From NCBI GenBank assembly GCA_024636785.1, contig JAGXGK010000015.1, positions 62,001-126,000 on the forward strand: DNA of 64,000 bases, read 5' to 3'. The position numbers and the translations under genes were made by a program. Below, piece after piece: positions 1 to 64,000 of this stretch. This DNA is from Gammaproteobacteria bacterium. GTDB lineage: Bacteria; Pseudomonadota; Gammaproteobacteria; SZUA-229. Numbering within the stretch: position 1 is the stretch's first letter; every line of letters begins with the position of its first letter. A model generated the notes under the pieces. That model was not told the DNA's origin and made no database searches. It saw only the letters and a program-made list of their open reading frames with translations.

Positions 1-71
1 AGCTCAGAAAAGAGTTCAGCAACGGTTGATTTGCCGCTGCCGATGCCGCCAGTCAGACCGATCTTCAGCAT
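1..71 (-). CDS. coaE: Dephospho-CoA kinase, 5' end only
   Basis: Only the first 23 codons are inside the window; the gene runs off the left edge. The N-terminus reads MLKIGLTGGIGSGKSTVAEL, which contains the P-loop GGIGSGKST and matches the opening of CoaE, the enzyme that phosphorylates dephospho-CoA in the last step of coenzyme A synthesis. The ATG at 71 overlaps the stop codon of pilD (TAATG), so the two genes are probably translationally coupled. The pilD-coaE order is common in gammaproteobacteria and supports the call. Confidence 0.9.
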   Translation of the reverse strand, partial: MLKIGLTGGIGSGKSTVAELFSE

Positions 72-946
72 TATTGAAGGGAAGAGAGATAAAGCCGGTT
101 AATGTCATGGCCCCACATCAGCGCAATCCAGCCTGCCACAGCCAGATAGGGGCCGAAGGGAATGGGCTGCTGCCGCTTGGTGGCGCCGGTAATCAGCATG
201 ACAATGCCGGTGACGGCACCTACCATTGAAGAGAGCAGAATGATCTGCGGCAGCAGTTCCCAGCCCAGCCAGGCGCCCAGCGCGGCCAGTAGCTTGAAGT
301 CGCCGAAGCCCATGCCTTCCTTGCCGGTGACGATTTTGAACAGCTGGTACACCGTCCAGAGAATCATGTAGCCGAGCATGGCACCGATCAGGCTGGACTG
401 TATATCGGTAAACACGCCGAAAAAGGAGATCAGCAGCCCGAGCCAGAGCAGCGGCAGGGTAAGGTCATCGGGCAGCAACTGCGTGTCGTAATCGATCACG
501 GTCAGCGCAATCAGTGTCCAGGTCAGAATTAAGCCAAACAGCGTTTCCAGACTGACGCCAAACTGTAATGCCACCGCCGCTGATAACAGGCCAGTGATCA
601 GCTCGATAATCGGGTAGCGTGGTGAGATGGCTACGCCGCAGGAGGAACATTTGCCCTTGAGAAAAACATAACTCAGCACCGGAATATTCTCCCAGGCGCG
701 AATTTTGTGGCCACAATGCGGGCAGGCCGAGCCGGGTCTGGCTAAGGAGAGCTGCTGGAGTTTCTCATCAATCCCGGCATCACCCAGTTGCAGATATTCG
801 TGGCATTGCATGCGCCAGTCGCGCTCCATCATGGCGGGCAGCCGATAGATGACCACATTCAGAAAGCTGCCAACACACAGGCCCAATGCAATGACAGCGG
901 TATAAAACAGCCAGGGGGTGGTTTCAAAAACGTTTAGAATTTCCAT
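71..946 (-). CDS. pilD: Type IV prepilin peptidase / N-methyltransferase PilD
   Basis: A 291-residue polytopic inner-membrane aspartyl protease that cleaves prepilin leaders after glycine and methylates the new N-terminus. The first helix ends in GSFLNVVIYRLP, followed by a cytoplasmic loop with two CxxC pairs (CPHC near residue 74 and CSSC near 100) that bind zinc in the bifunctional form. The two catalytic aspartates are in DYDTQLLPD and in the GxGD-type motif GMGFGDFKLL. Length is typical. It is the third gene of pilB-pilC-pilD, 11 bp after pilC, and its stop overlaps the coaE start. Its substrates include the two pilin-like proteins encoded upstream at 4118-5192. Confidence 0.97.
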   Translation of the reverse strand: MEILNVFETTPWLFYTAVIALGLCVGSFLNVVIYRLPAMMERDWRMQCHEYLQLGDAGIDEKLQQLSLARPGSACPHCGHKIRAWENIPVLSYVFLKGKCSSCGVAISPRYPIIELITGLLSAAVALQFGVSLETLFGLILTWTLIALTVIDYDTQLLPDDLTLPLLWLGLLISFFGVFTDIQSSLIGAMLGYMILWTVYQLFKIVTGKEGMGFGDFKLLAALGAWLGWELLPQIILLSSMVGAVTGIVMLITGATKRQQPIPFGPYLAVAGWIALMWGHDINRLYLSSLQ

Positions 947-957
947 GTTTGTATGGC

Positions 958-2205
958 CTACTGTGAAACCACTTCGCCCATCTTGAAAATCGGCAGATAC
1001 ATGGCAATAACCAGACCACCAATGACGACCGCCAGGAAGGCCATGATGATCGGCTCCATCAGGGTGGTGAGGTTGTCTACCGAATCATCCACGGCGGATT
1101 CAAAATATTCGGCGACCTTGGCGAGCATGGAGTCGAGCGCGCCGGATTCCTCACCGATGCCGACCATCTGGATCAGCATATTAGGGAAAAGGTCGGGTCT
1201 TTGCGACAGACTGGATTGCAGCGTTGAACCCTGTGCGATGTCATCACGAATAGCCAGAATGGCTTTTTTATAAACGATATTGCCGGAGGCGCCGGCCACT
1301 GAATCCATGGCATCCACCAGCGGCACGCCGGCGGCGAACATGGTCGACAGGGTGCGGGAAAATCGAGCCACCGCCGAGCTGTGGGTCAGGCCTGAAATCA
1401 GTGGCATTTTGAGATACAACTTGTCCAGGTTTTCATTGAATTTTCTGGAACGTTTTTTGGTTTCCGAAAAAGCGACAAAGATTACCACCAGTATCACCCC
1501 GACGATCCAGCCATCTGAAGTCATAAACTCAGACATTTCAACCACCATCTGGGTAAATGCGGGTAGCTCGGAACCGAAACTGGCAAACATATCCTTAAAT
1601 GTAGGTACCACGAATACCAGTAGAATGACCGATACAATGGTCGCAACAACAAGCACGGAAATCGGATAGGTCATCGCCTTCTTGATTTTTTTCTTTAAAG
1701 CTTCAGTCTTCTCCTTGTAAGTCGCCACTTTCTCCAGCAGTGTCTCCAGGGCACCCGACTGCTCACCGGCATCGACCAGATTGACAAACAGATCATCGAA
1801 ATAAAGAGGGTGCTCTCCCATGGCAGTAGCCAATGTATTACCGCCTTCGACGCTGGCTTTGATCTGCATGATCAGCTCGGTCATGCTGGGGTTGGAGTGG
1901 CCCTGAGCGACAATGTCGAAGGACTGCACCAGCGGCACACCGGCTTTCATCATGGTCGCTAGCTGTCGACTGAATACCGCAATATCAGCAGGCGTGATTT
2001 TCTTGCCGCTGGATTTTTTCTTCTGTTTTTTTATCTTGCCAGGTTTGGCGGTAACGCCCTGTTTCTGTAATTCGGCTTTGACCGACTCAATGTTGGCCGC
2101 CATTTTCACGCCCTTGAGAACTTTCCCCTGTTTGTTGGTGCCTTCCCAGGAAAAAGAGGTGATGGTTGAAGTCTTAGCTTTTGTTTTAGCTTTTGCTGTA
2201 GCCAT
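958..2205 (-). CDS. pilC: Type IV pilus inner-membrane platform protein PilC
   Basis: A 415-residue protein with two repeated T2SF/GspF domains (about 75-200 and 280-405), each followed by long hydrophobic helices near 175-215, 225-250 and 380-405. PilC sits in the inner membrane, binds the PilB and PilT ATPases and the pilin base, and is needed for pilus assembly. FSRQLATMMKAGVPLVQSFD and the related FSRTLSTMFAAGVPLVDAMD show the internal duplication. The N-terminus starts with an unusual run of Ala/Lys/Thr (MATAKAKTKAKTST) before the conserved FSWEG segment. It follows pilB by 17 bp in the same operon. Confidence 0.97.
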   Translation of the reverse strand: MATAKAKTKAKTSTITSFSWEGTNKQGKVLKGVKMAANIESVKAELQKQGVTAKPGKIKKQKKKSSGKKITPADIAVFSRQLATMMKAGVPLVQSFDIVAQGHSNPSMTELIMQIKASVEGGNTLATAMGEHPLYFDDLFVNLVDAGEQSGALETLLEKVATYKEKTEALKKKIKKAMTYPISVLVVATIVSVILLVFVVPTFKDMFASFGSELPAFTQMVVEMSEFMTSDGWIVGVILVVIFVAFSETKKRSRKFNENLDKLYLKMPLISGLTHSSAVARFSRTLSTMFAAGVPLVDAMDSVAGASGNIVYKKAILAIRDDIAQGSTLQSSLSQRPDLFPNMLIQMVGIGEESGALDSMLAKVAEYFESAVDDSVDNLTTLMEPIIMAFLAVVIGGLVIAMYLPIFKMGEVVSQ

Positions 2206-2222
2206 TGTTGATTACCTTTTGA

Positions 2223-3926
2223 TTAATCCTGGGTGACACGGTTGATTTCTTCAAGGCTGGTCACGCCGGAAACCACTTTAATAATTGCAGACTGGCGTAG
2301 ATTATTGACCCCGTCTTTCTGCGCCTGATCAGCAACATCCAGGGCGGTACCGTTCTCCATGATGATGCGGCCTATGGCTTCTGATATGGGCATTACCTGG
2401 TAAATGCCCACCCGGCCCTTGTAGCCGTTATCGCAGGCATCACAGCCCACCGCCTTGTAAAGGGTGGGTTTGGCACTGATTTGCTCCTCGGTAAAGCCCT
2501 CTTCCCGCAGCACAGCTTCCGGAATGTCATGCACCGTCTTGCACTTTTCGCACAGGCGCCGACCCAGACGCTGGGCAATGATCAGGTTAACGGCGGCGGC
2601 AATATTAAACGGCGGCACGCCCATATTTACCAGACGCGCCAGAGTCAGCGGTGCATCGTTGGTGTGCAGGGTGGACATCACCATGTGGCCGGTTTGCGCG
2701 GCCTTGATGGCAATTTCAGCAGTGGCCAGGTCACGAATCTCACCGACCATGATAATGTCAGGATCCTGACGCAGGAAGGCACGCAGCGCGGCTTCGAAGG
2801 TCATGCCGGTTTTTTCGTTAACGTTTACCTGGTTAATGCCTTCCAGGTTGATTTCCACCGGATCCTCGGCGGTGGAGATGTTGGTGTCTTCGGTATTGAG
2901 AATATTCAGGCCGGTGTAGAGCGAGACGGTTTTACCACTACCGGTCGGCCCGGTCACCAGAATCATGCCATAGGGATTGGCCAGCGCATTCATGTAATGC
3001 TCTTTCTGATCGGGTTCATAGCCCAGCATGTCGATGCCGAGCGAGGCGCTGGACGGGTCGAGAATACGCATCACCACCTTTTCACCGAACAGCGTGGGGC
3101 AGGTGTTCACACGAAAATCGATGGCCTTGTTCTTGGAAATTTTCAGTTTGATACGACCATCCTGCGGCACCCGGCGTTCGGCGGTATCCATCTTTGACAT
3201 CACTTTCAGGCGGGCGGCCATTTTCATGCTCAGACCAATCGGCGGAGAGGCGACTTCGCGCAACACTCCGTCGATGCGGAAACGCACCCGGTATCGCTTT
3301 TCATAGGGTTCGAAATGAAGGTCGGAGGCACCTTTTTTGATGGCATCGAGCAGCATCTTGTTGATGAACTTGACCACCGGCGTGTCATCAATGCTGGAGC
3401 CGGTATCCTCATCCCTGGGTGCTTCATCGGTATCGGTGAACTCAAGGTCTTCGAGACCGTCGTCCAGCATATCGTCCATGCCGTCGTCTTCATCCAGCAG
3501 TTTCTCAATGATGCTGGAAAGCTTGTCGACTTCCACCAGCACCGCTTCGGTATTGGTGCCGGTCTGAAATTTGATGTCATCAATCGCGGCCAGATTGGTG
3601 GGGTCGGAAATACCGACATACAGGCGGTTGCCGCGCTTGTATAGCGGCAGGGCATGGTGTTTTTCAATCAGCTTGTCATCGACCAGATCTTTGGGAATGA
3701 TCTCCATATCCAGTGCATCGAGATCGAATACCGGCAGTCCAAACTCAACAGAGGCCTCCATGGCGATCTTTTTCGCCGACAGTATCTTGTTGTTAACAAG
3801 GTACTGAGTAAAGGTTATTTTTTCGCTATGCGCGCCCTTTATGGCCTCGATGGCTTTGGCTTCATCAAGCAGGCCGTCATTGACGAGTTTACGTGAAAGG
3901 CCCTGGAGTCGTAGTTCTGCAGACAT
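2223..3926 (-). CDS. pilB: Type IV pilus assembly ATPase PilB
   Basis: The 567-residue hexameric ATPase that powers pilus extension. In order: an N-terminal GspE_N/MshEN region (about 1-150), an acidic linker (DDGMDDMLDDGLEDLEF), the N2 domain, and the RecA-like ATPase with Walker A GPTGSGKT and Walker B DPDIIMVGEIRD. Histidine-box residues GHMVMSTLHTNDA follow. A four-cysteine zinc site (CEKCKT and CDACDNGYKGR) lies near 460-500, as in other PilB proteins and unlike PilT. The chosen ATG at 3926 gives the conserved LQGLSRKLV start. First gene of the pilBCD transcript; no pilT or pilU occurs in this window. Confidence 0.97.
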   Translation of the reverse strand: MSAELRLQGLSRKLVNDGLLDEAKAIEAIKGAHSEKITFTQYLVNNKILSAKKIAMEASVEFGLPVFDLDALDMEIIPKDLVDDKLIEKHHALPLYKRGNRLYVGISDPTNLAAIDDIKFQTGTNTEAVLVEVDKLSSIIEKLLDEDDGMDDMLDDGLEDLEFTDTDEAPRDEDTGSSIDDTPVVKFINKMLLDAIKKGASDLHFEPYEKRYRVRFRIDGVLREVASPPIGLSMKMAARLKVMSKMDTAERRVPQDGRIKLKISKNKAIDFRVNTCPTLFGEKVVMRILDPSSASLGIDMLGYEPDQKEHYMNALANPYGMILVTGPTGSGKTVSLYTGLNILNTEDTNISTAEDPVEINLEGINQVNVNEKTGMTFEAALRAFLRQDPDIIMVGEIRDLATAEIAIKAAQTGHMVMSTLHTNDAPLTLARLVNMGVPPFNIAAAVNLIIAQRLGRRLCEKCKTVHDIPEAVLREEGFTEEQISAKPTLYKAVGCDACDNGYKGRVGIYQVMPISEAIGRIIMENGTALDVADQAQKDGVNNLRQSAIIKVVSGVTSLEEINRVTQD

Positions 3927-4070
3927 AAGTGAATGAATTATTCCGTTATTTTATAGGTTTTGGTCGAGTTTCAGTTGAGCGATGGATGCAACTGCATACT
4001 CATGAAGCATAGACGAAAACGGATTAAATTGTCATATTCAGAGGGGTATTCGGTAAATTTTACAGGCCAT

Positions 4071-4096
4071 AAAAAACCCGGCAAGCCGGGTTTTTT
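4071..4096. terminator. Bidirectional rho-independent terminator
   Basis: The sequence AAAAAACCCGGC-AA-GCCGGGTTTTTT is a perfect 12-bp inverted repeat with runs of A and T on both flanks. It lies 21 bp past the stop of the small pilin-like gene (minus strand) and separates it from pilB. A two-base loop is tight, so the actual loop probably opens the innermost pair. Confidence 0.85.
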
Positions 4097-4117
4097 AGTG
4101 CAGTTGGATGATGGCTA

Positions 4118-4507
4118 TCAGGGCCTGGACAATGTCTGGGTAATGCTGGTATCGTTTTTGAGCGTAACGGTGATGGTATAGCATTGGGTAATGGCACAGC
4201 CGGTGCCGGCAGCGACCACATATTTGAACTGATCCTGGTCGCCAGAGGGCTTCCACTCGAGTGCAGTGGTCAGCGTATCGGTAACACCCGGATCGTAGGT
4301 TCCTGCCAGGTAGGTATCATTTTCGTAAAAATAGGCATCTTCAAAACCGGCCAGAGTCACCGCGTTCTGTTTGGCGACACCATGCTGACTGGTTTCAATG
4401 TAATTGGTATATGCCGGAACAGCGATAGAAGCCAATATGCCGACAATGGCCACCGTGATCATCAGTTCCACCAACGTCCAGCCATGAGTGTGGTATTTGT
4501 TTTTCAT
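4118..4507 (-). CDS. Type IV pilin-like protein (PilE/minor-pilin type)
   Basis: 129 residues with a class III prepilin start: a short basic leader MKNKYHTHG, cleavage after Gly9, then [20 protein letters not shown] with the invariant Glu at mature +5. The first mature residue is Trp, where Phe or Met is usual. The C-terminal part has one cysteine pair (Cys104 and Cys109) that could close a short disulfide loop. It could be a minor pilin of the PilE/ComP kind or a second pilus subunit. A clear ribosome site (AGGAG) precedes the ATG. It is flanked by terminators on both sides, so it appears to be its own transcript; I see no sigma-54 promoter in front of it. Confidence 0.85.
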
Positions 4508-4665
4508 TCTGTACGCTCCTGCTTTTATGCGGTTATAGGATGATTATGCCTCAACTTTTAGTGCATGTAAGTCGATTAGTCATTATTTATGAATGAAAGG
4601 CTGTTTTTGAGCGATAGCAAGCTAACTGCATGTGCAATAGTTATCCATTTGTCCAGAAAAAACAG

Positions 4666-4690
4666 AAGGGGCGCCATTACGGCGCCCCTT
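4666..4690 (-). terminator. Rho-independent terminator after the large pilin gene
   Basis: A 10-bp perfect stem, AAGGGGCGCC / GGCGCCCCTT, with a five-base loop. Read on the minus strand it is followed within three bases by TTTTTT. It lies 44 bp after the stop of the 152-residue pilin gene, as expected for a strongly transcribed pilin cistron. Confidence 0.88.
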
Positions 4691-4733
4691 TATACTACTT
4701 ATTTAACGTCATATCCTTACATGCTCAGGATTA

Positions 4734-5192
4734 TTAGTTAATGGTTTTCGTAGAAGCTGTGCCACTATTGGCCAGTGACTTATAGTCCGGTGTAGTAATT
4801 GTTATTGCAGTAGTTGAAAGAGGACCACCAGAAATTCCAACGACACCATTAGTAGCAGTACCGGATGCTGCAAATGCATCGGAGCCGTCTGGTGATTTAG
4901 AGTTGGTTGTACTGTTCAGGTAAGCAAACCATTCAGCGGCAGTTGCTGTTTCTGCATCATTGGTGGCACCAATGGCAGTTGGCGTAATGCCCAGGGCTTT
5001 CTGAGACTTCGCCTTCGATGCTTCATTTTTGATGATGCGGAACGCTTCGTCACCGTTGCTGACTACTTTGGTTGCATTCGATGTATCAATGTAGCTGTTA
5101 TAAGAAGGGATCGCGATGGATGCCAGAATACCGATAATGGCAACTACGATCATGAGCTCGATCAGGGTAAAACCTTGTTGTACTTGTTTCAT
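4734..5192 (-). CDS. pilA: Type IV pilin, probable major subunit PilA
   Basis: 152 residues: leader MKQVQQG, then [20 protein letters not shown] with Phe+1 and Glu+5, the standard class III signal cut by PilD. The globular part is rich in Ser, Thr, Ala and Gly. The protein contains no cysteine at all, so it cannot form the C-terminal disulfide D-region that marks most type IVa pilins; the fold must be closed in another way. It has its own strong terminator and a sigma-54 promoter 88 bp upstream, and pilRS lies next to it, which together point to the main PilR-controlled subunit. Calling it the major pilin is an inference from context. Confidence 0.88.
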
Positions 5193-5279
5193 GTTAATTC
5201 CTCTTTCAAAAAAATTCGGATGGTAATGGGTGGTTATTTTGTTTATTTAAAACCCCATCGTTGGGATTGCTATATACAA

Positions 5280-5295
5280 AGCAGTTGCTGTGCCA
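5280..5295 (-). promoter_or_regulatory. Sigma-54 promoter of the pilin gene
   Basis: On the minus strand the sequence is TGGCACAGCAACTGCT. It matches the sigma-54 consensus TGGCAC-N5-TTGCW in all but one position, with GG and GC exactly the required 12 bases apart. The predicted start of transcription is near 5269, giving a leader of about 77 bases before the pilin ATG at 5192. The neighbouring PilR is a sigma-54 activator, which makes the assignment coherent. Confidence 0.88.
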
Positions 5296-5374
5296 ATTAT
5301 CATAAATAGCATTAAATTACTTATAAAACAAAAAGATAGATGATTCTAAGCAGGCGGGTAAGCCATGATTGAAA

Positions 5375-5407
5375 TGACATCAATGTAAGAAAGTGACATT
5401 TTTGTCA
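5375..5407 (-). promoter_or_regulatory. Candidate PilR enhancer sites upstream of the pilin promoter
   Basis: Two TGTCA words on the minus strand (5375-5379 and 5394-5398) lie 19 bases apart, and a third in opposite orientation (5403-5407) makes the inverted repeat TGACA-TTTT-TGTCA. PilR of Pseudomonas aeruginosa binds tracts ending in C/GTGTC upstream of pilA. These words lie about 80-110 bp upstream of the -24/-12 element, the usual enhancer distance. The match is short, so this is a hypothesis. Confidence 0.45.
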
Positions 5408-5467
5408 TACATTTTGTCGGGATGTGCCGTATGGTGATTCCATTCCGTTAAATGCGAAAGATACAGG

Positions 5468-5647
<180 letters not shown>

Positions 5648-5668
5648 AATGTTTTTTCAATGTTTTTT

Positions 5669-6985
5669 TCAATCAATTTCCAGTTTTTCCAGCCGGTAGC
5701 GTAACTGCCTCAGGCTGAGCCCCAGGCGTTTGGCGGCGGCGGTTTTGTTCCAGCGGGTTTCTGTCAGGGCCTGGATGATAGCGATTTTCTCCTGCCCGGC
5801 TAAATTCATGCTGCCGGGAATCTCGCTGGTCTCCGTTATCGGCCGGGGTTTCAGGTGCAGGTCGTGAGCGGTGATGACGTTCTTCTCGGCCATGGCCAGG
5901 GCGCGTTCCAGAATATTTTCCAGTTCGCGGATGTTGCCGGGAAAGTCGTAGTCGCTGAGCGCCGAGAGCGCGCTGTCATCGAGGCGGGGGGCTGAATTCA
6001 GTGCCGATTTCTCCGCCAGTGTTTGCAGTATCTGTTCGGCGAGCGGGGAGATGTCTTCGGCGCGTTCGCGCAGGCTGGGCACGCAGAGGTCTATGACATT
6101 GATGCGGTAGTAGAGGTCTTCCCGGAAGCAGCCGTCTTTGACCTGCTCAGCAAGATCCTTGTGGCTGGCGCTGAGGATGCGAACGTCCACCGGGATTTCG
6201 TGCGAGGTGCCTAGCGTGCGTATGGCTTTTTCCTGAATGGCGCGCAGCAGTTTCACCTGCATGTGGGTGGGCAGTTCGGCGATTTCATCGAGAAACAGCG
6301 TGCCGCCCCCGGCGGCCTGAAACAGGCCCTGTTTGTCGGCAGTGGCGCCGGTAAAGCTGCCCTTGATGTGGCCGAAAAATTCACTTTCCATCAGTTCCGC
6401 CGGGATCGCGCCGCAGTTCACCGGCACAAAGGGAGCCTCGGCGCGGCTGCCCTGCTCGTGAATCATTCGGGCCACGCGCTCCTTGCCGGAACCCGATTCA
6501 CCATGAATAAACACCGGCGCCTGGCTGCGGGCCAGCTTTTCGATCTGCTTGAGCAGCTGCTTAACCTGACTGGAGTGGCCGGTAATGGTGGTCGCGGTTG
6601 CCGGGTTCTGCTCAATGGTGCCGGATTTGGTGGCCGCTGAAATCAGGTTGCGCAGAATGTGGATATCGACCGGTTTGGAGACAAAATCAAAAGCCCCGGC
6701 TTTTAGCGCTTTTACCGCTGATTCCATATTGCCGTGGGCGGTGATGACGGCGATGGGCAGGTTGGGAAGATTGGCCTGGACATATTCAACCAGCTCGATG
6801 CCGTTGCCATCAGGCAGATGCATGTCGGTCAAGCACAGATCAAAGGTTTCTTTTTTCAGCAGCGCATAGGCACTGGCGACGGTATAGGCCGATCGGGTTT
6901 GAAAGCCCATGCGCATCAGGGTGATCTCAATCAGCTCACAGATGTCGGGTTCATCGTCGATGATGAGCACATGTTTGCTAGCCAT
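5669..6985 (-). CDS. pilR: Sigma-54-dependent response regulator PilR
   Basis: 438 residues with NtrC-type architecture. The receiver domain (about 5-120) has the acidic pair DD at 10-11, phospho-acceptor Asp54 in LTDMHLPDGNG, and Lys in SKPVD. The AAA+ domain (about 140-370) has Walker A GESGSGKE, the sigma-54 contact loop GSFTGA (usually GAFTGA) and FLDEIAELP. A Fis-type helix-turn-helix ends the protein (AAAKRLGLSLRQLRYRLEKL). PilR with PilS activates pilin transcription. It follows pilS by 2 bp, and a sigma-54 promoter lies before the neighbouring pilin gene. A family A repeat separates the two. Confidence 0.95.
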   Translation of the reverse strand: MASKHVLIIDDEPDICELIEITLMRMGFQTRSAYTVASAYALLKKETFDLCLTDMHLPDGNGIELVEYVQANLPNLPIAVITAHGNMESAVKALKAGAFDFVSKPVDIHILRNLISAATKSGTIEQNPATATTITGHSSQVKQLLKQIEKLARSQAPVFIHGESGSGKERVARMIHEQGSRAEAPFVPVNCGAIPAELMESEFFGHIKGSFTGATADKQGLFQAAGGGTLFLDEIAELPTHMQVKLLRAIQEKAIRTLGTSHEIPVDVRILSASHKDLAEQVKDGCFREDLYYRINVIDLCVPSLRERAEDISPLAEQILQTLAEKSALNSAPRLDDSALSALSDYDFPGNIRELENILERALAMAEKNVITAHDLHLKPRPITETSEIPGSMNLAGQEKIAIIQALTETRWNKTAAAKRLGLSLRQLRYRLEKLEID

Positions 6986-6987
6986 AG

Positions 6988-8652
6988 TTAGTGTGGGTTT
7001 TCCATGATCTGCTGTTTTTGTTCCTGAATAGCCGGGCCCCGGGTCGGTAAAAAATAAATTCTGAAGCAGCTGCCATTATCAGGTCGGGCAATGTGTTTGA
7101 TTTTAGCACGATTGTTTTCCGCCATTTCTTTGATGATGTACAGCCCGAGGCCGGTGCCTTCGCCGCTGGTGGTGTAAAAAGGCTCGAAAATGTGAGCCTC
7201 GATGTCTTCAGCGATACCCTGGCCGTTATCGATAATATCGATCACAGGTTGCTGCGTCTGCTCAGCAATGCTTGCATGCAGTTTGATGCTGAGCTGAGAA
7301 CTGTCGAGACCGGAGTGGTTGACGGCATTGGCGCATAAGTTCCAGAAAATCTGATAGAGCTGATCGGGATCGAATAATATAGCGATTGATTCCGGCATAA
7401 CCTTGATTTCTATCTGCTGCGCATTCATGCCATGGGAAGGGCAGAATTCTCGTTTGAATTGATCCAGCCAGCTCTTCAGGTTGATGATTTCAGGTTTGTG
7501 CGCGGGTTTTCGCGAGAGCTGCAAGACGTTGTTGACGACGCCATTGAGCCGCTGGGTGTGAGTGATAATAATGCGGGCCAGTTTTAGATTCCCCGGCTCA
7601 GCGGTGGACTCTTCCAGTAATTGCGAGGCGTGTTGAATGGCCGCCAGAGGGTTGCGAATTTCGTGGGCAATGCTGGCGGTGAGTCGTCCCAGCGAAGCCA
7701 GTTTGACCTGCTGGAAACGCTGATTCAGCTGGCTGGCGTCTTCCAGAAAGACCAGTGTCTGTCCCTGTGTGCCGCGGTCTTTTTCGATGGCACTGAATCC
7801 AGGCTGAATGTCGGGCAGGCCATGGCTCTGTTCAATGGGGAGCTGTAAATACTCCTGACTTGTCTGCCAGTCGGTAAAGCGTTCATGCAGGGCAGGCGAG
7901 ATCGTTTTTAACGGCGTCGCGGGGGATAATTGCGCATGCCCCAGAATGCTATCGGCGGCGTTGTTCGACATCAATATGTTGCCCTCGGGCGAGAGCACAA
8001 GAATGCCGGTGCGCATGCTGCGGATAATGTGTTCGTTTAGCTGGGTGGCGGTTTCCAGCTCGCGTCCCTGATTATCGGCCAGTTGCTCGGTATCGCGCAG
8101 CCGGCGTGAAAAATTGGAAGTGATAAAAGCAAAGCCGAAGATAACCAGCCCCAGAATACCGGAAGGGACATAGCTGGGCTGGAATTCCGGGATAACCAGT
8201 TGTGAATAGATTTGACTGCCCAGAATCGCCAGCGTGGCCACGGCGGCAAAGAGCAGGGTGAGCTGCCGGGGCATGAACAGACTTGTCATGGAAATGTTGA
8301 TGATCAGTAGCATTCCCAGCCCGGATTTTACGCCACCAAAGGCGTGCATTAAAAGCGTGATGGCCGCAATGTCTATACATGTCAGGACGATGGCCTGCGT
8401 TTTCAGGCCGGGTTTCTGCCGATGAATAAAGGCAATGAAAACCACGAACGAGGAGAGATAAAACAGGGCGGCGATAGAAAACAGAAGCGGCTGAAAATCG
8501 CTGGCGGGGACGAGCATCTCTACCCAGTCATTCAGATATACCACCAGAAGAAATAGCGCCAGTGTGCCCCGGTAGTAATTAAACTGACGAAGTCGATGCC
8601 AGCCCGGATTGGGCGGTGCGGGGATAGCGGTATGCGGGTTGGCTGTAATCAT
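6988..8652 (-). CDS. pilS: Membrane sensor histidine kinase PilS
   Basis: 554 residues. Six hydrophobic helices lie in about 28-190, then a PAS domain (about 205-300, IIRSMRTGILVLSPEGN), a HisKA domain with the H-box SIAHEIRNPLAAIQ (phosphorylated His about 330), and an HATPase_c domain with N-box NLCANAVNHS, DNGQGI and GEGTGLGLYI. This is the PilS plan: the membrane part senses pilin level in the bilayer and controls PilR phosphorylation. It is the first gene of pilS-pilR. The start at 8652 gives the expected cytoplasmic N-terminal tail before the first helix. Confidence 0.94.
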   Translation of the reverse strand: MITANPHTAIPAPPNPGWHRLRQFNYYRGTLALFLLVVYLNDWVEMLVPASDFQPLLFSIAALFYLSSFVVFIAFIHRQKPGLKTQAIVLTCIDIAAITLLMHAFGGVKSGLGMLLIINISMTSLFMPRQLTLLFAAVATLAILGSQIYSQLVIPEFQPSYVPSGILGLVIFGFAFITSNFSRRLRDTEQLADNQGRELETATQLNEHIIRSMRTGILVLSPEGNILMSNNAADSILGHAQLSPATPLKTISPALHERFTDWQTSQEYLQLPIEQSHGLPDIQPGFSAIEKDRGTQGQTLVFLEDASQLNQRFQQVKLASLGRLTASIAHEIRNPLAAIQHASQLLEESTAEPGNLKLARIIITHTQRLNGVVNNVLQLSRKPAHKPEIINLKSWLDQFKREFCPSHGMNAQQIEIKVMPESIAILFDPDQLYQIFWNLCANAVNHSGLDSSQLSIKLHASIAEQTQQPVIDIIDNGQGIAEDIEAHIFEPFYTTSGEGTGLGLYIIKEMAENNRAKIKHIARPDNGSCFRIYFLPTRGPAIQEQKQQIMENPH

Positions 8653-8814
8653 AACTTGATTAGATTCTGGATTTTATTCTGCCAAAAGGAGAGAAGTTTA
8701 TTCTGCATTTCTTATCAGTCTCTCTGATAAAATCGCGACCTGACTGGAAATCGGTTTAGTCAAAATTGTATTCCATATTGTATAAGTATGATCATAGTTG
8801 TTTAGGACGTATTA

Positions 8815-10434
8815 ATGAAAAAAACCATCAAAATCGCCATGGTACAGGATAATTTTCTGGTCGGCGATATCAGGGGCAATGCCGACAAAATCATTGAGCT
8901 GTCGCATGTGGCTGGCGTGGCGGGTGCCGATCTGGTCATATTCCCTGAGCTGGCACTGGCAGGCTATCCGCCGGAAGATCTGCTCTATCGCCGCAGTTTT
9001 ATCGCCCAGGTCGAGCTTGAGCTGGCGCGCATCGAGTTGCAGGTCAACGATATTGATGTGCTGCTGGGGGTGCCTGAATATATTGATCAGAAACGCTATA
9101 ACGCCGCGGTCTGGCTACGCGACGGCAAGCGTATCGCCAGTTATCACAAACAGACCCTGCCCAACTATTCTGTTTTTGATGAGGCGCGTTATTTTACTGC
9201 GGGGTCGCAGAGTGTTGTGGTTGAGTTGCAGGGGGTGCGCTTCGGAGTGGCGATTTGTGAAGATGTCTGGCAGCCGCAGCCGCTGGCCGGGGCGAAGGCC
9301 GCCGGGGCCGAGGTGATGCTGGTACTCAACGCCTCGCCGTATCATGTCGGCAAATACGAGGAGCGGGTGCAGGTGCTGGCGCAGCGCTGCCGGGAAAACC
9401 GGATGCCGATACTGTATTTGAACATGGTCGGCGGTCAGGATGAGCTGGTGTTTGATGGTGAATCGCTGGTCATGGGTGCGGATGCTGAGCTGGTGGCGCG
9501 TTTACCGGCATTCGAGTCTTGTATCGATTATTTCAATGTCACGGCTAATCAGGTTACGGCGGTGCACCAACGCGATCTTGCCGCCCTGCGCGAAGAGGAG
9601 GCCATTTATAAGGCGCTGGTGCTGGGGGTGAGGGATTATGTCTACAAAAACGGCTTTGTCGGCGTGATCATCGGTTTGTCCGGCGGCGTTGACTCGGCGT
9701 TGACGCTGGCGATTGCCGTGGATGCGCTGGGCGCCGAACACGTGCACACGGTGATGATGCCGACCCGATACACTGCCGATATGAGTCTGGATGATGCCCG
9801 GGCCGAGGCCGAGATACTGGGCGTGCAATATGATGTGATTCCTATCGAGTCGGTATTCGAACAATTTCTCGAACTGCTGCAGGACGTTTTTGCGGGCAAG
9901 GAGCCGGATGCCACGGAAGAGAATATTCAGGCACGCTGTCGCGGTCTGATTCTGATGGCGATTTCCAACAAGAGCGGGCGCATGCTGCTGAGTACCGGCA
10001 ACAAAAGCGAAATGTCAGTGGGTTACACTACGCTTTACGGCGACATGTCGGGCGGTTTTGCGCCGCTGAAAGATGTCAGCAAAACCCGTGTCTACCAGCT
10101 GTGTCGCTATCGAAACAGCCTGGGCGAGGTGATCCCCGAGCGCGTGATCACCCGACCCCCGTCAGCCGAATTACGCCCGGATCAGTGCGACCAGGATTCC
10201 CTGCCTGATTATGAGGTGCTGGATCGTATTCTGGAGATGTCAGTGGAACAGGATATGCCGATCAACGATGTAGTCGCCACCGGTCTGGATCGAGCCGTGG
10301 TCGAGCAGATTATCACCATGGTGCAGCGCAATGAATACAAACGCCGCCAGGCCGCACCGGGCGTGCGCATAACACGCCGCGCCTTCGGCCGCGACCGACG
10401 TTACCCGATTACCTCGGGATACCGCCAGGATTGA
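8815..10434 (+). CDS. nadE: Glutamine-dependent NAD+ synthetase
   Basis: 539 residues with two domains. The N-terminal nitrilase-type glutaminase (1-260) shows the Glu-Lys-Cys triad: Glu in FPELALAGYPPEDLL, Lys in YHKQTLPNYSVFDEARYF, Cys in GVAICEDVW. The C-terminal synthetase (about 265-539) carries the PP-loop SGGVDSAL and STGNKSEMSVGYTTLYGD. It converts nicotinate adenine dinucleotide to NAD+, taking ammonia from glutamine. Transcribed away from pilS. The quinolinate synthase gene nadA, from the start of the same pathway, lies 11 kb downstream. A family A repeat follows the gene. Confidence 0.97.
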   Translation: MKKTIKIAMVQDNFLVGDIRGNADKIIELSHVAGVAGADLVIFPELALAGYPPEDLLYRRSFIAQVELELARIELQVNDIDVLLGVPEYIDQKRYNAAVWLRDGKRIASYHKQTLPNYSVFDEARYFTAGSQSVVVELQGVRFGVAICEDVWQPQPLAGAKAAGAEVMLVLNASPYHVGKYEERVQVLAQRCRENRMPILYLNMVGGQDELVFDGESLVMGADAELVARLPAFESCIDYFNVTANQVTAVHQRDLAALREEEAIYKALVLGVRDYVYKNGFVGVIIGLSGGVDSALTLAIAVDALGAEHVHTVMMPTRYTADMSLDDARAEAEILGVQYDVIPIESVFEQFLELLQDVFAGKEPDATEENIQARCRGLILMAISNKSGRMLLSTGNKSEMSVGYTTLYGDMSGGFAPLKDVSKTRVYQLCRYRNSLGEVIPERVITRPPSAELRPDQCDQDSLPDYEVLDRILEMSVEQDMPINDVVATGLDRAVVEQIITMVQRNEYKRRQAAPGVRITRRAFGRDRRYPITSGYRQD

Positions 10435-10459
10435 GCGTTGGTGGCAATAAAGGCAATTG

Positions 10460-10605
10460 GTCCGCAGATAAAAACAAGTGCTTTAATCCGCGAAGAACGC
10501 GAAAGACGTGAAAAAACAAATAATTAAGGTTTTTTCGCGTTCTTGGCGTTCTTCGAGGATATAGGTTTTGACTTTATCTGCGTTTATCTGTGTTCATCTG
10601 CGGAC
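10460..10605. repeat. Large inverted-repeat element, family A, copy 2
   Basis: About 146 bp between the convergent nadE and bamD genes. It begins GTCCGCAGATAAAAACAAGT and ends CATCTGCGGAC, with inner arms TCCGCGAAGAACGCGAAA and TTTTTCGCGTTCTTGGCG. The left 40 bp match copy 1 (ACAAGTGCTTTAATCCGCGA) almost exactly. It may also terminate the two flanking transcripts, since no ordinary terminator is visible there. Confidence 0.85.
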
Positions 10606-10633
10606 TGAACATCTTTTTTCACTGAATATCTTT

Positions 10634-11455
10634 TTAATTCAGGTTGCGGGCCACGGCGGGGGGGGCGCCGAGCTGATCTTCCGGTGAGGCTATTTTCTGT
10701 TCAGAGTCGACCTTATTCATGCTGAGTACACGTTCTGCGTCGGTGGCGAGGTCGGGGATGCCGAGGTTTTTGTAACCCTCAACCATGATCTCCAGCGCGC
10801 GGTGGCTCCAGATGGAGTCCTGGTACTGTTCGATGACATTTTTTGCGCGATTGATGGCTGATAACCAGGTTTCGCGTTCGATATAAAATTCAGCGATATC
10901 AATCTCTTTCTGAGCCAGTTTGTTACGTAAAAAAACCATTCTCTGGTGAGCATCACCCGCATAGTCGCTGTCAGGGTAGAGGCGTACCAGCGTGGAAAAG
11001 TCGTTGTAGGCCTGCAATATCACCGAGGCATCGTGGCGGGCATGGTCACGGGGAATCCAGTTATCCATAAAACCGGAGCCGCGATTAAAATTCACCAGCC
11101 CCTTCAGGTAATAGGCGTAATCGATGTGGGGATCTCTGGGATGCAGGCGCATGAAACGGTTGGCGGCGCTGATCGCGGATTCGGGTTCATCAAATTTGTA
11201 ATAGGCGTAAGCCACATCCAGCTGCGCCTGTTTGGCGTAAGGGTCGAAAGGGAACTGTGCTTCCAGGGTTTCGAGGTTGTTGATAGCCGTCTGGAACTCG
11301 CCGTTATCCAGTGACGATTTGGCTTCGTCATAATAGTCTTTGGCGGTCCAACCGGCTTTTGGATCCGCGCTCATGGTGCTACAGGCCGAGAGCAATAGTG
11401 AACCTGCAATGAAGAGCAGGGGAAGCAGCGGGCGGGTGAAGGTCTCTTTATGCAT
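10634..11455 (-). CDS. bamD: Outer-membrane assembly lipoprotein BamD
   Basis: 273 residues from the ATG at 11455. This start is preferred to an in-frame TTG 15 bp upstream because a GAG ribosome site sits at correct spacing and the signal sequence MHKETFTRPLLPLLFIAGS then leads straight to the lipobox LLLSAC. The mature protein has about five TPR-like helical repeats (for example YAKQAQLDVAYAYYKFDEPE and HIDYAYYLKGLVNFNRG). BamD is the essential partner of BamA in beta-barrel insertion. It is divergent from rluD, a common gammaproteobacterial pairing. Confidence 0.95.
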   Translation of the reverse strand: MHKETFTRPLLPLLFIAGSLLLSACSTMSADPKAGWTAKDYYDEAKSSLDNGEFQTAINNLETLEAQFPFDPYAKQAQLDVAYAYYKFDEPESAISAANRFMRLHPRDPHIDYAYYLKGLVNFNRGSGFMDNWIPRDHARHDASVILQAYNDFSTLVRLYPDSDYAGDAHQRMVFLRNKLAQKEIDIAEFYIERETWLSAINRAKNVIEQYQDSIWSHRALEIMVEGYKNLGIPDLATDAERVLSMNKVDSEQKIASPEDQLGAPPAVARNLN

Positions 11456-11604
11456 AATCAGCTCGATCAATAGTGTCAGTTGTTATGGGTTATCCGTTAG
11501 AATAGCCCATTATAACTAAGTTCCTTATGATGCTGTTACTTTGTGTTGCTGCGATTTTTTGCCACTTTTATTTCTAATCCATCTTTTGCGCTGTAATTTT
11601 TTCC

Positions 11605-12564
11605 ATGCCTGATATTCAGACCACCTTTAGTATTCCCGAAGCGTTATCCGGTCAGCGGCTGGATGTCGTGCTCGCCGAGCTGATGCCCGATTATTCCCGT
11701 AGCCGTTTAAAGCAGTGGCTGCTGGAAGGTCAGATTCTGCTCGACGGCCGCTCCGTGCCGCCTAAAACCAAGGTCTACAGTGAGCAGCAGCTGGTGCTGG
11801 AGGTGAAAGTGGCCGATGTTGAAGATGAGGACGTGGCCGAAGATATTCCTCTGGATATCGTTTATGAAGATGAGTCGCTGTTGATCATCAACAAACCGGC
11901 CGGACTGGTGGTGCATCCTGCCGCCGGTAACCGGAGCGGCACCCTGCAAAATGCCCTGCTTTTTTATGACCGCAATCTGGCCGAGGTGCCACGCGCGGGC
12001 ATCGTGCATCGTCTGGACAAGGACACCAGCGGTCTGATGGTGGTGGCGCGAACTTTGATCGCGCATAAATACCTGGTCGAACAGATTCAGCAGCGCGAAG
12101 TTCACCGCGAATATCAGACCGTGGTGCATGGCGTGATGACCGGTGGCGGCACAGTGGATGAGCCCATTGGCCGTCATGCTCGAGATCGAATTCGCATGAC
12201 CGTGCGCGAAGATGGCCGGCCATCGGTGACGCATTATCGTGTGCTGGAGCGTTTTCGTCAGCACACCCATCTGTACGTCAAACTGGAGACCGGCCGCACC
12301 CATCAGATTCGGGTGCACATGCAGCATTTGCGTCACCCGGTGGTGGGCGACCCGGTGTATGCGGGGCGTTCACGTCTCCCGCCCGGTGCCGCGCCTGATT
12401 TCCTTGAGGTGCTGAAAAACTTCAACCGTCAGGCGCTGCATGCCTGGCGACTGGGTCTGCATCATCCCGAAACCGGCGAGCTCATGCAGTGGGAGGCGCC
12501 CCTGCCGGAAGATATGCAGCAGCTGATCGAGGCCATGAAGGAAGATCTGGCGCATGGCGGATAA
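11605..12564 (+). CDS. rluD: 23S rRNA pseudouridine synthase RluD
   Basis: 319 residues. An N-terminal S4 RNA-binding domain (about 15-75, GQRLDVVLAELMPDYSRSRL) is followed by the RluA-family catalytic domain with HRLDKDTSGLMVVA, in which the Asp is the nucleophile, and RTHQIRVHMQHLRHPVVGDP. RluD makes pseudouridines 1911, 1915 and 1917 in helix 69 of 23S rRNA. The order bamD (divergent), rluD, pgeF, clpB is conserved in gammaproteobacteria and separates it from RluA and RluC. It overlaps pgeF by 11 bp. Confidence 0.95.
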   Translation: MPDIQTTFSIPEALSGQRLDVVLAELMPDYSRSRLKQWLLEGQILLDGRSVPPKTKVYSEQQLVLEVKVADVEDEDVAEDIPLDIVYEDESLLIINKPAGLVVHPAAGNRSGTLQNALLFYDRNLAEVPRAGIVHRLDKDTSGLMVVARTLIAHKYLVEQIQQREVHREYQTVVHGVMTGGGTVDEPIGRHARDRIRMTVREDGRPSVTHYRVLERFRQHTHLYVKLETGRTHQIRVHMQHLRHPVVGDPVYAGRSRLPPGAAPDFLEVLKNFNRQALHAWRLGLHHPETGELMQWEAPLPEDMQQLIEAMKEDLAHGG

Positions 12565-13312
12565 AGTTGTAGATTCCATCCCCGCTGACTGGCCTGCGCC
12601 GCAAAACATACGGGCCTTCACCACCACCCGAAAAAACGGCTTTAGTTCAGGTTCGTACGCGAGTCTGAATCTGGCTCAGCATGTTGGCGATGATGCGGTA
12701 ACCGTGGCGCGCAATCGCGACTGGCTGAGCGAGCATTTCCAGCTGCCGACACCGCCACTCTGGCTGACGCAGACCCACAGCAACAACATCATTACCGCAG
12801 ATGCTTATCAAAACACCGCGCTACCGCCCGAAGCCGATGCCGCCTGGACGGCGACGCCGGGGCTTGTGTGTGCCGTGCTGACTGCCGATTGTCTGCCGGT
12901 ATTTTTTGCCGGCAGGCAGGGTGATCGTGTGGCGGTGGCACACGCCGGCTGGCGCGGCGCTTTGAATGGCGTTATCAGCGAGAGCTTTGCCGCTCTGAAT
13001 ATTCCCCCCGAAGAGTGTCTGGTCTGGCTCGGCCCCGCCATCGGTGCCGCCGCCTTTGAAGTCGGGCCGGAGGTGTATCAGGCTTTTACCCGCAAGAGCG
13101 CGGACAACTTCAGCGCTTTCACCCGCAAAGATGAGCAGCACTGGCTGTGCGATATTTATCAACTGGCGCGAATCGAATTGCAACAACTGGGCATCGAATC
13201 CATTTATGGTGGCGGGCTGTGCACCTGTTCGGATGAAGCGCATTTTTACTCCTTCCGCCGCGACGGTGCCCGAAGCGGACGCATGGCCAGCCTGATCTGG
13301 CTTGATGTTTAA
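12554..13312 (+). CDS. pgeF: Peptidoglycan editing factor / multicopper-type purine nucleoside enzyme PgeF (YfiH)
   Basis: 252 residues of the YfiH/DUF152 (Cu-oxidase_4) family. Visible motifs are LTQTHSNN, TADCLPVFFA, AHAGWRGALNG, GPAIG, CTCSDEAHF and FRRDGARSGRMASLIWL, which carry the His and Cys metal ligands. Members act on purine nucleosides and in E. coli correct misincorporation of serine into peptidoglycan precursors. The exact substrate here is not shown by sequence. The ATG lies inside the end of rluD with an 11-bp overlap, so translation is likely coupled. Confidence 0.93.
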   Translation: MADKVVDSIPADWPAPQNIRAFTTTRKNGFSSGSYASLNLAQHVGDDAVTVARNRDWLSEHFQLPTPPLWLTQTHSNNIITADAYQNTALPPEADAAWTATPGLVCAVLTADCLPVFFAGRQGDRVAVAHAGWRGALNGVISESFAALNIPPEECLVWLGPAIGAAAFEVGPEVYQAFTRKSADNFSAFTRKDEQHWLCDIYQLARIELQQLGIESIYGGGLCTCSDEAHFYSFRRDGARSGRMASLIWLDV

Positions 13313-13318
13313 AATATA

Positions 13319-13342
13319 GTTGGCAGTTGGCAGTTGGCAGTT
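13319..13342. repeat. Triple TTGGCAG heptamer repeat, family C, copy 1
   Basis: Just after the pgeF stop there are three tandem copies of the heptamer TTGGCAG. The same three-unit block occurs in inverse orientation at 57711-57734. It is joined to a family A repeat here and to a different repeat there. Confidence 0.75.
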
Positions 13343-13388
13343 AAAGGCAAAAGCGGATCTGCGAAAACGTTTAAGCAAAAACTACTTG

Positions 13389-13516
13389 GTCCGCAGATGA
13401 ACGCAGATAAAGTCAAAACTTATGTCCGCGAAGAACGCGAAAAAACCTTAATTATTTGTTTTTTTCGCGTCTTTCGCGTTCTTCGCGGATTAAAGCCTTT
13501 GTTCTTATCTGTGGAC
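13389..13516. repeat. Large inverted-repeat element, family A, copy 3
   Basis: About 128 bp between pgeF and clpB. It begins GTCCGCAGATGAACGCAGAT and ends TTATCTGTGGAC. The inner arms TCCGCGAAGAACGCGAAAAA and TTTTTCGCGTCTTTCGCGT flank the centre ACCTTAATTATTTG, so a long hairpin is expected. It is the shortest of the three family A copies. Confidence 0.85.
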
Positions 13517-13560
13517 TAATGCCTTTTGAACTACCTGTTTGAAATCGCCGGCATAAGGCA

Positions 13561-13587
13561 TTGAAATCTCAGTGTCTGTCCTCATAT
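13561..13587 (+). promoter_or_regulatory. Candidate sigma-32 heat-shock promoter of clpB
   Basis: TTGAAA (13561-13566), a 13-base spacer, then CCTCATAT (13580-13587). The sigma-32 consensus is CTTGAAA-N13..15-CCCCATNT, so only one base differs in the -10 box, and the base before TTGAAA is A instead of C. It ends 33 bp before the clpB ATG. ClpB is a classic heat-shock gene. Confidence 0.7.
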
Positions 13588-13620
13588 ATAAAGCATATAA
13601 AAATTATTGAGGCTTACTTT

Positions 13621-16227
13621 ATGAGAATGGATCGTTTAACCAGTAAATTCCAGGTTGCTCTGGCTGATGCGCAGTCGCTTGCGCTGGGTCGTGACCACGC
13701 TTTTATCGAACCGGTACATCTGATGCTGGCGCTGCTTGATCAGAGTGGCAGCACGGTGCGCCATCTGCTCAGTAGCACCGGTGTGAATGTCGATTTGCTG
13801 ACCAGTAAGTTCAATGAAGAGCTGGATCACATGGCGCAGATTGAGAACCATCAGGGCGAAATACAGATTTCTAACGAGATGAATCGCCTGCTCAATCTCA
13901 CTGACAAGCTGGCGCAGAAGCGTAAAGATCAATACATCTCCAGCGAATTGTTCATGCTTGCCGTAGTGGAAGATAAAAGCCGTCTGGGCGATCTGATGCG
14001 TAACGCGGGGGCTAATAAGCAGAGTCTTGAAAAAGCGATTGAGGAGATTCGCGGTGGGCAGAAAGTCGATGACCCGAACGCCGAGGAGCAGCGTCAGGCG
14101 CTGGAGAAATACACCGTCGATCTCACCGAGCGTGCTCAGCAGGGCAAGCTTGATCCGGTGATTGGTCGTGACGAAGAAATTCGCCGCACCATTCAGGTAT
14201 TGCAGCGACGCACCAAAAACAACCCCGTGCTCATTGGCGAACCCGGCGTCGGCAAAACCGCCATCGTTGAAGGTCTGGCGCAGCGCATTATTAACGGCGA
14301 AGTGCCCGACGGTATAAAAAACAAACGGGTGCTGTCGCTGGATATGGGCGCGCTGATCGCCGGGGCAAAATTCCGTGGTGAGTTTGAAGAGCGTCTGAAA
14401 GCCGTGCTGAGCGATCTGTCGAAACAGGAAGGCCAGGTGATTTTATTTATCGACGAATTGCACACCATGGTCGGCGCGGGTAAAGCCGAAGGTTCGATGG
14501 ATGCCGGTAACATGCTCAAGCCCGCCCTGGCGCGAGGCGAGTTGCATTGTGTCGGCGCGACAACACTGGACGAGTATCGTCAGTACATCGAAAAAGATGC
14601 CGCTCTCGAACGGCGTTTCCAGAAAGTGCTGGTGGACGAGCCCAGTGTTGAAGATACCGTGGCCATCCTTCGTGGTTTGAAAGAGCGTTATGAGGTGCAT
14701 CACGGCGTCGATATTACCGACCCCGCGATTGTCGCCGCAGCCACATTATCGTATCGCTACATCAGTGACCGGCGCTTGCCGGACAAGGCGATTGATCTGA
14801 TTGATGAAGCGGCCAGTCGTATTCGCATGGAAATCGATTCCAAACCCGAAGTGATGGATCGACTCGATCGCAGAATTATTCAGTTGAAAATTGAACGCGA
14901 AGCGCTGAAAAAAGACACCGATAAAGCCACCTTGCAACGCCTGAAAAATCTGGAAGAAGAGCTCGATGAACTGGAAAAAGAGTACAGCGATCTGGAAGAG
15001 CAGTGGATGTCCGAAAAACTGGCGGTGCAGGGTTCCACAAACATCAAGGAAGAGCTGGAGCGGGCGCGTCAGGAGCTGGAAACAGCAGGTCGCGCCGGTG
15101 ATTTGAGTCGTATGTCCGAACTGCAATATGGCCGTATTCCCGAACTGGAAAAACAGCTCACACAGGCCGCACATGCTGAAGAAAAAGAGCCTACCGAAGG
15201 CCAGCTATTACGAAACAAGGTCACTGGTGATGAGATCGCAGAAATCGTTGCCCGCTGGACCGGTATACCGGTGAGCAGGATGCTGGAAGGCGAGCAGCAA
15301 AAGCTGCTGCAGATGGAAAAGGTGCTGGAAAAACAGGTCGTGGGTCAGGATGAGGCGGTTGTTGCGGTAGCTAATGCCATACGCCGTTCACGCGCCGGGC
15401 TGTCTGACCCCGGCAAGCCCAATGGCTCGTTCATGTTTTTCGGCCCCACCGGCGTAGGTAAAACCGAGCTGACCAAGGCGCTGGCTTTGTTCATGTTTGA
15501 TACTGAAGATGCCATGATCCGTCTGGACATGTCCGAGTATATGGAAAAACATTCGGTCGCCCGTTTGATTGGCGCGCCTCCCGGTTATGTTGGTTATGAG
15601 GAGGGCGGTTATTTAACCGAGGCGGTTCGACGCAAACCTTATTCGGTTATCCTGCTGGATGAAATCGAAAAGGCGCATCCCGATGTTTTCAATATCCTGT
15701 TGCAGGTGCTCGATGATGGCCGTCTGACCGACAGTCAGGGGCGCACGGTGGATTTTAGAAACACCGTGATTATCATGACCTCGAATCTGGGCTCGCATCA
15801 GATTCAGGAGTTATCGGGCAGCGCTAATTATGACGCAATGAAAGCGGCGGTGATGGAAATCGCCGGCCAGCATTTCAGGCCGGAATTCATCAACCGGGTC
15901 GATGAGACGGTGGTGTTTCAACCGCTGGGTCGAGAGCAGATCCGCGAGATTGCGAAAATGCAGGTCGGGCATCTACGACAACGTCTTGAGGAACAGGATA
16001 TCGCCATTGAGCTGTCTGAAGCCGCGCTGGACAAGCTGGGCGAAGCCGGCTTCGATCCGGTCTATGGAGCACGCCCATTGAAGCGAGCCATACAGCAGTA
16101 CCTCGAAAACCCGCTGGCACAACAGCTGTTACTGGGTGAGTATATGGCCGGTGATGTGATTAAAGTGGACGTTAAGGAAGACCAGCTGGTTTTTAGCAAA
16201 GTTAAGCCGGTAAGCGTTGCGGTTTAG
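13621..16227 (+). CDS. clpB: Disaggregase chaperone ClpB
   Basis: 868 residues from the ATG at 13621, giving [19 protein letters not shown], colinear with E. coli ClpB. A further upstream TTG is rejected because it is part of the -35 box. Order: Clp N-domain (1-145), NBD1 with [10 protein letters not shown] and [16 protein letters not shown], the coiled-coil M-domain (about 405-525, highly charged, [18 protein letters not shown]), then NBD2 with [14 protein letters not shown] and [14 protein letters not shown]. ClpB rescues aggregated proteins with DnaK. A heat-shock-type promoter precedes it and a strong terminator follows. Confidence 0.97.
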
Positions 16228-16246
16228 AAAGCAGCCACCGCTAAAT

Positions 16247-16282
16247 AAAAAAGCGAACCGGTATACCGGGTTCGCTTTTTTT
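16247..16282. terminator. Bidirectional terminator between clpB and the GGDEF/EAL gene
   Basis: The stem AAGCGAACC / GGTTCGCTT encloses the smaller palindrome CCGGTATACCGG and is flanked by A6 on one side and T7 on the other. It serves clpB (plus) and the convergent GGDEF/EAL gene (minus), whose TAA stop lies in the T-run. Confidence 0.9.
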
Positions 16283-18272
16283 ATGGCCGGGAATATCTGG
16301 AATTTTCAGAGGAATCCGGCATCAGCTCATCAATAGAAAAGGGCCTGCCGATATAATAGCCCTGTCCATAGGTGACGCCTATTTCGTTTAGCCCGGCCAG
16401 AATGGCGGCGTTTTCAACATGCTCGGCGATGGTTTCGATATTCATGATGCGCCCGATCTGGTTGATCGCCGCCACCATGGCCTGATCAGCTTTGTTTTTA
16501 TCCATTTTATTGACTATGCTGCCATCTATTTTTAGATAGTCGACCGGCAGATTCTTCAGGTAGGTGAAAGAGGACATGCCGCTGCCAAAATCATCCAGCG
16601 CAAACAGGCAGTGTGCCTGTTTGAGCTGGGTGATGAAACTGATTGCCTGCTCCATGTTTTTTATCGCGGCGGTTTCTGTTATCTCGAAACAGATGGAACA
16701 TTCGGGAATCTTGTGAGTGTTTAACAGATCAAGTACATAATCACAAAATGACTGGTCGGTAATAGAGTTGGCAGACAGATTGACAAAAATTCGCGGTATT
16801 TTTGCTTGTCCCGATTGATGCAGGGCTTCAATTTTTTTGATTACCTCGTGCACAACCCAGACATCAACAGCACGCATCAGGTTGAAACGCTCAGCGGCGG
16901 GAATGTATTCACCGGGTGAGATAATGTTGCCTTCGTCATCTTTCAGGCGCAGCAAAACTTCAAACATGGTGTCAGTGTTGCGGCTGCTTACAGCGGTAAT
17001 GGGCTGAACATAAAGCTTGAAACGCTGATCTTTCAGCGAGGTTTCGATGTCGGCTACCCAGCTTAATTCCTGGTGTATTTTTTTAACATGTTCATCATTC
17101 AGTTCATGAACATGAACGCGATTTCGTCCCATGTCTTTGGCGGCGTAACAGGCGACGTCAGCCTCGCTCATCAGGCAGGTGACGTTTTTTGTATCTCTGT
17201 TGACAGGTACTAGCCCTATGCTGACGCCAATATGAAAGGTTCTGTTTTCCCATTTGAATTTGTAATTCCTGACCAGGTTGACAATACCTTCAGAGATTTC
17301 CAGGGCTTTTTCCAAAGAGCATCTTTCCATTAGAATTCCAAACTCATCACCACCCAGGCGCCCCAACGTATCGTGGCGACGAATTTTTTCGTGAATGAGT
17401 TCTGATATGCAGATTAGAAGCTGATCGCCTGCGTTATGCCCGCAAGTGTCATTGATAATTTTGAACTGGTCCAGGTCTAGAAAGCAGAGTGCGTGTTCGA
17501 GATTTTTTTCTTGAGCAGTTTTAACGGCGAGTTGCAGGCGATACTCAAACTCCTTTCTGTTGGGAAGATGAGTCAGGGCATCGTGGTGGGCCTGAAAATA
17601 GATTTCTTTATTTTTTCTAGTAGTTTCACGAATGGCAAATATTGAAATAGTGATACCCAGAAACAGAGCAAGTGTAGATATGGTTATAATCAGGCTGTGG
17701 GTTTTTTCGTTGACGCGAATGTGTGTATCCAGGGCATACTGAGCATTACTGTTCTGCATTTCGACCAGTTCATCCAGATGGTTGAGAACTTTCTGGCGGG
17801 CAAAATAAGCCTCGCGTTGCGCATGCTTAACCTCGGTATCGGCGGCGTCATGGGTGAGTAATATTTCAGCTGCCAGATTGTTAATACTGTGGCCCTTTAT
17901 GCTAGCTAGTCTTATTTTTTCAAGTAGATCCTCTTCATCACTGTCCATTTCATAACGAAGTAGAAGGTCGCGGTCAGCTCGAAAATTGGCGGCATGGTGG
18001 GCCAGCAAGGGGAATAATTCAAGGCGCTCGAAATGATCATCAGTGAGATACATCTGGTTTAAGGTATTGGCGCGCAGACGAACATGGTCGCGCATGGAAT
18101 GCGCGGTTGATATTTTGGCGTTAGTGATTTTTACCAGAGCTTCCATCTTGCTGATAGTCGTGTTCATTTCAGAGAGTGAAATATAGATAACAAATACCAT
18201 CAGGCCCAGCAGGCTACTGAAGCCGAGGAAGATAATCCACGGTGATGAATTTTTATTTATAGGACGGATCAT
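16281..18272 (-). CDS. Membrane diguanylate cyclase / phosphodiesterase (GGDEF-EAL)
   Basis: 663 residues. Two membrane helices (about 13-32 and 190-212) bracket a helical periplasmic sensor of about 155 residues that I do not recognise. The GGDEF domain (about 228-385) has an intact RLGGDEF signature and an RRHD I-site five residues before it. The EAL domain (about 395-650) has EVL in place of EAL but keeps the ExLxR pattern (EVLLRL), DDFGSG, LKIDGSIV, EHVENA and QGYYIGRP, so both activities look possible. It makes or breaks cyclic di-GMP. Monocistronic, convergent with clpB. Which activity dominates cannot be read from sequence. Confidence 0.92.
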   Translation of the reverse strand: MIRPINKNSSPWIIFLGFSSLLGLMVFVIYISLSEMNTTISKMEALVKITNAKISTAHSMRDHVRLRANTLNQMYLTDDHFERLELFPLLAHHAANFRADRDLLLRYEMDSDEEDLLEKIRLASIKGHSINNLAAEILLTHDAADTEVKHAQREAYFARQKVLNHLDELVEMQNSNAQYALDTHIRVNEKTHSLIITISTLALFLGITISIFAIRETTRKNKEIYFQAHHDALTHLPNRKEFEYRLQLAVKTAQEKNLEHALCFLDLDQFKIINDTCGHNAGDQLLICISELIHEKIRRHDTLGRLGGDEFGILMERCSLEKALEISEGIVNLVRNYKFKWENRTFHIGVSIGLVPVNRDTKNVTCLMSEADVACYAAKDMGRNRVHVHELNDEHVKKIHQELSWVADIETSLKDQRFKLYVQPITAVSSRNTDTMFEVLLRLKDDEGNIISPGEYIPAAERFNLMRAVDVWVVHEVIKKIEALHQSGQAKIPRIFVNLSANSITDQSFCDYVLDLLNTHKIPECSICFEITETAAIKNMEQAISFITQLKQAHCLFALDDFGSGMSSFTYLKNLPVDYLKIDGSIVNKMDKNKADQAMVAAINQIGRIMNIETIAEHVENAAILAGLNEIGVTYGQGYYIGRPFSIDELMPDSSENSRYSRP

Positions 18273-18358
18273 GACGCTCTTGATGATTTATATACATTAA
18301 TAATAGCATCGCCGCAGGGCAGATGTTAAAAATGGGTAAAAAGGCCTCTATCTATCTT

Positions 18359-18397
18359 TTAACCTGAATCCGTGGCTTAACCGCGGATTCAGGTTAA
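18359..18397. repeat. Palindromic repeat, family B, copy 1
   Basis: TTAACCTGAATCCGTGG, loop CTTAA, then CCGCGGATTCAGGTTAA: a 17-bp stem with a single mismatch (G-T when folded). A near-identical copy in inverse orientation lies at 33185-33224. It follows the stop of the SDR gene (minus) and may act as its terminator although no T-run follows. Confidence 0.85.
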
Positions 18398-18399
18398 AG

Positions 18400-19266
18400 T
18401 TAATGTTTTCCGTCGCCGCTCGCCGCGGCCAGTATTTTATCCAGCCAGCGAGCGGGTAAGAGTCTTTTTAGATAGCCAAACAGGTAGGTGGGAAAGGTGA
18501 CGTAGTAACGGGGCTTGGGGCGGCGTGCCTCCAGGGCATGGATGATCTTGTTGAGCACCGCTTCAGGTGGCAGTGTGAAGGGGGCAACCGGCCCCGGTTG
18601 TTTCAGTCTCTTCAGAACACGCCGGTATTTGTCGTGGTGAATGCTGTTTTCAATATCAATGTGCTTTTCTAGCAGCTTGACGCCGTTGGCGCGAAACTGA
18701 CTGACGATGGGGCCGGGTTCGATCAGCGAAATATGAATGCCGGTGTCGGCCAGCTCGAGTCTGAGTGTATCGCTCAGGCCTTCAATGGCAAATTTTGAAG
18801 CGTTATAGGCGCCGCGAAAGGGCATGGCGACAAAGCCAAGCACCGAGCTGTTCTGGATGATGCGGCCATAACCCTGACGGCGCATCACCGGCAATACAAG
18901 GTTGGTCAGCTCCTGCCAGCCGAAGACGTTGGTTTCAAACTGGGTGCGCAAGGTGTCCCTGGAGAGATCTTCAACCGCGCCCGGAATGCCGTAAGCACCG
19001 TTATTGAACAGGGCATAGAGTTTACCGCCGGTGCGCTCCAGAATTTCGGCAACGGCGGCGCGAATGGATTCGGAGTCGTCCAGATCGAGCTGCAAACTTT
19101 CCAGGCCTTCATTATTCAGCGCGGCTACACTTTCGGCGCGTCGTGCGGTGGCGAAGACGCGATAACCGCGCTGCTGCAAACCTTTGGCTGCACAGTAGCC
19201 AATGCCACTCGAGCAGCCGGTAATAAGGATAGTTTTTCTGGATGATGGAGCGGCAGGTGAAGACAT
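18400..19266 (-). CDS. Short-chain dehydrogenase/reductase (SDR), classical type
   Basis: 288 residues with a Rossmann fold: the NAD(P)-binding glycine motif TGCSSGIG near the N-terminus, NNGAYG (NAG-type), catalytic Ser in NSSVLG and the YNASK pair. Basic residues after the second strand (ATARRAESV) suggest NADP(H). The substrate is not evident. The C-terminal region [21 protein letters not shown] is hydrophobic and basic, as in SDRs that associate with membranes or lipids. Divergent from aspS, with 127 bp between the two starts. Confidence 0.88.
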
Positions 19267-19393
19267 AGCGAAAGCTTATCACGTCATTCTGCGCACCGGC
19301 CGGTTTCGTCGTTTAGCCTGGCCAGACTTGATTGAAAACCCGTCAGGCCGTAACATTCACCCCCCATTTTCTCACCTTTCAAGCGGACCAGCC

Positions 19394-21172
19394 ATGCGCA
19401 GTCAATATTGCGGAAAAATTACCGAAGAGTTTTTAGATCAGGAAGTTACTTTATGTGGCTGGGTTAATCGTCGTCGCGATCATGGTGGGGTGATTTTTAT
19501 CGATTTACGTGACCGCGAAGGCGTGGTGCAGGTGGTGTTCGACCCCGACCGTGCGGAAATTTTTCAGATGGCCGAACGTGTGCGCAACGAGTACGTGTTG
19601 CAGGTGAAAGGCAAGGTGCGCGCGCGTGATGAAAGCGCGGTGAATCCCAATCTGGCCACCGGTGCCATCGAAGTGCTGGCGCTGGAGTTGCAGGTGCTCA
19701 ACACCTCCGAAACGCCGCCGTTCCAGCTCGACGATAATGACGTGCACGAAGACCTGCGCCTGCGTTATCGCTACATCGACCTGCGCCGCGATGAAATGCA
19801 AAAGCGTATCAGGCTGCGCAGTGATGTCACCGCTTATCTACGCTTTTTTCTGGACAAGCGTGGTTTTCTGGATATCGAAACGCCCATGCTGACCAAAGCG
19901 ACACCGGAAGGTGCGCGTGATTATCTGGTGCCCAGTCGCACCCATCCCGGCAGTTTCTTCGCCCTGCCGCAGTCACCGCAGCTGTTCAAGCAGCTGCTGA
20001 TGATGTCGGGTCTGGATCGTTATTATCAGATCGTGCGCTGTTTCCGCGATGAAGACCTGCGCGCTGATCGCCAGCCCGAATTCACCCAGGTGGATATCGA
20101 GACTTCGTTTATGTATGAAGAAGATGTCATGCAGCTCAACGAAGATATGATGCGCGGCCTGTTCAAAGAGGTGTTGGATGTTGATCTGCCCAATCCATTT
20201 CCACGCATGACCCATGAAAACGCCATGCTGCGTTACGGTTCGGATAAACCGGATCTGCGCATTCCCATGGAGCTGGTCGATCTGGCGGATGTGATGAAAG
20301 AGGTGGAGTTCAAGGTGTTCTCCGGTCCGGCGAATGATTCACAAGGCCGCATTGTGGTGCTGAAAGTACCCAACGGTGCCTCGCTCTCGCGCAAGGATAT
20401 TGACGGTTACACCGAATTTGTCGGTCGCTATGGTGCCAAGGGTCTGGCCTGGATCAAGGTCAACGATGTGGCGGCGGGTCGTGAAGGTCTGCAATCGCCG
20501 ATTGTGAAATTCCTGCCGGATGAAGCCATTAGCGCGATTCTCGAAAAAACCGGCACTCACTCCGGCGATTTGCTGTTTTTTGGTGCCGGTGATACCAACG
20601 TGGTGAATGAGTCGATGGGTGCGCTGCGCAACAAAGTCGGCGAAGACACCGGTCTGGTCGAGGATATCTGGGCACCGCTCTGGGTGGTGGATTTCCCGAT
20701 GTTCGAGCGCAACAAACAGGGTGCCTGGACAGCGCTGCACCATCCATTCACAGCGCCTTCGGTTGAGAAACCGGAAGATCTGGAAAAGGATCCCGGCAGT
20801 GTGCTGTCGCGCGCTTATGATATGGTGCTCAATGGTACCGAGCTGGGTGGCGGTTCGGTGCGTATTCACGATGCAGCCATGCAGGCGGCGGTGCTGAAAT
20901 TGCTGGGCATCTCTGAGCAGGAAGCGGAAGAAAAATTCGGCTTCCTGCTGACCGCGCTGAAATACGGTTGTCCGCCGCATGCGGGTCTGGCTTTCGGTCT
21001 GGATCGTCTGGTAATGTTGATGTCGGGCGCACGCTCGATTCGCGATGTCATGGCGTTTCCGAAAACCCAGTCCGCCGCCTGCCCGTTAACCTCGGCACCG
21101 GCACCGGTCTCTGCCGAGCAGCTTAAGGAATTGAATCTGCGCTTGCGCAAGGTCGAGAGCAAAGAAGAATAG
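19394..21172 (+). CDS. aspS: Aspartyl-tRNA synthetase
   Basis: 592 residues from the ATG at 19394 ([18 protein letters not shown]). The open frame continues 64 codons upstream, but that part overlaps the divergent SDR gene and matches nothing in AspRS. Domains: OB-fold anticodon binding (1-105), class II catalytic core with [20 protein letters not shown] (motif 2), the bacterial GAD insertion (about 285-420) and motif 3 [12 protein letters not shown]. The C-terminal segment [15 protein letters not shown] resembles the Pseudomonas type, which is non-discriminating and also charges tRNA-Asn; that specificity is an inference. Confidence 0.96.
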
Positions 21173-21229
21173 ACCTGTTCCCGGATGACTTTTCCGGCCG
21201 ATGTTTTGTTGAAAAAGAGGGCGCAATTG

Positions 21230-22321
21230 ATGACCATAGCCATACAGACTTACATGCTGCTCGACGATCAGGAATGCGATGCGCGTATTGCCGCCGCCAG
21301 GCAGAAGCTGGGCGATAAACTGGTCATTCTGTGCCATCATTATCAGCGCGATGAGGTGTTCAGACACGCCGATTTTACCGGCGACTCATTAAAGCTTTCA
21401 CGTGCCGCAGCAGAATCCAAAGCCGAATACATCATTTTTTGCGGCGTGCATTTTATGGCCGAGGTGGCCGATATTCTGTCGCGCCCCGATCAGGTGTCAA
21501 TACTGCCCGATTTATCGGCAGGCTGTTCGATGGCCGATATGGCCGATCTGCGCAATGTCGAAAAAGCCTGGCGAGAGCTTGCAGAGGTACTCGACCCTGA
21601 CGAAACTGTTTCACCGGTCACCTACATTAACTCCGCCGCAGATCTGAAAGGTTTCTGTGGTGAACACGGCGGTATTGTCTGCACTTCCACCAATGCGCGT
21701 CACGTTCTGGAATGGTGCTACGGGCAGCGCGAAAAAGTGCTGTTCTTCCCCGACCAGCATCTGGGGCGCAATACCGCTTACAGCATGGGCATTCCTCTGG
21801 AAGAAATGGTGATCTGGGATTACGATAAACCCATGGGCGGTTTGACGCCGGAGCAAATCCGCAACGCCAAAATCATTCTGTGGAAAGGTTTCTGTTCAGT
21901 GCACCAGATGTTCAAGCCCGAACAGATCGATCAGTTCAAGGAAAAATACCCCGAAACCCAGGTCATCTCCCATCCGGAAAGCCCGTTTGAAGTCTGCCAG
22001 AAATCGGATTATGTCGGCTCCACGGAATTCATCATCAACACCATCGCCAGCAGCGAGCCGGGCAGTCGCTGGCTGGTGGGCACCGAACTGAATCTGGTCA
22101 ATCGTCTGCACGAACAGTTCCAGCATGAAGGCAAGAATGTACACTTCATGTCGCCGACCGTGTGCATGTGCTCTACCATGTTCCGCATCGACCCGCAGCA
22201 CCTGCTGTGGGTGCTGGAAAATCTGCTGGAGGGGAATGTGGTTAATCAGGTCAGCGTGCCTGAAGATGTGGCGCAGCAGGCCAAAATCGCACTGGCGCGC
22301 ATGCTGGACGTTTCACCATAA
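21230..22321 (+). CDS. nadA: Quinolinate synthase A
   Basis: 363 residues from the ATG at 21230. A further in-frame ATG at 21185 lacks a ribosome site, while the later start has AGAGG nearby. The [4Fe-4S] enzyme condenses iminoaspartate with dihydroxyacetone phosphate to quinolinate. Motifs are CHHYQRDEV, FCGVHFMAEVA, the cysteine in GIVCTSTNA and the third ligand region in TVCMCSTMFRIDP. The nadE gene lies upstream in the same window, so both the entry and final steps of NAD synthesis are local. A small lipoprotein gene follows after 37 bp. Confidence 0.95.
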   Translation: MTIAIQTYMLLDDQECDARIAAARQKLGDKLVILCHHYQRDEVFRHADFTGDSLKLSRAAAESKAEYIIFCGVHFMAEVADILSRPDQVSILPDLSAGCSMADMADLRNVEKAWRELAEVLDPDETVSPVTYINSAADLKGFCGEHGGIVCTSTNARHVLEWCYGQREKVLFFPDQHLGRNTAYSMGIPLEEMVIWDYDKPMGGLTPEQIRNAKIILWKGFCSVHQMFKPEQIDQFKEKYPETQVISHPESPFEVCQKSDYVGSTEFIINTIASSEPGSRWLVGTELNLVNRLHEQFQHEGKNVHFMSPTVCMCSTMFRIDPQHLLWVLENLLEGNVVNQVSVPEDVAQQAKIALARMLDVSP

Positions 22322-22358
22322 AATCCGCTCTCTTCTCATCATCGCTGCGTTGATACTT

Positions 22359-22829
22359 ATGAAAATAAAAACACCGCTAATTTTAAGCTTGATGCTGTTG
22401 CTGCCTGCCTGTGGTCAAACCCCGTTGATTCATGCAGGTGCTGATGAAATAACCGTGAGTTCTGAACCCTCAGGCGCTTCGATTTATGTCATGGGTAAGA
22501 AGATAACGGAAACACCAGCGGTGATTGATCTGAGTGCGGTGTATCCGGTTATCTATGCGCAGGAATTACAGAGCGACTACGGGCGGATTACGCTGAAACA
22601 TGAAGCTTGTGAAGATCGTATCATTACGGTCAGTTCCGGCATGATGAGCAACGGCCTGAAAGCAAAGCTGGATTGTGTGACTGCAAAAGAGCCGCAGGTT
22701 GCGTTACCCGCGCCAATGGCTAAACCGGTTGCGCAACGTCTGCAAGAGTTGCAGGCATTGAAAGACAAGGGGTTACTCAGTGAAGAGGAATATCAGACGA
22801 TCCGTAACAGAATTCTGGATTCGCTCTAG
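22359..22829 (+). CDS. Small lipoprotein with PEGA-like and SHOCT-like segments
   Basis: 156 residues from the ATG at 22359. The signal MKIKTPLILSLMLLLPACG ends in a lipobox (LLPAC). The middle segment ITVSSEPSGASIYVMGKKI resembles the PEGA domain, a surface-layer or envelope-binding fold. The C-terminal 30 residues, beginning RLQELQALKDKGLLSEEEYQ, look like the SHOCT oligomerisation motif. Function unknown; likely an envelope-bound oligomer. The frame extends upstream into the end of nadA, but that part is a shadow. A terminator follows. Confidence 0.78.
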   Translation: MKIKTPLILSLMLLLPACGQTPLIHAGADEITVSSEPSGASIYVMGKKITETPAVIDLSAVYPVIYAQELQSDYGRITLKHEACEDRIITVSSGMMSNGLKAKLDCVTAKEPQVALPAPMAKPVAQRLQELQALKDKGLLSEEEYQTIRNRILDSL

Positions 22830-22855
22830 GGGAGTGACCGGTAAGGCCGGAATAG

Positions 22856-22896
22856 AAAAGGGGCACAACACCTGTTTAGATGTTGTGCCTTTTTTC
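22856..22896. terminator. Rho-independent terminator, lipoprotein gene side
   Basis: GGCACAACA (22862-22870), a ten-base loop, then TGTTGTGCC followed by TTTTTT, with AAAAG on the left flank. It ends the nadA-lipoprotein transcript and may also stop the convergent cytochrome gene, whose stop codon is at 22937. Confidence 0.85.
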
Positions 22897-22936
22897 GTAG
22901 TATTTCAGCAATTTCTCTGCTTAAATCCATCCGGTT

Positions 22937-23593
22937 CTATTTTGCTGAAATCAGGCGGATGTAGCTGATAACATCCTTGATCTCATTTTCTGAGAGCACA
23001 GCTTTCCAGCCGGGCATCAGCGTCGATCCCGAAGTACCATTAGCAATGATCGAGTGCATTTTTTCATTCGATATTTTATTCATGGCACTGGCATCGGTAT
23101 GGTCGGCGGGCTCCATATCATAAAGCCTGGTAATAATGCCTTTGCCTCTGCCGTTACCGTGACAAAGGGTGCAGTAAGCATCATAAACTTCTTTGCCTTT
23201 TAACGGGTTGCCGGAAACGGGGTATTTGGCACTATGCAGATAGCGCACATAGGAAACCAGAGAATCAATTTGGGTATGCGGTATCGCCAGACCCCATTTG
23301 GGCATCGCGCTGGATACTTCGCCATGCGGCGCCGTGCCTTCAATGATCTGGAACAGCTCACGGTCGCTTAATTTTGATAGCTCGGTGTTGTCGGTCAGAT
23401 CGGCGGGTTTGTCTTCCAGCTTGTCGGCGAGCGGGCCGTTGCCTGTGCCATCAGCACCGTGGCAGACAAAACAGTTAGTGCTGAAAATCCGATAACCCTC
23501 CAGGTTTTTTGAAAATTCGGCAAATGCGTTAGATGACAGCAATATTAAAATTGCAAAACATGCAGGTGTTTTCCATACCATAGATTGCTTCAT
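22937..23593 (-). CDS. Periplasmic dihaem cytochrome c
   Basis: 218 residues: a signal peptide of about 25 residues (MVWKTPACFAILILLSSNAFA) and two similar class I cytochrome domains. Domain 1 has CFVCH near residue 41 and the Met ligand region AMPKWG; domain 2 has CTLCH near 140 and LMPGWK. Both domains share the GADGTGNGPL / GNGRGKG glycine loop. It is a small c4-like or tandem c-type electron carrier. Its gene lies 46 bp after the haem-barrel gene in the same direction, the same partner arrangement as cyc2 and the dihaem cyc1 in Acidithiobacillus ferrooxidans, though sequence relation to Cyc1 is not established here. Confidence 0.88.
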   Translation of the reverse strand: MKQSMVWKTPACFAILILLSSNAFAEFSKNLEGYRIFSTNCFVCHGADGTGNGPLADKLEDKPADLTDNTELSKLSDRELFQIIEGTAPHGEVSSAMPKWGLAIPHTQIDSLVSYVRYLHSAKYPVSGNPLKGKEVYDAYCTLCHGNGRGKGIITRLYDMEPADHTDASAMNKISNEKMHSIIANGTSGSTLMPGWKAVLSENEIKDVISYIRLISAK

Positions 23594-23639
23594 GATTTTA
23601 TCCTCTTTATAAATTAGGTCAGGTTGTTAACAAACGGCA

Positions 23640-24914
23640 TTAAAAACCGGCAAACAGCATCAGCATTGCATAGTCAGCACCCGCGGCGTCACTGTCGGAG
23701 TCGACTGCGTACAGCTCAAATTTTATATTCTGCGCCGCCAGATATTGTGCGCCCAGCGTGGTTTCGGCTGTGGTGTCGGCGAGCTTTTTCGAAGCATGCG
23801 CGAGGTATATCGAGGTTCCGGCCATTACTTCCAGCTTGGCCAGCAGACCATAGGCGGTGGCATCATCTACAAGATCACTATTGTAGAAGTTTGTTTCTGC
23901 AGCGGTGCTCTTAGGAGCAACGCCGTAACTGGCATAAATGCCCAGCGGCATGCTGCCTGCCATACCCTGCAGCTGTGCATCCAGACCCCAGCTATCGACA
24001 AAAGTCTCAGTGGCCGGGTCAGTTTTACCTGTCTCGACACTGCCGGTCATCATCGATACGCCAAACCCTGTATCCCAGCCACCGATGTTCGGGGTATAGC
24101 CGGCTCTGACGTAGTGCGCCAGACCGCCCAGTATATCGGCATGAACATTGCCCCAGGTAGGTGTCCAGTGGGAGTAATTAACAAACCATTCGGGTGATTT
24201 ATAAACAAAGGCGATACCGGTGGCTTCACCTGAAGCGGTGCCCAGCGCCTGAGCAGCGCTGAAGCCCTTGCGATTTTCTATCGGACGCTGCGAGCGCTGT
24301 ATGCCGGTGTTGAGCATTTCAAAACCATAACCTACACCCAGTCCATCGGTTGAAAAGGGAATAATGGCGAAGCTGTCACCCACGGCGAAATGGAACTTGG
24401 TAGAGAGGAAGTTGCCGGTGGCTTCACCTGAGCCAGTATCTGCGGTACAGGTTGTCGCATCAGCCGGGTTAGTACAGGTCAACGAACCATCACCGGTATC
24501 AGCTTCCTGCGGCCCCATGCCCAGTTCCATCAGGAAACCGATATTTTCCGAGGCGCGGCCACCGACCAGCAGTGCCGCTTCATCCGGCCACTGGATCTCA
24601 CCGCGGTTACGGTCATCGTTATCTTTTAACTGGTAACGGAGTTTGGTGATAACTGAAACATTCAGTGTTGAAGGTAAGGAGAGATTCTCGCCTTCGATCA
24701 TTGGCTGTGCGCCCTGCATGGTGTAACCATCGGCGCGAAAACTACGGCCAAAAGAGTTAAGTGCGGGAAAACTTTGATAATGACAGCCCATGCAAGGCAT
24801 GCTTGTCTGTCGTGAAAATGCCGGCACGGCATCGGCGGTTTTCGAAATTAGAAAAGTGGAAAATATAATGCTCAGGCTGGCGAGATAAAAACTCGCTGTT
24901 TTCATGTGTCGCAT
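23640..24914 (-). CDS. Outer-membrane fused monohaem cytochrome / beta-barrel, Cyc2-like
   Basis: 424 residues. A signal peptide ends near Ala29, then directly AVPAFSRQTS, a single haem site CMGCH (Cys41, Cys44, His45) and YQSFPALNSFGRSFRADGYT. After about residue 75 the sequence alternates polar and aromatic or hydrophobic residues in barrel-like strands and ends in a terminal Phe (LMLFAGF), the outer-membrane sorting signal. This plan, a tiny N-terminal haem domain plugged into a roughly 16-strand porin, is that of Cyc2, the Fe(II) oxidase of neutrophilic and acidophilic iron oxidisers, whose N-terminal signature is of the form A-P-FARQTG--C--CH----P-L--FGR-FK--GY. Iron as the donor is inference. 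GAGGAAA precedes the ATG by seven bases. Confidence 0.7.
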   Translation of the reverse strand: MRHMKTASFYLASLSIIFSTFLISKTADAVPAFSRQTSMPCMGCHYQSFPALNSFGRSFRADGYTMQGAQPMIEGENLSLPSTLNVSVITKLRYQLKDNDDRNRGEIQWPDEAALLVGGRASENIGFLMELGMGPQEADTGDGSLTCTNPADATTCTADTGSGEATGNFLSTKFHFAVGDSFAIIPFSTDGLGVGYGFEMLNTGIQRSQRPIENRKGFSAAQALGTASGEATGIAFVYKSPEWFVNYSHWTPTWGNVHADILGGLAHYVRAGYTPNIGGWDTGFGVSMMTGSVETGKTDPATETFVDSWGLDAQLQGMAGSMPLGIYASYGVAPKSTAAETNFYNSDLVDDATAYGLLAKLEVMAGTSIYLAHASKKLADTTAETTLGAQYLAAQNIKFELYAVDSDSDAAGADYAMLMLFAGF

Positions 24915-25061
24915 GATTATGTTTCCTCATTTTTGAGTGGTTTATTATTTTTATTAATTTCTGAAATTATTGTTTTTATTAATCCTCTTGCATATTTACA
25001 CATTAAATAGAAAGTAAAATCAAGTTATTGTTTTTTATCGAGAATAAATCTCAATAACAAT

Positions 25062-25076
25062 AAGATTGAGAATCTT
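25062..25076. promoter_or_regulatory. Inverted repeat upstream of the Cyc2-like gene, possible Fur-type operator
   Basis: AAGATT-GAG-AATCTT is a perfect 6-3-6 palindrome about 150 bp upstream of the ATG at 24914, in an A/T-rich leader. Extended to 19 bases it agrees with the E. coli Fur consensus at 12 positions by my count. That is within the range of weak Fur boxes, and also of chance in A/T-rich DNA. Confidence 0.35.
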
Positions 25077-25080
25077 AATT

Positions 25081-25408
25081 ATAACTGCATAATGAGCCTT
25101 TATTAATGGAAGAATTTGAGGGTGTTCGGGCTTCTAAATAACAGGACTTTTCCAGTGTCACGGTGAAAAATAGACGTTTAAATCACTGTGATAATTCAAA
25201 AGCGCAATGGATGTATCAAGTGTTCAGCATAGGGTAGGTAGACAGGCTCGGCTTTGCCTTTGCCTTTGACATTATGGTGCAGAATATTTTTTCCAGTTAT
25301 CTATGATGACCGCAGGCAGAACTTTACGATGCGCAAAATAGATTAATGAGGTCTAATATCCATCCTCGAAACCTCCCTTTAAGGTCCGCTCTCAGCTAAA
25401 CTGCCTGC
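25081..25408. other. Non-coding interval before the hydrolase gene
   Basis: About 330 bp (about 490 bp counting the A/T-rich leader from 24915) without a supportable gene. It contains a short tandem GCCTTT block (near 25252-25268) and no clear terminator. It should hold divergent promoters for the Cyc2-like gene and the hydrolase, but I cannot place a convincing -35/-10 pair. Confidence 0.5.
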
Positions 25409-26068
25409 ATGCGAGAAGCGGTCGTTTTAGTACATGGTATCTGGATGAATGGTCTGGAGTTCTGGCGCTTGCGCCGGAAGCTGGAGCGCGCCGGTTATGA
25501 GTGTCATGTTTTCAAATATCATGAACGCAGGCGGTCTCTGGCGGAAACCGCCACCCGTCTGCATGACTTCCTCGCCACAATTGATGCGCCAGTGGTGCAT
25601 TTTGTCGGTCACAGCCTGGGTGGCCTCGTGTTGCTGCATCTGTTCAGCCAATATCCCTTTACGACTAAAGGTCGCATCGTCCTGCTGGCGAGTCCGGTCA
25701 ATGGCAGTGTGGTGGCGAAGCGTCTGGCCCGCCCGCGATTGACCCATTGGCTGCTGGGGCAGAGCATGGAGCAGGGGCTGGATGGTAATGCGCCGCCGTG
25801 GAAGAGCTGGCAGGATATCGGCATTATTTCAGGCACCTTCCCGATGGGGCTCGGGCTGATTGTCGGCGGACCGGATTTGCCGCACGACGGCACGGTGTCG
25901 GTGGAGGAGACCATGCTCCGGGGCGCCACCGATGCGCTGCTGCTGCCGGTGAGCCATTTCGGCATATTATTCTCTTCAGAGGTGGCTGAGCAGGTCATTA
26001 TCTTTTTGCGCGCCGGCAAGTTCGATGAGGAGATGGTGATGCCGCTGCCCGATTCCAGTTTTGTATAA
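25409..26068 (+). CDS. Alpha/beta-hydrolase, lipase-like
   Basis: 219 residues, cytoplasmic (no signal). The oxyanion strand VLVHGIWMNG, nucleophile elbow GHSLGG (Ser in the GxSxG motif), an Asp in PHDGTVS and the final His in VSHFGI make a plausible Ser-Asp-His triad. The family resembles triacylglycerol lipase or PGAP1-like hydrolases of gammaproteobacteria. The substrate is not evident. It stands alone upstream of yebC, separated by 118 bp. Confidence 0.85.
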   Translation: MREAVVLVHGIWMNGLEFWRLRRKLERAGYECHVFKYHERRRSLAETATRLHDFLATIDAPVVHFVGHSLGGLVLLHLFSQYPFTTKGRIVLLASPVNGSVVAKRLARPRLTHWLLGQSMEQGLDGNAPPWKSWQDIGIISGTFPMGLGLIVGGPDLPHDGTVSVEETMLRGATDALLLPVSHFGILFSSEVAEQVIIFLRAGKFDEEMVMPLPDSSFV

Positions 26069-26186
26069 ATCGTAGCCGGCGATTCGGGGTGGATGTTAGC
26101 CACCGTTCTTTATCAGTTCATCAATGCTGTACTCAATGTTAGACTGCCTGCCAGATAGAATTCGCCTGGGGTGATAAGAGGCTTTT

Positions 26187-26933
26187 ATGGCAGGGCACAG
26201 TAAATTTGCGAACATCAAGCACCGCAAAGCGGCGCAGGATAAGAAGCGCGGCAAGATTTTTACCAAGTTGATACGGGAGATTACCGTCGCCGCCAAAATC
26301 AGTGGTGATATCGCCGCCAACCCTCGATTACGGCTGGCGGTGGACAAGGCGCTGGCGGCGAACATGACCCGCGACACCATCGAGCGTGCCATCAAACGCG
26401 GTGCCGGCGGCGATGAGGATGTGGTTTATGAGGAGATCCGCTACGAGGGCTACGGCCCGGCGGGCGTGGCGGTGATGGTGGATTGCATGACCGATAACCG
26501 TAACCGCACCGTCTCCGAGGTGCGCCATGCCTTCACCCGGGCGGGGGGCAATCTGGGCACCGATGGCTCGGTCGCCTTTATGTTTACCCGTATGGGCCTG
26601 CTCAGCTACCCGCCGGGTAGCGACGAGGACGCGATTATGGAAGCGGCGCTGGAAGCGGGCGCTGAAGATGTGGCCGGCGCGGATGACGGTGGTATCGAAG
26701 TGGCGACGGCATTTGAAGATTTTCTCGCGGTGAAGGAGGCGATGATCGCGGCCGGGTTTGTGCCGGAGCAGGCGCAGATCATTGAAAAACCGGCGACCAT
26801 GACCGATGTCGCATTTGAGGATGCCGAGAAAATCATGCATCTGATCGATGCCCTGGAAGATCTGGATGATGTGCAGGAGGTCTATACCAATGCCGATTTT
26901 TCCGATGAAGTCATGGCGCAGCTCTCACAGTGA
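26187..26933 (+). CDS. yebC: YebC/TACO1-family regulator
   Basis: 248 residues opening [20 protein letters not shown], the family signature (more often HSKWANIKHRK). Three-domain family members act as transcriptional regulators in some bacteria and, from more recent work, help ribosomes pass proline-rich stretches. Full length with the acidic C-terminal domain. The yebC-ruvC-ruvA-ruvB order is conserved in proteobacteria and is present here with 67 bp before ruvC. Confidence 0.95.
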
Positions 26934-27000
26934 CGCTTCGCTCCGTGTCTACGTTGAATCTCCCGGCCATAAAACTGCATTGCGAAGTATGGATTAAACC

Positions 27001-27525
27001 TTGAAAACAAAAATACGTATCATCGGCATCGACCCCGGTTCCCGCATTACCGGTTACGGCGTTCTCGACACCGATGGTTTCCGTCACAGTTATGTGGCCA
27101 GTGGTCACATAACGATCAAGGGCGATGCGCTACCGCAACGATTGGGCATCATTTTTGATGAGGTGGCCGCGGTGATTGCAGAGTGGCAGCCGGAGTCGAT
27201 GGCGATTGAGCAGGTATTTATGAGCCGCAATGCCGATTCGGCGCTCAAGCTGGGGCAGGCCAGAGGTGCGGCCATCTGCGCCGGGGTACAGGCCAAACTC
27301 AGCGTGGACGAATACGCCGCGCGGGTCATAAAGCAATCGGTGGTCGGTACCGGCGCCGCGGATAAACAGCAGATACAGATGATGATGCAGAAACTATTAG
27401 GTCTGGAACAAAAATTACAGAGCGATGAGGCCGATGCGCTGGCGATAGCCATGTGCCATGCTAACCATGCGCACGTCAGATCAGCTGGCATTGTGCGCGG
27501 TTCGCGCCGGGGGCGCTGGGTATGA
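27001..27525 (+). CDS. ruvC: Holliday junction resolvase RuvC
   Basis: 174 residues. Acidic catalytic residues are visible in IGIDPGSRITGYG (Asp), AIEQVFMSRNADSA (Glu) and DEADALAIAMCHA (two Asp). RuvC cuts four-way junctions presented by RuvAB. The start is a TTG at 27001; there is no better in-frame ATG near, and the conserved core begins only nine residues in. The stop overlaps the ruvA start (ATGA). Confidence 0.96.
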   Translation: MKTKIRIIGIDPGSRITGYGVLDTDGFRHSYVASGHITIKGDALPQRLGIIFDEVAAVIAEWQPESMAIEQVFMSRNADSALKLGQARGAAICAGVQAKLSVDEYAARVIKQSVVGTGAADKQQIQMMMQKLLGLEQKLQSDEADALAIAMCHANHAHVRSAGIVRGSRRGRWV

Positions 27526-28127
27526 TCGGTCGCCTGAGCGGTATTTTACTGGAGAAAAAACCGCCGCAGCTGCTGGTGGATGTGCGGGGCGTGGGTTACG
27601 AGCTGGAAGCGCCGATGTCGACCTTTTATCAGCTGCCCGCCAGCGGTGAGGCGGTGACTCTGCATACCCATATGGTGGTGCGTGAAGATGCCCAGCTGCT
27701 GTATGGCTTTTACAGCCAGTCGGAGCGGCAGCTATTCAGGGACCTGATCAAAACCAGCGGCGTCGGCCCCAAACTGGCGCTGACCATTCTCTCCGGGGTG
27801 ACGGCGGAAGAGTTCACCCGCTGCGTCATGGAAAATGATGCCAAGGCCCTGACCGCGCTGCCGGGCGTGGGCAAGAAGACCGCGGAGCGTCTGATTGTGG
27901 AATTGCGCGACCGATTGGCGAAGAACGCGACTGCCGTCTTGCCGGGCAGCGGCAGTATTGTCGGGCTGAGAGTCGAAGCCAGCCCGATCAGCGATGCGGT
28001 GAGCGCACTGATGTCGCTGGGTTATAAGGCGCAGGAGGCCGGTCAGATGGTTCGCGCCGTCGAGGCCGAGGGGTTGAGTACCGAGAAGATTATTAAAATA
28101 GCGCTGCAAAGCACGGTGAGAACTTAA
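27522..28127 (+). CDS. ruvA: Holliday junction DNA helicase subunit RuvA
   Basis: 201 residues, the usual length. N-terminal OB-fold (1-63, [20 protein letters not shown]), a helix-hairpin-helix domain with [16 protein letters not shown] and [16 protein letters not shown], a flexible linker near 140-155, and domain III ([16 protein letters not shown]) that contacts RuvB. Four-base overlap with ruvC and one base before the ruvB start, so the trio is surely one transcript. Confidence 0.97.
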
Positions 28128-28128
28128 T

Positions 28129-29175
28129 ATGGCAGAGGAACGCATTATCGATGCCGAACAAGCGGATGAGGAGGTCGCGATTGATCGTGCGATTCGCCCC
28201 CAGTTGCTCAAGGATTATCGCGGCCAGCCCGGCGTCACCGAGCAACTGGAGATTTTCATTCCGGCCGCGCGCGGTCGCGGCGAAGCGCTGGATCATCTGC
28301 TGTTTTTCGGCCCGCCGGGTCTGGGCAAGACCACGCTGGCGCACATTGTTGCCAACGAAATGAAGGCGAACCTGCACTCCACCTCCGGCCCGGTGCTGGA
28401 GCGCCCCGGCGATCTGGCGGCGCTGCTTACCAATCTGGAGCCGCACGATGTTCTGTTCATCGATGAAATTCATCGCCTCAGTCCGGTGGTGGAGGAAATT
28501 CTGTACCCGGCGATGGAAGACCATCAGCTCGATATCATGATTGGTGAAGGCCCCGGTGCGCGTTCCATCAAACTCGATTTACCGCCCTTCACTCTGGTGG
28601 GCGCGACTACCCGCGCCGGTTCACTGACTTCGCCGTTGCGCGACCGTTTCGGTATCGTGCTGCGTCTGGATTTCTATTCGGTGCCGGATCTGACCCACAT
28701 CGTGCAGCGCACCGCCAGTATTCTGAATGTGGCAATGGATGAGGAGGGTGCCGCCGAAATTGCGCGCCGTGCCCGCGGCACACCGCGTATCGCCAACCGC
28801 CTGCTGCGGCGGGTGCGCGACTATGCCCAGGTCAAGGCCGATGGTGCAGTCAACGTCGACGTCGCCTGCAAGGCACTGAAGCTGCTCAACGTCGACCCGC
28901 TGGGTTTTGATGTCATGGACAATCGCCTGCTGCTGGCTATTATCGAAAAATTCAATGGCGGCCCGGTGGGCGTGGAAAATCTGGCAGCAGCCATTGGTGA
29001 GGAGCGCGACACCATCGAAGATGTGATCGAGCCCTATTTGATTCAGCAGGGTTATCTGATGCGCACACCGCGCGGACGGGTGGCGACGCCGAATGTGTAC
29101 CGCCATTTCGGACTCAAGCAGCCGGCGAACGAGCAGCTGATTCAGGCGGCGCTGGAACTGCCGGAGAGTGAATGA
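28129..29175 (+). CDS. ruvB: Holliday junction branch-migration ATPase RuvB
   Basis: 348 residues. AAA+ module with Walker [12 protein letters not shown], Walker [10 protein letters not shown], the sensor-1 region [18 protein letters not shown] and arginine-rich sensor 2 ([15 protein letters not shown]), followed by a winged helix ([20 protein letters not shown]). It drives branch migration with RuvA. Starts one base after ruvA stops. Confidence 0.97.
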
Positions 29176-29197
29176 CTCAGCAAATTGGCAACAAATC

Positions 29198-29227
29198 TAA
29201 AGTAACTGGTTTTAAAGTAATTGGTTT
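29198..29227 (+). repeat. Two tandem 15-bp units between ruvB and ybgC
   Basis: TAAAGTAACTGGTTT is followed at once by TAAAGTAATTGGTTT, one mismatch apart, filling half of the 58-bp gap. The second unit runs into the AAGGG ribosome site of ybgC, so the duplication changes the leader of the tol operon. Confidence 0.7.
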
Positions 29228-29233
29228 TAAGGG

Positions 29234-29677
29234 ATGGCACGCGTGACGAGTTTAAATAATGAATTTTTATGGCCGGTGCGTGTCTACTACGAGGATACCG
29301 ATGCGGGCGGTGTGGTCTATTACGCTAATTATCTGAAATTTATGGAGCGCGCCCGTACCGAGTTTTTACGCAGCCTGGATTTCGAGCAGGATCGGCTCAA
29401 AGAAGTGCAGGGAATTATTTTCGCGGTGCACAGTTTATCGGTGAAATATAAAAAACCGGCGGTCTTTAATGATGCGCTGCTGGTGAAAACCAAAATCAGT
29501 CATTGCGGCAGGGCCAGTCTGGATTTTTCACATTCAATTATTCGCGCTGCGGATGAAACCGAACTCTGCCTCGCTGAGGTAAAAGTGGCCTGTATCAACG
29601 CAGAAAAATTTACCCCCATGGTGATACCGGAGGTAATATTGTCAAAAATTAAACGGGAGGTTATCAGTGGAAGCTGA
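29234..29677 (+). CDS. ybgC: Tol-Pal-associated acyl-CoA thioesterase YbgC
   Basis: 147 residues with the hot-dog fold. The active-site segment YYEDTDAGGVVYYANYLKF holds the catalytic Asp, followed by MERARTEFLRSL. YbgC is the first gene of the tol-pal cluster and may act on phospholipid or acyl-carrier metabolism at the inner membrane. The AAGGG ribosome site abuts the ATG at 29234, so the GTG three codons later (29243) is an equally likely start. Its end overlaps tolQ by 11 bp. Confidence 0.94.
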   Translation: MARVTSLNNEFLWPVRVYYEDTDAGGVVYYANYLKFMERARTEFLRSLDFEQDRLKEVQGIIFAVHSLSVKYKKPAVFNDALLVKTKISHCGRASLDFSHSIIRAADETELCLAEVKVACINAEKFTPMVIPEVILSKIKREVISGS

Positions 29678-30392
29678 TATGTCATTGTGGAATATGGTTG
29701 CGCAGGCGAGTATTACCGTGCAGCTGGTGATGTTTATTTTGTTGTTGGCTTCGGTAATGTCCTGGGTCATCATTTACCTTAAATATGATGTACTGCGCAA
29801 AGCGCGAGCCGATGCGTTGCGTTTTGAAGATCAGTTCTGGTCGGGTATTAATCTGGCCGACTTATATGCGCGGGTGAAGAAAAACGCTGTTGAAGAGAGC
29901 GGCCTGGCGCGAATCTTTGTCGCGGGATTTTCCGAGTTCGTCCGCATGCGCAAGCACACCCCGGGCAATACGGCCACCATGCTAGCCGGTGTGCAACGCG
30001 GCATGAAAGTGGCGCAGGCGCGGGAAGAGGAGCGACTGGATGCGCATCTGTCGATCCTGGCCACCGTGGGTTCGATCAGCCCTTACATCGGTTTGTTCGG
30101 TACGGTGTGGGGCATTATGCGCTCTTTCACCGCGCTGGGTTCGGTGCAGCAAGCCAGTTTGGCGATGGTTGCGCCGGGTATTGCCGAAGCCCTGATCGCG
30201 ACAGCGATGGGGTTGTTCGCGGCGATACCGGCCGTGATTGCCTATAACCGTTATGTGGAGCGCGTCGATCAACTGGCAAATTCCTACGAAAACTTTGCGG
30301 AAGAATTTGTCGGTATTCTGCAACGTCAGAGCCAGAGCTTGCAGCACGAAGAAGACGATCAGCGTGCTGAACGCCCCTTGACTACCGAGTAA
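29667..30392 (+). CDS. tolQ: Tol-Pal proton-channel subunit TolQ
   Basis: 241 residues of the TolQ/ExbB/MotA family, with three membrane helices (about 15-37, 135-160 and 170-195), including AMGLFAAIPAVIAYNRYV. TolQ and TolR form the proton-driven motor for TolA. The GTG at 29667 is chosen over the ATG at 29679 because GGGAGG lies exactly six bases before it, and the extra residues align with the E. coli N-terminus. Confidence 0.96.
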   Translation: MEADMSLWNMVAQASITVQLVMFILLLASVMSWVIIYLKYDVLRKARADALRFEDQFWSGINLADLYARVKKNAVEESGLARIFVAGFSEFVRMRKHTPGNTATMLAGVQRGMKVAQAREEERLDAHLSILATVGSISPYIGLFGTVWGIMRSFTALGSVQQASLAMVAPGIAEALIATAMGLFAAIPAVIAYNRYVERVDQLANSYENFAEEFVGILQRQSQSLQHEEDDQRAERPLTTE

Positions 30393-30404
30393 AAGATAAA
30401 AGTT

Positions 30405-30845
30405 ATGCCCCGTCATCGCAAACGCAGAGCAGTTGCAGAAATCAACGTTGTACCCTACATTGACGTGATGCTGGTGCTGCTGATCATCTTCATGATTACC
30501 GCGCCGCTGTTGCAGCAGGGGGTGGAAATTGAACTGCCTCAGGCCAGCGCCAATCCCCTGTCATCGGAGCAAAAAGAGCCGGTCATTCTCACCGTAAGCA
30601 AGACCGGTGAGTATTATCTGAATGTGGGTGAGCACGTGAAAGAGCCCATAAGTGAAGAGGTGCTGGTGCATCGGGTCGCGGCAGTGGTTAAATATCAGCC
30701 GGAGACACCGGTGCTGGTTCGCGGTGACAGGAATGTGGATTACGGCAGTGTCACACATGCTATGGTATTACTGCAATCGGCCGGCGTGGAAAAGGTTGGT
30801 TTAATGACCGATCAGATCGATGAACAGGGCACGGCAGAGAAATAA
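30405..30845 (+). CDS. tolR: Tol-Pal proton-channel subunit TolR
   Basis: 146 residues, ExbD/TolR family. A single N-terminal membrane helix, VPYIDVMLVLLIIFMITAPL, carries the essential Asp, followed by a periplasmic domain that dimerises. TolR converts proton flow through TolQR into TolA movement. The stop overlaps the tolA ATG by one base (TAATG). Confidence 0.96.
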   Translation: MPRHRKRRAVAEINVVPYIDVMLVLLIIFMITAPLLQQGVEIELPQASANPLSSEQKEPVILTVSKTGEYYLNVGEHVKEPISEEVLVHRVAAVVKYQPETPVLVRGDRNVDYGSVTHAMVLLQSAGVEKVGLMTDQIDEQGTAEK

Positions 30846-31831
30846 TGAGTTCACCCGGATTGCTGCACGAAATTAAAACCCGGCCGCTGGTTCTGCTGGC
30901 GGTGATCGCTGGTCATTTTGCTCTGATGGTGATGCTGGGTCTTAATTTAAGCAACACTATGGTACACAAGCCGGCCGGTGCAGAGAAAAAAATAGTGCAG
31001 GCAGTGGCGGTTGATGCGACACAAATTGAAGCGGAAGCCAGAAAACTCAAACAGGTGGAAGAGAAGAAGAGACAGCAGGCGCTGGCGCAAGAACGAAAAA
31101 TAAAACAGCAGCAGGAAAAAGCCAAACAGCAGCTAGCGGATGAGCAGAGACGCCTGGCAGAGCTAAAGAAAAAAAAGGCCGATGAGCAAAAAAATCTGGA
31201 TGCTTTAAAGCAAAAGAATCTGGCTGAGAAAAAACGCCTGGAAGCGGAAAAGAAAAAAATGGCCGCAGAAAAAAAAGAGCAGGAACGAAAGCAGGCTGAA
31301 GCTGAAAAGAAAAAACAGCAGGAGCTGTTAGCTCAGCGTGAAGCTGAGGCAGAAAAGAAGAGACAGCAAGAGCTGGAGGAGCAACGCCAGGCCGAAGCTG
31401 AAAAGAAAAAACAGCAGGAACTGGCGGCGCAACGCAAGGCTGAAGAAGAGAGCAGAAGAAAAGAAGAGGCGGCTGAATTGCAGCGTAAACTGGCCGAAGA
31501 AGAGCGTATGGAAGAAGCGGCGCGACAGGCCGCAGAGAAAGCTGCGCGTTTGCAAACATTGCGCTCGCAGTACGTTCGGCTTATCGAACAGAAAGTTGAG
31601 CGTAACTGGCTGCGGCCGGTGACTGCGACTTCAGACATGTTCTGCGAAATTATTGTGACCCAGACTTCGTTGGGCGATGTAATTGATGTCATATTGAAAA
31701 AATGTGTTAATGACCTGGCTTTTCAGCGCTCAATTGAGCGTGCGGTGAGGAAAGCATCACCTTTGCCGCCGCCGCCAAGCCCCGAGGTTTTTGATCGGGA
31801 GATTCACTTTACTTTCAGGCCGAATATTTAA
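30845..31831 (+). CDS. tolA: Tol-Pal energy transducer TolA
   Basis: 328 residues: one N-terminal membrane helix (about 16-37), a long Lys/Glu/Ala/Gln-rich alpha-helical domain II (about 55-235) with repeated AEKKKQQEL-type units, and a globular C-terminal domain with two cysteines (DMFCEIIV, LKKCVND) that binds TolB, Pal and phage proteins in relatives. TolA spans the periplasm and links the inner-membrane motor to TolB-Pal. The repeats make the domain length prone to variation between strains. Confidence 0.95.
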   Translation: MSSPGLLHEIKTRPLVLLAVIAGHFALMVMLGLNLSNTMVHKPAGAEKKIVQAVAVDATQIEAEARKLKQVEEKKRQQALAQERKIKQQQEKAKQQLADEQRRLAELKKKKADEQKNLDALKQKNLAEKKRLEAEKKKMAAEKKEQERKQAEAEKKKQQELLAQREAEAEKKRQQELEEQRQAEAEKKKQQELAAQRKAEEESRRKEEAAELQRKLAEEERMEEAARQAAEKAARLQTLRSQYVRLIEQKVERNWLRPVTATSDMFCEIIVTQTSLGDVIDVILKKCVNDLAFQRSIERAVRKASPLPPPPSPEVFDREIHFTFRPNI

Positions 31832-31882
31832 TATTCGTTCATTTAACGTTTTGCCAGAGACAAACTTTTAGGTTGTAAATTT

Positions 31883-33178
31883 ATGAAACGTCTTTTATCA
31901 GGTTTAATATTATTCTGTTTTTATTCGCTGGCGCAGGCCGTGCTCAATATCGAAATTACAGAAGGTGTTGAAGGCTCCCTGCCCATTGCAGTGGTGCCAT
32001 TTCAGTGGCATGGAGGTACGAAGTTGGCTGATGCGGATGTGTCGGCGATCATCGCTTCCGATCTGGCGCGCAGTGGCAAGTTTGCGCCGCTAGCCGATAA
32101 AGACTTGATCGCTTATCCTAAACAGCCCGAAGACGTGCATTTCCAGTCGTGGCGGATGACCGGGGTGGACCATTTGATTATTGGCGGCGTGAAGCAGGAA
32201 GCTGAAAACCAGTATCAGGTCTACTTCCGGATGTTTGACGTGCTCAAGGGTGAGCAGGTGCTGGGTTATAATTTTTCGGCGACACGAGCTTCTTTAAGGT
32301 CGGTGGCGCATCGTATCAGCGATCACATTATTAAGGCCCTGACCGGTTTGCCCGGTGCCTTTGATGCCCGCATTGCTTATATTACGGCGGCGCAAAATCC
32401 GGGTAAGGCGGTGAAATATCTGTTGCAGTCTGCGGACACCGATGGTTTCAATTCTCAGAATTTATTACTCTCCGACGAGCCCATTATGTCGCCAGCGTGG
32501 TCGCCGGCGGGTGATCGACTGGCCTATGTTTCGTTTGAAAATGGCGTGGCGGAAATTTTTGTTCACAATATTCACACTGCAAAACGTGAACAGATATCCA
32601 AATTTGCCGGCATCAATGGTGCGCCGGCCTGGTCGCCCGACGGCAGGAAAATGGCCATTACCCTGTCGAAAGACGGTAATCCGGATATTTATGTTCTGAA
32701 TCTCGACAGCAAGGAGCTGACGCGCATCACCAGTCACTGGTCGATTGACACCGAGGCGGTGTGGATGCCGGATGGTAGATCACTGGTCTTTACCTCAAAT
32801 CGCAGTGGCAAGCCGCAGTTGTACCAGGTGGCATTTAAAGCCGGTGCCAGGCCGCAACGTCTGACCTTCGAAGGCAGCTATAATGCCAATGCCAGTGTCT
32901 CGGCGGACGGCAAAACGATCAGTTTTGTCAATGGTGACAGTAATGTTTTCAGAATAGCGGTGCTGTATCTGGATACGGGTCTGGTGCAAATTGTGACCGA
33001 TGGCCCGCTGGATGAATCGCCCGAGTTTTCGCCGAATGGCAGTATGATTATCTATGCCTCACAGCATAAAGGGCAGCCGGTACTGGCTGCGGTCTCCACT
33101 GATGGGCGTCACAAGCAGCGTTTGGGTTTATCCGATGGCGATGTCAGAGAACCGGCATGGTCTTCGGTGAGAAAGTAG
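31883..33178 (+). CDS. tolB: Periplasmic beta-propeller TolB
   Basis: 431 residues. A signal peptide of about 20 residues ends at AQA, then an N-terminal alpha/beta domain (about 20-165) and a six-blade WD40-like propeller recognised by repeats such as PAWSPAGDRLAYVS, PAWSPDGRKMA and PEFSPNGSMIIYAS. TolB binds Pal and TolA. Fifty-one bp after tolA; a family B palindrome separates it from pal. Confidence 0.97.
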   Translation: MKRLLSGLILFCFYSLAQAVLNIEITEGVEGSLPIAVVPFQWHGGTKLADADVSAIIASDLARSGKFAPLADKDLIAYPKQPEDVHFQSWRMTGVDHLIIGGVKQEAENQYQVYFRMFDVLKGEQVLGYNFSATRASLRSVAHRISDHIIKALTGLPGAFDARIAYITAAQNPGKAVKYLLQSADTDGFNSQNLLLSDEPIMSPAWSPAGDRLAYVSFENGVAEIFVHNIHTAKREQISKFAGINGAPAWSPDGRKMAITLSKDGNPDIYVLNLDSKELTRITSHWSIDTEAVWMPDGRSLVFTSNRSGKPQLYQVAFKAGARPQRLTFEGSYNANASVSADGKTISFVNGDSNVFRIAVLYLDTGLVQIVTDGPLDESPEFSPNGSMIIYASQHKGQPVLAAVSTDGRHKQRLGLSDGDVREPAWSSVRK

Positions 33179-33184
33179 TTGGGG

Positions 33185-33224
33185 TTAAACCTGAAACCGC
33201 GGTTAAGCCACGGATTCAGGTTAA
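33185..33224. repeat. Palindromic repeat, family B, copy 2
   Basis: TTAAACCTGAAACCGCGG, loop TTAAG, then CCACGGATTCAGGTTAA. The reverse complement matches the copy at 18359-18397 through at least 27 bases. It lies inside the tol operon, between the tolB stop and pal, where an RNA hairpin could shape relative expression or mRNA decay of tolB and pal. Confidence 0.85.
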
Positions 33225-33263
33225 ACATTGAAATTTTATGAGACGATATTAGAGGTGTATGAG

Positions 33264-33800
33264 ATGAAAAATTATTTATTGATTTTGTTGATGGCTGCGG
33301 CTTTAGCGGCTTGTGATGCGAATGTAAAACCCGGGGCTGACGAAGACGCTTCAGCTATGGGCGGTGATCGTGGTGGCGCACAGGCCGGAGCGATAGGTAC
33401 GGAAGGTTACGGTGAAGGGCAGTCGTTACCGGTTTCATACGAGGCCGGCGCAATTAATGATGCTAACAGCGTGCTGGCTGAACGCGTGATCTATTTTGAC
33501 TTTGACAGCAGCACTGTCAGCGATGAATCTGTTGAGCTGATCAAGCATCATGGCAACTACTTATCAGCTAATCCCGGTGCATCGATCAGAGTTGAAGGCC
33601 ACACTGATGAAAGAGGTACGCGCGAGTACAACGTGGCTTTGGCCGACCGTCGTGCACAGTCGGTGGAACGCTTGTTAATGTTCCAGGGTGCTGGAAATGA
33701 TCAAATTACGATTATTAGTTACGGTGAGGAGAAGCCTGCGCGTCTGGGTCATGATGAGACTGCGTGGAGCATGAATCGTCGGGTCGAGCTGGTTTATTAA
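33264..33800 (+). CDS. pal: Peptidoglycan-associated lipoprotein Pal
   Basis: 178 residues from the ATG at 33264, which is preceded by GAGGTG. A TTG 36 bp upstream would add 12 residues before the signal and is rejected. Signal MKNYLLILLMAAALAAC with lipobox LAAC; a Gly/Asp-rich linker; then the OmpA-like peptidoglycan-binding domain with IYFDFDSSTV, VEGHTDERGTREYN and NVALADRRAQSV. Pal anchors the outer membrane to the cell wall and is recycled by TolB. Confidence 0.97.
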   Translation: MKNYLLILLMAAALAACDANVKPGADEDASAMGGDRGGAQAGAIGTEGYGEGQSLPVSYEAGAINDANSVLAERVIYFDFDSSTVSDESVELIKHHGNYLSANPGASIRVEGHTDERGTREYNVALADRRAQSVERLLMFQGAGNDQITIISYGEEKPARLGHDETAWSMNRRVELVY

Positions 33801-33851
33801 GCCGGTTTATTCACAGGCGACTCCATTAATTGAAATTTTTCAGGGTGATCT

Positions 33852-34658
33852 ATGTTTAAGCGTTTTTATGTTTTGTCGGTGTTGTTGATTGCGGCTTCGT
33901 TCACACTCCCGACGATTGCTGCGGAAAGTGATGTGATATCCATGATGAGCGTAAAGCAGCGGCTTGAGCGTATGGAGCGGCTGGTCGATTCTGATATTTT
34001 TAGAACGCAGGCGCGACGTATTGATGCCTTGCAGCAAGAGATCGCGCAGCTTCGCGATCAGCTCGATCAGCAGGGCTATGAGCTGAACAGCATCAAACAG
34101 CGTCAACGAAGTCTGTATGTGGATATAGATCGCCGTATTAATGCGATGGAAACGGCGGCGCCGGCTTCGGGACTGGCAGTGCCGGCGCCTTCATCGGGCA
34201 GCCAGGTAGTAGTGCCGAAAAGCGCTCCTGCTAATCGTACTACGGCGGCGCCCGCTTCGGCTGCCACCAGCGACAAAGCCAAAGCCGAGTATGACACGGC
34301 GTTTGCTCTGCTAAAAGAGGGGCGTTATAAACCGGCGATTACCGCGTTTGAGGGTTTTCTTAAAAACAATCCCGATAGTCAGTATGCGGATAATGCCCAG
34401 TACTGGTTGGCTGAGGCGAGTTATGCCAACCGTCAATATCAACAGGCCTTGAGCGAGTTTCAGCGTTTAATTACAGATTATCCGGACAGCACCAAAGCGC
34501 AGGGCGCACGATTGAAAATCGCCTACGTCTATTATGAGCTGAAAAACTGGCCTGCCGCGCGCGAAACTTTGCAGCAGATTATTTCATTGTATCCTGATAC
34601 TAATTTAGCCAAGAAGGCGAACGAGCGACTGGAGAGAATTCAGCGCGAAGGCCATTGA
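33852..34658 (+). CDS. cpoB: Tol-Pal-associated coordinator CpoB (YbgF)
   Basis: 268 residues: a signal peptide ending near IAA, an N-terminal trimerising coiled coil (about 35-95, MSVKQRLERMERLVDS), an Ala/Pro/Ser linker, and about three TPR units (YDTAFALLKEGRYKPAITAF, YWLAEASYANRQYQQALSEF, LKIAYVYYELKNWPAARETL). CpoB couples outer-membrane constriction with peptidoglycan synthesis at division. Overlaps queE by four bases. Confidence 0.95.
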   Translation: MFKRFYVLSVLLIAASFTLPTIAAESDVISMMSVKQRLERMERLVDSDIFRTQARRIDALQQEIAQLRDQLDQQGYELNSIKQRQRSLYVDIDRRINAMETAAPASGLAVPAPSSGSQVVVPKSAPANRTTAAPASAATSDKAKAEYDTAFALLKEGRYKPAITAFEGFLKNNPDSQYADNAQYWLAEASYANRQYQQALSEFQRLITDYPDSTKAQGARLKIAYVYYELKNWPAARETLQQIISLYPDTNLAKKANERLERIQREGH

Positions 34659-35317
34659 TTGCAGTGGCCGGTCACCCGGATCAACTGCGAATATTCGAGA
34701 TATTCTATTCCCTGCAGGGTGAAACGCGCAGCGTCGGTTTGCCAACGGTATTTGTGCGCCTGAGCGGTTGCCCATTGCGCTGTCACTACTGTGATACTGC
34801 CTATGCCTTTACCGGCGGCAACTGGATGGGGCTGGATGAAATTGTCGAAACGGTAGCGGCTTATAAGCCTAAATATGTCACCGTGACCGGCGGCGAGCCA
34901 CTGGCACAAAAACAGTGCCATGAGCTGCTGAGCAAACTGTGTGATGCAGGTTATGAGGTTTCACTGGAAACCAGCGGCGCCATTAGCATAGCCGAAGTGG
35001 ATTCAAGAGTTGTGACAGTGATGGATCTGAAAACACCCGCCTCGGGCGAGGTGGAAAAAAACCGTTACGAGAACATCGAATATCTTAAGGCCACCGATCA
35101 GGTGAAATTTGTCATCTGTGATCAGCATGATTATGACTGGTCACGTGCCATGATGCAGGAACACGGTCTGGCAGAGCGCTGCGAAGTTTTATTCTCAGCC
35201 AGTTTTCAGGCGCTGGAAACCGGCCTGCTGGCTGACTGGATTCTACGCGATAAGCTGCCGGTAAGAATGCAGATTCAGCTGCACAAATACCTCTGGGGTG
35301 ATGTCCCGGGACGATGA
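34655..35317 (+). CDS. queE: 7-carboxy-7-deazaguanine synthase QueE
   Basis: 220 residues of the radical-SAM superfamily. The cluster motif is CPLRCHYC (CxxxCxxC), with the SAM-binding TVTGGEPLAQ. It contracts 6-carboxytetrahydropterin to 7-carboxy-7-deazaguanine on the way to queuosine. The TTG at 34655 overlaps the cpoB stop; a GTG at 34664 is an alternative. QueC, the next enzyme, is directly downstream. QueD and QueF are not in this window. Confidence 0.94.
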   Translation: MIAVAGHPDQLRIFEIFYSLQGETRSVGLPTVFVRLSGCPLRCHYCDTAYAFTGGNWMGLDEIVETVAAYKPKYVTVTGGEPLAQKQCHELLSKLCDAGYEVSLETSGAISIAEVDSRVVTVMDLKTPASGEVEKNRYENIEYLKATDQVKFVICDQHDYDWSRAMMQEHGLAERCEVLFSASFQALETGLLADWILRDKLPVRMQIQLHKYLWGDVPGR

Positions 35318-35344
35318 AACAGATTATGTATAAAAGGTGCAGCA

Positions 35345-36016
35345 GTGATCGATAAACCCAAAGCCATTATTCTACTGTCAGGCGGGCTGGATTCGGTCAC
35401 AGTGCTGGCCATCGCTAACAAGCACTATGAGTGTATAGCTATCAGCTTTGATTATCGCCAGAGACATGTTTCTGAACTGAACGCCGCTAAAGCCATTGCC
35501 CTTGAATATGAGGTTCGTCATCAGGTCATCAGGCTGGACGATGCCGTGCTGGGTGGCTCAGCGCTCACTGATGCGACGATTGATGTGCCGCATCAACTCG
35601 AGACCGGGATCCCGGTTACCTACGTGCCGGCGCGAAATACAGTGTTTCTTGCGCATGCACTGGCTATCGCCGAGGTTAATCAATCATCGGATATATTCAT
35701 TGGCGTAAATGCAGTGGATTACTCCGGCTATCCCGACTGCCGGCCTGCGTATATCGAGGCCTTTGAGAAGATGGCTAACCTGGCCACCAGAGCCGGGATT
35801 GAAGGGCATAAATTGCACATTCATACCCCATTAATGGAAATGAGCAAAGCGGAAATTATCCGCACCGGTATTGAGTATGGTGTGGATTACAGTCGCACGG
35901 TTTCCTGCTACCAGGCAGACCCGGAGGGCAGAGCCTGTGGTGTTTGTGACTCCTGTCGTTATCGGAAGAAAGGCTTTGAAGAGGCGGGCCTTGAAGACGT
36001 TACCCGCTATCAGTAG
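35345..36016 (+). CDS. queC: 7-cyano-7-deazaguanine synthase QueC
   Basis: 223 residues. PP-loop ATPase motif [10 protein letters not shown] near the N-terminus and a C-terminal zinc site with four cysteines ([17 protein letters not shown]). It makes preQ0 from carboxy-deazaguanine with ATP and ammonia. Start is GTG at 35345 with AAGG seven bases upstream. Last gene of the tol-pal-que run. Confidence 0.95.
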
Positions 36017-36044
36017 TTATTTTTAAGCTTTTCTGTTTAAGAGT

Positions 36045-36073
36045 TTGTTTTTCTTGCGTAGTCCATGTAATAT
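36045..36073 (+). promoter_or_regulatory. Candidate sigma-70 promoter of tRNA-Lys
   Basis: TTGTTT (-35), a 17-base spacer, TAATAT (-10), then a GC-rich discriminator GCGCGCC. Such discriminators are typical of stable-RNA promoters under stringent control. The predicted start is a few bases before the tRNA at 36083. Confidence 0.55.
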
Positions 36074-36082
36074 GCGCGCCTC

Positions 36083-36158
36083 GGGCCGTTAGCTCAGCTG
36101 GTAGAGCACCGGACTTTTAATCCGATGGTCCCGCGTTCGAATCGCGGACGGCCCACCA
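36083..36158 (+). tRNA. tRNA-Lys (anticodon UUU)
   Basis: 76 bases with CCA encoded. Acceptor stem GGGCCGT / ACGGCCC pairs fully. The D-arm is TAGCTCAGCTGGTAGAGC, the anticodon loop CTTTTAA (TTT anticodon), and the T-arm CGCGTTCGAATCGCG. The outermost anticodon-stem pair is a C-A mismatch, the rest pair normally. Lies between queC and the terminator shared with soxA. Confidence 0.97.
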
Positions 36159-36192
36159 TCTTTATCTTTATTCTCTCTGGAATAAAAAACCA

Positions 36193-36225
36193 AAAAAAAG
36201 CCCGGTTTTCAAACCGGGCTTTTTT
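36193..36225. terminator. Bidirectional terminator between tRNA-Lys and soxA
   Basis: GCCCGGTTT-TC-AAACCGGGC flanked by A7 and T6 forms a perfect stem of up to 15 pairs. It can end the tRNA transcript (plus) and the convergent soxXYZA transcript (minus), whose last stop is at 36244. Confidence 0.92.
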
Positions 36226-36243
36226 GCGTCTATGGATTGTGGC

Positions 36244-37092
36244 TTATTTGCGTAAGCTGGGTCCATTGACTTCAAGACCATTACTCATATAAGTATGGAA
36301 ATATTCCAGAGCCTTGTATTCATCACTTTGTGCCGCGAATGGCTTGGCGCGTACCTGTTTGTTACAGCCACCATAACGACGGTGCAGGGTGCCCATACCA
36401 TCGCCACCAACAGCGGCCCATTTGTTACGATAAACAGGGAAGCCGGTTGGTTGCCCCAGTGCAGGGCTGAGAATGTCCGCACGGATTTTTTTGCCCGGGT
36501 TGTAGTAATGGCAGTCTGCGCATGACATGTTTAGCTGACCACGTTTAGCATAGAAATGTTTTTTACCACGGTTGTAAGCGTCCATTGCGGCTGCGTCATT
36601 GGGAATTTTCACGTCCAGCTTATTACCTCTGGACATGTACGCAAGGTAAGCGCCAACATAAGCAATTTTACCTTTTTTCCAGCCGAATGGTTTTTCGCCA
36701 TTGTCAGTCAGACACTTGTTAATGTCGCCCTCAAGGGTAACAACTTCACCGGAGGCAGTGTCGAATTTAGGGTAGTTCTGACGAACGCCCTTTCTATAGT
36801 CAGGAAAGCAGGTAGCAAAGCTTTTGCCATTCGCAAATTTCTTGTTGAATAAATCTTCACCTTTGGAGATGTAAATCTCATAAGGGGGAAATTCTTCGAA
36901 CTGTTCCCATTGTGCGCGAGAAGCTTCATCGACGGAATAAACCCCGTTAATGAAGTCATCTACAGGTACTTCGGGAAACATATTGGTAAAATGCGAGCGG
37001 AATTCTTTCAGGTCGCTTTCTGGTGATGCTTGCGCCACCATGGGGGTGGCGATCATCAGCAAGACAGTCAATGCTGCTAAGTTTTTTTTCAT
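36244..37092 (-). CDS. soxA: Sulfur-oxidation cytochrome SoxA, single-haem type
   Basis: 282 residues with a signal peptide ending at AQA. One haem motif, CADCH, sits in the second cytochrome domain. The catalytic cysteine that becomes a persulfide ligand is in RRYGGCNKQVRAKPF. The first domain has lost its haem site: FATCFPDYRKG carries one of two Cys likely to form a disulfide with INKCLTD. SoxA with SoxX attaches thiosulfate to the carrier SoxY. Last gene of soxXYZA, 34 bp after soxZ, followed by a strong terminator. Confidence 0.95.
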   Translation of the reverse strand: MKKNLAALTVLLMIATPMVAQASPESDLKEFRSHFTNMFPEVPVDDFINGVYSVDEASRAQWEQFEEFPPYEIYISKGEDLFNKKFANGKSFATCFPDYRKGVRQNYPKFDTASGEVVTLEGDINKCLTDNGEKPFGWKKGKIAYVGAYLAYMSRGNKLDVKIPNDAAAMDAYNRGKKHFYAKRGQLNMSCADCHYYNPGKKIRADILSPALGQPTGFPVYRNKWAAVGGDGMGTLHRRYGGCNKQVRAKPFAAQSDEYKALEYFHTYMSNGLEVNGPSLRK

Positions 37093-37126
37093 GGTTCACC
37101 TTCTTGTGTGGTTGTGCCGGTTATTA

Positions 37127-37456
37127 TTATCTGCGTCTAGTAGGTATTTCAAACTCACCGGAGTCTTTTTCACCTGTATTATCCACCCAGCTTATTTTGA
37201 TAGTGTCACCGTCATTGGCGCCACTAAATGCAAACTTCAGGTATGGGTTGGTGGAAATAGAGCCGTTGAGCTCGGCGTCCAGCACAGTATCTCCACTATG
37301 CTCACAAGTAAGATTTTGAATGAACTTGGCGGGAATAAGGTTGCCCTTTTTGTCTTTGCGCAGGCCAGTTTCCATAGGGTGACTGACCAGGCACTTGATA
37401 GTGGCAACGCCTTTTTTAACGCTGGAACGTACTTGAATTGTTGAACTTTTAGCCAT
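37127..37456 (-). CDS. soxZ: Thiosulfate-oxidation carrier subunit SoxZ
   Basis: 109 residues, a beta-sandwich protein without its own signal peptide; it is exported with SoxY. Conserved segments include VKCLVSHPMETGL-type (here IKCLVSHPMETGLRK), LIPAKFIQNLTCEHSGDTVL and DTIKISWVDNTGE. SoxYZ carries sulfur intermediates on the SoxY cysteine. Lies 24 bp after soxY. Confidence 0.95.
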   Translation of the reverse strand: MAKSSTIQVRSSVKKGVATIKCLVSHPMETGLRKDKKGNLIPAKFIQNLTCEHSGDTVLDAELNGSISTNPYLKFAFSGANDGDTIKISWVDNTGEKDSGEFEIPTRRR

Positions 37457-37480
37457 TGTTTTATATCCTCGAATCTTTGA

Positions 37481-37951
37481 TTAACCGCCGCAGCCGCCGA
37501 TGGTGACTTTGACTTGTTGTTTGGTGGTATACAGTTTGCCATCAGCTTTAACGACAGCGATGACATCAGAAGATTTACCCATTTTTATATTGGTAGTAAT
37601 AGCGCCTTCTGTTCTGGGGTTAAGGTTGAATGAGGCCGTTAGAGGCTGTGCATTCTCTTTTACCAGAATGCTGATCGCTTCTGTCTTGGGCAGGCTGCTC
37701 TTAACAGTCACAGTCACAGAGGCACCATTTTCAGCAACATCGGGAGCTGACAATTTTATTTTGTCACTGTCTGCTGTGCTGGCGCTGCCGAAAGCACCGG
37801 TTAAAGCGGCATCGACAGTTTTGGATTCAAATGCGGAAGTATTCCAGGCGGCCAAAACGGCTTTGGGCGTGAGCAGGCCTGCGCTGATGGCCATGCCTGT
37901 TGCACTGGCGGCCAGCGTACTTTTAAGGAGTATTCTACGGTGATGATTCAT
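37481..37951 (-). CDS. soxY: Thiosulfate-oxidation carrier subunit SoxY
   Basis: 156 residues. A twin-arginine signal (HHRRILLKST) fits export of folded SoxYZ by the Tat system. The C-terminus ends VTIGGCGG, with the swinging-arm cysteine that holds the sulfur intermediates. Core similarity to SoxY is clear (FNLNPRTEGAITTNIKMGKS region). Eighteen bp after soxX. Downstream SoxB, which releases sulfate from SoxY, is not in the window. Confidence 0.96.
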   Translation of the reverse strand: MNHHRRILLKSTLAASATGMAISAGLLTPKAVLAAWNTSAFESKTVDAALTGAFGSASTADSDKIKLSAPDVAENGASVTVTVKSSLPKTEAISILVKENAQPLTASFNLNPRTEGAITTNIKMGKSSDVIAVVKADGKLYTTKQQVKVTIGGCGG

Positions 37952-37969
37952 TATTTTACCTCAAGCTCT

Positions 37970-38344
37970 TTATAGTGTGTAGATGAATTTAGTGACCAGT
38001 TCCAGTTCTTTGGCGGAAAGTACTTCATGGGGGCCAAAGGGAATCATAATCGTATTCGGATTATTTATGCGAGCATCATAAATCTGAGCTCTCAGTTTTT
38101 CGTAATCCGGAAATCTTGCTTTCATTGCAATCAGGGGTGGCCCAATATTACCGGGGAGATCACCGCCTTCTATAGCGTGGCAAGCTAGGCAATTACCTTT
38201 TTTTCTGTCGAATGACAGTTTCTTTCCTTCGGCAATATCTGCATCATCTGCAGCATTAACAGAAAGCGGCATTGCCATACCAAGGCAGGCGACTAACGTG
38301 GCTACCGAAACGGTAGTTGATATTTTATGCATATAACCTTGCAT
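37970..38344 (-). CDS. soxX: Sulfur-oxidation cytochrome SoxX
   Basis: 124 residues from the ATG at 38344, chosen over a start 45 bp upstream because GAGGAA lies six bases before it and the signal peptide (MQGYMHKISTTVSVATLVAC to VNA) then begins at once. A single haem motif CLACH, with axial Met in IMIPFGPH. SoxX pairs with SoxA. First gene of soxXYZA; an inverted repeat AGCAA-TAGC-TTGCT at 38486-38499 in the leader may be an operator. Confidence 0.94.
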   Translation of the reverse strand: MQGYMHKISTTVSVATLVACLGMAMPLSVNAADDADIAEGKKLSFDRKKGNCLACHAIEGGDLPGNIGPPLIAMKARFPDYEKLRAQIYDARINNPNTIMIPFGPHEVLSAKELELVTKFIYTL

Positions 38345-38606
38345 TTTCGATTCCTCTTTAAGGTTAGTTAGGAGATCCCTGTCCATCAAAATAGTTCAAT
38401 CCAGTTCTGGTTATCGAAACTAGATATGTTGGAATGATTGTCCTTGTTTAAAAAACATTTATAGCATACTACGTGAAATGCATATAGCAATAGCTTGCTG
38501 CTGTTAAATAACTTTTTTATGCACGGAATAATCTTAGAGGAGATTAGTCGTTGAAGCTGATAAATTAGTACGTTCTAATAAAGTAAATAAGCGTTCTCTT
38601 ATAAAG

Positions 38607-40025
38607 TTATTGCTTTTGATTAACCATTTTCTTCACCGCCTCTTTTCTGCTTTGCAGTCTTTGCTGTGCGGAAATGCTCAGGGACGGTTGCTGTAAAGCC
38701 ATATCATATTGCTGCAGTGCCAGTTCATAGTAGCCCTCTTTTTCATACTGATTGCCGGTTGATTCGAGCGCGGCACTTATTTGTCCGTTCTTGAAATAGG
38801 CCCGGGCCAGTTCTTTATAGAGGAGCGTCTCATTGTTAGTCTGTAACTGGTGCTTTAAAAGTGAAATGCTTTTTTGTGGTTGATCAGTTGTTGTTAATGT
38901 TCGGGCGTATATTAGAGTCACCGGCAGATAGCCGGGAAATAATTCTGCAAGCTCAGCGAGTAAAGAGAGGGATTTTTTGCTCTGTCCGTCCGCTTGATAG
39001 GTCTCAGCCAGTGCAAGTTTTATCCAGGGGTGGTTATTTTTGGTCGCTAATGCCTCCAGTTTTTTTATCGCCGCCTCAAATTCATTCGCCTGAACCAGTT
39101 CCAGAGAATGCAGATAGACGCTGATATCATCGTCGTACGCATCGAGGTTAACGTCGTTAGCTAGTGAATGGCTCTTGCTAAGCGCTATAAGTCGAGCCCG
39201 GGCAAACTGGAAATCCTGACTGTCTTCAGGAAGATCGGCCTGAGTCGCTTTTAATCGATCTTTGGCTTCGCTCACCCGGTTAGTGTTGAGAGGATGTGTT
39301 CTGAGATATTCAATGCCGCCGGCACCACCTTTGGAGAGCAGGGTGGAAAAGAAGTCCACCATGCCCTGAGGGTTGATACCGGTATCGGCAAGAATGCCGA
39401 TACCAATTCGATCGGCTTCGTATTCATTGCTGCGGGTAAAGTTGATGGATTTCTGCTGCGCACCGGCAAGCCCGGAATACAGAATCGCCTGGCTTACATC
39501 CGAGCCCTGTGAGCCAAGAAGAATGGCGGCGAGCACAGTAGCAAAAGTGGCAATCGAAGTATTTCCGGATTCATCAATAGCCCGCGCCAGGTGCCGCTGT
39601 GATATATGCGCGATTTCGTGAGCCATCACGCTGGCCAGCTGACTCTCATTTTGAGACGCCAGAAACAGGCCGCTGTTAATGCCGATATATGCATCAGGGC
39701 CGGCAAAGGCGTTGATAGCCGGCGAATCAATAAGAAAAAACTTGAAGTCCTTGCCGGCTGCATCGGAGTGGCTGGAAAGCTTTTGCCCCAGATTTTTAAG
39801 ATAGTAGTTAAGTTGTGGGTCGCTGACGAATTTCAGGTTGTTTTTTATAGCCCGATAGAATGCCAGACCCAGCTTTTTTTCCTCTGCGCTGCTGAACGCC
39901 TTTAAGGAAGGATCGCCCAGTTCGGGGAGTTCGGCGCGAGCAATACCGCTTGCCATTACCAGTGTAATGCACAGTAGTAGCTTAGAGGCGATTTTGGAAT
40001 AACTTGATGACAATAAAAAACTCAT
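38607..40025 (-). CDS. bepA: Periplasmic M48 metalloprotease/chaperone, BepA type
   Basis: 472 residues from the ATG at 40025, the start closest to the signal peptide (MSFLLSSSYSKIASKLLLC... ending ARA); an ATG at 40043 and a TTG at 40064 are alternatives. The M48 domain (about 45-265) has HEIAHISQRH (zinc ligands) and the third ligand Glu in NEYEADRIG. The C-terminal half holds TPR repeats. BepA (YfgC) degrades stalled LptD and BamA and helps outer-membrane assembly. Length matches E. coli BepA. Confidence 0.9.
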   Translation of the reverse strand: MSFLLSSSYSKIASKLLLCITLVMASGIARAELPELGDPSLKAFSSAEEKKLGLAFYRAIKNNLKFVSDPQLNYYLKNLGQKLSSHSDAAGKDFKFFLIDSPAINAFAGPDAYIGINSGLFLASQNESQLASVMAHEIAHISQRHLARAIDESGNTSIATFATVLAAILLGSQGSDVSQAILYSGLAGAQQKSINFTRSNEYEADRIGIGILADTGINPQGMVDFFSTLLSKGGAGGIEYLRTHPLNTNRVSEAKDRLKATQADLPEDSQDFQFARARLIALSKSHSLANDVNLDAYDDDISVYLHSLELVQANEFEAAIKKLEALATKNNHPWIKLALAETYQADGQSKKSLSLLAELAELFPGYLPVTLIYARTLTTTDQPQKSISLLKHQLQTNNETLLYKELARAYFKNGQISAALESTGNQYEKEGYYELALQQYDMALQQPSLSISAQQRLQSRKEAVKKMVNQKQ

Positions 40026-40235
40026 AACTGTATGTGATATCATAAATCTGAAAATAGTTCCCAAATGTCATAAAAATACCGATCAATACCTGAAAATTTC
40101 ATATATCTATTCTATATTTAGAATCAGATAAGACAGGTATTGGATTATTTATAGTGTTTTTATTATGCGTCAAATAAAGTGACGGAAATTTGTTCAAGTA
40201 ATTACAATAATTTTTTCCCAGAAGAGGTAGTTTAG

Positions 40236-41612
40236 ATGAGTGTTCCAAATAGAATTAAGCTGATATCAGCAGTAGCGGTATCCAGTTTATTTACTGTATC
40301 CGTCGCGCAGGCAACAAACGGTTATTTTTCACACGGTTACAGCACCAAAGAGAAGGGTCTGGCCGGTGCGGGTACTGCCTATTCACAGGATGCGATGGCA
40401 GCGGCCACCAATCCAGCCGGTATGGCTTTTGTCGGTGAACGCATGGATATCGGTTTGGCAATTTTTAGTCCGGTACCTCGTAATTATACTTTAACGGGGA
40501 CACCACATGCGCCAGAGGGTGAGGGTGGAACGTATCCGTTCGGAAGTATGATTAATGCTGCCCCTGGCGTTGCAGTAGAGAGTGATAATGATTTCTTTTT
40601 GATACCACATTTTGCCTATAACTGGCAGCTGGACAATGACAGCACTGCAGGTGTTTCCGTTTACGGCAACGGCGGCATGAACACCGAATATCCCGCCTCA
40701 GCAACGCCGTTTGGTGCGGGTACTTTCGGTTCTGGAACCGCGGGTATTAATCTGGAGCAGCTATTCGTCAATGTCAGCCTCGCCAAAAAGAACAGCGCCG
40801 GTCATGCTGTCGGTGCCAGTCTTATTCTTGCAGGGCAGCGTTTTGCGGCGCAGGGTCTGGAGGCTTTTGGCACTGTTTCTGCTGACCCAGACAATTTATC
40901 AGGCAATAGGCACTCCTATTCTTATGGTGCCGGTTTCAAGCTGGGTTATCAGGGCGAGATTGCTGATGGTATTCGTGTTGGTGCCAGTTACCAGTCAGAA
41001 ATTGCAATGGGTGAGTTTGACGAGTATAAGGGCCTGTTCGCAGAAGGTGGCGGTTTTGATATCCCGTCGACCTACAATATAGGTGCTTCATTTGATGTCG
41101 GGCCCTCAGGCATGATTGTGGCTGATGTTCAGCGTATTAATTATACTGACGTGGCAGCGGTGTCGAATCCTATATCTAATTTATTCTCCGGCTGTTTGCC
41201 GGCAGGCTTCACGGGTAATGCAGGTCCAGGTGGTATGGGTGCTGGCTGTTTGGGTGGTTCGAACGGTGGCGGTTTTGGCTGGGAAGACATAACTGTTTTT
41301 AAATTAGGTTATCAGTTTGAATCGGGAGACAATATTTATCGCGTGGGCTATAGTTTTACTGACCAGCCAATACCCGAATCAGAAACACTTTTCAATACGC
41401 TGGCTCCGGCTGTTATGGAGCAGCATTTTACTGCGGGTATGACCATGAAAATGGCGAATAATCAGGAATTTAATATCGCTGGTATGTATGCGCCAAGTAA
41501 TTCTGTCAAAGGCCCAAATCCGGCTGATGGCGGCGAGGCTATGGGTGGGACTGATATAGAAATCGAGATGACACAGTGGGAGCTTCAGATGGGCTGGGCC
41601 TGGAAGTATTAA
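40236..41612 (+). CDS. FadL/OmpP1-family outer-membrane porin
   Basis: 458 residues: a signal peptide ending at AQA, then the N-terminal hatch typical of FadL (TNGYFSHGYSTKEKGLAGAG and AATNPAGMA), followed by about 14 barrel strands and a C-terminal aromatic residue pair (WAWKY). FadL-family proteins move hydrophobic compounds such as fatty acids or aromatics. In a sulfur chemolithotroph the substrate is unclear. AGAGG precedes the ATG. A Cys-Gly-rich extracellular loop (CLPAG ... GCLGG) is unusual. A terminator follows. Confidence 0.9.
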   Translation: MSVPNRIKLISAVAVSSLFTVSVAQATNGYFSHGYSTKEKGLAGAGTAYSQDAMAAATNPAGMAFVGERMDIGLAIFSPVPRNYTLTGTPHAPEGEGGTYPFGSMINAAPGVAVESDNDFFLIPHFAYNWQLDNDSTAGVSVYGNGGMNTEYPASATPFGAGTFGSGTAGINLEQLFVNVSLAKKNSAGHAVGASLILAGQRFAAQGLEAFGTVSADPDNLSGNRHSYSYGAGFKLGYQGEIADGIRVGASYQSEIAMGEFDEYKGLFAEGGGFDIPSTYNIGASFDVGPSGMIVADVQRINYTDVAAVSNPISNLFSGCLPAGFTGNAGPGGMGAGCLGGSNGGGFGWEDITVFKLGYQFESGDNIYRVGYSFTDQPIPESETLFNTLAPAVMEQHFTAGMTMKMANNQEFNIAGMYAPSNSVKGPNPADGGEAMGGTDIEIEMTQWELQMGWAWKY

Positions 41613-41662
41613 TGTTCAAAAGAGTTGTGTTTTAAGTAATTAGAATATAATTACTTAGTTAT

Positions 41663-41696
41663 AAAAGGCCTCCTATTGGAGGCCTTTTATTTTTTG
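41663..41696 (+). terminator. Rho-independent terminator after the FadL-family gene
   Basis: AAAAGGCCTCC, short loop TATT, GGAGGCCTTTT, followed by ATTTTTT. An 11-bp perfect stem 50 bp past the stop. Confidence 0.92.
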
Positions 41697-41843
41697 AATG
41701 GTTATGATTGAGCCTTGCATTATGTGGCGCAATTGAATTACATTACTAGACCTACACGCATGAAGCGGCGGTCGGGTTCTTTTGAGGACTGATATTGTAG
41801 AGCCGAAGTAAAATAAAAAAACTAAACTGGAGAGGAAAATAAT

Positions 41844-42773
41844 ATGAAATTAGTTCAATCGAAATGGTCAGTAGGCATTATTGCCGCTGTTTTGAGTGTG
41901 GCGTCAATTGCAGCTCAGGCCGCAGATGAGATGCTACCCTTTGTTTTAGGTTCAAGCAGTGGTGGTGAAGTGGCCGACAAAATCGGTGACGTGAAGAAAG
42001 CGCTACAGGATAATGGTTTTGAAGTTGCCGGCGAATATTCACCTTATAATAGTGCACACATTATTGGGGTCACCAATGCGACCTTGAAAAAAGCGGCAGC
42101 GAGTCATGATCGTGCGGGTTATGTAGCTGCGCAACGTGTCTCTATTACTAAAGTCGGTGATGAAGTGCAGGTTGCTTACACTAATCCTGAATATATGGCA
42201 GCTGCTTATCACGTTGATGTTGATGTCTCCAGTGTAAGCGCCGCTTTAAAAGCAGCTTTGGGTTCGGTGAAAGCATACGGTCCTAAAGAAGGCATGAGTG
42301 CGAAAGAGCTGAAGAAGTATCACTATACTTTCGGAATGGAATATTTCGATGAGCCTTATGAGCTAGCTTCTTACGGCAGTCATGATGAAGCTGTATCCGC
42401 AGTTGAGAAAAGTCTCGCTGCTCATGCAGGTGGTGCCACTAAGGTTTATCGTATAGATATCCCGGGTACCAAGCAGACACTATTTGGTGTTGGCATGAGT
42501 GCAGGTGAAGAGGGTAATAAATATATGGACGATAAATTTATTATGAATGAGATAGATTTTAAGGAAGCTCGTTCAACTGCCCATTTGCCTTATGAAATGC
42601 TGATTACAAACGGTGATGTTGAAGCTCTGCATGCGCGTTTCCGTATTGCGATGAATTTCCCTGACCTGAGCATGATGGGCTCTAACAGCTTTATGAATAT
42701 CATGCCTTCACCAAATGCCATCAGAGATGCTCTAACCAGAGCTGCGGGTGAAGTAGTGTCACATGATTTCTAA
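41844..42773 (+). CDS. Conserved periplasmic protein of unknown function
   Basis: 309 residues with a clear signal peptide (ending AAQAADE). The mature part opens with a segment that reminds me of DUF302-type alpha/beta folds (VKKALQDNGFEVAGEYSPYN, HIIGVTNATLKKAAA), but I do not recognise the whole protein. No cysteine, no haem motif, no metal-binding cluster. A strong ribosome site (GGAGAGG) and a strong terminator suggest high expression as a single gene. It lies after the FadL-family porin. No function is proposed. Confidence 0.8.
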   Translation: MKLVQSKWSVGIIAAVLSVASIAAQAADEMLPFVLGSSSGGEVADKIGDVKKALQDNGFEVAGEYSPYNSAHIIGVTNATLKKAAASHDRAGYVAAQRVSITKVGDEVQVAYTNPEYMAAAYHVDVDVSSVSAALKAALGSVKAYGPKEGMSAKELKKYHYTFGMEYFDEPYELASYGSHDEAVSAVEKSLAAHAGGATKVYRIDIPGTKQTLFGVGMSAGEEGNKYMDDKFIMNEIDFKEARSTAHLPYEMLITNGDVEALHARFRIAMNFPDLSMMGSNSFMNIMPSPNAIRDALTRAAGEVVSHDF

Positions 42774-42800
42774 ATTTTAGATATCCAGGCATAATCAAGG

Positions 42801-42827
42801 AGCCCCGGTAATGCCGGGGCTTTTTTT
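42801..42827 (+). terminator. Rho-independent terminator after the unknown periplasmic gene
   Basis: AGCCCCGG-TAATG-CCGGGGCT followed by T7, 28 bp past the stop codon. The remaining 255 bp to ilvI hold no gene or leader peptide that I can support. Confidence 0.93.
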
Positions 42828-43082
42828 CAGGTGGGATTTAAAAGCTAACCGCGATATTTCAAAATTAGCGGAAGTCGGAGCCATGGATTCGACTTCACAG
42901 GGATTTTTGTGAAATCAAAGTTAAAGCGATAGCAGACTTAAATTATTGAAACATTCGGGTAAATAAGCAACAGGTAATAAAGTGCGTGAAATTTATTGCG
43001 TAACAGTTTAGAATCGGTAATTCGCGCCCTCAGAAGTAGGGTTTAAAAGTATATGATTTAAAAAGGTTTTTAGGGGTTTATT

Positions 43083-44777
43083 GTGGAACTAACTGGCGCA
43101 GAAATGATTGTTGAGTGCCTCAAGGCCGAAGATGTTGAATATGTCTTCGGGTATCCTGGTGGCGCAGTACTGCATATTTATGATGCTTTTTACAAGCAGA
43201 ATGATGTGAAGCATATTCTTGTCCGCCATGAACAGGGCGCAACACATGCGGCCGATGGCTATGCTCGCTCTACCGGCAGGCCTGGCGTCGTTCTGGTGAC
43301 TTCCGGTCCCGGTGCCACTAATGCGGTAACCGGTATCGCCACCGCCTATATGGATTCCATTCCCATGATTGTGATTACTGGGCAGGTGCCTAAGGCGTTG
43401 ATTGGTAATGATGCTTTTCAGGAAGTGGATTCTGTAGGCATTACCCGTCCCGTGGTCAAACACAATTTTCTGATTGAAGACGTAAAAGATGTTGCCCGAA
43501 TCTTTAAGCAGGCTTTTTATGTGGCGACTACAGGCCGGCCCGGTCCCGTGGTCATCGATATTCCCAAAGATGTGACCGTAGCAAAGGCCGAGTTCAGCTA
43601 TCCGAGCGAAATCAGCATGCGTTCATACAACCCGACAGTTAAAGGTCATCCAGGACAGGTTAGACGTGCAGTGGATATCATGCTTTCCGCCGAGCGTCCC
43701 ATGATCTACACCGGCGGCGGTGTGGTGCTGGGCAATGGTTCTGAACAATTGCGTCAGTTCACCCGAAAACTGGGGTATCCGATCACTCAGACCCTGATGG
43801 GGCTGGGCGCCTATCCGGCCACTGACAAGCAATCGCTGGGTATGCTGGGAATGCATGGCACCTACGAAGCGAATATGGGTATGCATCATTGTGATGTGCT
43901 GATCGCCATCGGCGCGCGCTTTGATGACCGCGTCACCGGCAATCTGGAGAAATTCTGCCCCTATGCCACTATTATTCACGTCGATGTTGATCCCGCCTCC
44001 ATTTCAAAAAATGTGAAAGTGGATGTGCCGATTGTGGGCGAGGTGGTTCAGGTACTGAATGAATTCAATCAGGCTCTCGAACAGACGGAGCGTACGCCTA
44101 ATGCCTCTGCGCTCGAGAAGTGGTGGCACCAAATTAACGAATGGCGCTCGCAGGATTGCCTGAAGTATGACCGCGAGAGTGAAATCATCAAGCCGCAGTT
44201 CGTGCTCGAGAAGCTGTATGAAATCACCAAAGGTAAGGCCATCGTGACCTCGGATGTGGGGCAGCACCAGATGTTCGCCGCGCAGTATTATGGGTTTGAC
44301 GAACCGCGCCGCTGGATTAATTCCGGTGGTCTGGGCACGATGGGCTTCGGCCTGCCTGCGGCTATCGGTGCACAGCTGGCGCATCCCGATGATCTGGTGG
44401 CCTGTGTCACCGGCGAGGCCAGTATCCAGATGTGTATTCAGGAGCTGGCCACCTGTCGTCAGTATGGCTTGCCCCTGAAAATCATCAATCTTAATAATGG
44501 TTGTATGGGCATGGTGCGCCAGTGGCAGGAGTTCTTTTACGAGAAGCGCTATGCCATGTCATATTTTGAATCTCTGCCGGATTTCAAGAAGGTGGCCGAA
44601 AGTTATGGTCATATTGGCATCAAGGTTGAGAAACCTGCCGATGTGGTACCTGCGCTTGAGGAAGCTATCGCCCAGAAAGATCGTCTGGTCTTTCTGGATT
44701 TCATTACCGATCAGGAAGAGAATGTCTACCCGATGATTCCTTCCGGTGCCGGGCTGAACGAAATGATACTGGTGTAA
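43083..44777 (+). CDS. ilvI: Acetolactate synthase, catalytic subunit
   Basis: 564 residues of the thiamine-diphosphate family. Conserved: GYPGGAVLHIYDA, RHEQGATHAADGYAR (catalytic Glu), FAD-binding centre, and the ThDP-Mg motif, here TGEASIQM...NN, where most relatives have GDGS or GEGS. It joins two pyruvates, or pyruvate with 2-ketobutyrate, in branched-chain amino-acid synthesis. Start is GTG at 43083 after AGGGG. First of ilvI-ilvH-ilvC. No Ile/Val/Leu-rich leader is visible in the preceding 255 bp. Confidence 0.95.
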   Translation: MELTGAEMIVECLKAEDVEYVFGYPGGAVLHIYDAFYKQNDVKHILVRHEQGATHAADGYARSTGRPGVVLVTSGPGATNAVTGIATAYMDSIPMIVITGQVPKALIGNDAFQEVDSVGITRPVVKHNFLIEDVKDVARIFKQAFYVATTGRPGPVVIDIPKDVTVAKAEFSYPSEISMRSYNPTVKGHPGQVRRAVDIMLSAERPMIYTGGGVVLGNGSEQLRQFTRKLGYPITQTLMGLGAYPATDKQSLGMLGMHGTYEANMGMHHCDVLIAIGARFDDRVTGNLEKFCPYATIIHVDVDPASISKNVKVDVPIVGEVVQVLNEFNQALEQTERTPNASALEKWWHQINEWRSQDCLKYDRESEIIKPQFVLEKLYEITKGKAIVTSDVGQHQMFAAQYYGFDEPRRWINSGGLGTMGFGLPAAIGAQLAHPDDLVACVTGEASIQMCIQELATCRQYGLPLKIINLNNGCMGMVRQWQEFFYEKRYAMSYFESLPDFKKVAESYGHIGIKVEKPADVVPALEEAIAQKDRLVFLDFITDQEENVYPMIPSGAGLNEMILV

Positions 44778-44780
44778 AAC

Positions 44781-45269
44781 ATGCGACATATTATCTCAAT
44801 ACTACTGGAAAATGAGTCCGGCGCTTTGTCGAGAGTGGCAGGGCTGTTTTCGGCACGCGCCTACAACATTGAATCGTTGTCTGTGGCCCCGACCCACGAT
44901 CCGACCCTGTCCCGGATGACACTGGTCACCTCGGGCACGGAAGAGGTGATCGAGCAGATCAGCAAGCAGCTTAATAAGCTGATTGATGTGGTGAAGCTGC
45001 AAGATCTCACCGAAGACGCGCATATCGAACGTGAACTGATGCTGATTAAGGTTGAGGCTGTTCGCGAAGCGCGTGATGAAGTGAAACGACTGGTGGAAAT
45101 ATTCCGGGGCCGAATCATCGATGTCACCGAAACCACCTATACCATCGAGATAACCGGCAATGGTGAGAAGCTGGATGCCTTCATGGACGCTTTATCGAGC
45201 ATTACCATCCACGAAGTGGTGCGCTCGGGCTTGCTGGGTATCAGCCGGGGCACTCGGGTGCTGAGTTAA
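44781..45269 (+). CDS. ilvH: Acetolactate synthase, regulatory subunit
   Basis: 162 residues. N-terminal ACT domain (MRHIISILLENESGALSRVA) that binds valine for feedback control, and a C-terminal domain (about 80-162) that contacts the large subunit. Length matches IlvH. Three bases after the ilvI stop. Confidence 0.96.
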   Translation: MRHIISILLENESGALSRVAGLFSARAYNIESLSVAPTHDPTLSRMTLVTSGTEEVIEQISKQLNKLIDVVKLQDLTEDAHIERELMLIKVEAVREARDEVKRLVEIFRGRIIDVTETTYTIEITGNGEKLDAFMDALSSITIHEVVRSGLLGISRGTRVLS

Positions 45270-45315
45270 AACAGGCGATTAAATTTCAACTATCAAATAA
45301 TTTTTAAGAAAATAA

Positions 45316-46347
<1,032 letters not shown>

Positions 46348-46357
46348 GACAGGTTTG

Positions 46358-46384
46358 AAAAGGGCTGCGTTGCAGCCCTTTTTT
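46358..46384 (+). terminator. Rho-independent terminator after ilvC
   Basis: AAAAGGGCTGC-GTT-GCAGCCCTTTT followed by TTG; an 11-bp perfect stem 11 bp past the ilvC stop. Confidence 0.92.
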
Positions 46385-46424
46385 GTTTGTGACAAAGATT
46401 TTTTGTATAGGCTAATCTTAAACT

Positions 46425-47210
46425 ATGAATGATCAAACAGAGCAATCATCAGAAGAGACACAGGAAGTAAGCAGGCGACGGGGCATTTACCTGCTGCCGA
46501 ACCTGTTGACAACCGCCGCCTTATTTGCCGGTTTTTATGCCATTGTATCGGCGATGAATGGCAAGTTTGAACATGCCTGTGTAGCGATTTTCATCGCCAT
46601 GATTCTGGATGGCCTGGACGGGCGCGTGGCGCGCATGACTAATACCCAAAGCGATTTTGGTGCCGAGTATGACAGTCTTTCCGATATGGTTTCTTTTGGG
46701 GTCGCACCTGCTCTGGTGATGTATATATGGTCTTTGTCGTCGTTGGTCGATTATAGCTGGCAATGGGGCAAGCTCGGCTGGTTAGCCGCTTTCATTTATG
46801 TGGCGGCGGCCGCACTCAGGCTGGCCCGGTTCAATACCAAAATCAGCGGTGCCGATAAACGTTATTTTCAGGGGCTGCCCAGTCCGGCTGCGGCGGGCGT
46901 CATCGTCGGCATGGTCTGGGCTTTTTTTGCTCAGGATGTCAGAGGTCAGGATGTGGCTGAAGCAGCATTGGTGTTGACTATAGCCGCCGGTTTGCTGATG
47001 GTGAGCAATATCTCCTATTACAGTTTCAAGGACATCGACTTCAAAAACAGGGTGCCTTTTATCGCTATTTTCGTGGTTGTGCTGGTGTTTGTGCTGACCT
47101 CCATCGATCCGCCAAAAATTCTTTTCGGCGGTTTTATGATTTATCTGCTCTCCGGCCCGGTGATCAGCGTGTTGCGCCGAATTCGAAAACGCTCACAGCG
47201 TCAGACTTAA
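46425..47210 (+). CDS. pssA: Phosphatidylserine synthase (CDP-diacylglycerol type)
   Basis: 261 residues, integral membrane, of the CDP-alcohol phosphatidyltransferase family. The family signature DGLDGRVARMTNTQSDFGAE continuing to YDSLSD supplies the metal-binding aspartates. About eight hydrophobic helices. It makes phosphatidylserine for phosphatidylethanolamine. The ilvC-pssA-leuA order is seen in many proteobacteria. This is the membrane type II enzyme, unlike the peripheral E. coli PssA. Confidence 0.94.
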   Translation: MNDQTEQSSEETQEVSRRRGIYLLPNLLTTAALFAGFYAIVSAMNGKFEHACVAIFIAMILDGLDGRVARMTNTQSDFGAEYDSLSDMVSFGVAPALVMYIWSLSSLVDYSWQWGKLGWLAAFIYVAAAALRLARFNTKISGADKRYFQGLPSPAAAGVIVGMVWAFFAQDVRGQDVAEAALVLTIAAGLLMVSNISYYSFKDIDFKNRVPFIAIFVVVLVFVLTSIDPPKILFGGFMIYLLSGPVISVLRRIRKRSQRQT

Positions 47211-47265
47211 TTATTCGCCAGAAATACTTGTGCAATATTAAATCAATCGTTATAGTTAAGCCCAT

Positions 47266-47376
47266 ATGAAGACTTCAAAACAACAGATAACTTTTTCTGC
47301 CAACAGCGAGCTTGCCGCAAGTTCGTTGTGTTTTGTTGTGCATGACCTGCCATTAGCACTACTCCTACTGCCGTAA
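47266..47376 (+). CDS. Candidate leucine-rich leader peptide upstream of leuA
   Basis: A 36-codon frame from the ATG at 47266 ends in HDLPLALLLLP and a TAA, 97 bp before leuA. Six of its last ten codons are Leu, and they include the rare-type CTA and TTA as well as CTC and CTG. A shorter start at GTG 47338 would give a 12-residue peptide with the same end. The stop codon lies in the loop of a small hairpin CTGCC-GTAA-GGCAG. This is the plan of a leucine attenuator: ribosome stalling at Leu codons senses charged tRNA-Leu. No strong ribosome site is visible for the long form. Confidence 0.65.
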   Translation: MKTSKQQITFSANSELAASSLCFVVHDLPLALLLLP

Positions 47377-47473
47377 GGCAGATCAAGAAAGTCTGGCGAG
47401 ACGAAACGTGCATCAATTATTTCTTCTATCTTTTAGATAAAACCTTTCAAGGTGTTTTTTGCCGGAGTAGACC

Positions 47474-49030
47474 ATGAGCAAAAATAGTCAGAACAAATTA
47501 ATTATTTTCGACACCACATTGCGTGATGGTGAACAGAGTCCCGGTGCTTCCATGACTCGCGACGAAAAAGTGCGTATCGCCAGAGCACTGGAAAAAATGC
47601 GCGTGGATGTCATCGAAGCCGGATTTCCGATTGCCAGTCAGGGCGATTTTGAATCGGTGCAGGCCGTCGCCCGTGTCATTAAAAACAGCACAGTTTGCGG
47701 TCTGGCGCGTGCGCTGGAAAAAGACATTGCCCGTGCCGGAGAAGCCCTCAAGCCCGCCGAGTCATCGCGCATCCATACCTTTATCGCGACCTCGCCGATT
47801 CACATGGAAATGAAACTGCGCATGCAGCCGGACGAGGTGCTGAAGCAGGCAGTGCGAGCTGTTAAGCAGGCGCGAGGTTTGACCGATAATGTCGAGTTCT
47901 CACCTGAAGATGCCGGTCGTTCTGAGCTGGATTTTCTCTGCCGTATCATTGAGGCGGTGATCGACGCGGGCGCAACCACCATTAATATTCCCGATACGGT
48001 GGGTTACAACGTTCCCGAGCAGTTTGGTGAGTTAATGAAAAATTTGCTGGAGCGCATTCCCAATTCAGATAAAGCCGTGTTTTCGGTGCATTGCCATAAT
48101 GACCTGGGACTGGCAGTGGGCAATTCCCTGGCCGCTGTGCTCAATGGCGCGCGTCAGGTTGAATGTACCATCAATGGTCTGGGCGAACGTGCCGGTAATG
48201 CCGCGCTGGAAGAGGTGGTGATGGCAGTGCGCACCCGGCAGGATATTTTTACCTGCGATACCACACTGGACACCACACAGATCATGCCCTGTTCCCGCCT
48301 GGTCTCGAGCATCACCGGTTTTTCAGTACAGCCGAACAAGGCCATTGTTGGCGCCAATGCCTTCGCGCATGAATCAGGTATCCATCAGGATGGCATTTTG
48401 AAGAGTCGGGAAACTTACGAAATCATGCGTGCTCAGGATGTGGGCTGGGCCGCTAACCGCATGGTTCTGGGCAAGCATTCTGGGCGTAATGCGTTCAAAA
48501 GCCGCATGAAAGAATTGAATATCGAGTTTTCCTCCGAGCAGGAATTGAATGAGACCTTCTCCCGCTTCAAGGATCTCGCCGATAAAAAACACGATATCTT
48601 CGATGAGGACTTGCAGGCGCTGGTGGCCGAGACGACCTGGTCAGCCGAGAACGAACGCTTCAAGTTAGTCAGTTTCAAAGTGTGTTCAGAAACCGGTGAA
48701 ACCCCCTATGCCTCATTGATATTGAATGTGGGCGACAAAGAGGTGGCGGCTAACTCTGATGGTAGTGGTCCGGTGGATGCGGTTTTCCGTGCTATCGAGT
48801 CGGTTATTAACAGCGAGTCTGAATTGCAGCTATATTCAGTCAATGCCATTACCAGCGGCACAGATGCCCAGGGTGAAGTTACCGTCAGACTGGAAAAGGC
48901 CGGACGCATCGTCAGCGGCCAGGGTGCGGATACCGATATCGTTATCGCCTCGGCCAAGGCGTATATCAATGCGCTGAATAAGCTGGCGCGCTCCGACGAA
49001 AGGGAGCATCCCCAGCTGGGAGATGTATAA
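47474..49030 (+). CDS. leuA: 2-isopropylmalate synthase
   Basis: 518 residues. TIM-barrel HMGL domain (1-280) with [18 protein letters not shown] and the metal-binding [13 protein letters not shown], then the C-terminal regulatory LeuA dimer domain (about 390-510), where leucine inhibits. First committed step of leucine synthesis. leuB, leuC and leuD are not in the window. Preceded by a candidate leader peptide, and followed after two bases by the uracil-DNA glycosylase gene. Confidence 0.97.
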
Positions 49031-49032
49031 AT

Positions 49033-49836
49033 TTGACCGCACCTGAGCAACAAGCCGACGGATGTATACTGCCTGAAGAGCTCAGGCGCTATTATCTGGA
49101 TACCATGGGCATACAGGTCTGGGAAGCGTTGCAACCCGAAGCTGTGCCGGTGGCAGTCGCTCGGGAAGTTGTTGAGCCGGTGGTGGCTGAAAAAGCGGTT
49201 GATGTCGTGCCAATGATCGAGTCGGGCGCAGTCGAATCAACAGCGGCCGATAAACCAACGCCGGCAATACAGCCGCCCGATCTCTCGAGCTGCAACTGGC
49301 CCGAGCTGGAAGCGCTGGTCCAGCATTGCGACCAGTGTGGCTTGCAGGCAACACGCAGCCAGGCTGTATTCGGTGCCGGTAAGCAGACGGCCAGCCTGCT
49401 GGTGATCGGCGAAGCACCGACTCTGGAAGAGGATGCTCAGGGCGAGCCTTTTGTCGGTGCCGCCGGGCAGCTGCTCACGGCGATGTTACAGGCGATCGGC
49501 TTGCAGAGAGAGGATGTCTATATCACCAACATTATCAAATGCTGCACGCCGGACGAGCGTGATCCCTTACCGGCTGAGCTGGCGCATTGCCAGCATTACC
49601 TGAGTCGGCAAATCGAACTGTTGCAACCCAAAGTCATATTTTCAATGGGGCATGTGGCGGCACAGGCCTTGCTCGATTCAAAAGAAAAAATCAGTGTACT
49701 GCGCGGCATCCAATACAGCTATTCAGGTCGGCCGCTTATCGCCAGTTATCACCCTGTCTATCTGTTGTACAAGCCCAGCGAGAAACGAAAAGCCTGGCAG
49801 GATTTGTTGCAGGTGAAGAGGTTGTTAGCCGGATGA
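49033..49836 (+). CDS. Uracil-DNA glycosylase, family 4-like, with N-terminal extension
   Basis: 267 residues. The C-terminal about 175 residues match family 4/5 iron-sulfur uracil-DNA glycosylases: GEAPTLEEDAQGEPFVGAAG, NIIKCCTPDERDPLPAELAHC and SYHPVYLL. Cysteines for the [4Fe-4S] cluster are in CDQCGL, KCC and AHC. Motif 1 has GEAPT where GEAPG is usual. The first about 85 residues are a Val/Ala/Glu-rich linker after a short conserved head (ELRRYYLDTMGIQVWE). Start is TTG with GGGAG ten bases before. It overlaps rimI (ATGA). Confidence 0.88.
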   Translation: MTAPEQQADGCILPEELRRYYLDTMGIQVWEALQPEAVPVAVAREVVEPVVAEKAVDVVPMIESGAVESTAADKPTPAIQPPDLSSCNWPELEALVQHCDQCGLQATRSQAVFGAGKQTASLLVIGEAPTLEEDAQGEPFVGAAGQLLTAMLQAIGLQREDVYITNIIKCCTPDERDPLPAELAHCQHYLSRQIELLQPKVIFSMGHVAAQALLDSKEKISVLRGIQYSYSGRPLIASYHPVYLLYKPSEKRKAWQDLLQVKRLLAG

Positions 49837-50345
49837 CAGCAGACTCACAAAAGACAGCGGTCGCTACAGACAAGACTATTCATTCAGGCAATAAGCTCAG
49901 ATTCAGAACCATGATCAAAGCCGATCTCGATCAGGTCATGGTCATTGAAGCGCAGGCGCATTCTCATCCCTGGAGCCGGGGAATATTTCAGGACTGTCTG
50001 CGGCTGAATCGCTGCTGGCTTGCCCTGCACGAAGAGACCGTTGCCGGTTACGGTATTCTCATGATGGCGCCGGGTGAGTCGCACGTGCTCAACCTTTGCG
50101 TCAAACCCGCGATGCAACGTCAGGGAGTAGGGCGAGGGCTGCTGCGCCTGATGATGAAGAAGTCGGAACAGTCCGGCGTGGATATGATTCTTCTGGAAGT
50201 GCGCTGCTCCAACCAGTCAGCTATTGAGCTCTACCAGTCTGAAGGTTTTCACGAACTGGGCGTGAGAAAAGCCTATTACCCGGCTCACTCCGGGCGCGAA
50301 GACGCCCTCATTTTTGCCAAATATCTAGGAGGCTGTCGGGTTTAG
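49833..50345 (+). CDS. rimI: Ribosomal-protein-alanine N-acetyltransferase RimI
   Basis: 170 residues from the ATG at 49833, which overlaps the preceding stop. GNAT fold with the acetyl-CoA loop RQGVGRGLL and the RimI-type end NQSAIELYQSEGFHELGVRK, then YYPAHSGREDALIFAKYL. RimI acetylates ribosomal protein S18. The first 22 residues (MTADSQKTAVATDKTIHSG) precede the conserved fold and may be dispensable. The frame extends 82 codons upstream as a shadow. Confidence 0.92.
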   Translation: MTADSQKTAVATDKTIHSGNKLRFRTMIKADLDQVMVIEAQAHSHPWSRGIFQDCLRLNRCWLALHEETVAGYGILMMAPGESHVLNLCVKPAMQRQGVGRGLLRLMMKKSEQSGVDMILLEVRCSNQSAIELYQSEGFHELGVRKAYYPAHSGREDALIFAKYLGGCRV

Positions 50346-50490
50346 GATAACTTTTTCGCGATGAAGTGCTGCCAGTGCACAATGCCCCTTAGGCGAAATG
50401 AATCCTGTAGTTAAAATTAGTCGACTCCGTTAGCAACGGGCATAGTGAAAAGTATTTTACCGCGTGTTGGCTGCTGTATAATCTGCGCCC

Positions 50491-52080
50491 ATGACATATC
50501 TGGAAGAAATAAAACGCCGGCGAACCTTCGCCATTATCTCGCACCCCGATGCGGGTAAAACCACGCTCACAGAAAAGCTGCTGCTGTTCGGTGGCGCCAT
50601 CCAGCTGGCGGGCACTGTCAAGGGTCGCAAAGCCGCCACTCATGCCACCTCCGACTGGATGGCGCTGGAAAAACAGCGCGGCATTTCGGTCTCCTCGTCG
50701 GTGATGCAGTTCCCTTATGAAAAATGCATTATCAACTTACTGGACACCCCCGGCCATGCCGATTTCTCGGAAGATACCTATCGCACGCTGACCGCTGTCG
50801 ACTCTGCGCTGATGGTGATCGATGCCGCCAAGGGCGTGGAAGAGCGCACCATCAAACTCATGGAAGTCTGTCGTCTGCGCACTACGCCGATTATCACCTT
50901 CGTCAATAAAATGGATCGCGAAGCACGTGACCCGATTGATATTCTGGATGAGATTGAAGATATTCTGAATATTCAATGTGCCCCAATTACCTGGCCCATT
51001 GGCATGGGCAAGCAGTTCAAAGGCGTATTCAACCTCATCGAAAACCGGGTGCACCTGTACAGTGCCACCCACGGAGGCAAAATTCAGCACGGCGATATCA
51101 TTGAATGCCTTGATAATCCCCAGCTCGACGAGATCCTGGGCCGTTCGGCGGAAGAGCTACGTGAAGAGATCGAACTGGTTAAAGGCGCAAGTCACGAATT
51201 TGATATTGATGCCTATAAACGCGGTGAAATGACGCCGGTATTTTTTGGCTCGGGTATTAATAATTTTGGCGTCAAAGAATTGCTCGATGCGCTGGAAACC
51301 TATGCTCCCCCCCCTAAATCGCGCATGACACAAGGTCGTGAAGTTAAACCCGAAGAAGAGAAATTCACCGGTTTTGTTTTTAAAATTCAGGCAAACATGG
51401 ATCCCGGTCATCGTGATCGCATCGCTTTTGTTCGTATCTGTTCCGGCACCTATACCAGAGGCATGAAGGTCAGGCATGTGCGCATCGGTAAAGATATCAG
51501 ACTGAACGACGCGCTGACATTCATGGCTTCAGACCGTGAGCATGTAGAAGAGGCCTTCACTGGTGATATTATCGGCCTGCATAATCACGGCACCATGCGC
51601 ATCGGTGATACCTTCACCCAGGGCGAAGAACTAGCCTTCACCGGCATCCCGAACTTCGCCCCGGAACTGTTCCGTCGCGCACAACTGCGCGACCCGCTGA
51701 AAATGAAAGCCCTGCAAAAAGGTCTGATTCAGTTATGTGAAGAAGGTGCTACTCAGTTATACCGACCCATCACCAACAATGACCTTATTCTCGGTGCCGT
51801 CGGTGCCCTGCAGTTCGAAGTCGTCCAGCATCGTCTGTTACACGAGTACGGTGTCGACTGTAATTTCGAGCATGTGAATGTCACCACCGCCCGCTGGATT
51901 GAATGTGATGATGAGAAAGAACTTAATAAATTCAAAGATCGCCACAGCAACAATCTGGCGCTCGACCATGCCGGTGATCTGGCCTATATCGCACCTTCAC
52001 GCGTTAATCTGAGCATGACCATGGAAAAATGGCCGAAGATCAAGTTTCTGGCGACACGGGAACACGGGATATTCAGTTAG
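50491..52080 (+). CDS. prfC: Peptide chain release factor 3
   Basis: 529 residues, the usual RF3 length. Translational GTPase with G1 [16 protein letters not shown]3 [15 protein letters not shown]4 NKMDREARD, then domains II and III. RF3 recycles RF1 and RF2 after termination. Monocistronic; nothing marks it as unusual. Confidence 0.97.
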
Positions 52081-52408
52081 TTTTTTTGCTTCCATAATTC
52101 AGGGAGCCACTGATTTATCTGTGATTTCGACCGTAGGGATAAATCTGGCACTTGAGTTGTGCTCGTCCCATGTTCCTGCGTGGAAATACGTACGGGGTAT
52201 ACGTTCGAAAGATTATTAACCTGCTTGATAACTTACATCATCGCGGGTAGTGGGCCGGTTGTAATGGGACTTTCGAAACACTTTAATAATTCCTGCTGGC
52301 ACGGAAAAAAACCACAGTGCGATACTCTCCGAGTATTGCATTCCAAACATGCTTCCCTGAAAAAACATAAGTGGATCGAGTCTAACCCGCTTACGCAAAA
52401 AATAACAT
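52081..52408. other. Intergenic region with an imperfect long hairpin
   Basis: No supportable gene. Between 52106 and 52152 GCCACTGATTTATC and GATAAATCTGGC form an inverted repeat with a two-base bulge and a loop of about 20 bases; no T-run follows, so it is not a normal terminator. An 86-codon frame (52159-52419) has no recognisable features and is not called. Confidence 0.5.
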
Positions 52409-52525
52409 CTGTGCTATAAATCCGCATGATATTTTTAAATAAAAACTGGCTTGCTAAGAAGCTGATCTGTGCTATAAATCCCGCATGATATTTTTAAATA
52501 AAAACTGGCTTGCTAAGAAGCTGAT
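52409..52525 (+). repeat. Tandem duplication of 58/59 bp at the chemoreceptor start
   Basis: Copy 1 (52409-52466) and copy 2 (52467-52525) both run from CTGTGCTATAAATCC through the start codon to CTTGCTAAGAAGCTGAT. They differ by a single extra C in copy 2. The duplication therefore repeats the leader, the ATG and the first 13 codons of the downstream gene. The near-identity indicates a recent event. Confidence 0.95.
52426..52488 (+). CDS. Short duplicated 5' fragment of the chemoreceptor gene
   Basis: The first copy of the duplicated start opens a 20-codon frame, [20 protein letters not shown], that is identical to the receptor for 14 residues and then stops at TGA 52486-52488. That stop overlaps the real ATG (ATGA), so a ribosome starting here could re-initiate on the receptor. 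It may be translated, but I would not call it a gene with its own role. Confidence 0.4.
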
Positions 52526-54074
52526 AGGAAGACATTTTAGTCTTACAAACAAATCCATTGGAGTAAGGCTAGGGTTGCTCGTGGGGTTTCTGGCGAGTCT
52601 ACTGATTGTTGTTGGATTGCTGGGTCTTTATGCATTAACTGAGGCGGAGTCAGAGTTAGAGTCTCTGTATGCTAAACGCATGCTTCCACTTGAACTTGCA
52701 ACAGCACTTCAAAAAAATACGCTCGATCATCGCATTTTAATATTGGAAGCATTAATGGAGCAGGATAGATCAAAGGAGTATATAGAGAAGATAGAAGCTG
52801 GCATGAGCGCGACGCTGGAAAATATTGAGAAGATGTCCGGGGCGGTGAGTAGCGACAAAGAGATCGAGCTGTTTGCGGCATACGAGGCTGCACGTGCTAT
52901 CAATGGCCAGAAAGCGGTTCTACCAATTCTGAGTGCAATACGATCAGAAGACTGGGAATTGGGGCGCATGATTGAAGAGGTCTCGGGAAAGGAATACTTG
53001 CCGGTTATAGCGACTATTGGCAATATTGTAGATTTTTATATGGTGCAGGCTCAGAAAGATATTAATGCCACTATCGATCGCAATCAGCTCTATCGCTATA
53101 TGGTCATAGGCAGTATTTTCGGTGGATTGTTATTAGGTGTTTTTAGTTCGTTTTTAATTATTCTCGGTATTATCCGCCCATTAAAAACCGCGGTGTCGTT
53201 GGCAGAAAGCGTATCAACTGGTGACTTAACTCATAACATTGAAGTTACTTCAAACGATGAGGTCGGCAAGTTCATGAATGCTACTTCCGAAATGAATGCC
53301 AAACTGCGTGAAATTGTATTTGATGTAGTCGAGAGCGTCGTTAGCATCGAAAGCAATTCCAAACACCTCACTGAGGGCAATATTAATCTGTCAGCGCGCA
53401 CAGAAGAACAGGCTTCATCCCTTGAAGAATCGTCTTCTGCTATGGAAGAGATGACCAGTACCGTAAATCAAAATGCGATGCTGACAAAACAAGCAAATGA
53501 ACTTGCCGGCATCGTGCGTGACAATGCTAGCAACGGTGGCCAGGTGGTGGATCGTGCAGCTTCCGCTATGAGTGAAATTAATGACTCGAGCCATAAAATT
53601 GCTGATATTATTTCTACTATTAACTCCATCTCCTTCCAGACCAATTTACTGGCACTAAATGCCGCAGTTGAAGCGGCTCGCGCGGGTGAAGAAGGTCGAG
53701 GTTTTGCGGTAGTTGCAAATGAAGTAAGAAGTCTGGCACAACGAAGTGCTGATGCCGCAAAAGAGATAAAAAACCTGATTGAAGACAGTGCTGAGAAAGT
53801 GAAGGCGGGCACTGCTCTGGTAAATGAATCGGGCAAGACCCTGTTGGAAATAATTGAAGGCATTAATAAAGTGGCTACCATTATGAGTGAAATCAACTCA
53901 GCCAGTCAGGAGCAATCATCCGGCATTAGCCAGGTCAACATAGCCATTGCCAGAATGGGTGATATGACCCAGCAAAATGCAGCCATGTTAGAAGAGTCTG
54001 TAGCAGTTACTCGCTTATTGCATGAAGAAACTGAAGGGCTGACACGGCTGATGAGTTTCTTTAAGCTTAAATGA
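52485..54074 (+). CDS. Methyl-accepting chemotaxis protein
   Basis: 529 residues. Membrane helices at about 28-52 and 203-228 bracket a four-helix-bundle ligand domain (4HB_MCP, about 53-202); HAMP domain (about 228-280); then the signalling hairpin with the invariant tip [20 protein letters not shown]. Methylation-type Glu/Gln positions occur in [20 protein letters not shown]. No C-terminal NWETF pentapeptide, so it relies on other receptors for CheR tethering. The ligand is unknown. No che genes are nearby. Confidence 0.94.
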
Positions 54075-54477
54075 ACTACCAGCGCTGCACACGAAGTGAC
54101 GAAGCAATAGACAGGCTAAAGGGTGCAATACCCTTTGTAGTAATAAATTGAGCCATTAAAAATATCGGTCGCTTCCTCAGAATACCCCCCCTTTAATTTT
54201 ATAATTTTTGTTGTAACACTAAGCTGTTATTCCTGCCGCATGGCATGTTTGTACGTCTGGGTTTTGAGGCTGATTATTTTCCGGGTATCCTTTTAGCACT
54301 GGTGATTTTGCCAATTAGTGGACAGTCATCGGTGAGGCATTAGCACCCTGTTTTTTTGTATGATGTTGTCTGTGGGCTTCCTCCCCATATTTCGTTGGCA
54401 GCCGCTGTCCGAATCAGTTAAGAGTTATTCATCGGAATACGCGGGGAACGGTTACAATAGCCTCTACTGAAGGCTCG
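54075..54477. other. Non-coding interval after the chemoreceptor gene
   Basis: About 400 bp. It contains the hairpin AAAGGGT-GCAAT-ACCCTTT (54118-54136) without a T-run, and a run of seven C (54184-54190 area). A short frame ending near 54345 is hydrophobic but matches nothing I know. It could be decayed DNA; I cannot assign it. Confidence 0.45.
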
Positions 54478-55353
54478 TCACAGTATTATCCCATTGCCGG
54501 ATACTTTTCTCTGTTCCTTGTCAGCCTGTACGCGCAGGCTCTCCAGCACCTGTTCCAGCACGATGGAATCGCTGTTTCTCGGATAGACCATGTAGGTCGG
54601 CAGTTTAAACTGCGGGCTGTCGGGCATGTAAAACAGCTGCCCCGCACGGATCAATGGCTCGGCCATGCGCACCGGCACAAAACAGGAGCCGCCGTTGCTG
54701 ATGATGAGCTGTACGCCTAACCAGCCGATGTTCACTACCTGGGCGGGGCGCTCCAGATCAGGATAATTGCTGCTGTGCTGGGCATAGAAGGCCGGACCCC
54801 AATCCACATAGATGTAATCTTCATCGGGCCAGGGTTTTTCCGGATCGGTGGTGAGTAGCACCAGAGTTTCATCAAACAGGTGCTGCACATGGATGCCCGG
54901 ACTGTGCTGGGGTGTGTACATTAGCGCCACGTCCATAGTGCCTTCGATGACGCGGCGCATCAGATCTTCTTCAAAACCAATTTCACTGCGAATCGAAATA
55001 TCCGGTGAGCTACGGCGTAGTTCGCCGACCCAGCGCGGCAGAAATTCCTCCCATAAAGCTATCCGGGCGCCAATGGTAATACTGGCGCGATAACGGCTGG
55101 GCAGGCCGACATCATGGCGGGCCTGATCCAGCGTCAGGATAAATGCCTTGGCGTGATGCACAAAGCGTTTGCCGGCAGGGGTCAGGGTCGCGCCGGAGCG
55201 GTTGCGCACAAAAAGGCTGGCACCCAGATAGGCCTCCAGCAACTGAATGCGGTTGCTGACGGTGGACTGGGTGACGTGCAGCCGCGTCGCGGCCTCAAGA
55301 AAACTGCCGTTGGCGGCGACCGCGAGAAATGTTCTGACCTGATTCATGTCCAT
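54478..55353 (-). CDS. LysR-family transcriptional regulator
   Basis: 291 residues. N-terminal winged helix-turn-helix (VRTFLAVAANGSFLEAATRL then VTQSTVSNRIQLLEAYLG) and a C-terminal effector domain of the PBP2 fold (about 90-290). The start at 55353 is followed two codons later by another ATG. It faces the HPP-CBS-DsrC-like genes across 106 bp that carry a textbook LysR site, so it most likely controls them. The effector is unknown. Confidence 0.92.
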   Translation of the reverse strand: MDMNQVRTFLAVAANGSFLEAATRLHVTQSTVSNRIQLLEAYLGASLFVRNRSGATLTPAGKRFVHHAKAFILTLDQARHDVGLPSRYRASITIGARIALWEEFLPRWVGELRRSSPDISIRSEIGFEEDLMRRVIEGTMDVALMYTPQHSPGIHVQHLFDETLVLLTTDPEKPWPDEDYIYVDWGPAFYAQHSSNYPDLERPAQVVNIGWLGVQLIISNGGSCFVPVRMAEPLIRAGQLFYMPDSPQFKLPTYMVYPRNSDSIVLEQVLESLRVQADKEQRKVSGNGIIL

Positions 55354-55361
55354 GGCGTTAA

Positions 55362-55378
55362 TATCGGATATTTCGATA
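55362..55378. promoter_or_regulatory. LysR-type operator in the divergent promoter region
   Basis: TATCG-GATATTT-CGATA is a perfect 5-7-5 inverted repeat that contains ATC-N9-GAT, the T-N11-A core of LysR-type sites. It lies nine bases upstream of the regulator ATG and about 80 bp upstream of the HPP gene, so autorepression and activation of the operon are both plausible. Confidence 0.7.
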
Positions 55379-55459
55379 CTAATGTCCAGTATAAATCGTT
55401 TGCCTGATATTAATTAAAACTAATATACTGCAGCCATAAAATCATCTGGCACCGCATTT

Positions 55460-56167
55460 ATGAATTTCAAACACTTTATTGGCCTGGAAAGCAATAAGAC
55501 TGGCCATCTTGAAAAATGGGTCTCCGCGATCGGCGGTCTGTTCGGTATTCTGGGTATTACACTGGTCAGCAGACAGTTTCTGGGTGAGCAGGAGGCGGCC
55601 TGGGTGGTGGCTTCAATGGGCGCTACGGCGGTGCTGGTGTTCGCGGTCCCTCACGGACCACTATCGCAGCCCTGGGCCGTTGTGGGCGGGCATCTGATCT
55701 CTGCCGTTATCGGCGTGGCCTGCGCGCGCTGGATTCCGATGCCGGTGGTGGCAGCGGCTGTTGCCGTGGCGGCGGCTATCGGTGCCATGTATTATCTGCG
55801 TTGTATCCACCCGCCGGGGGGGGCGACGGCGCTGACCGCTGTCATAGGTGGCGCGAATTTACAGGCGCTGGGCTTTCAGTACGTGCTCACCCCGGTGTTA
55901 TTGAATGCCCTGGTCATTGTGCTGATTGCGATGGCATTTAACTACGCCTTTCACTGGCGTCGTTACCCCGCAGTGCTGGCGGTTCACCCTGCCGGTGAAC
56001 CAAAAGCACCCGAAGCCAAACCTGATGATCTGAACGAGGACAATCTGGAAACAGCATTAGAGGCGATGGGCAGCACGGTCGATATCAGTAGTCAGGATCT
56101 GGAAGAGATTTATCGTTTGGCCAGAGAAAACAGGCTGACCGAACTGCTTAAGGCTTCCCGAAGTTAG
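55460..56167 (+). CDS. HPP-family inner-membrane protein
   Basis: 235 residues. About four to five membrane helices in residues 20-165 with the family signature CIHPPGGATALTAVIGG and HGPLSQPWAVVGGH. Some HPP proteins have been linked to nitrite transport in plastids and cyanobacteria; the substrate here is unknown. After the last helix a charged tail (about 180-235) includes LETALEAMGSTVDISSQDLE, which resembles the start of the next protein. In other bacteria HPP and CBS domains are often one polypeptide; here they are split into adjacent genes. Confidence 0.9.
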   Translation: MNFKHFIGLESNKTGHLEKWVSAIGGLFGILGITLVSRQFLGEQEAAWVVASMGATAVLVFAVPHGPLSQPWAVVGGHLISAVIGVACARWIPMPVVAAAVAVAAAIGAMYYLRCIHPPGGATALTAVIGGANLQALGFQYVLTPVLLNALVIVLIAMAFNYAFHWRRYPAVLAVHPAGEPKAPEAKPDDLNEDNLETALEAMGSTVDISSQDLEEIYRLARENRLTELLKASRS

Positions 56168-56222
56168 CCGGGTGAAGCCGGCAGCAACTGCACTTTGCAG
56201 CAACCAACAGCAGGAGTAGGGC

Positions 56223-56840
56223 ATGAGTGATCTAGACGTACAAAAACTACAGCTACAGCCGGATGATTTCGCCATGGCTATGCAGGAGCTGGGCACCTAT
56301 ATCGATGTCTCGGTGGATGACCTTATGCAGCTTTACCATGCGGCGGAAAGGTATGCCCACATACGTAACTCGGAGAGCGTGCCGGTAGAGAAAATAATGA
56401 CGCAACCGGTAACAACTGTGCAGGCCGATTGCTCACTCTCGGAAGCGGCTCATCTTCTGGTGACGCTGAAAATCAGCGGTCTGCCGGTAGTCGATAAAGA
56501 CAATCGACTGGTGGGCATTATTACTGAAGCTGATTTCTTGCATGAACTGGGTATGCCCTCGCGGCATCCCGACCATAATGTTTGGAAAGCGCTGGAAAAT
56601 ATGTTCAGCCATCATGTAGAAGTACGTGAGCTGGAGGGGGAGGTCGCTGATCTTATGGTGAGCAAGGTGATCACCGTCTCGCCACAGCAAACGCTGCATC
56701 AGGCACTGGAAGTAATGAAGCGGCATACTATTAGGCGTCTTGTGGTCTGTGATGAAGCGCGTCACGTCGTCGGCCTGATCACCCGATCTGATCTGGTTCG
56801 GGTATTTTTCGATCATTTTAAATCAGGTAGCGAGGAGTAA
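56223..56840 (+). CDS. CBS-pair protein with HPP-tail-like N-terminus
   Basis: 205 residues. Residues 10-48 (PDDFAMAMQELGTYIDVSVD and on) resemble the tail of the HPP protein. Two CBS domains follow: VEKIMTQPVTTVQADCSLSE with VGIITEADFL, and VADLMVSKVITVSPQQTL with VVGLITRSDLV. CBS pairs bind adenine nucleotides and regulate channels, transporters or enzymes. With the HPP protein it likely makes a regulated membrane complex. Fifty-five bp after the HPP gene and five bp before the DsrC-like gene. Confidence 0.9.
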   Translation: MSDLDVQKLQLQPDDFAMAMQELGTYIDVSVDDLMQLYHAAERYAHIRNSESVPVEKIMTQPVTTVQADCSLSEAAHLLVTLKISGLPVVDKDNRLVGIITEADFLHELGMPSRHPDHNVWKALENMFSHHVEVRELEGEVADLMVSKVITVSPQQTLHQALEVMKRHTIRRLVVCDEARHVVGLITRSDLVRVFFDHFKSGSEE

Positions 56841-56845
56841 GTATT

Positions 56846-57487
56846 ATGGTCTGTGTAAACGTGGTAATGAAATTCAGTCACCAGCCATTAAAGCGTACGC
56901 CAGTGGAATTAATACTGGATGAAGACAACAGGCGTATCGGGCCGGTGCCGACCGATCGCTCCGGCAAGGTCTGCTTCGATATTCCCCCGTGCAGCGGCAA
57001 GATTATGGTCTCCGGCATGGAGCGCTATCAGGGGCGACTGGACGGTGAAATCGAGATTGATCTGTGGAGTCTCACCGAAACCGGCCACAGTTCAGAAGGT
57101 GCTGCTGACAATCAAACCAGCGGCAGTAACGCCTACCCCAACATGACTACGCACCGAATTGTAGTTGATGGTCGCGAAGTATTAACCGACAGCGAAGGCT
57201 ATCTGGTTGACCCGAGTGACTGGAGCGAAGAGTTTGTACGCCGGCAGGCCGAGGAGGAAGGCCTGCAACTCAATAGCGAGCACTGGGAAATCATTCGTTT
57301 CCAGCGTCACTGGTATGCAACGCACGGGGTCCAGGCCAGCGTGCGCGACATGATCAAACATTTTCGTCAACAGTGGGATAAAGACAGGGGCAGTAGCAAA
57401 TATCTGCACCAAATATTCCCGCGTGGCGGGCCGCAGAAACAGGGCAACCGGCTGGCCGGATTAATGCGAACTAAAGGCGAACATTGA
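56846..57487 (+). CDS. Fusion of an Ig-like domain with a DsrC-family domain lacking both redox cysteines
   Basis: 213 residues. Residues 1-78 form a beta-rich domain of the carboxypeptidase-regulatory/transthyretin kind by appearance. Residues 103-213 match DsrC/TusE: DGREVLTDSEGYLVDPSDWS, EHWEIIRFQRHWYATHGVQA, SSKYLHQIFPRGGPQKQ. In DsrC the end has Cys in KQACKIAG and a penultimate Cys; here these are Asn201 (KQGNRLAG) and Glu212 (KGEH). It cannot form the persulfide or trisulfide of DsrC. Cysteine-free DsrC relatives have been grouped as RspA, with proposed regulatory roles. GAGGAG precedes the ATG. Confidence 0.85.
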   Translation: MVCVNVVMKFSHQPLKRTPVELILDEDNRRIGPVPTDRSGKVCFDIPPCSGKIMVSGMERYQGRLDGEIEIDLWSLTETGHSSEGAADNQTSGSNAYPNMTTHRIVVDGREVLTDSEGYLVDPSDWSEEFVRRQAEEEGLQLNSEHWEIIRFQRHWYATHGVQASVRDMIKHFRQQWDKDRGSSKYLHQIFPRGGPQKQGNRLAGLMRTKGEH

Positions 57488-57628
57488 GTTGAATCTGTGA
57501 TTTTGCAGGAGGATAAAATAAAAAATACTGTCCGCAAAGAACGCATAATCACTTCACAAACAACAACGAACACACAGTACAGGTCTGATTAGCGCAGCGT
57601 AATTGGATGTATGTTTGTTAGATCAAAA

Positions 57629-57668
57629 GCCCCCTCACCCCGGCCCTCTCCCGGCGGGAGAGGGGGTC
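57629..57668. repeat. C/G-rich palindromic repeat, family D
   Basis: CCCCCTCACCCCGGCCCTCT continues to CCCGGCGGGAGAGGG, forming the stem CCCTCTCCC-GGC-GGGAGAGGG. Near-identical units are widespread in proteobacterial genomes. Only one copy is in this window, set between a family A fragment (57530-57546, TCCGCAAAGAACGC) and a family C block. Confidence 0.8.
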
Positions 57669-57710
57669 AATCTGAAAACCTGCAAATTCTGCCAGAAAGC
57701 CTATGCTTTT

Positions 57711-57734
57711 ACTGCCAACTGCCAACTGCCAACT
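57711..57734. repeat. Triple CTGCCAA heptamer repeat, family C, copy 2
   Basis: ACTGCCAACTGCCAACTGCC is the inverse of the block at 13319-13342, and both are next to GCTTTT or AAAAGC. The two copies are 44 kb apart and in opposite orientation. Confidence 0.75.
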
Positions 57735-57745
57735 ATGTTCAAAAA

Positions 57746-58297
57746 CTAATGAGTATCAAGGTGGTTGAGTTCGGTAATAATCGCGGTAATCAGTGATTCC
57801 CCCTGTGGCCCCATGCGGCTGCATAATTTGTCGATGCTGCGTTCTCCGTCGATCATAGCCTTGATGGTGGCACTGAGGTTGGCAAGGTCACCTCCGGCGG
57901 CTGACATCTGTTCGGCGAGCCCACCCAGCATGATGACAGCATCGTGATCGCCACGTCTGGCGTCATTGATGAGCTGTGCCAGCATGGGTGCGGCCATGGC
58001 GGCATCAGCCTTCTGTTCCGGGTTGGGTAGCGTGCTGGGATCTTGCAGGCCTTGCAGGATGCCATCGGCAATAATTTGATCCTCATCGTCCAGCCCTTCC
58101 AGCAGTCTGGAGTCACGGTTGCCGTCGATGATTTTACGAATCACTGCTACCAGAGAGCCCCAGCCATTCTGTTCAGACTGTTTCAGTACCTGCTCCAGTT
58201 GGGGGCGCAAAGTATGATTGTGGATGCTCTGTATGACGGCGAGGATGAGTCCGGCATGAGTTTGTAAGATCTGTTCTTTTTTGTCGGGCGTAGTCAT
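57746..58297 (-). CDS. Conserved helical protein of unknown function
   Basis: 183 residues, no signal peptide, no membrane helix, no cysteine except one near residue 160. Predicted to be almost all alpha-helical (LILAVIQSIHNHTLRPQLEQ, AAPMLAQLINDARRGDHDAV, LANLSATIKAMIDGERSIDK). I do not recognise the family. The ATG at 58297 is preceded by GAGAAC at a usable distance. It is convergent with the DsrC-like gene, with repeats between them; no functional link is visible. Confidence 0.75.
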   Translation of the reverse strand: MTTPDKKEQILQTHAGLILAVIQSIHNHTLRPQLEQVLKQSEQNGWGSLVAVIRKIIDGNRDSRLLEGLDDEDQIIADGILQGLQDPSTLPNPEQKADAAMAAPMLAQLINDARRGDHDAVIMLGGLAEQMSAAGGDLANLSATIKAMIDGERSIDKLCSRMGPQGESLITAIITELNHLDTH

Positions 58298-58554
58298 GAT
58301 GTTCTCGTTGTGATGCTGGTGTGCGGAGATTAACGCTGTCGTTATATACGATCAACCTCTGATACGCCGGTGGCATGAAAAACGGCGGGTCTTAGAACCG
58401 GGATAACCGTGGGAGCTGGCGGCATTTTGAGAGGATCTAAATGCCATGATAAAAAAATGTTAATAGGCCGAAATCACCGAAATCGGCCCTGAAAACGGCC
58501 TGAAAAACACTTTTTGGGCTGGTTTTTAACTTTATCGATACCTGAAGTCGGACA

Positions 58555-58592
58555 TAAAAAATCCCGCCGGTTTTATATCCGGCGGGGTTTTC
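58555..58592 (-). terminator. Rho-independent terminator after valS
   Basis: CCCGCCGG-TTTTATAT-CCGGCGGG. On the minus strand the stem is followed by ATTTTTTATG, 40 bp past the valS stop at 58631. The stretch from here to 58298 has a second hairpin (GGCCGA-N11-TCGGCC near 58465-58487) and no gene. Confidence 0.88.
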
Positions 58593-58630
58593 GCTCTGTC
58601 AGTTAAAACGCATAATGCTAAAGTTCGCGG

Positions 58631-61456
58631 CTAAAGCGCGCGGATTTTTTCAGCCTGCTGCTCCAGCTGCTGCAATGATCGGGACAGTTCCGCCAGACGC
58701 TGACGCTCCTTATCGACCACCGCCGGTGGTGCCTTGTCGACAAAACCGGGGTTCTGTAACTTGGCTTCGCCTTTCTTGATATTGTCGTGCAGTTTGCCGA
58801 TCTCTTTTTCCAGACGGGCCAGTTCGGCTTGCTTGTCGATCAGGCCGGCGAGCGGGATTAGAATCTGCATCTCACCCACCAGTGCCGTGGCCGATTCAGG
58901 TGCGTTATCGGCAGCGTCCAGCCAGGTCACTGATTCCAGCTTGCCCAGCGTTTTGATGAAACTCTGATTGCTCTCGAAACAGGTTTTGTCATTATCACTG
59001 GCATTTTGCAGTAACACCGGCAGGGGCTTGCCCGGTGCAATGTCCATTTCGGAGCGAATTTTGCGCACTCCGGTAATGAAGTTTTTCACCCACTCCAGCT
59101 CCTGCTCACTGGTGACATCGATCTTGTCAGGATCAGCAACAGGGAAGGGCTGAATCATAATGGTGTCACCCGACTTGCCGGCTAACGGTGCCACCATCTG
59201 CCAGAGCTCTTCGGTAATGAACGGCATAATGGGATGGTTGAGACGCAAAATGGTCTCCAGCACCCGCACCAGAGTTCGGCGCGTCCCGCGTTGAGCGGCT
59301 TCTGAGGTCTGCTCATTGAACAGAATGGGTTTGGATAGCTCCAGATACCAGTCGCAGTAATCGTCCCAGACAAAGGTGTAAAGGTCGCTGGCGGCGAGAT
59401 CGAAGCGGTATTTTTCGATGTGCGCGCCGACGTTCTCTTCCACGTGTTGCAGGCGGGAGATAATCCAGCGGTCGGGGAGTGATAATTCAACATCGTTGTT
59501 GTCGATGCCGGTATCCTTATCCTCGGTCTGCATCAGCACATAACGGGTGGCGTTCCATAATTTGTTGCAGAAGTTGCGATAGCCTTCGACGCGGTGCAAG
59601 TCGAAACGTACGTCGCGACCGGTGGAAGCGAGCGCGGCAAAGGTAAAGCGCAAAGCATCGGTGCCGAAGGCGGGAATGCCGTCGGGGAACTCCTTGCGCG
59701 TCTGTTTTTCGATCTTCTCCGCCAGTTCGGGCTGCATCATATTGGCGGTGCGCTTGGTCACCAGTGCTTCCAGACCGATACCGTCAATCAGGTCAATGGG
59801 ATCGAGCACATTGCCTTTCGATTTGGACATTTTCTGGCCAAAAGAGTCACGTACCAGACCGTGCACATAGACTTCGTGAAAGGGCACATCGTCCATGAAT
59901 TTCAGCCCCATCATGATCATACGCGCGACCCAGAAGAAGATAATATCGAAGCCGGTAACCAGTACGCTGGTGGGATAAAACATTTCCAGTCGCGGCGTCT
60001 CTTGCGGCCAGCCGAGGGTTGAAAACGGCCACAGTGCTGACGAAAACCAGGTGTCGAGCACGTCCTCGTCCTGACGCAGTGGGTAGTCGTCACCGAGATT
60101 GTGTTTGGTCCGCACTTCCGCTTCATCGCGACCTACATAGATATTGCCTTCCTTATCGTACCAGGCGGGAATTCGATGTCCCCACCAGATCTGGCGGCTG
60201 ATGCACCAGTCCTGAATATTGTTCATCCAGTCGTAATAGGTGTTTTTCCAGTTGTCGGGGACAAAGCGAATCTTTCCACTTTCCACCGCCTCTATCGCCG
60301 GTTTGGCCAGGGGCGCCGCTTTCACGTACCACTGATCGGTGAGGAAAGGTTCGATCACCGTGCCTGAACGATCGCCGCGCGGCACTACCAGTTTGTGGTC
60401 AGCCACTTTCTCCAGCAGGCCTGCTTCATTCAGATCAGCGACGATCTGTTTGCGCGCCGCGTAACGATCCATGCCGATATATTGGGCGGGGATGAGGCCA
60501 TTCTCGTCTTCATCGTTTTCGCGAATCGCGGCGTTGCTGGTGAAAATATTAATCAGGCCGCCGTGCAGCTGGTTGCTGATGGCGACCTCATCGCGGTGAC
60601 GTTGCCAGACGGCATAGTCATTGAAATCGTGCGCCGGGGTAATTTTTACGCAGCCGGTGCCAAACTCAGGGTCGACATGTTCCTCATCGGCAATGATCGG
60701 AATTTTACGGCCGGTGAGCGGAAGTTCCAGCAGCTCGCCGATCATATGTTTGTAACGCTCATCTTCAGGATTAACCGCCACTGCGCAATCACCCAGCAGG
60801 GTTTCCGGGCGGGTGGTGGCGACAATCAAATGCCCCTGACCATTGCTGAGCGGGTAACGCATGTACCACATGTGGCCGTTTTCTTCTTCGTTGAGCACTT
60901 CCAGATCAGACACCGCAGTGTGCAGCTTGGTGTCCCAGTTAACCAGACGCTTGCCGCGATAAATCAGCCCTTCTTCGTACAGCCGCACAAAAACTTCCTT
61001 CACCGATTCAGACAGGCCATCATCCATGGTGAAACGTTCGTGCTGCCAGTCCAGTGAGGAACCCAGACGGCGCAGTTGGCGGGTAATGTTGCCGCCGGAC
61101 TCTTTTTTCCATTCCCAGATTCGTTCGATAAAGGTTTCACGGCCCAGATCGTGACGGGATTTTCCTTCCGCTTCCAGCTGGCGCTCAACCACCATCTGCG
61201 TGGCGATGCCGGCGTGATCGGTGCCCGGCTGCCAGAGCGTATTGTCACCTTTCATACGGTGATAACGAATCAGGGTGTCCATCACGGTATTGTTAAAACC
61301 GTGGCCCATATGCAGGTTGCCGGTGACATTGGGCGGCGGAATCATAATGCTGTAGGCGTTGGCGTCGGCATTATCTTGAGGCGCGAAATAGCCGTTGTCT
61401 TCCCAGCTCTGGTACCAGCTCTGTTCGATGGCTTTCGGGTTGTAGGTTTTTTCCAT
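58631..61456 (-). CDS. valS: Valyl-tRNA synthetase
   Basis: 941 residues from the ATG at 61456 ([20 protein letters not shown]). The frame runs 29 codons further but those residues match nothing. Class Ia features: [16 protein letters not shown] (HIGH-type HMGH), the editing domain CP1 (about 190-330), [11 protein letters not shown] (KMSKS), the anticodon domain and a C-terminal coiled coil (about 875-941, [19 protein letters not shown]). Length matches gammaproteobacterial ValRS. Order pepA-holC-(122-residue protein)-valS fits gammaproteobacteria. Confidence 0.97.
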
Positions 61457-61611
61457 GGGCGAATATGCTTCGTTGAAGAAGGCCTGTGCGGCGTGATGGC
61501 TTAAAAGGCAGAGATTATACCGTATGCACCGCTCCGATGGCATGTGTCACGGCTATGAATGTGAGGCAGGTGTGTCAATGGCAGCTGATATATGAGCGGA
61601 AATCTTTTTTT

Positions 61612-61960
61612 ACCGCAGAGGTCGCAGAGAACGCTGAGGAAGGCGGAGAAAAGCTTATTTTGTATAAATCGAATTAGTATCTAAGCGCACACCAAGACTA
61701 ATCATAAATATCTTCAAACCAACTAACGAGATTTTCTCTGCGTTCTCTGCGACCTCTGCGGTGAACGCACTTGACTTAGCCTTTCCACGATCGATGCGGT
61801 TCGTGCCTCACCAGCATCCTACATAACCCGATTTTATCTTTTCTCCGCATTTCTCTGCGACCTCTGCGGTGAACGTATTTGACTTAAGCCTTTCCACAAT
61901 CGATGCGGTTCGTGCCTTACTAGCATCTTACATAACTCGAATTTATCTTTTCTCTGCGGT
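61612..61960. repeat. Inverted and tandem repeat cluster, family E
   Basis: ACCGCAGAGGTCGCAGAGAA (61612-61634 in full) is repeated exactly in inverse at 61740-61762, a 23-bp perfect inverted repeat. The right half is then tandemly duplicated with a 108-bp period (61744-61851 and 61852-61951), each unit carrying CTTTCCACGATCGATGCGGT or close to it, and a third partial start TTCTCTGCGGTAAAGG at 61950. No coding potential. It fills the 560-bp gap between valS and the next gene. Confidence 0.85.
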
Positions 61961-62021
61961 AAAGGCTTTTTTTAAATATTCAAATACGGCAGCGCAGTTG
62001 TAGCAGTCATGAATTGAGAGC

Positions 62022-62390
62022 CTATTCTTCGTTCTCGCCCTTGTCTTTGAACTCGCTGAGTATCTTCGGGATGTATTTTTGCAACTCGAAACGCAGTTGC
62101 AGAAACAGGTGCTGTTCCAGATCGGGCATCATGTCCTGCATGATTTTTTCCACCAGCTCATTCATCTCTTCGCTGCGGCGCTGGTCGATGCTACGGCGAG
62201 TTGTACTGCGACGTTCGCTGACGCGACGCTCGCCCTGCGCCTCGGGTAGGGGAATCTGCTTCTGGCGACGATCTTCGCCTCGACGGTCATTGACCTCGCG
62301 TTTGGTTTTGGCCGGCGCCTCCTCTTTTTCCTTGCCCGGCTGAACGACATCTTCCAGTGTCGGGATGTTTTTGTGCTTATCGTCTGACAT
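62022..62390 (-). CDS. Small charged protein of unknown function between holC and valS
   Basis: 122 residues, no signal, strongly charged: a disordered N-terminal half rich in Lys, Arg and Glu (REVNDRRGEDRRQKQ, GERRVSERRSTTRRSIDQRR) and a C-terminal helix of about 50 residues (EMNELVEKIMQDMMPDLEQH). Similar short proteins occur at this place in related genomes, but I know no function. It may bind nucleic acid or a polymerase subunit through its basic part; that is only a guess from composition. Twenty-six bp after holC. Confidence 0.78.
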   Translation of the reverse strand: MSDDKHKNIPTLEDVVQPGKEKEEAPAKTKREVNDRRGEDRRQKQIPLPEAQGERRVSERRSTTRRSIDQRRSEEMNELVEKIMQDMMPDLEQHLFLQLRFELQKYIPKILSEFKDKGENEE

Positions 62391-62416
62391 GGCTTATCCG
62401 TGGATGGGGTGAGACA

Positions 62417-62860
62417 TTATGCGTTGCTGATATTATAGTGTTTTAGAGAATAATTGTTTTTCTCATACTGCGCATAACGCAGGCGGCCCTGCTGCTTGCG
62501 TTTGGCATCGGCGCTGATGATTTCTGCAATGCGCGGACAGCACTCCTTGCGCAGGGGAATGTCGTCGGCCAGATTGATTAATAAATCGTAGCCGTGGGTG
62601 GGTTCGATTTTGCTGGCGATGATAATCGGGGTTTCAGTTTCATCTTCATCGCCCCAGCACACATGCGGCAGAAAACCGTGCTCACTGTAATGCCACATCA
62701 ATGCATCGAGCGCTTCCGTTTCCGCCTCGTTTTCGGTGCGAATAAATACAGTGTGCCCCAGACGCCACGCCTTCTCGGCCAACCGGCAACAGAAAAAATG
62801 CATGCTTTCATCAGCCAGCAGATAGAAGTCAACGCGCGGGTTGGCTGTATCGTTCACCAT
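62417..62860 (-). CDS. holC: DNA polymerase III chi subunit
   Basis: 147 residues with the HolC fold: VDFYLLADESMHFFCCRLAE at the N-terminus, KAWRLGHTVFIRTENEAE, and the end AKRKQQGRLRYAQYEKNNYS. Chi joins the clamp loader (through psi) to SSB. Four bases after pepA, in the usual pepA-holC-valS arrangement. Confidence 0.93.
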   Translation of the reverse strand: MVNDTANPRVDFYLLADESMHFFCCRLAEKAWRLGHTVFIRTENEAETEALDALMWHYSEHGFLPHVCWGDEDETETPIIIASKIEPTHGYDLLINLADDIPLRKECCPRIAEIISADAKRKQQGRLRYAQYEKNNYSLKHYNISNA

Positions 62861-62864
62861 ATCG

Positions 62865-64000
<1,136 letters not shown>

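Follow-up and report, generated by a model that had tools for sequence, protein, structure and literature searches.

Can a bacterium equipped to oxidize reduced sulfur also draw electrons from iron, or from some other donor outside the cell? The question is raised by one open reading frame in a 64,000-nucleotide stretch of gammaproteobacterial DNA (the whole stretch analyzed, referred to here as the window), in which the initial annotation recognized the plan of Cyc2. Cyc2 is a single-heme outer-membrane pore, through which iron-oxidizing bacteria draw electrons from dissolved iron.

A fused cytochrome-porin in a sulfur oxidizer

The window lies on contig C16 of the host genome, which comprises 1.94 Mb and is 72.6% complete; this incompleteness makes absences from it weak. 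The features that bear on the question are as follows:

23640-24914, minus strand: cyc2, encoding a 424-aa fused monoheme cytochrome-porin of Cluster 1 type (ORF from ATG, tree, and AlphaFold2 model)
24828-24914, minus strand: signal peptide region (residues 1-29, ending in TADA), from the sequence and an AlphaFold2 helix at residues 2-20 with low confidence at 23-30; the cleavage site is a predicted region only
24723-24830, minus strand: core of the cytochrome domain, with AVPAFSRQT, CMGCH (C41, C44, H45), PAL, and FGRSFRADGY (motif of PMC8406198 and invariant residues)
23640-24659, minus strand: predicted 16-stranded beta-barrel (residues 86-424; AlphaFold2 strands from 86-97 to 415-423; OprP 2o4v, Z 22.5)
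36244-38389, minus strand: soxX-soxY-soxZ-soxA (SoxA and SoxY from hits above cut-off to TIGR04484 and TIGR04488, respectively; SoxX and SoxZ recognized from their sequences and gene order)

The sulfur-oxidizing setting named in the initial annotation is borne out by soxXYZA in the window and dsrA in the genome. The ccoN gene of a cbb3 oxidase lies on the same contig as cyc2, and a RuBisCO gene with a LysR regulator is present in the genome. Four cytochrome d1 domain proteins are encoded within about 14 kb (G000:C34:58306-72412), forming a large cluster of the nitrite reductase type. Taken together, the sox, dsrA, ccoN, RuBisCO, and cytochrome d1 genes indicate a sulfur-oxidizing, probably autotrophic, microaerobic, and nitrite-reducing bacterium.

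The protein starts with MRHMKTASFYLASLSIIFSTFLISKTADA-VPAFSRQTSMPCMGCHYQSFPALNSFGRSFRADGYT and ends in ...YAMLMLFAGF, its final residue being Phe. Its only CXXCH lies behind the N-terminal signal peptide, and the order of parts is signal peptide, AVPAFSRQT, CMGCH, YQSF, PAL, FGRSFRADGYT, and a beta-rich region; the Cyc2 plan described earlier for this ORF (signal peptide, AVPAFSRQTS, CMGCH, and a barrel ending in Phe) was thus confirmed. Relative to the Cyc2 consensus, which consists of AXPXFAR[Q/K][T/Y], CXXCH, and PXL at +4 (PMC8406198), AVPAFSRQT carries one substitution (A34S, giving FSR for FAR), PAL lies four residues past CXXCH (CMGCH-YQSF-PAL), and the 424 aa are within the required length of at least 365 aa. 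Position 34 is Ala in 95% of 92 Cluster 1 rows, and the strict PXFAR filter behind the published Cyc2 tree would exclude the window protein; position 34 is likewise Ser, as FSR or YSR, in Ca. Gallionella acididurans (L076), a Gallionellales MAG (L061), and one Mariprofundaceae protein (L112). Ten cytochrome-domain residues are invariant across the 92 rows (A29, P31, R35, Q36, C41, C44, H45, P50, G56, and F59).

Relatives of the window protein were found at 55 GTDB loci, most of them full-length and 25-70% identical, and 17 positions are invariant among 45 aligned rows, which argues that the ORF is not a chance one. No match was found among Pfam models, NCBIfam models, or PDB sequences, indicating that these libraries lack a representation of the Cyc2 family able to detect this protein. 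Only one cyc2-like copy was found in the host genome (72.6% complete). The plasmid collection yielded N-terminal matches only, at 28-35% identity, in Caballeronia, Paraburkholderia, Ideonella, and Methylocystis.

Family placement and predicted fold

The trees drew on relatives from named GTDB genomes, on the main Cyc2 present in 36 of 41 Mariprofundaceae genomes, on Gallionellaceae (27 of 40), on a phylum sample, and on more distant cytochrome-porins, zetaproteobacterial ones among them, the cluster labels of reference rows being assigned by taxon and by agreement with papers including PMC7029218. In a maximum-likelihood tree of 112 rows, the window protein falls within a gammaproteobacterial clade of eight rows (support 99), which is nested successively in a clade of 20 rows that includes symbionts (98), a 55-row clade joining Gallionellaceae to the gammaproteobacterial rows (98), and an 84-row clade that takes in all Mariprofundaceae main copies (97). 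This last clade includes 24 zetaproteobacterial Cluster 1 proteins, with zetaproteobacterial Cluster 3 separate from it, and the second Mariprofundaceae copy, TPFGR-type proteins, and same-family paralogs all lie outside. Zetaproteobacteria are described as having Cluster 1 copies and, more rarely, Cluster 3 copies (PMC7029218), and the split of the Mariprofundaceae copies in our tree agrees with that account. The placement in a Cyc2 tree that the initial annotation had proposed as a check therefore sets the protein inside the clade of neutrophilic iron oxidizers, apart from the other cytochrome-porin groups.

To ask if the short heme motif drives this placement, a second tree was built from the barrel only, with all residues through 25 past PXL cut off; 64 Cluster 1 rows, the window protein included, stand on one side of a single branch (96/96). 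Over its full length, the window protein is 36% identical to a Gallionella Cyc2 (E 6e-71) and 30% identical to one zetaproteobacterial Cyc2. Its membership in the Cyc2 family, as a genuine protein of the Cluster 1 (neutrophilic) type, is thus supported by sequence comparison.

Other genomes of the host family encode cytochrome-porins that share this N-terminal plan but are of at least three additional kinds (NEFGEQF, NKKGR, and TPFGR types, at L013-L019, L021, L022, L025, L026, L028, and L030; L009, L020, and L024; and L012); none of those included in the tree groups within Cluster 1. In addition, a Mariprofundaceae MAG carries a tandem cyc2 pair (L084:4793-6034 and 7019-8260) with identical Cyc2-profile scores.

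The AlphaFold2 model, computed from the window protein and 44 relatives, has a pLDDT of 85.2 and a pTM of 0.80, and predicts 16 strands of at least eight residues behind an N-terminal helical segment that carries the heme motif. Among solved structures, OprP (2o4v; Z 22.5, rmsd 3.7 over 300 residues) shares the top three places with an OprO mutant (4rjx; Z 22.2) and with OprB, with which both tie. The strand count asked for earlier thus came to 16, in a porin fold near OprP/OprO with the heme segment N-terminal to strand 1. A control Mariprofundaceae Cyc2 modeled by AlphaFold2 likewise has 16 strands and OprO/OprP as its top matches, and a 16-stranded porin with an OprO/OprP-like fold has been reported for Cyc2 of Mariprofundus ferrooxydans PV-1 (PMC8406198).

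Across the 92 Cluster 1 rows, no exception occurs at the barrel sites G126, E130, G291, and N396, and conservation at R270, D312, and Q314 is 96-99%; the window protein retains all seven. R270 and D312 are not specific to Cluster 1, since almost every row of the remaining cytochrome-porin groups sampled has them as well, and E130, invariant within Cluster 1, is mostly Gln in the TPFGR group. These barrel sites are candidates for holding the heme plug or binding Fe(II). The 92 rows contain no second invariant His or Met, so a conserved residue of either kind does not serve as the sixth heme ligand, if there is one.

Like the zetaproteobacterial Cluster 1 proteins, including that of PV-1 (PMC8406198, PMC7029218), the window protein combines a signal peptide, AXPXFxRQT, one CXXCH, PXL at +4, and FGR.F..GY with a predicted 16-strand barrel of OprO/OprP fold and common invariant barrel residues, but it is only about 25-30% identical to them, has FSR in place of FAR, and belongs to a sulfur oxidizer. 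The Gallionellaceae Cluster 1 proteins (PMC10734462) form its sister group in the tree, and some of them share FSR or YSR (L076, L061); unlike the window host, their hosts are freshwater iron oxidizers.

An identity with the MtrAB/MtoAB/PioAB system, which pairs a 26-strand porin with a separate multiheme cytochrome, is contradicted by the single heme and the 16 predicted strands. A search of the host genome (72.6% complete) for the MtrB/PioB porin (PF11854) gave no match.

The diheme cytochrome gene behind cyc2

Two further features lie directly downstream of cyc2:

22937-23593, minus strand: diheme c-type cytochrome of 218 aa, bearing a signal peptide and a pair of CXXCH motifs and separated from cyc2 by 46 bp
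22862-22889, minus strand: terminator-like hairpin of 12 pairs followed by CCTTTTCT, 47 bp past the diheme gene; a consensus match only

The shared strand, the short gap, and the hairpin behind the diheme gene suggest that the two genes may be co-transcribed. In a profile search, CcoP cytochrome domains were among the best solved relatives of the diheme protein. Each of the four same-family genomes that encode a full-length Cyc2 relative has the cyc2-diheme pair, as do 18 loci of the genome scan, where every Cyc2 is at least 45% identical to that of the window; the hosts of these 18 loci are gammaproteobacterial MAGs, Lamellibrachia and Escarpia symbionts, and Thiodiazotropha. Within the flanks covered, the diheme gene is absent from all other scan loci, among them those of Zetaproteobacteria and Gallionellaceae, and other c-type cytochromes occur near cyc2 in some of the loci that lack it.

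Homologs of the diheme gene, 69-73% identical to that of the window, stand without cyc2 in two same-family genomes (G053 and G038), in the latter about 460 bp downstream of a cytochrome d1 gene. These homologs rule out the diheme cytochrome as an exclusive partner of Cyc2, and the pairing is therefore no proof of a dedicated pathway. Given these two genomes, the diheme protein is probably a general periplasmic carrier that has been placed behind cyc2.

A similar arrangement is found in the rus operon of Acidithiobacillus ferrooxidans (cyc2-cyc1-cup-cox-rus, PMC10654088), in which the Cyc2 gene is likewise followed by a diheme c-type cytochrome gene. There, however, Cyc2 is of Cluster 2 and Cyc1 is a cytochrome c4, whereas the window diheme protein resembles CcoP-like Cytochrome_CBB3 domains, and no rusticyanin or cox genes stand behind the window pair. 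The Cyc2 of Ca. Thiodiazotropha (PMC12442345) and of the Lamellibrachia/Escarpia symbionts is closer, sharing the gammaproteobacterial sub-clade, 47-50% identity, and the cyc2-diheme order; the window genome differs from these animal symbionts in being a separate lineage, with a copy 65-70% identical to those of other gammaproteobacterial MAGs.

In three same-family genomes (L192:1436-2716, L193:1244-2582, and L194:182-1433), a conserved ORF rich in histidine and hemerythrin-like in appearance comes after the diheme gene, and at L193 a cytochrome d1 gene lies upstream of the diheme gene.

Upstream of cyc2, matches to Fur-type boxes did not exceed those in shuffled sequences in the regions tested, save for one middling case (L037), the best match to an FNR-type box had two mismatches, and no motif was common to the cyc2 loci tested.

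Electron donors and competing explanations

We consider it likely that this Cluster 1 Cyc2 makes its host a facultative oxidizer of Fe(II) or extracellular electrons, in addition to thiosulfate and sulfide. After export, heme would be attached to C41 and C44 with H45 as its proximal ligand, and the N-terminal domain would sit as a plug in the barrel's periplasmic mouth. The donor, either dissolved Fe(II) or some other small reduced compound, would come into the pore from outside and pass one electron to the Cyc2 heme, from which it would travel by way of the diheme cytochrome to the cbb3 oxidase or the cytochrome d1 nitrite reductase, with part of the electrons sent uphill for CO2 fixation. 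A route from donor through Cyc2 to the periplasm is plausible in this host because its genome has sox, dsrA, cbb3, RuBisCO, and cytochrome d1 genes.

We infer that Fe(II) may be the donor to the window Cyc2. Growth on Fe(II) is known for sulfur oxidizers with cyc2, namely Sulfuriferula (PMC12285272), in which they come closest to Cluster 2, and Sideroxydans ES-1 (PMC8788666). The lucinid study, by contrast, describes oxidation of iron by those symbionts as unproven (PMC12442345). Observations against a role in Fe(II) oxidation are the nature of the named hosts of the gammaproteobacterial sub-clade, which are thiotrophic symbionts of tubeworms and clams, FSR in place of FAR, the lack of iron-specific regulation in the upstream regions tested, and the diheme homologs that stand without cyc2.

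A rather unlikely alternative is that the protein is an electron-uptake porin of the Cyc2 family whose natural donor is another extracellular reductant, so that iron oxidation would be incidental; with the same reserve, metal-sulfide surfaces, humics, electrodes, or small reduced sulfur species could serve as that donor. Sulfur oxidizers and thiotrophic symbionts dominate the sub-clade, Cyc2 of the electroautotroph Ca. Tenderia electrophaga has been linked to electrode oxidation (PMC5371394), and the use of metal sulfides has been proposed for vent-chimney gammaproteobacteria with cyc2 (PMC7329443). Yet every barrel residue conserved in the Cluster 1 Cyc2 of iron oxidizers is retained in the window protein, and a single heme in a narrow pore favors a small dissolved donor (PMC8406198).

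It is quite improbable that the gene is a decaying or non-energetic homolog (e.g., for iron detoxification or metal sensing) that has been kept in sulfur oxidizers by chance transfer. Such an origin would fit its patchy occurrence: the 53 same-family genomes, many of which are incomplete, yielded four intact relatives and a single copy divided between two contigs. It would also fit the cyc2 of two Thiodiazotropha (L039:678-1943 and L053:5947-7211), each in two ORFs, which may be real decay or sequencing error. The window copy and most of its relatives are, however, intact with all invariant residues, and the cyc2-diheme order is maintained in divergent hosts. It is hardly credible that the ORF lies outside the Cyc2 family and encodes an ordinary porin in which CXXCH arose by chance: its low identity to any solved porin and the lack of a Pfam or NCBIfam model would allow this, but it is refuted by the 112-row and barrel-only trees, which place the protein alike with and without its N-terminal domain, and opposed by the full motif context and full-length homology.

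Beyond this single genome, thiotrophic Gammaproteobacteria, symbionts of tubeworms and clams among them, carry a distinct Cyc2 sub-clade. We suggest, tentatively and with more doubt than for the window protein itself, that Cyc2 of this thiotroph sub-clade, with its diheme partner, passes electrons from an outside donor to the periplasm, perhaps to nitrite reductase and cbb3 oxidase, as a second, iron- or mineral-based energy source. If the sub-clade oxidizes Fe(II), iron would supply energy to lineages that are known solely for sulfur oxidation, and cyc2 in tubeworm and clam symbionts would gain a physiological meaning; if it does not, cyc2 would be a weaker marker of iron oxidation than assumed. 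Either outcome bears on the role of Cyc2 outside the known iron oxidizers.

Cyc2 has been published for vent-chimney gammaproteobacterial sulfur oxidizers in 2020 (PMC7329443) and, as orthologs, for lucinid symbionts in 2025 (PMC12442345), so the window protein adds to a known kind. A literature search of limited coverage found no mention of the tubeworm-symbiont copies or of the cyc2-diheme pair. In Lamellibrachia and Escarpia symbionts, a Cluster 1-type cyc2 followed by the diheme gene is present at five loci (L038, L040, L041, L043, and L045, at about 5944-7970).
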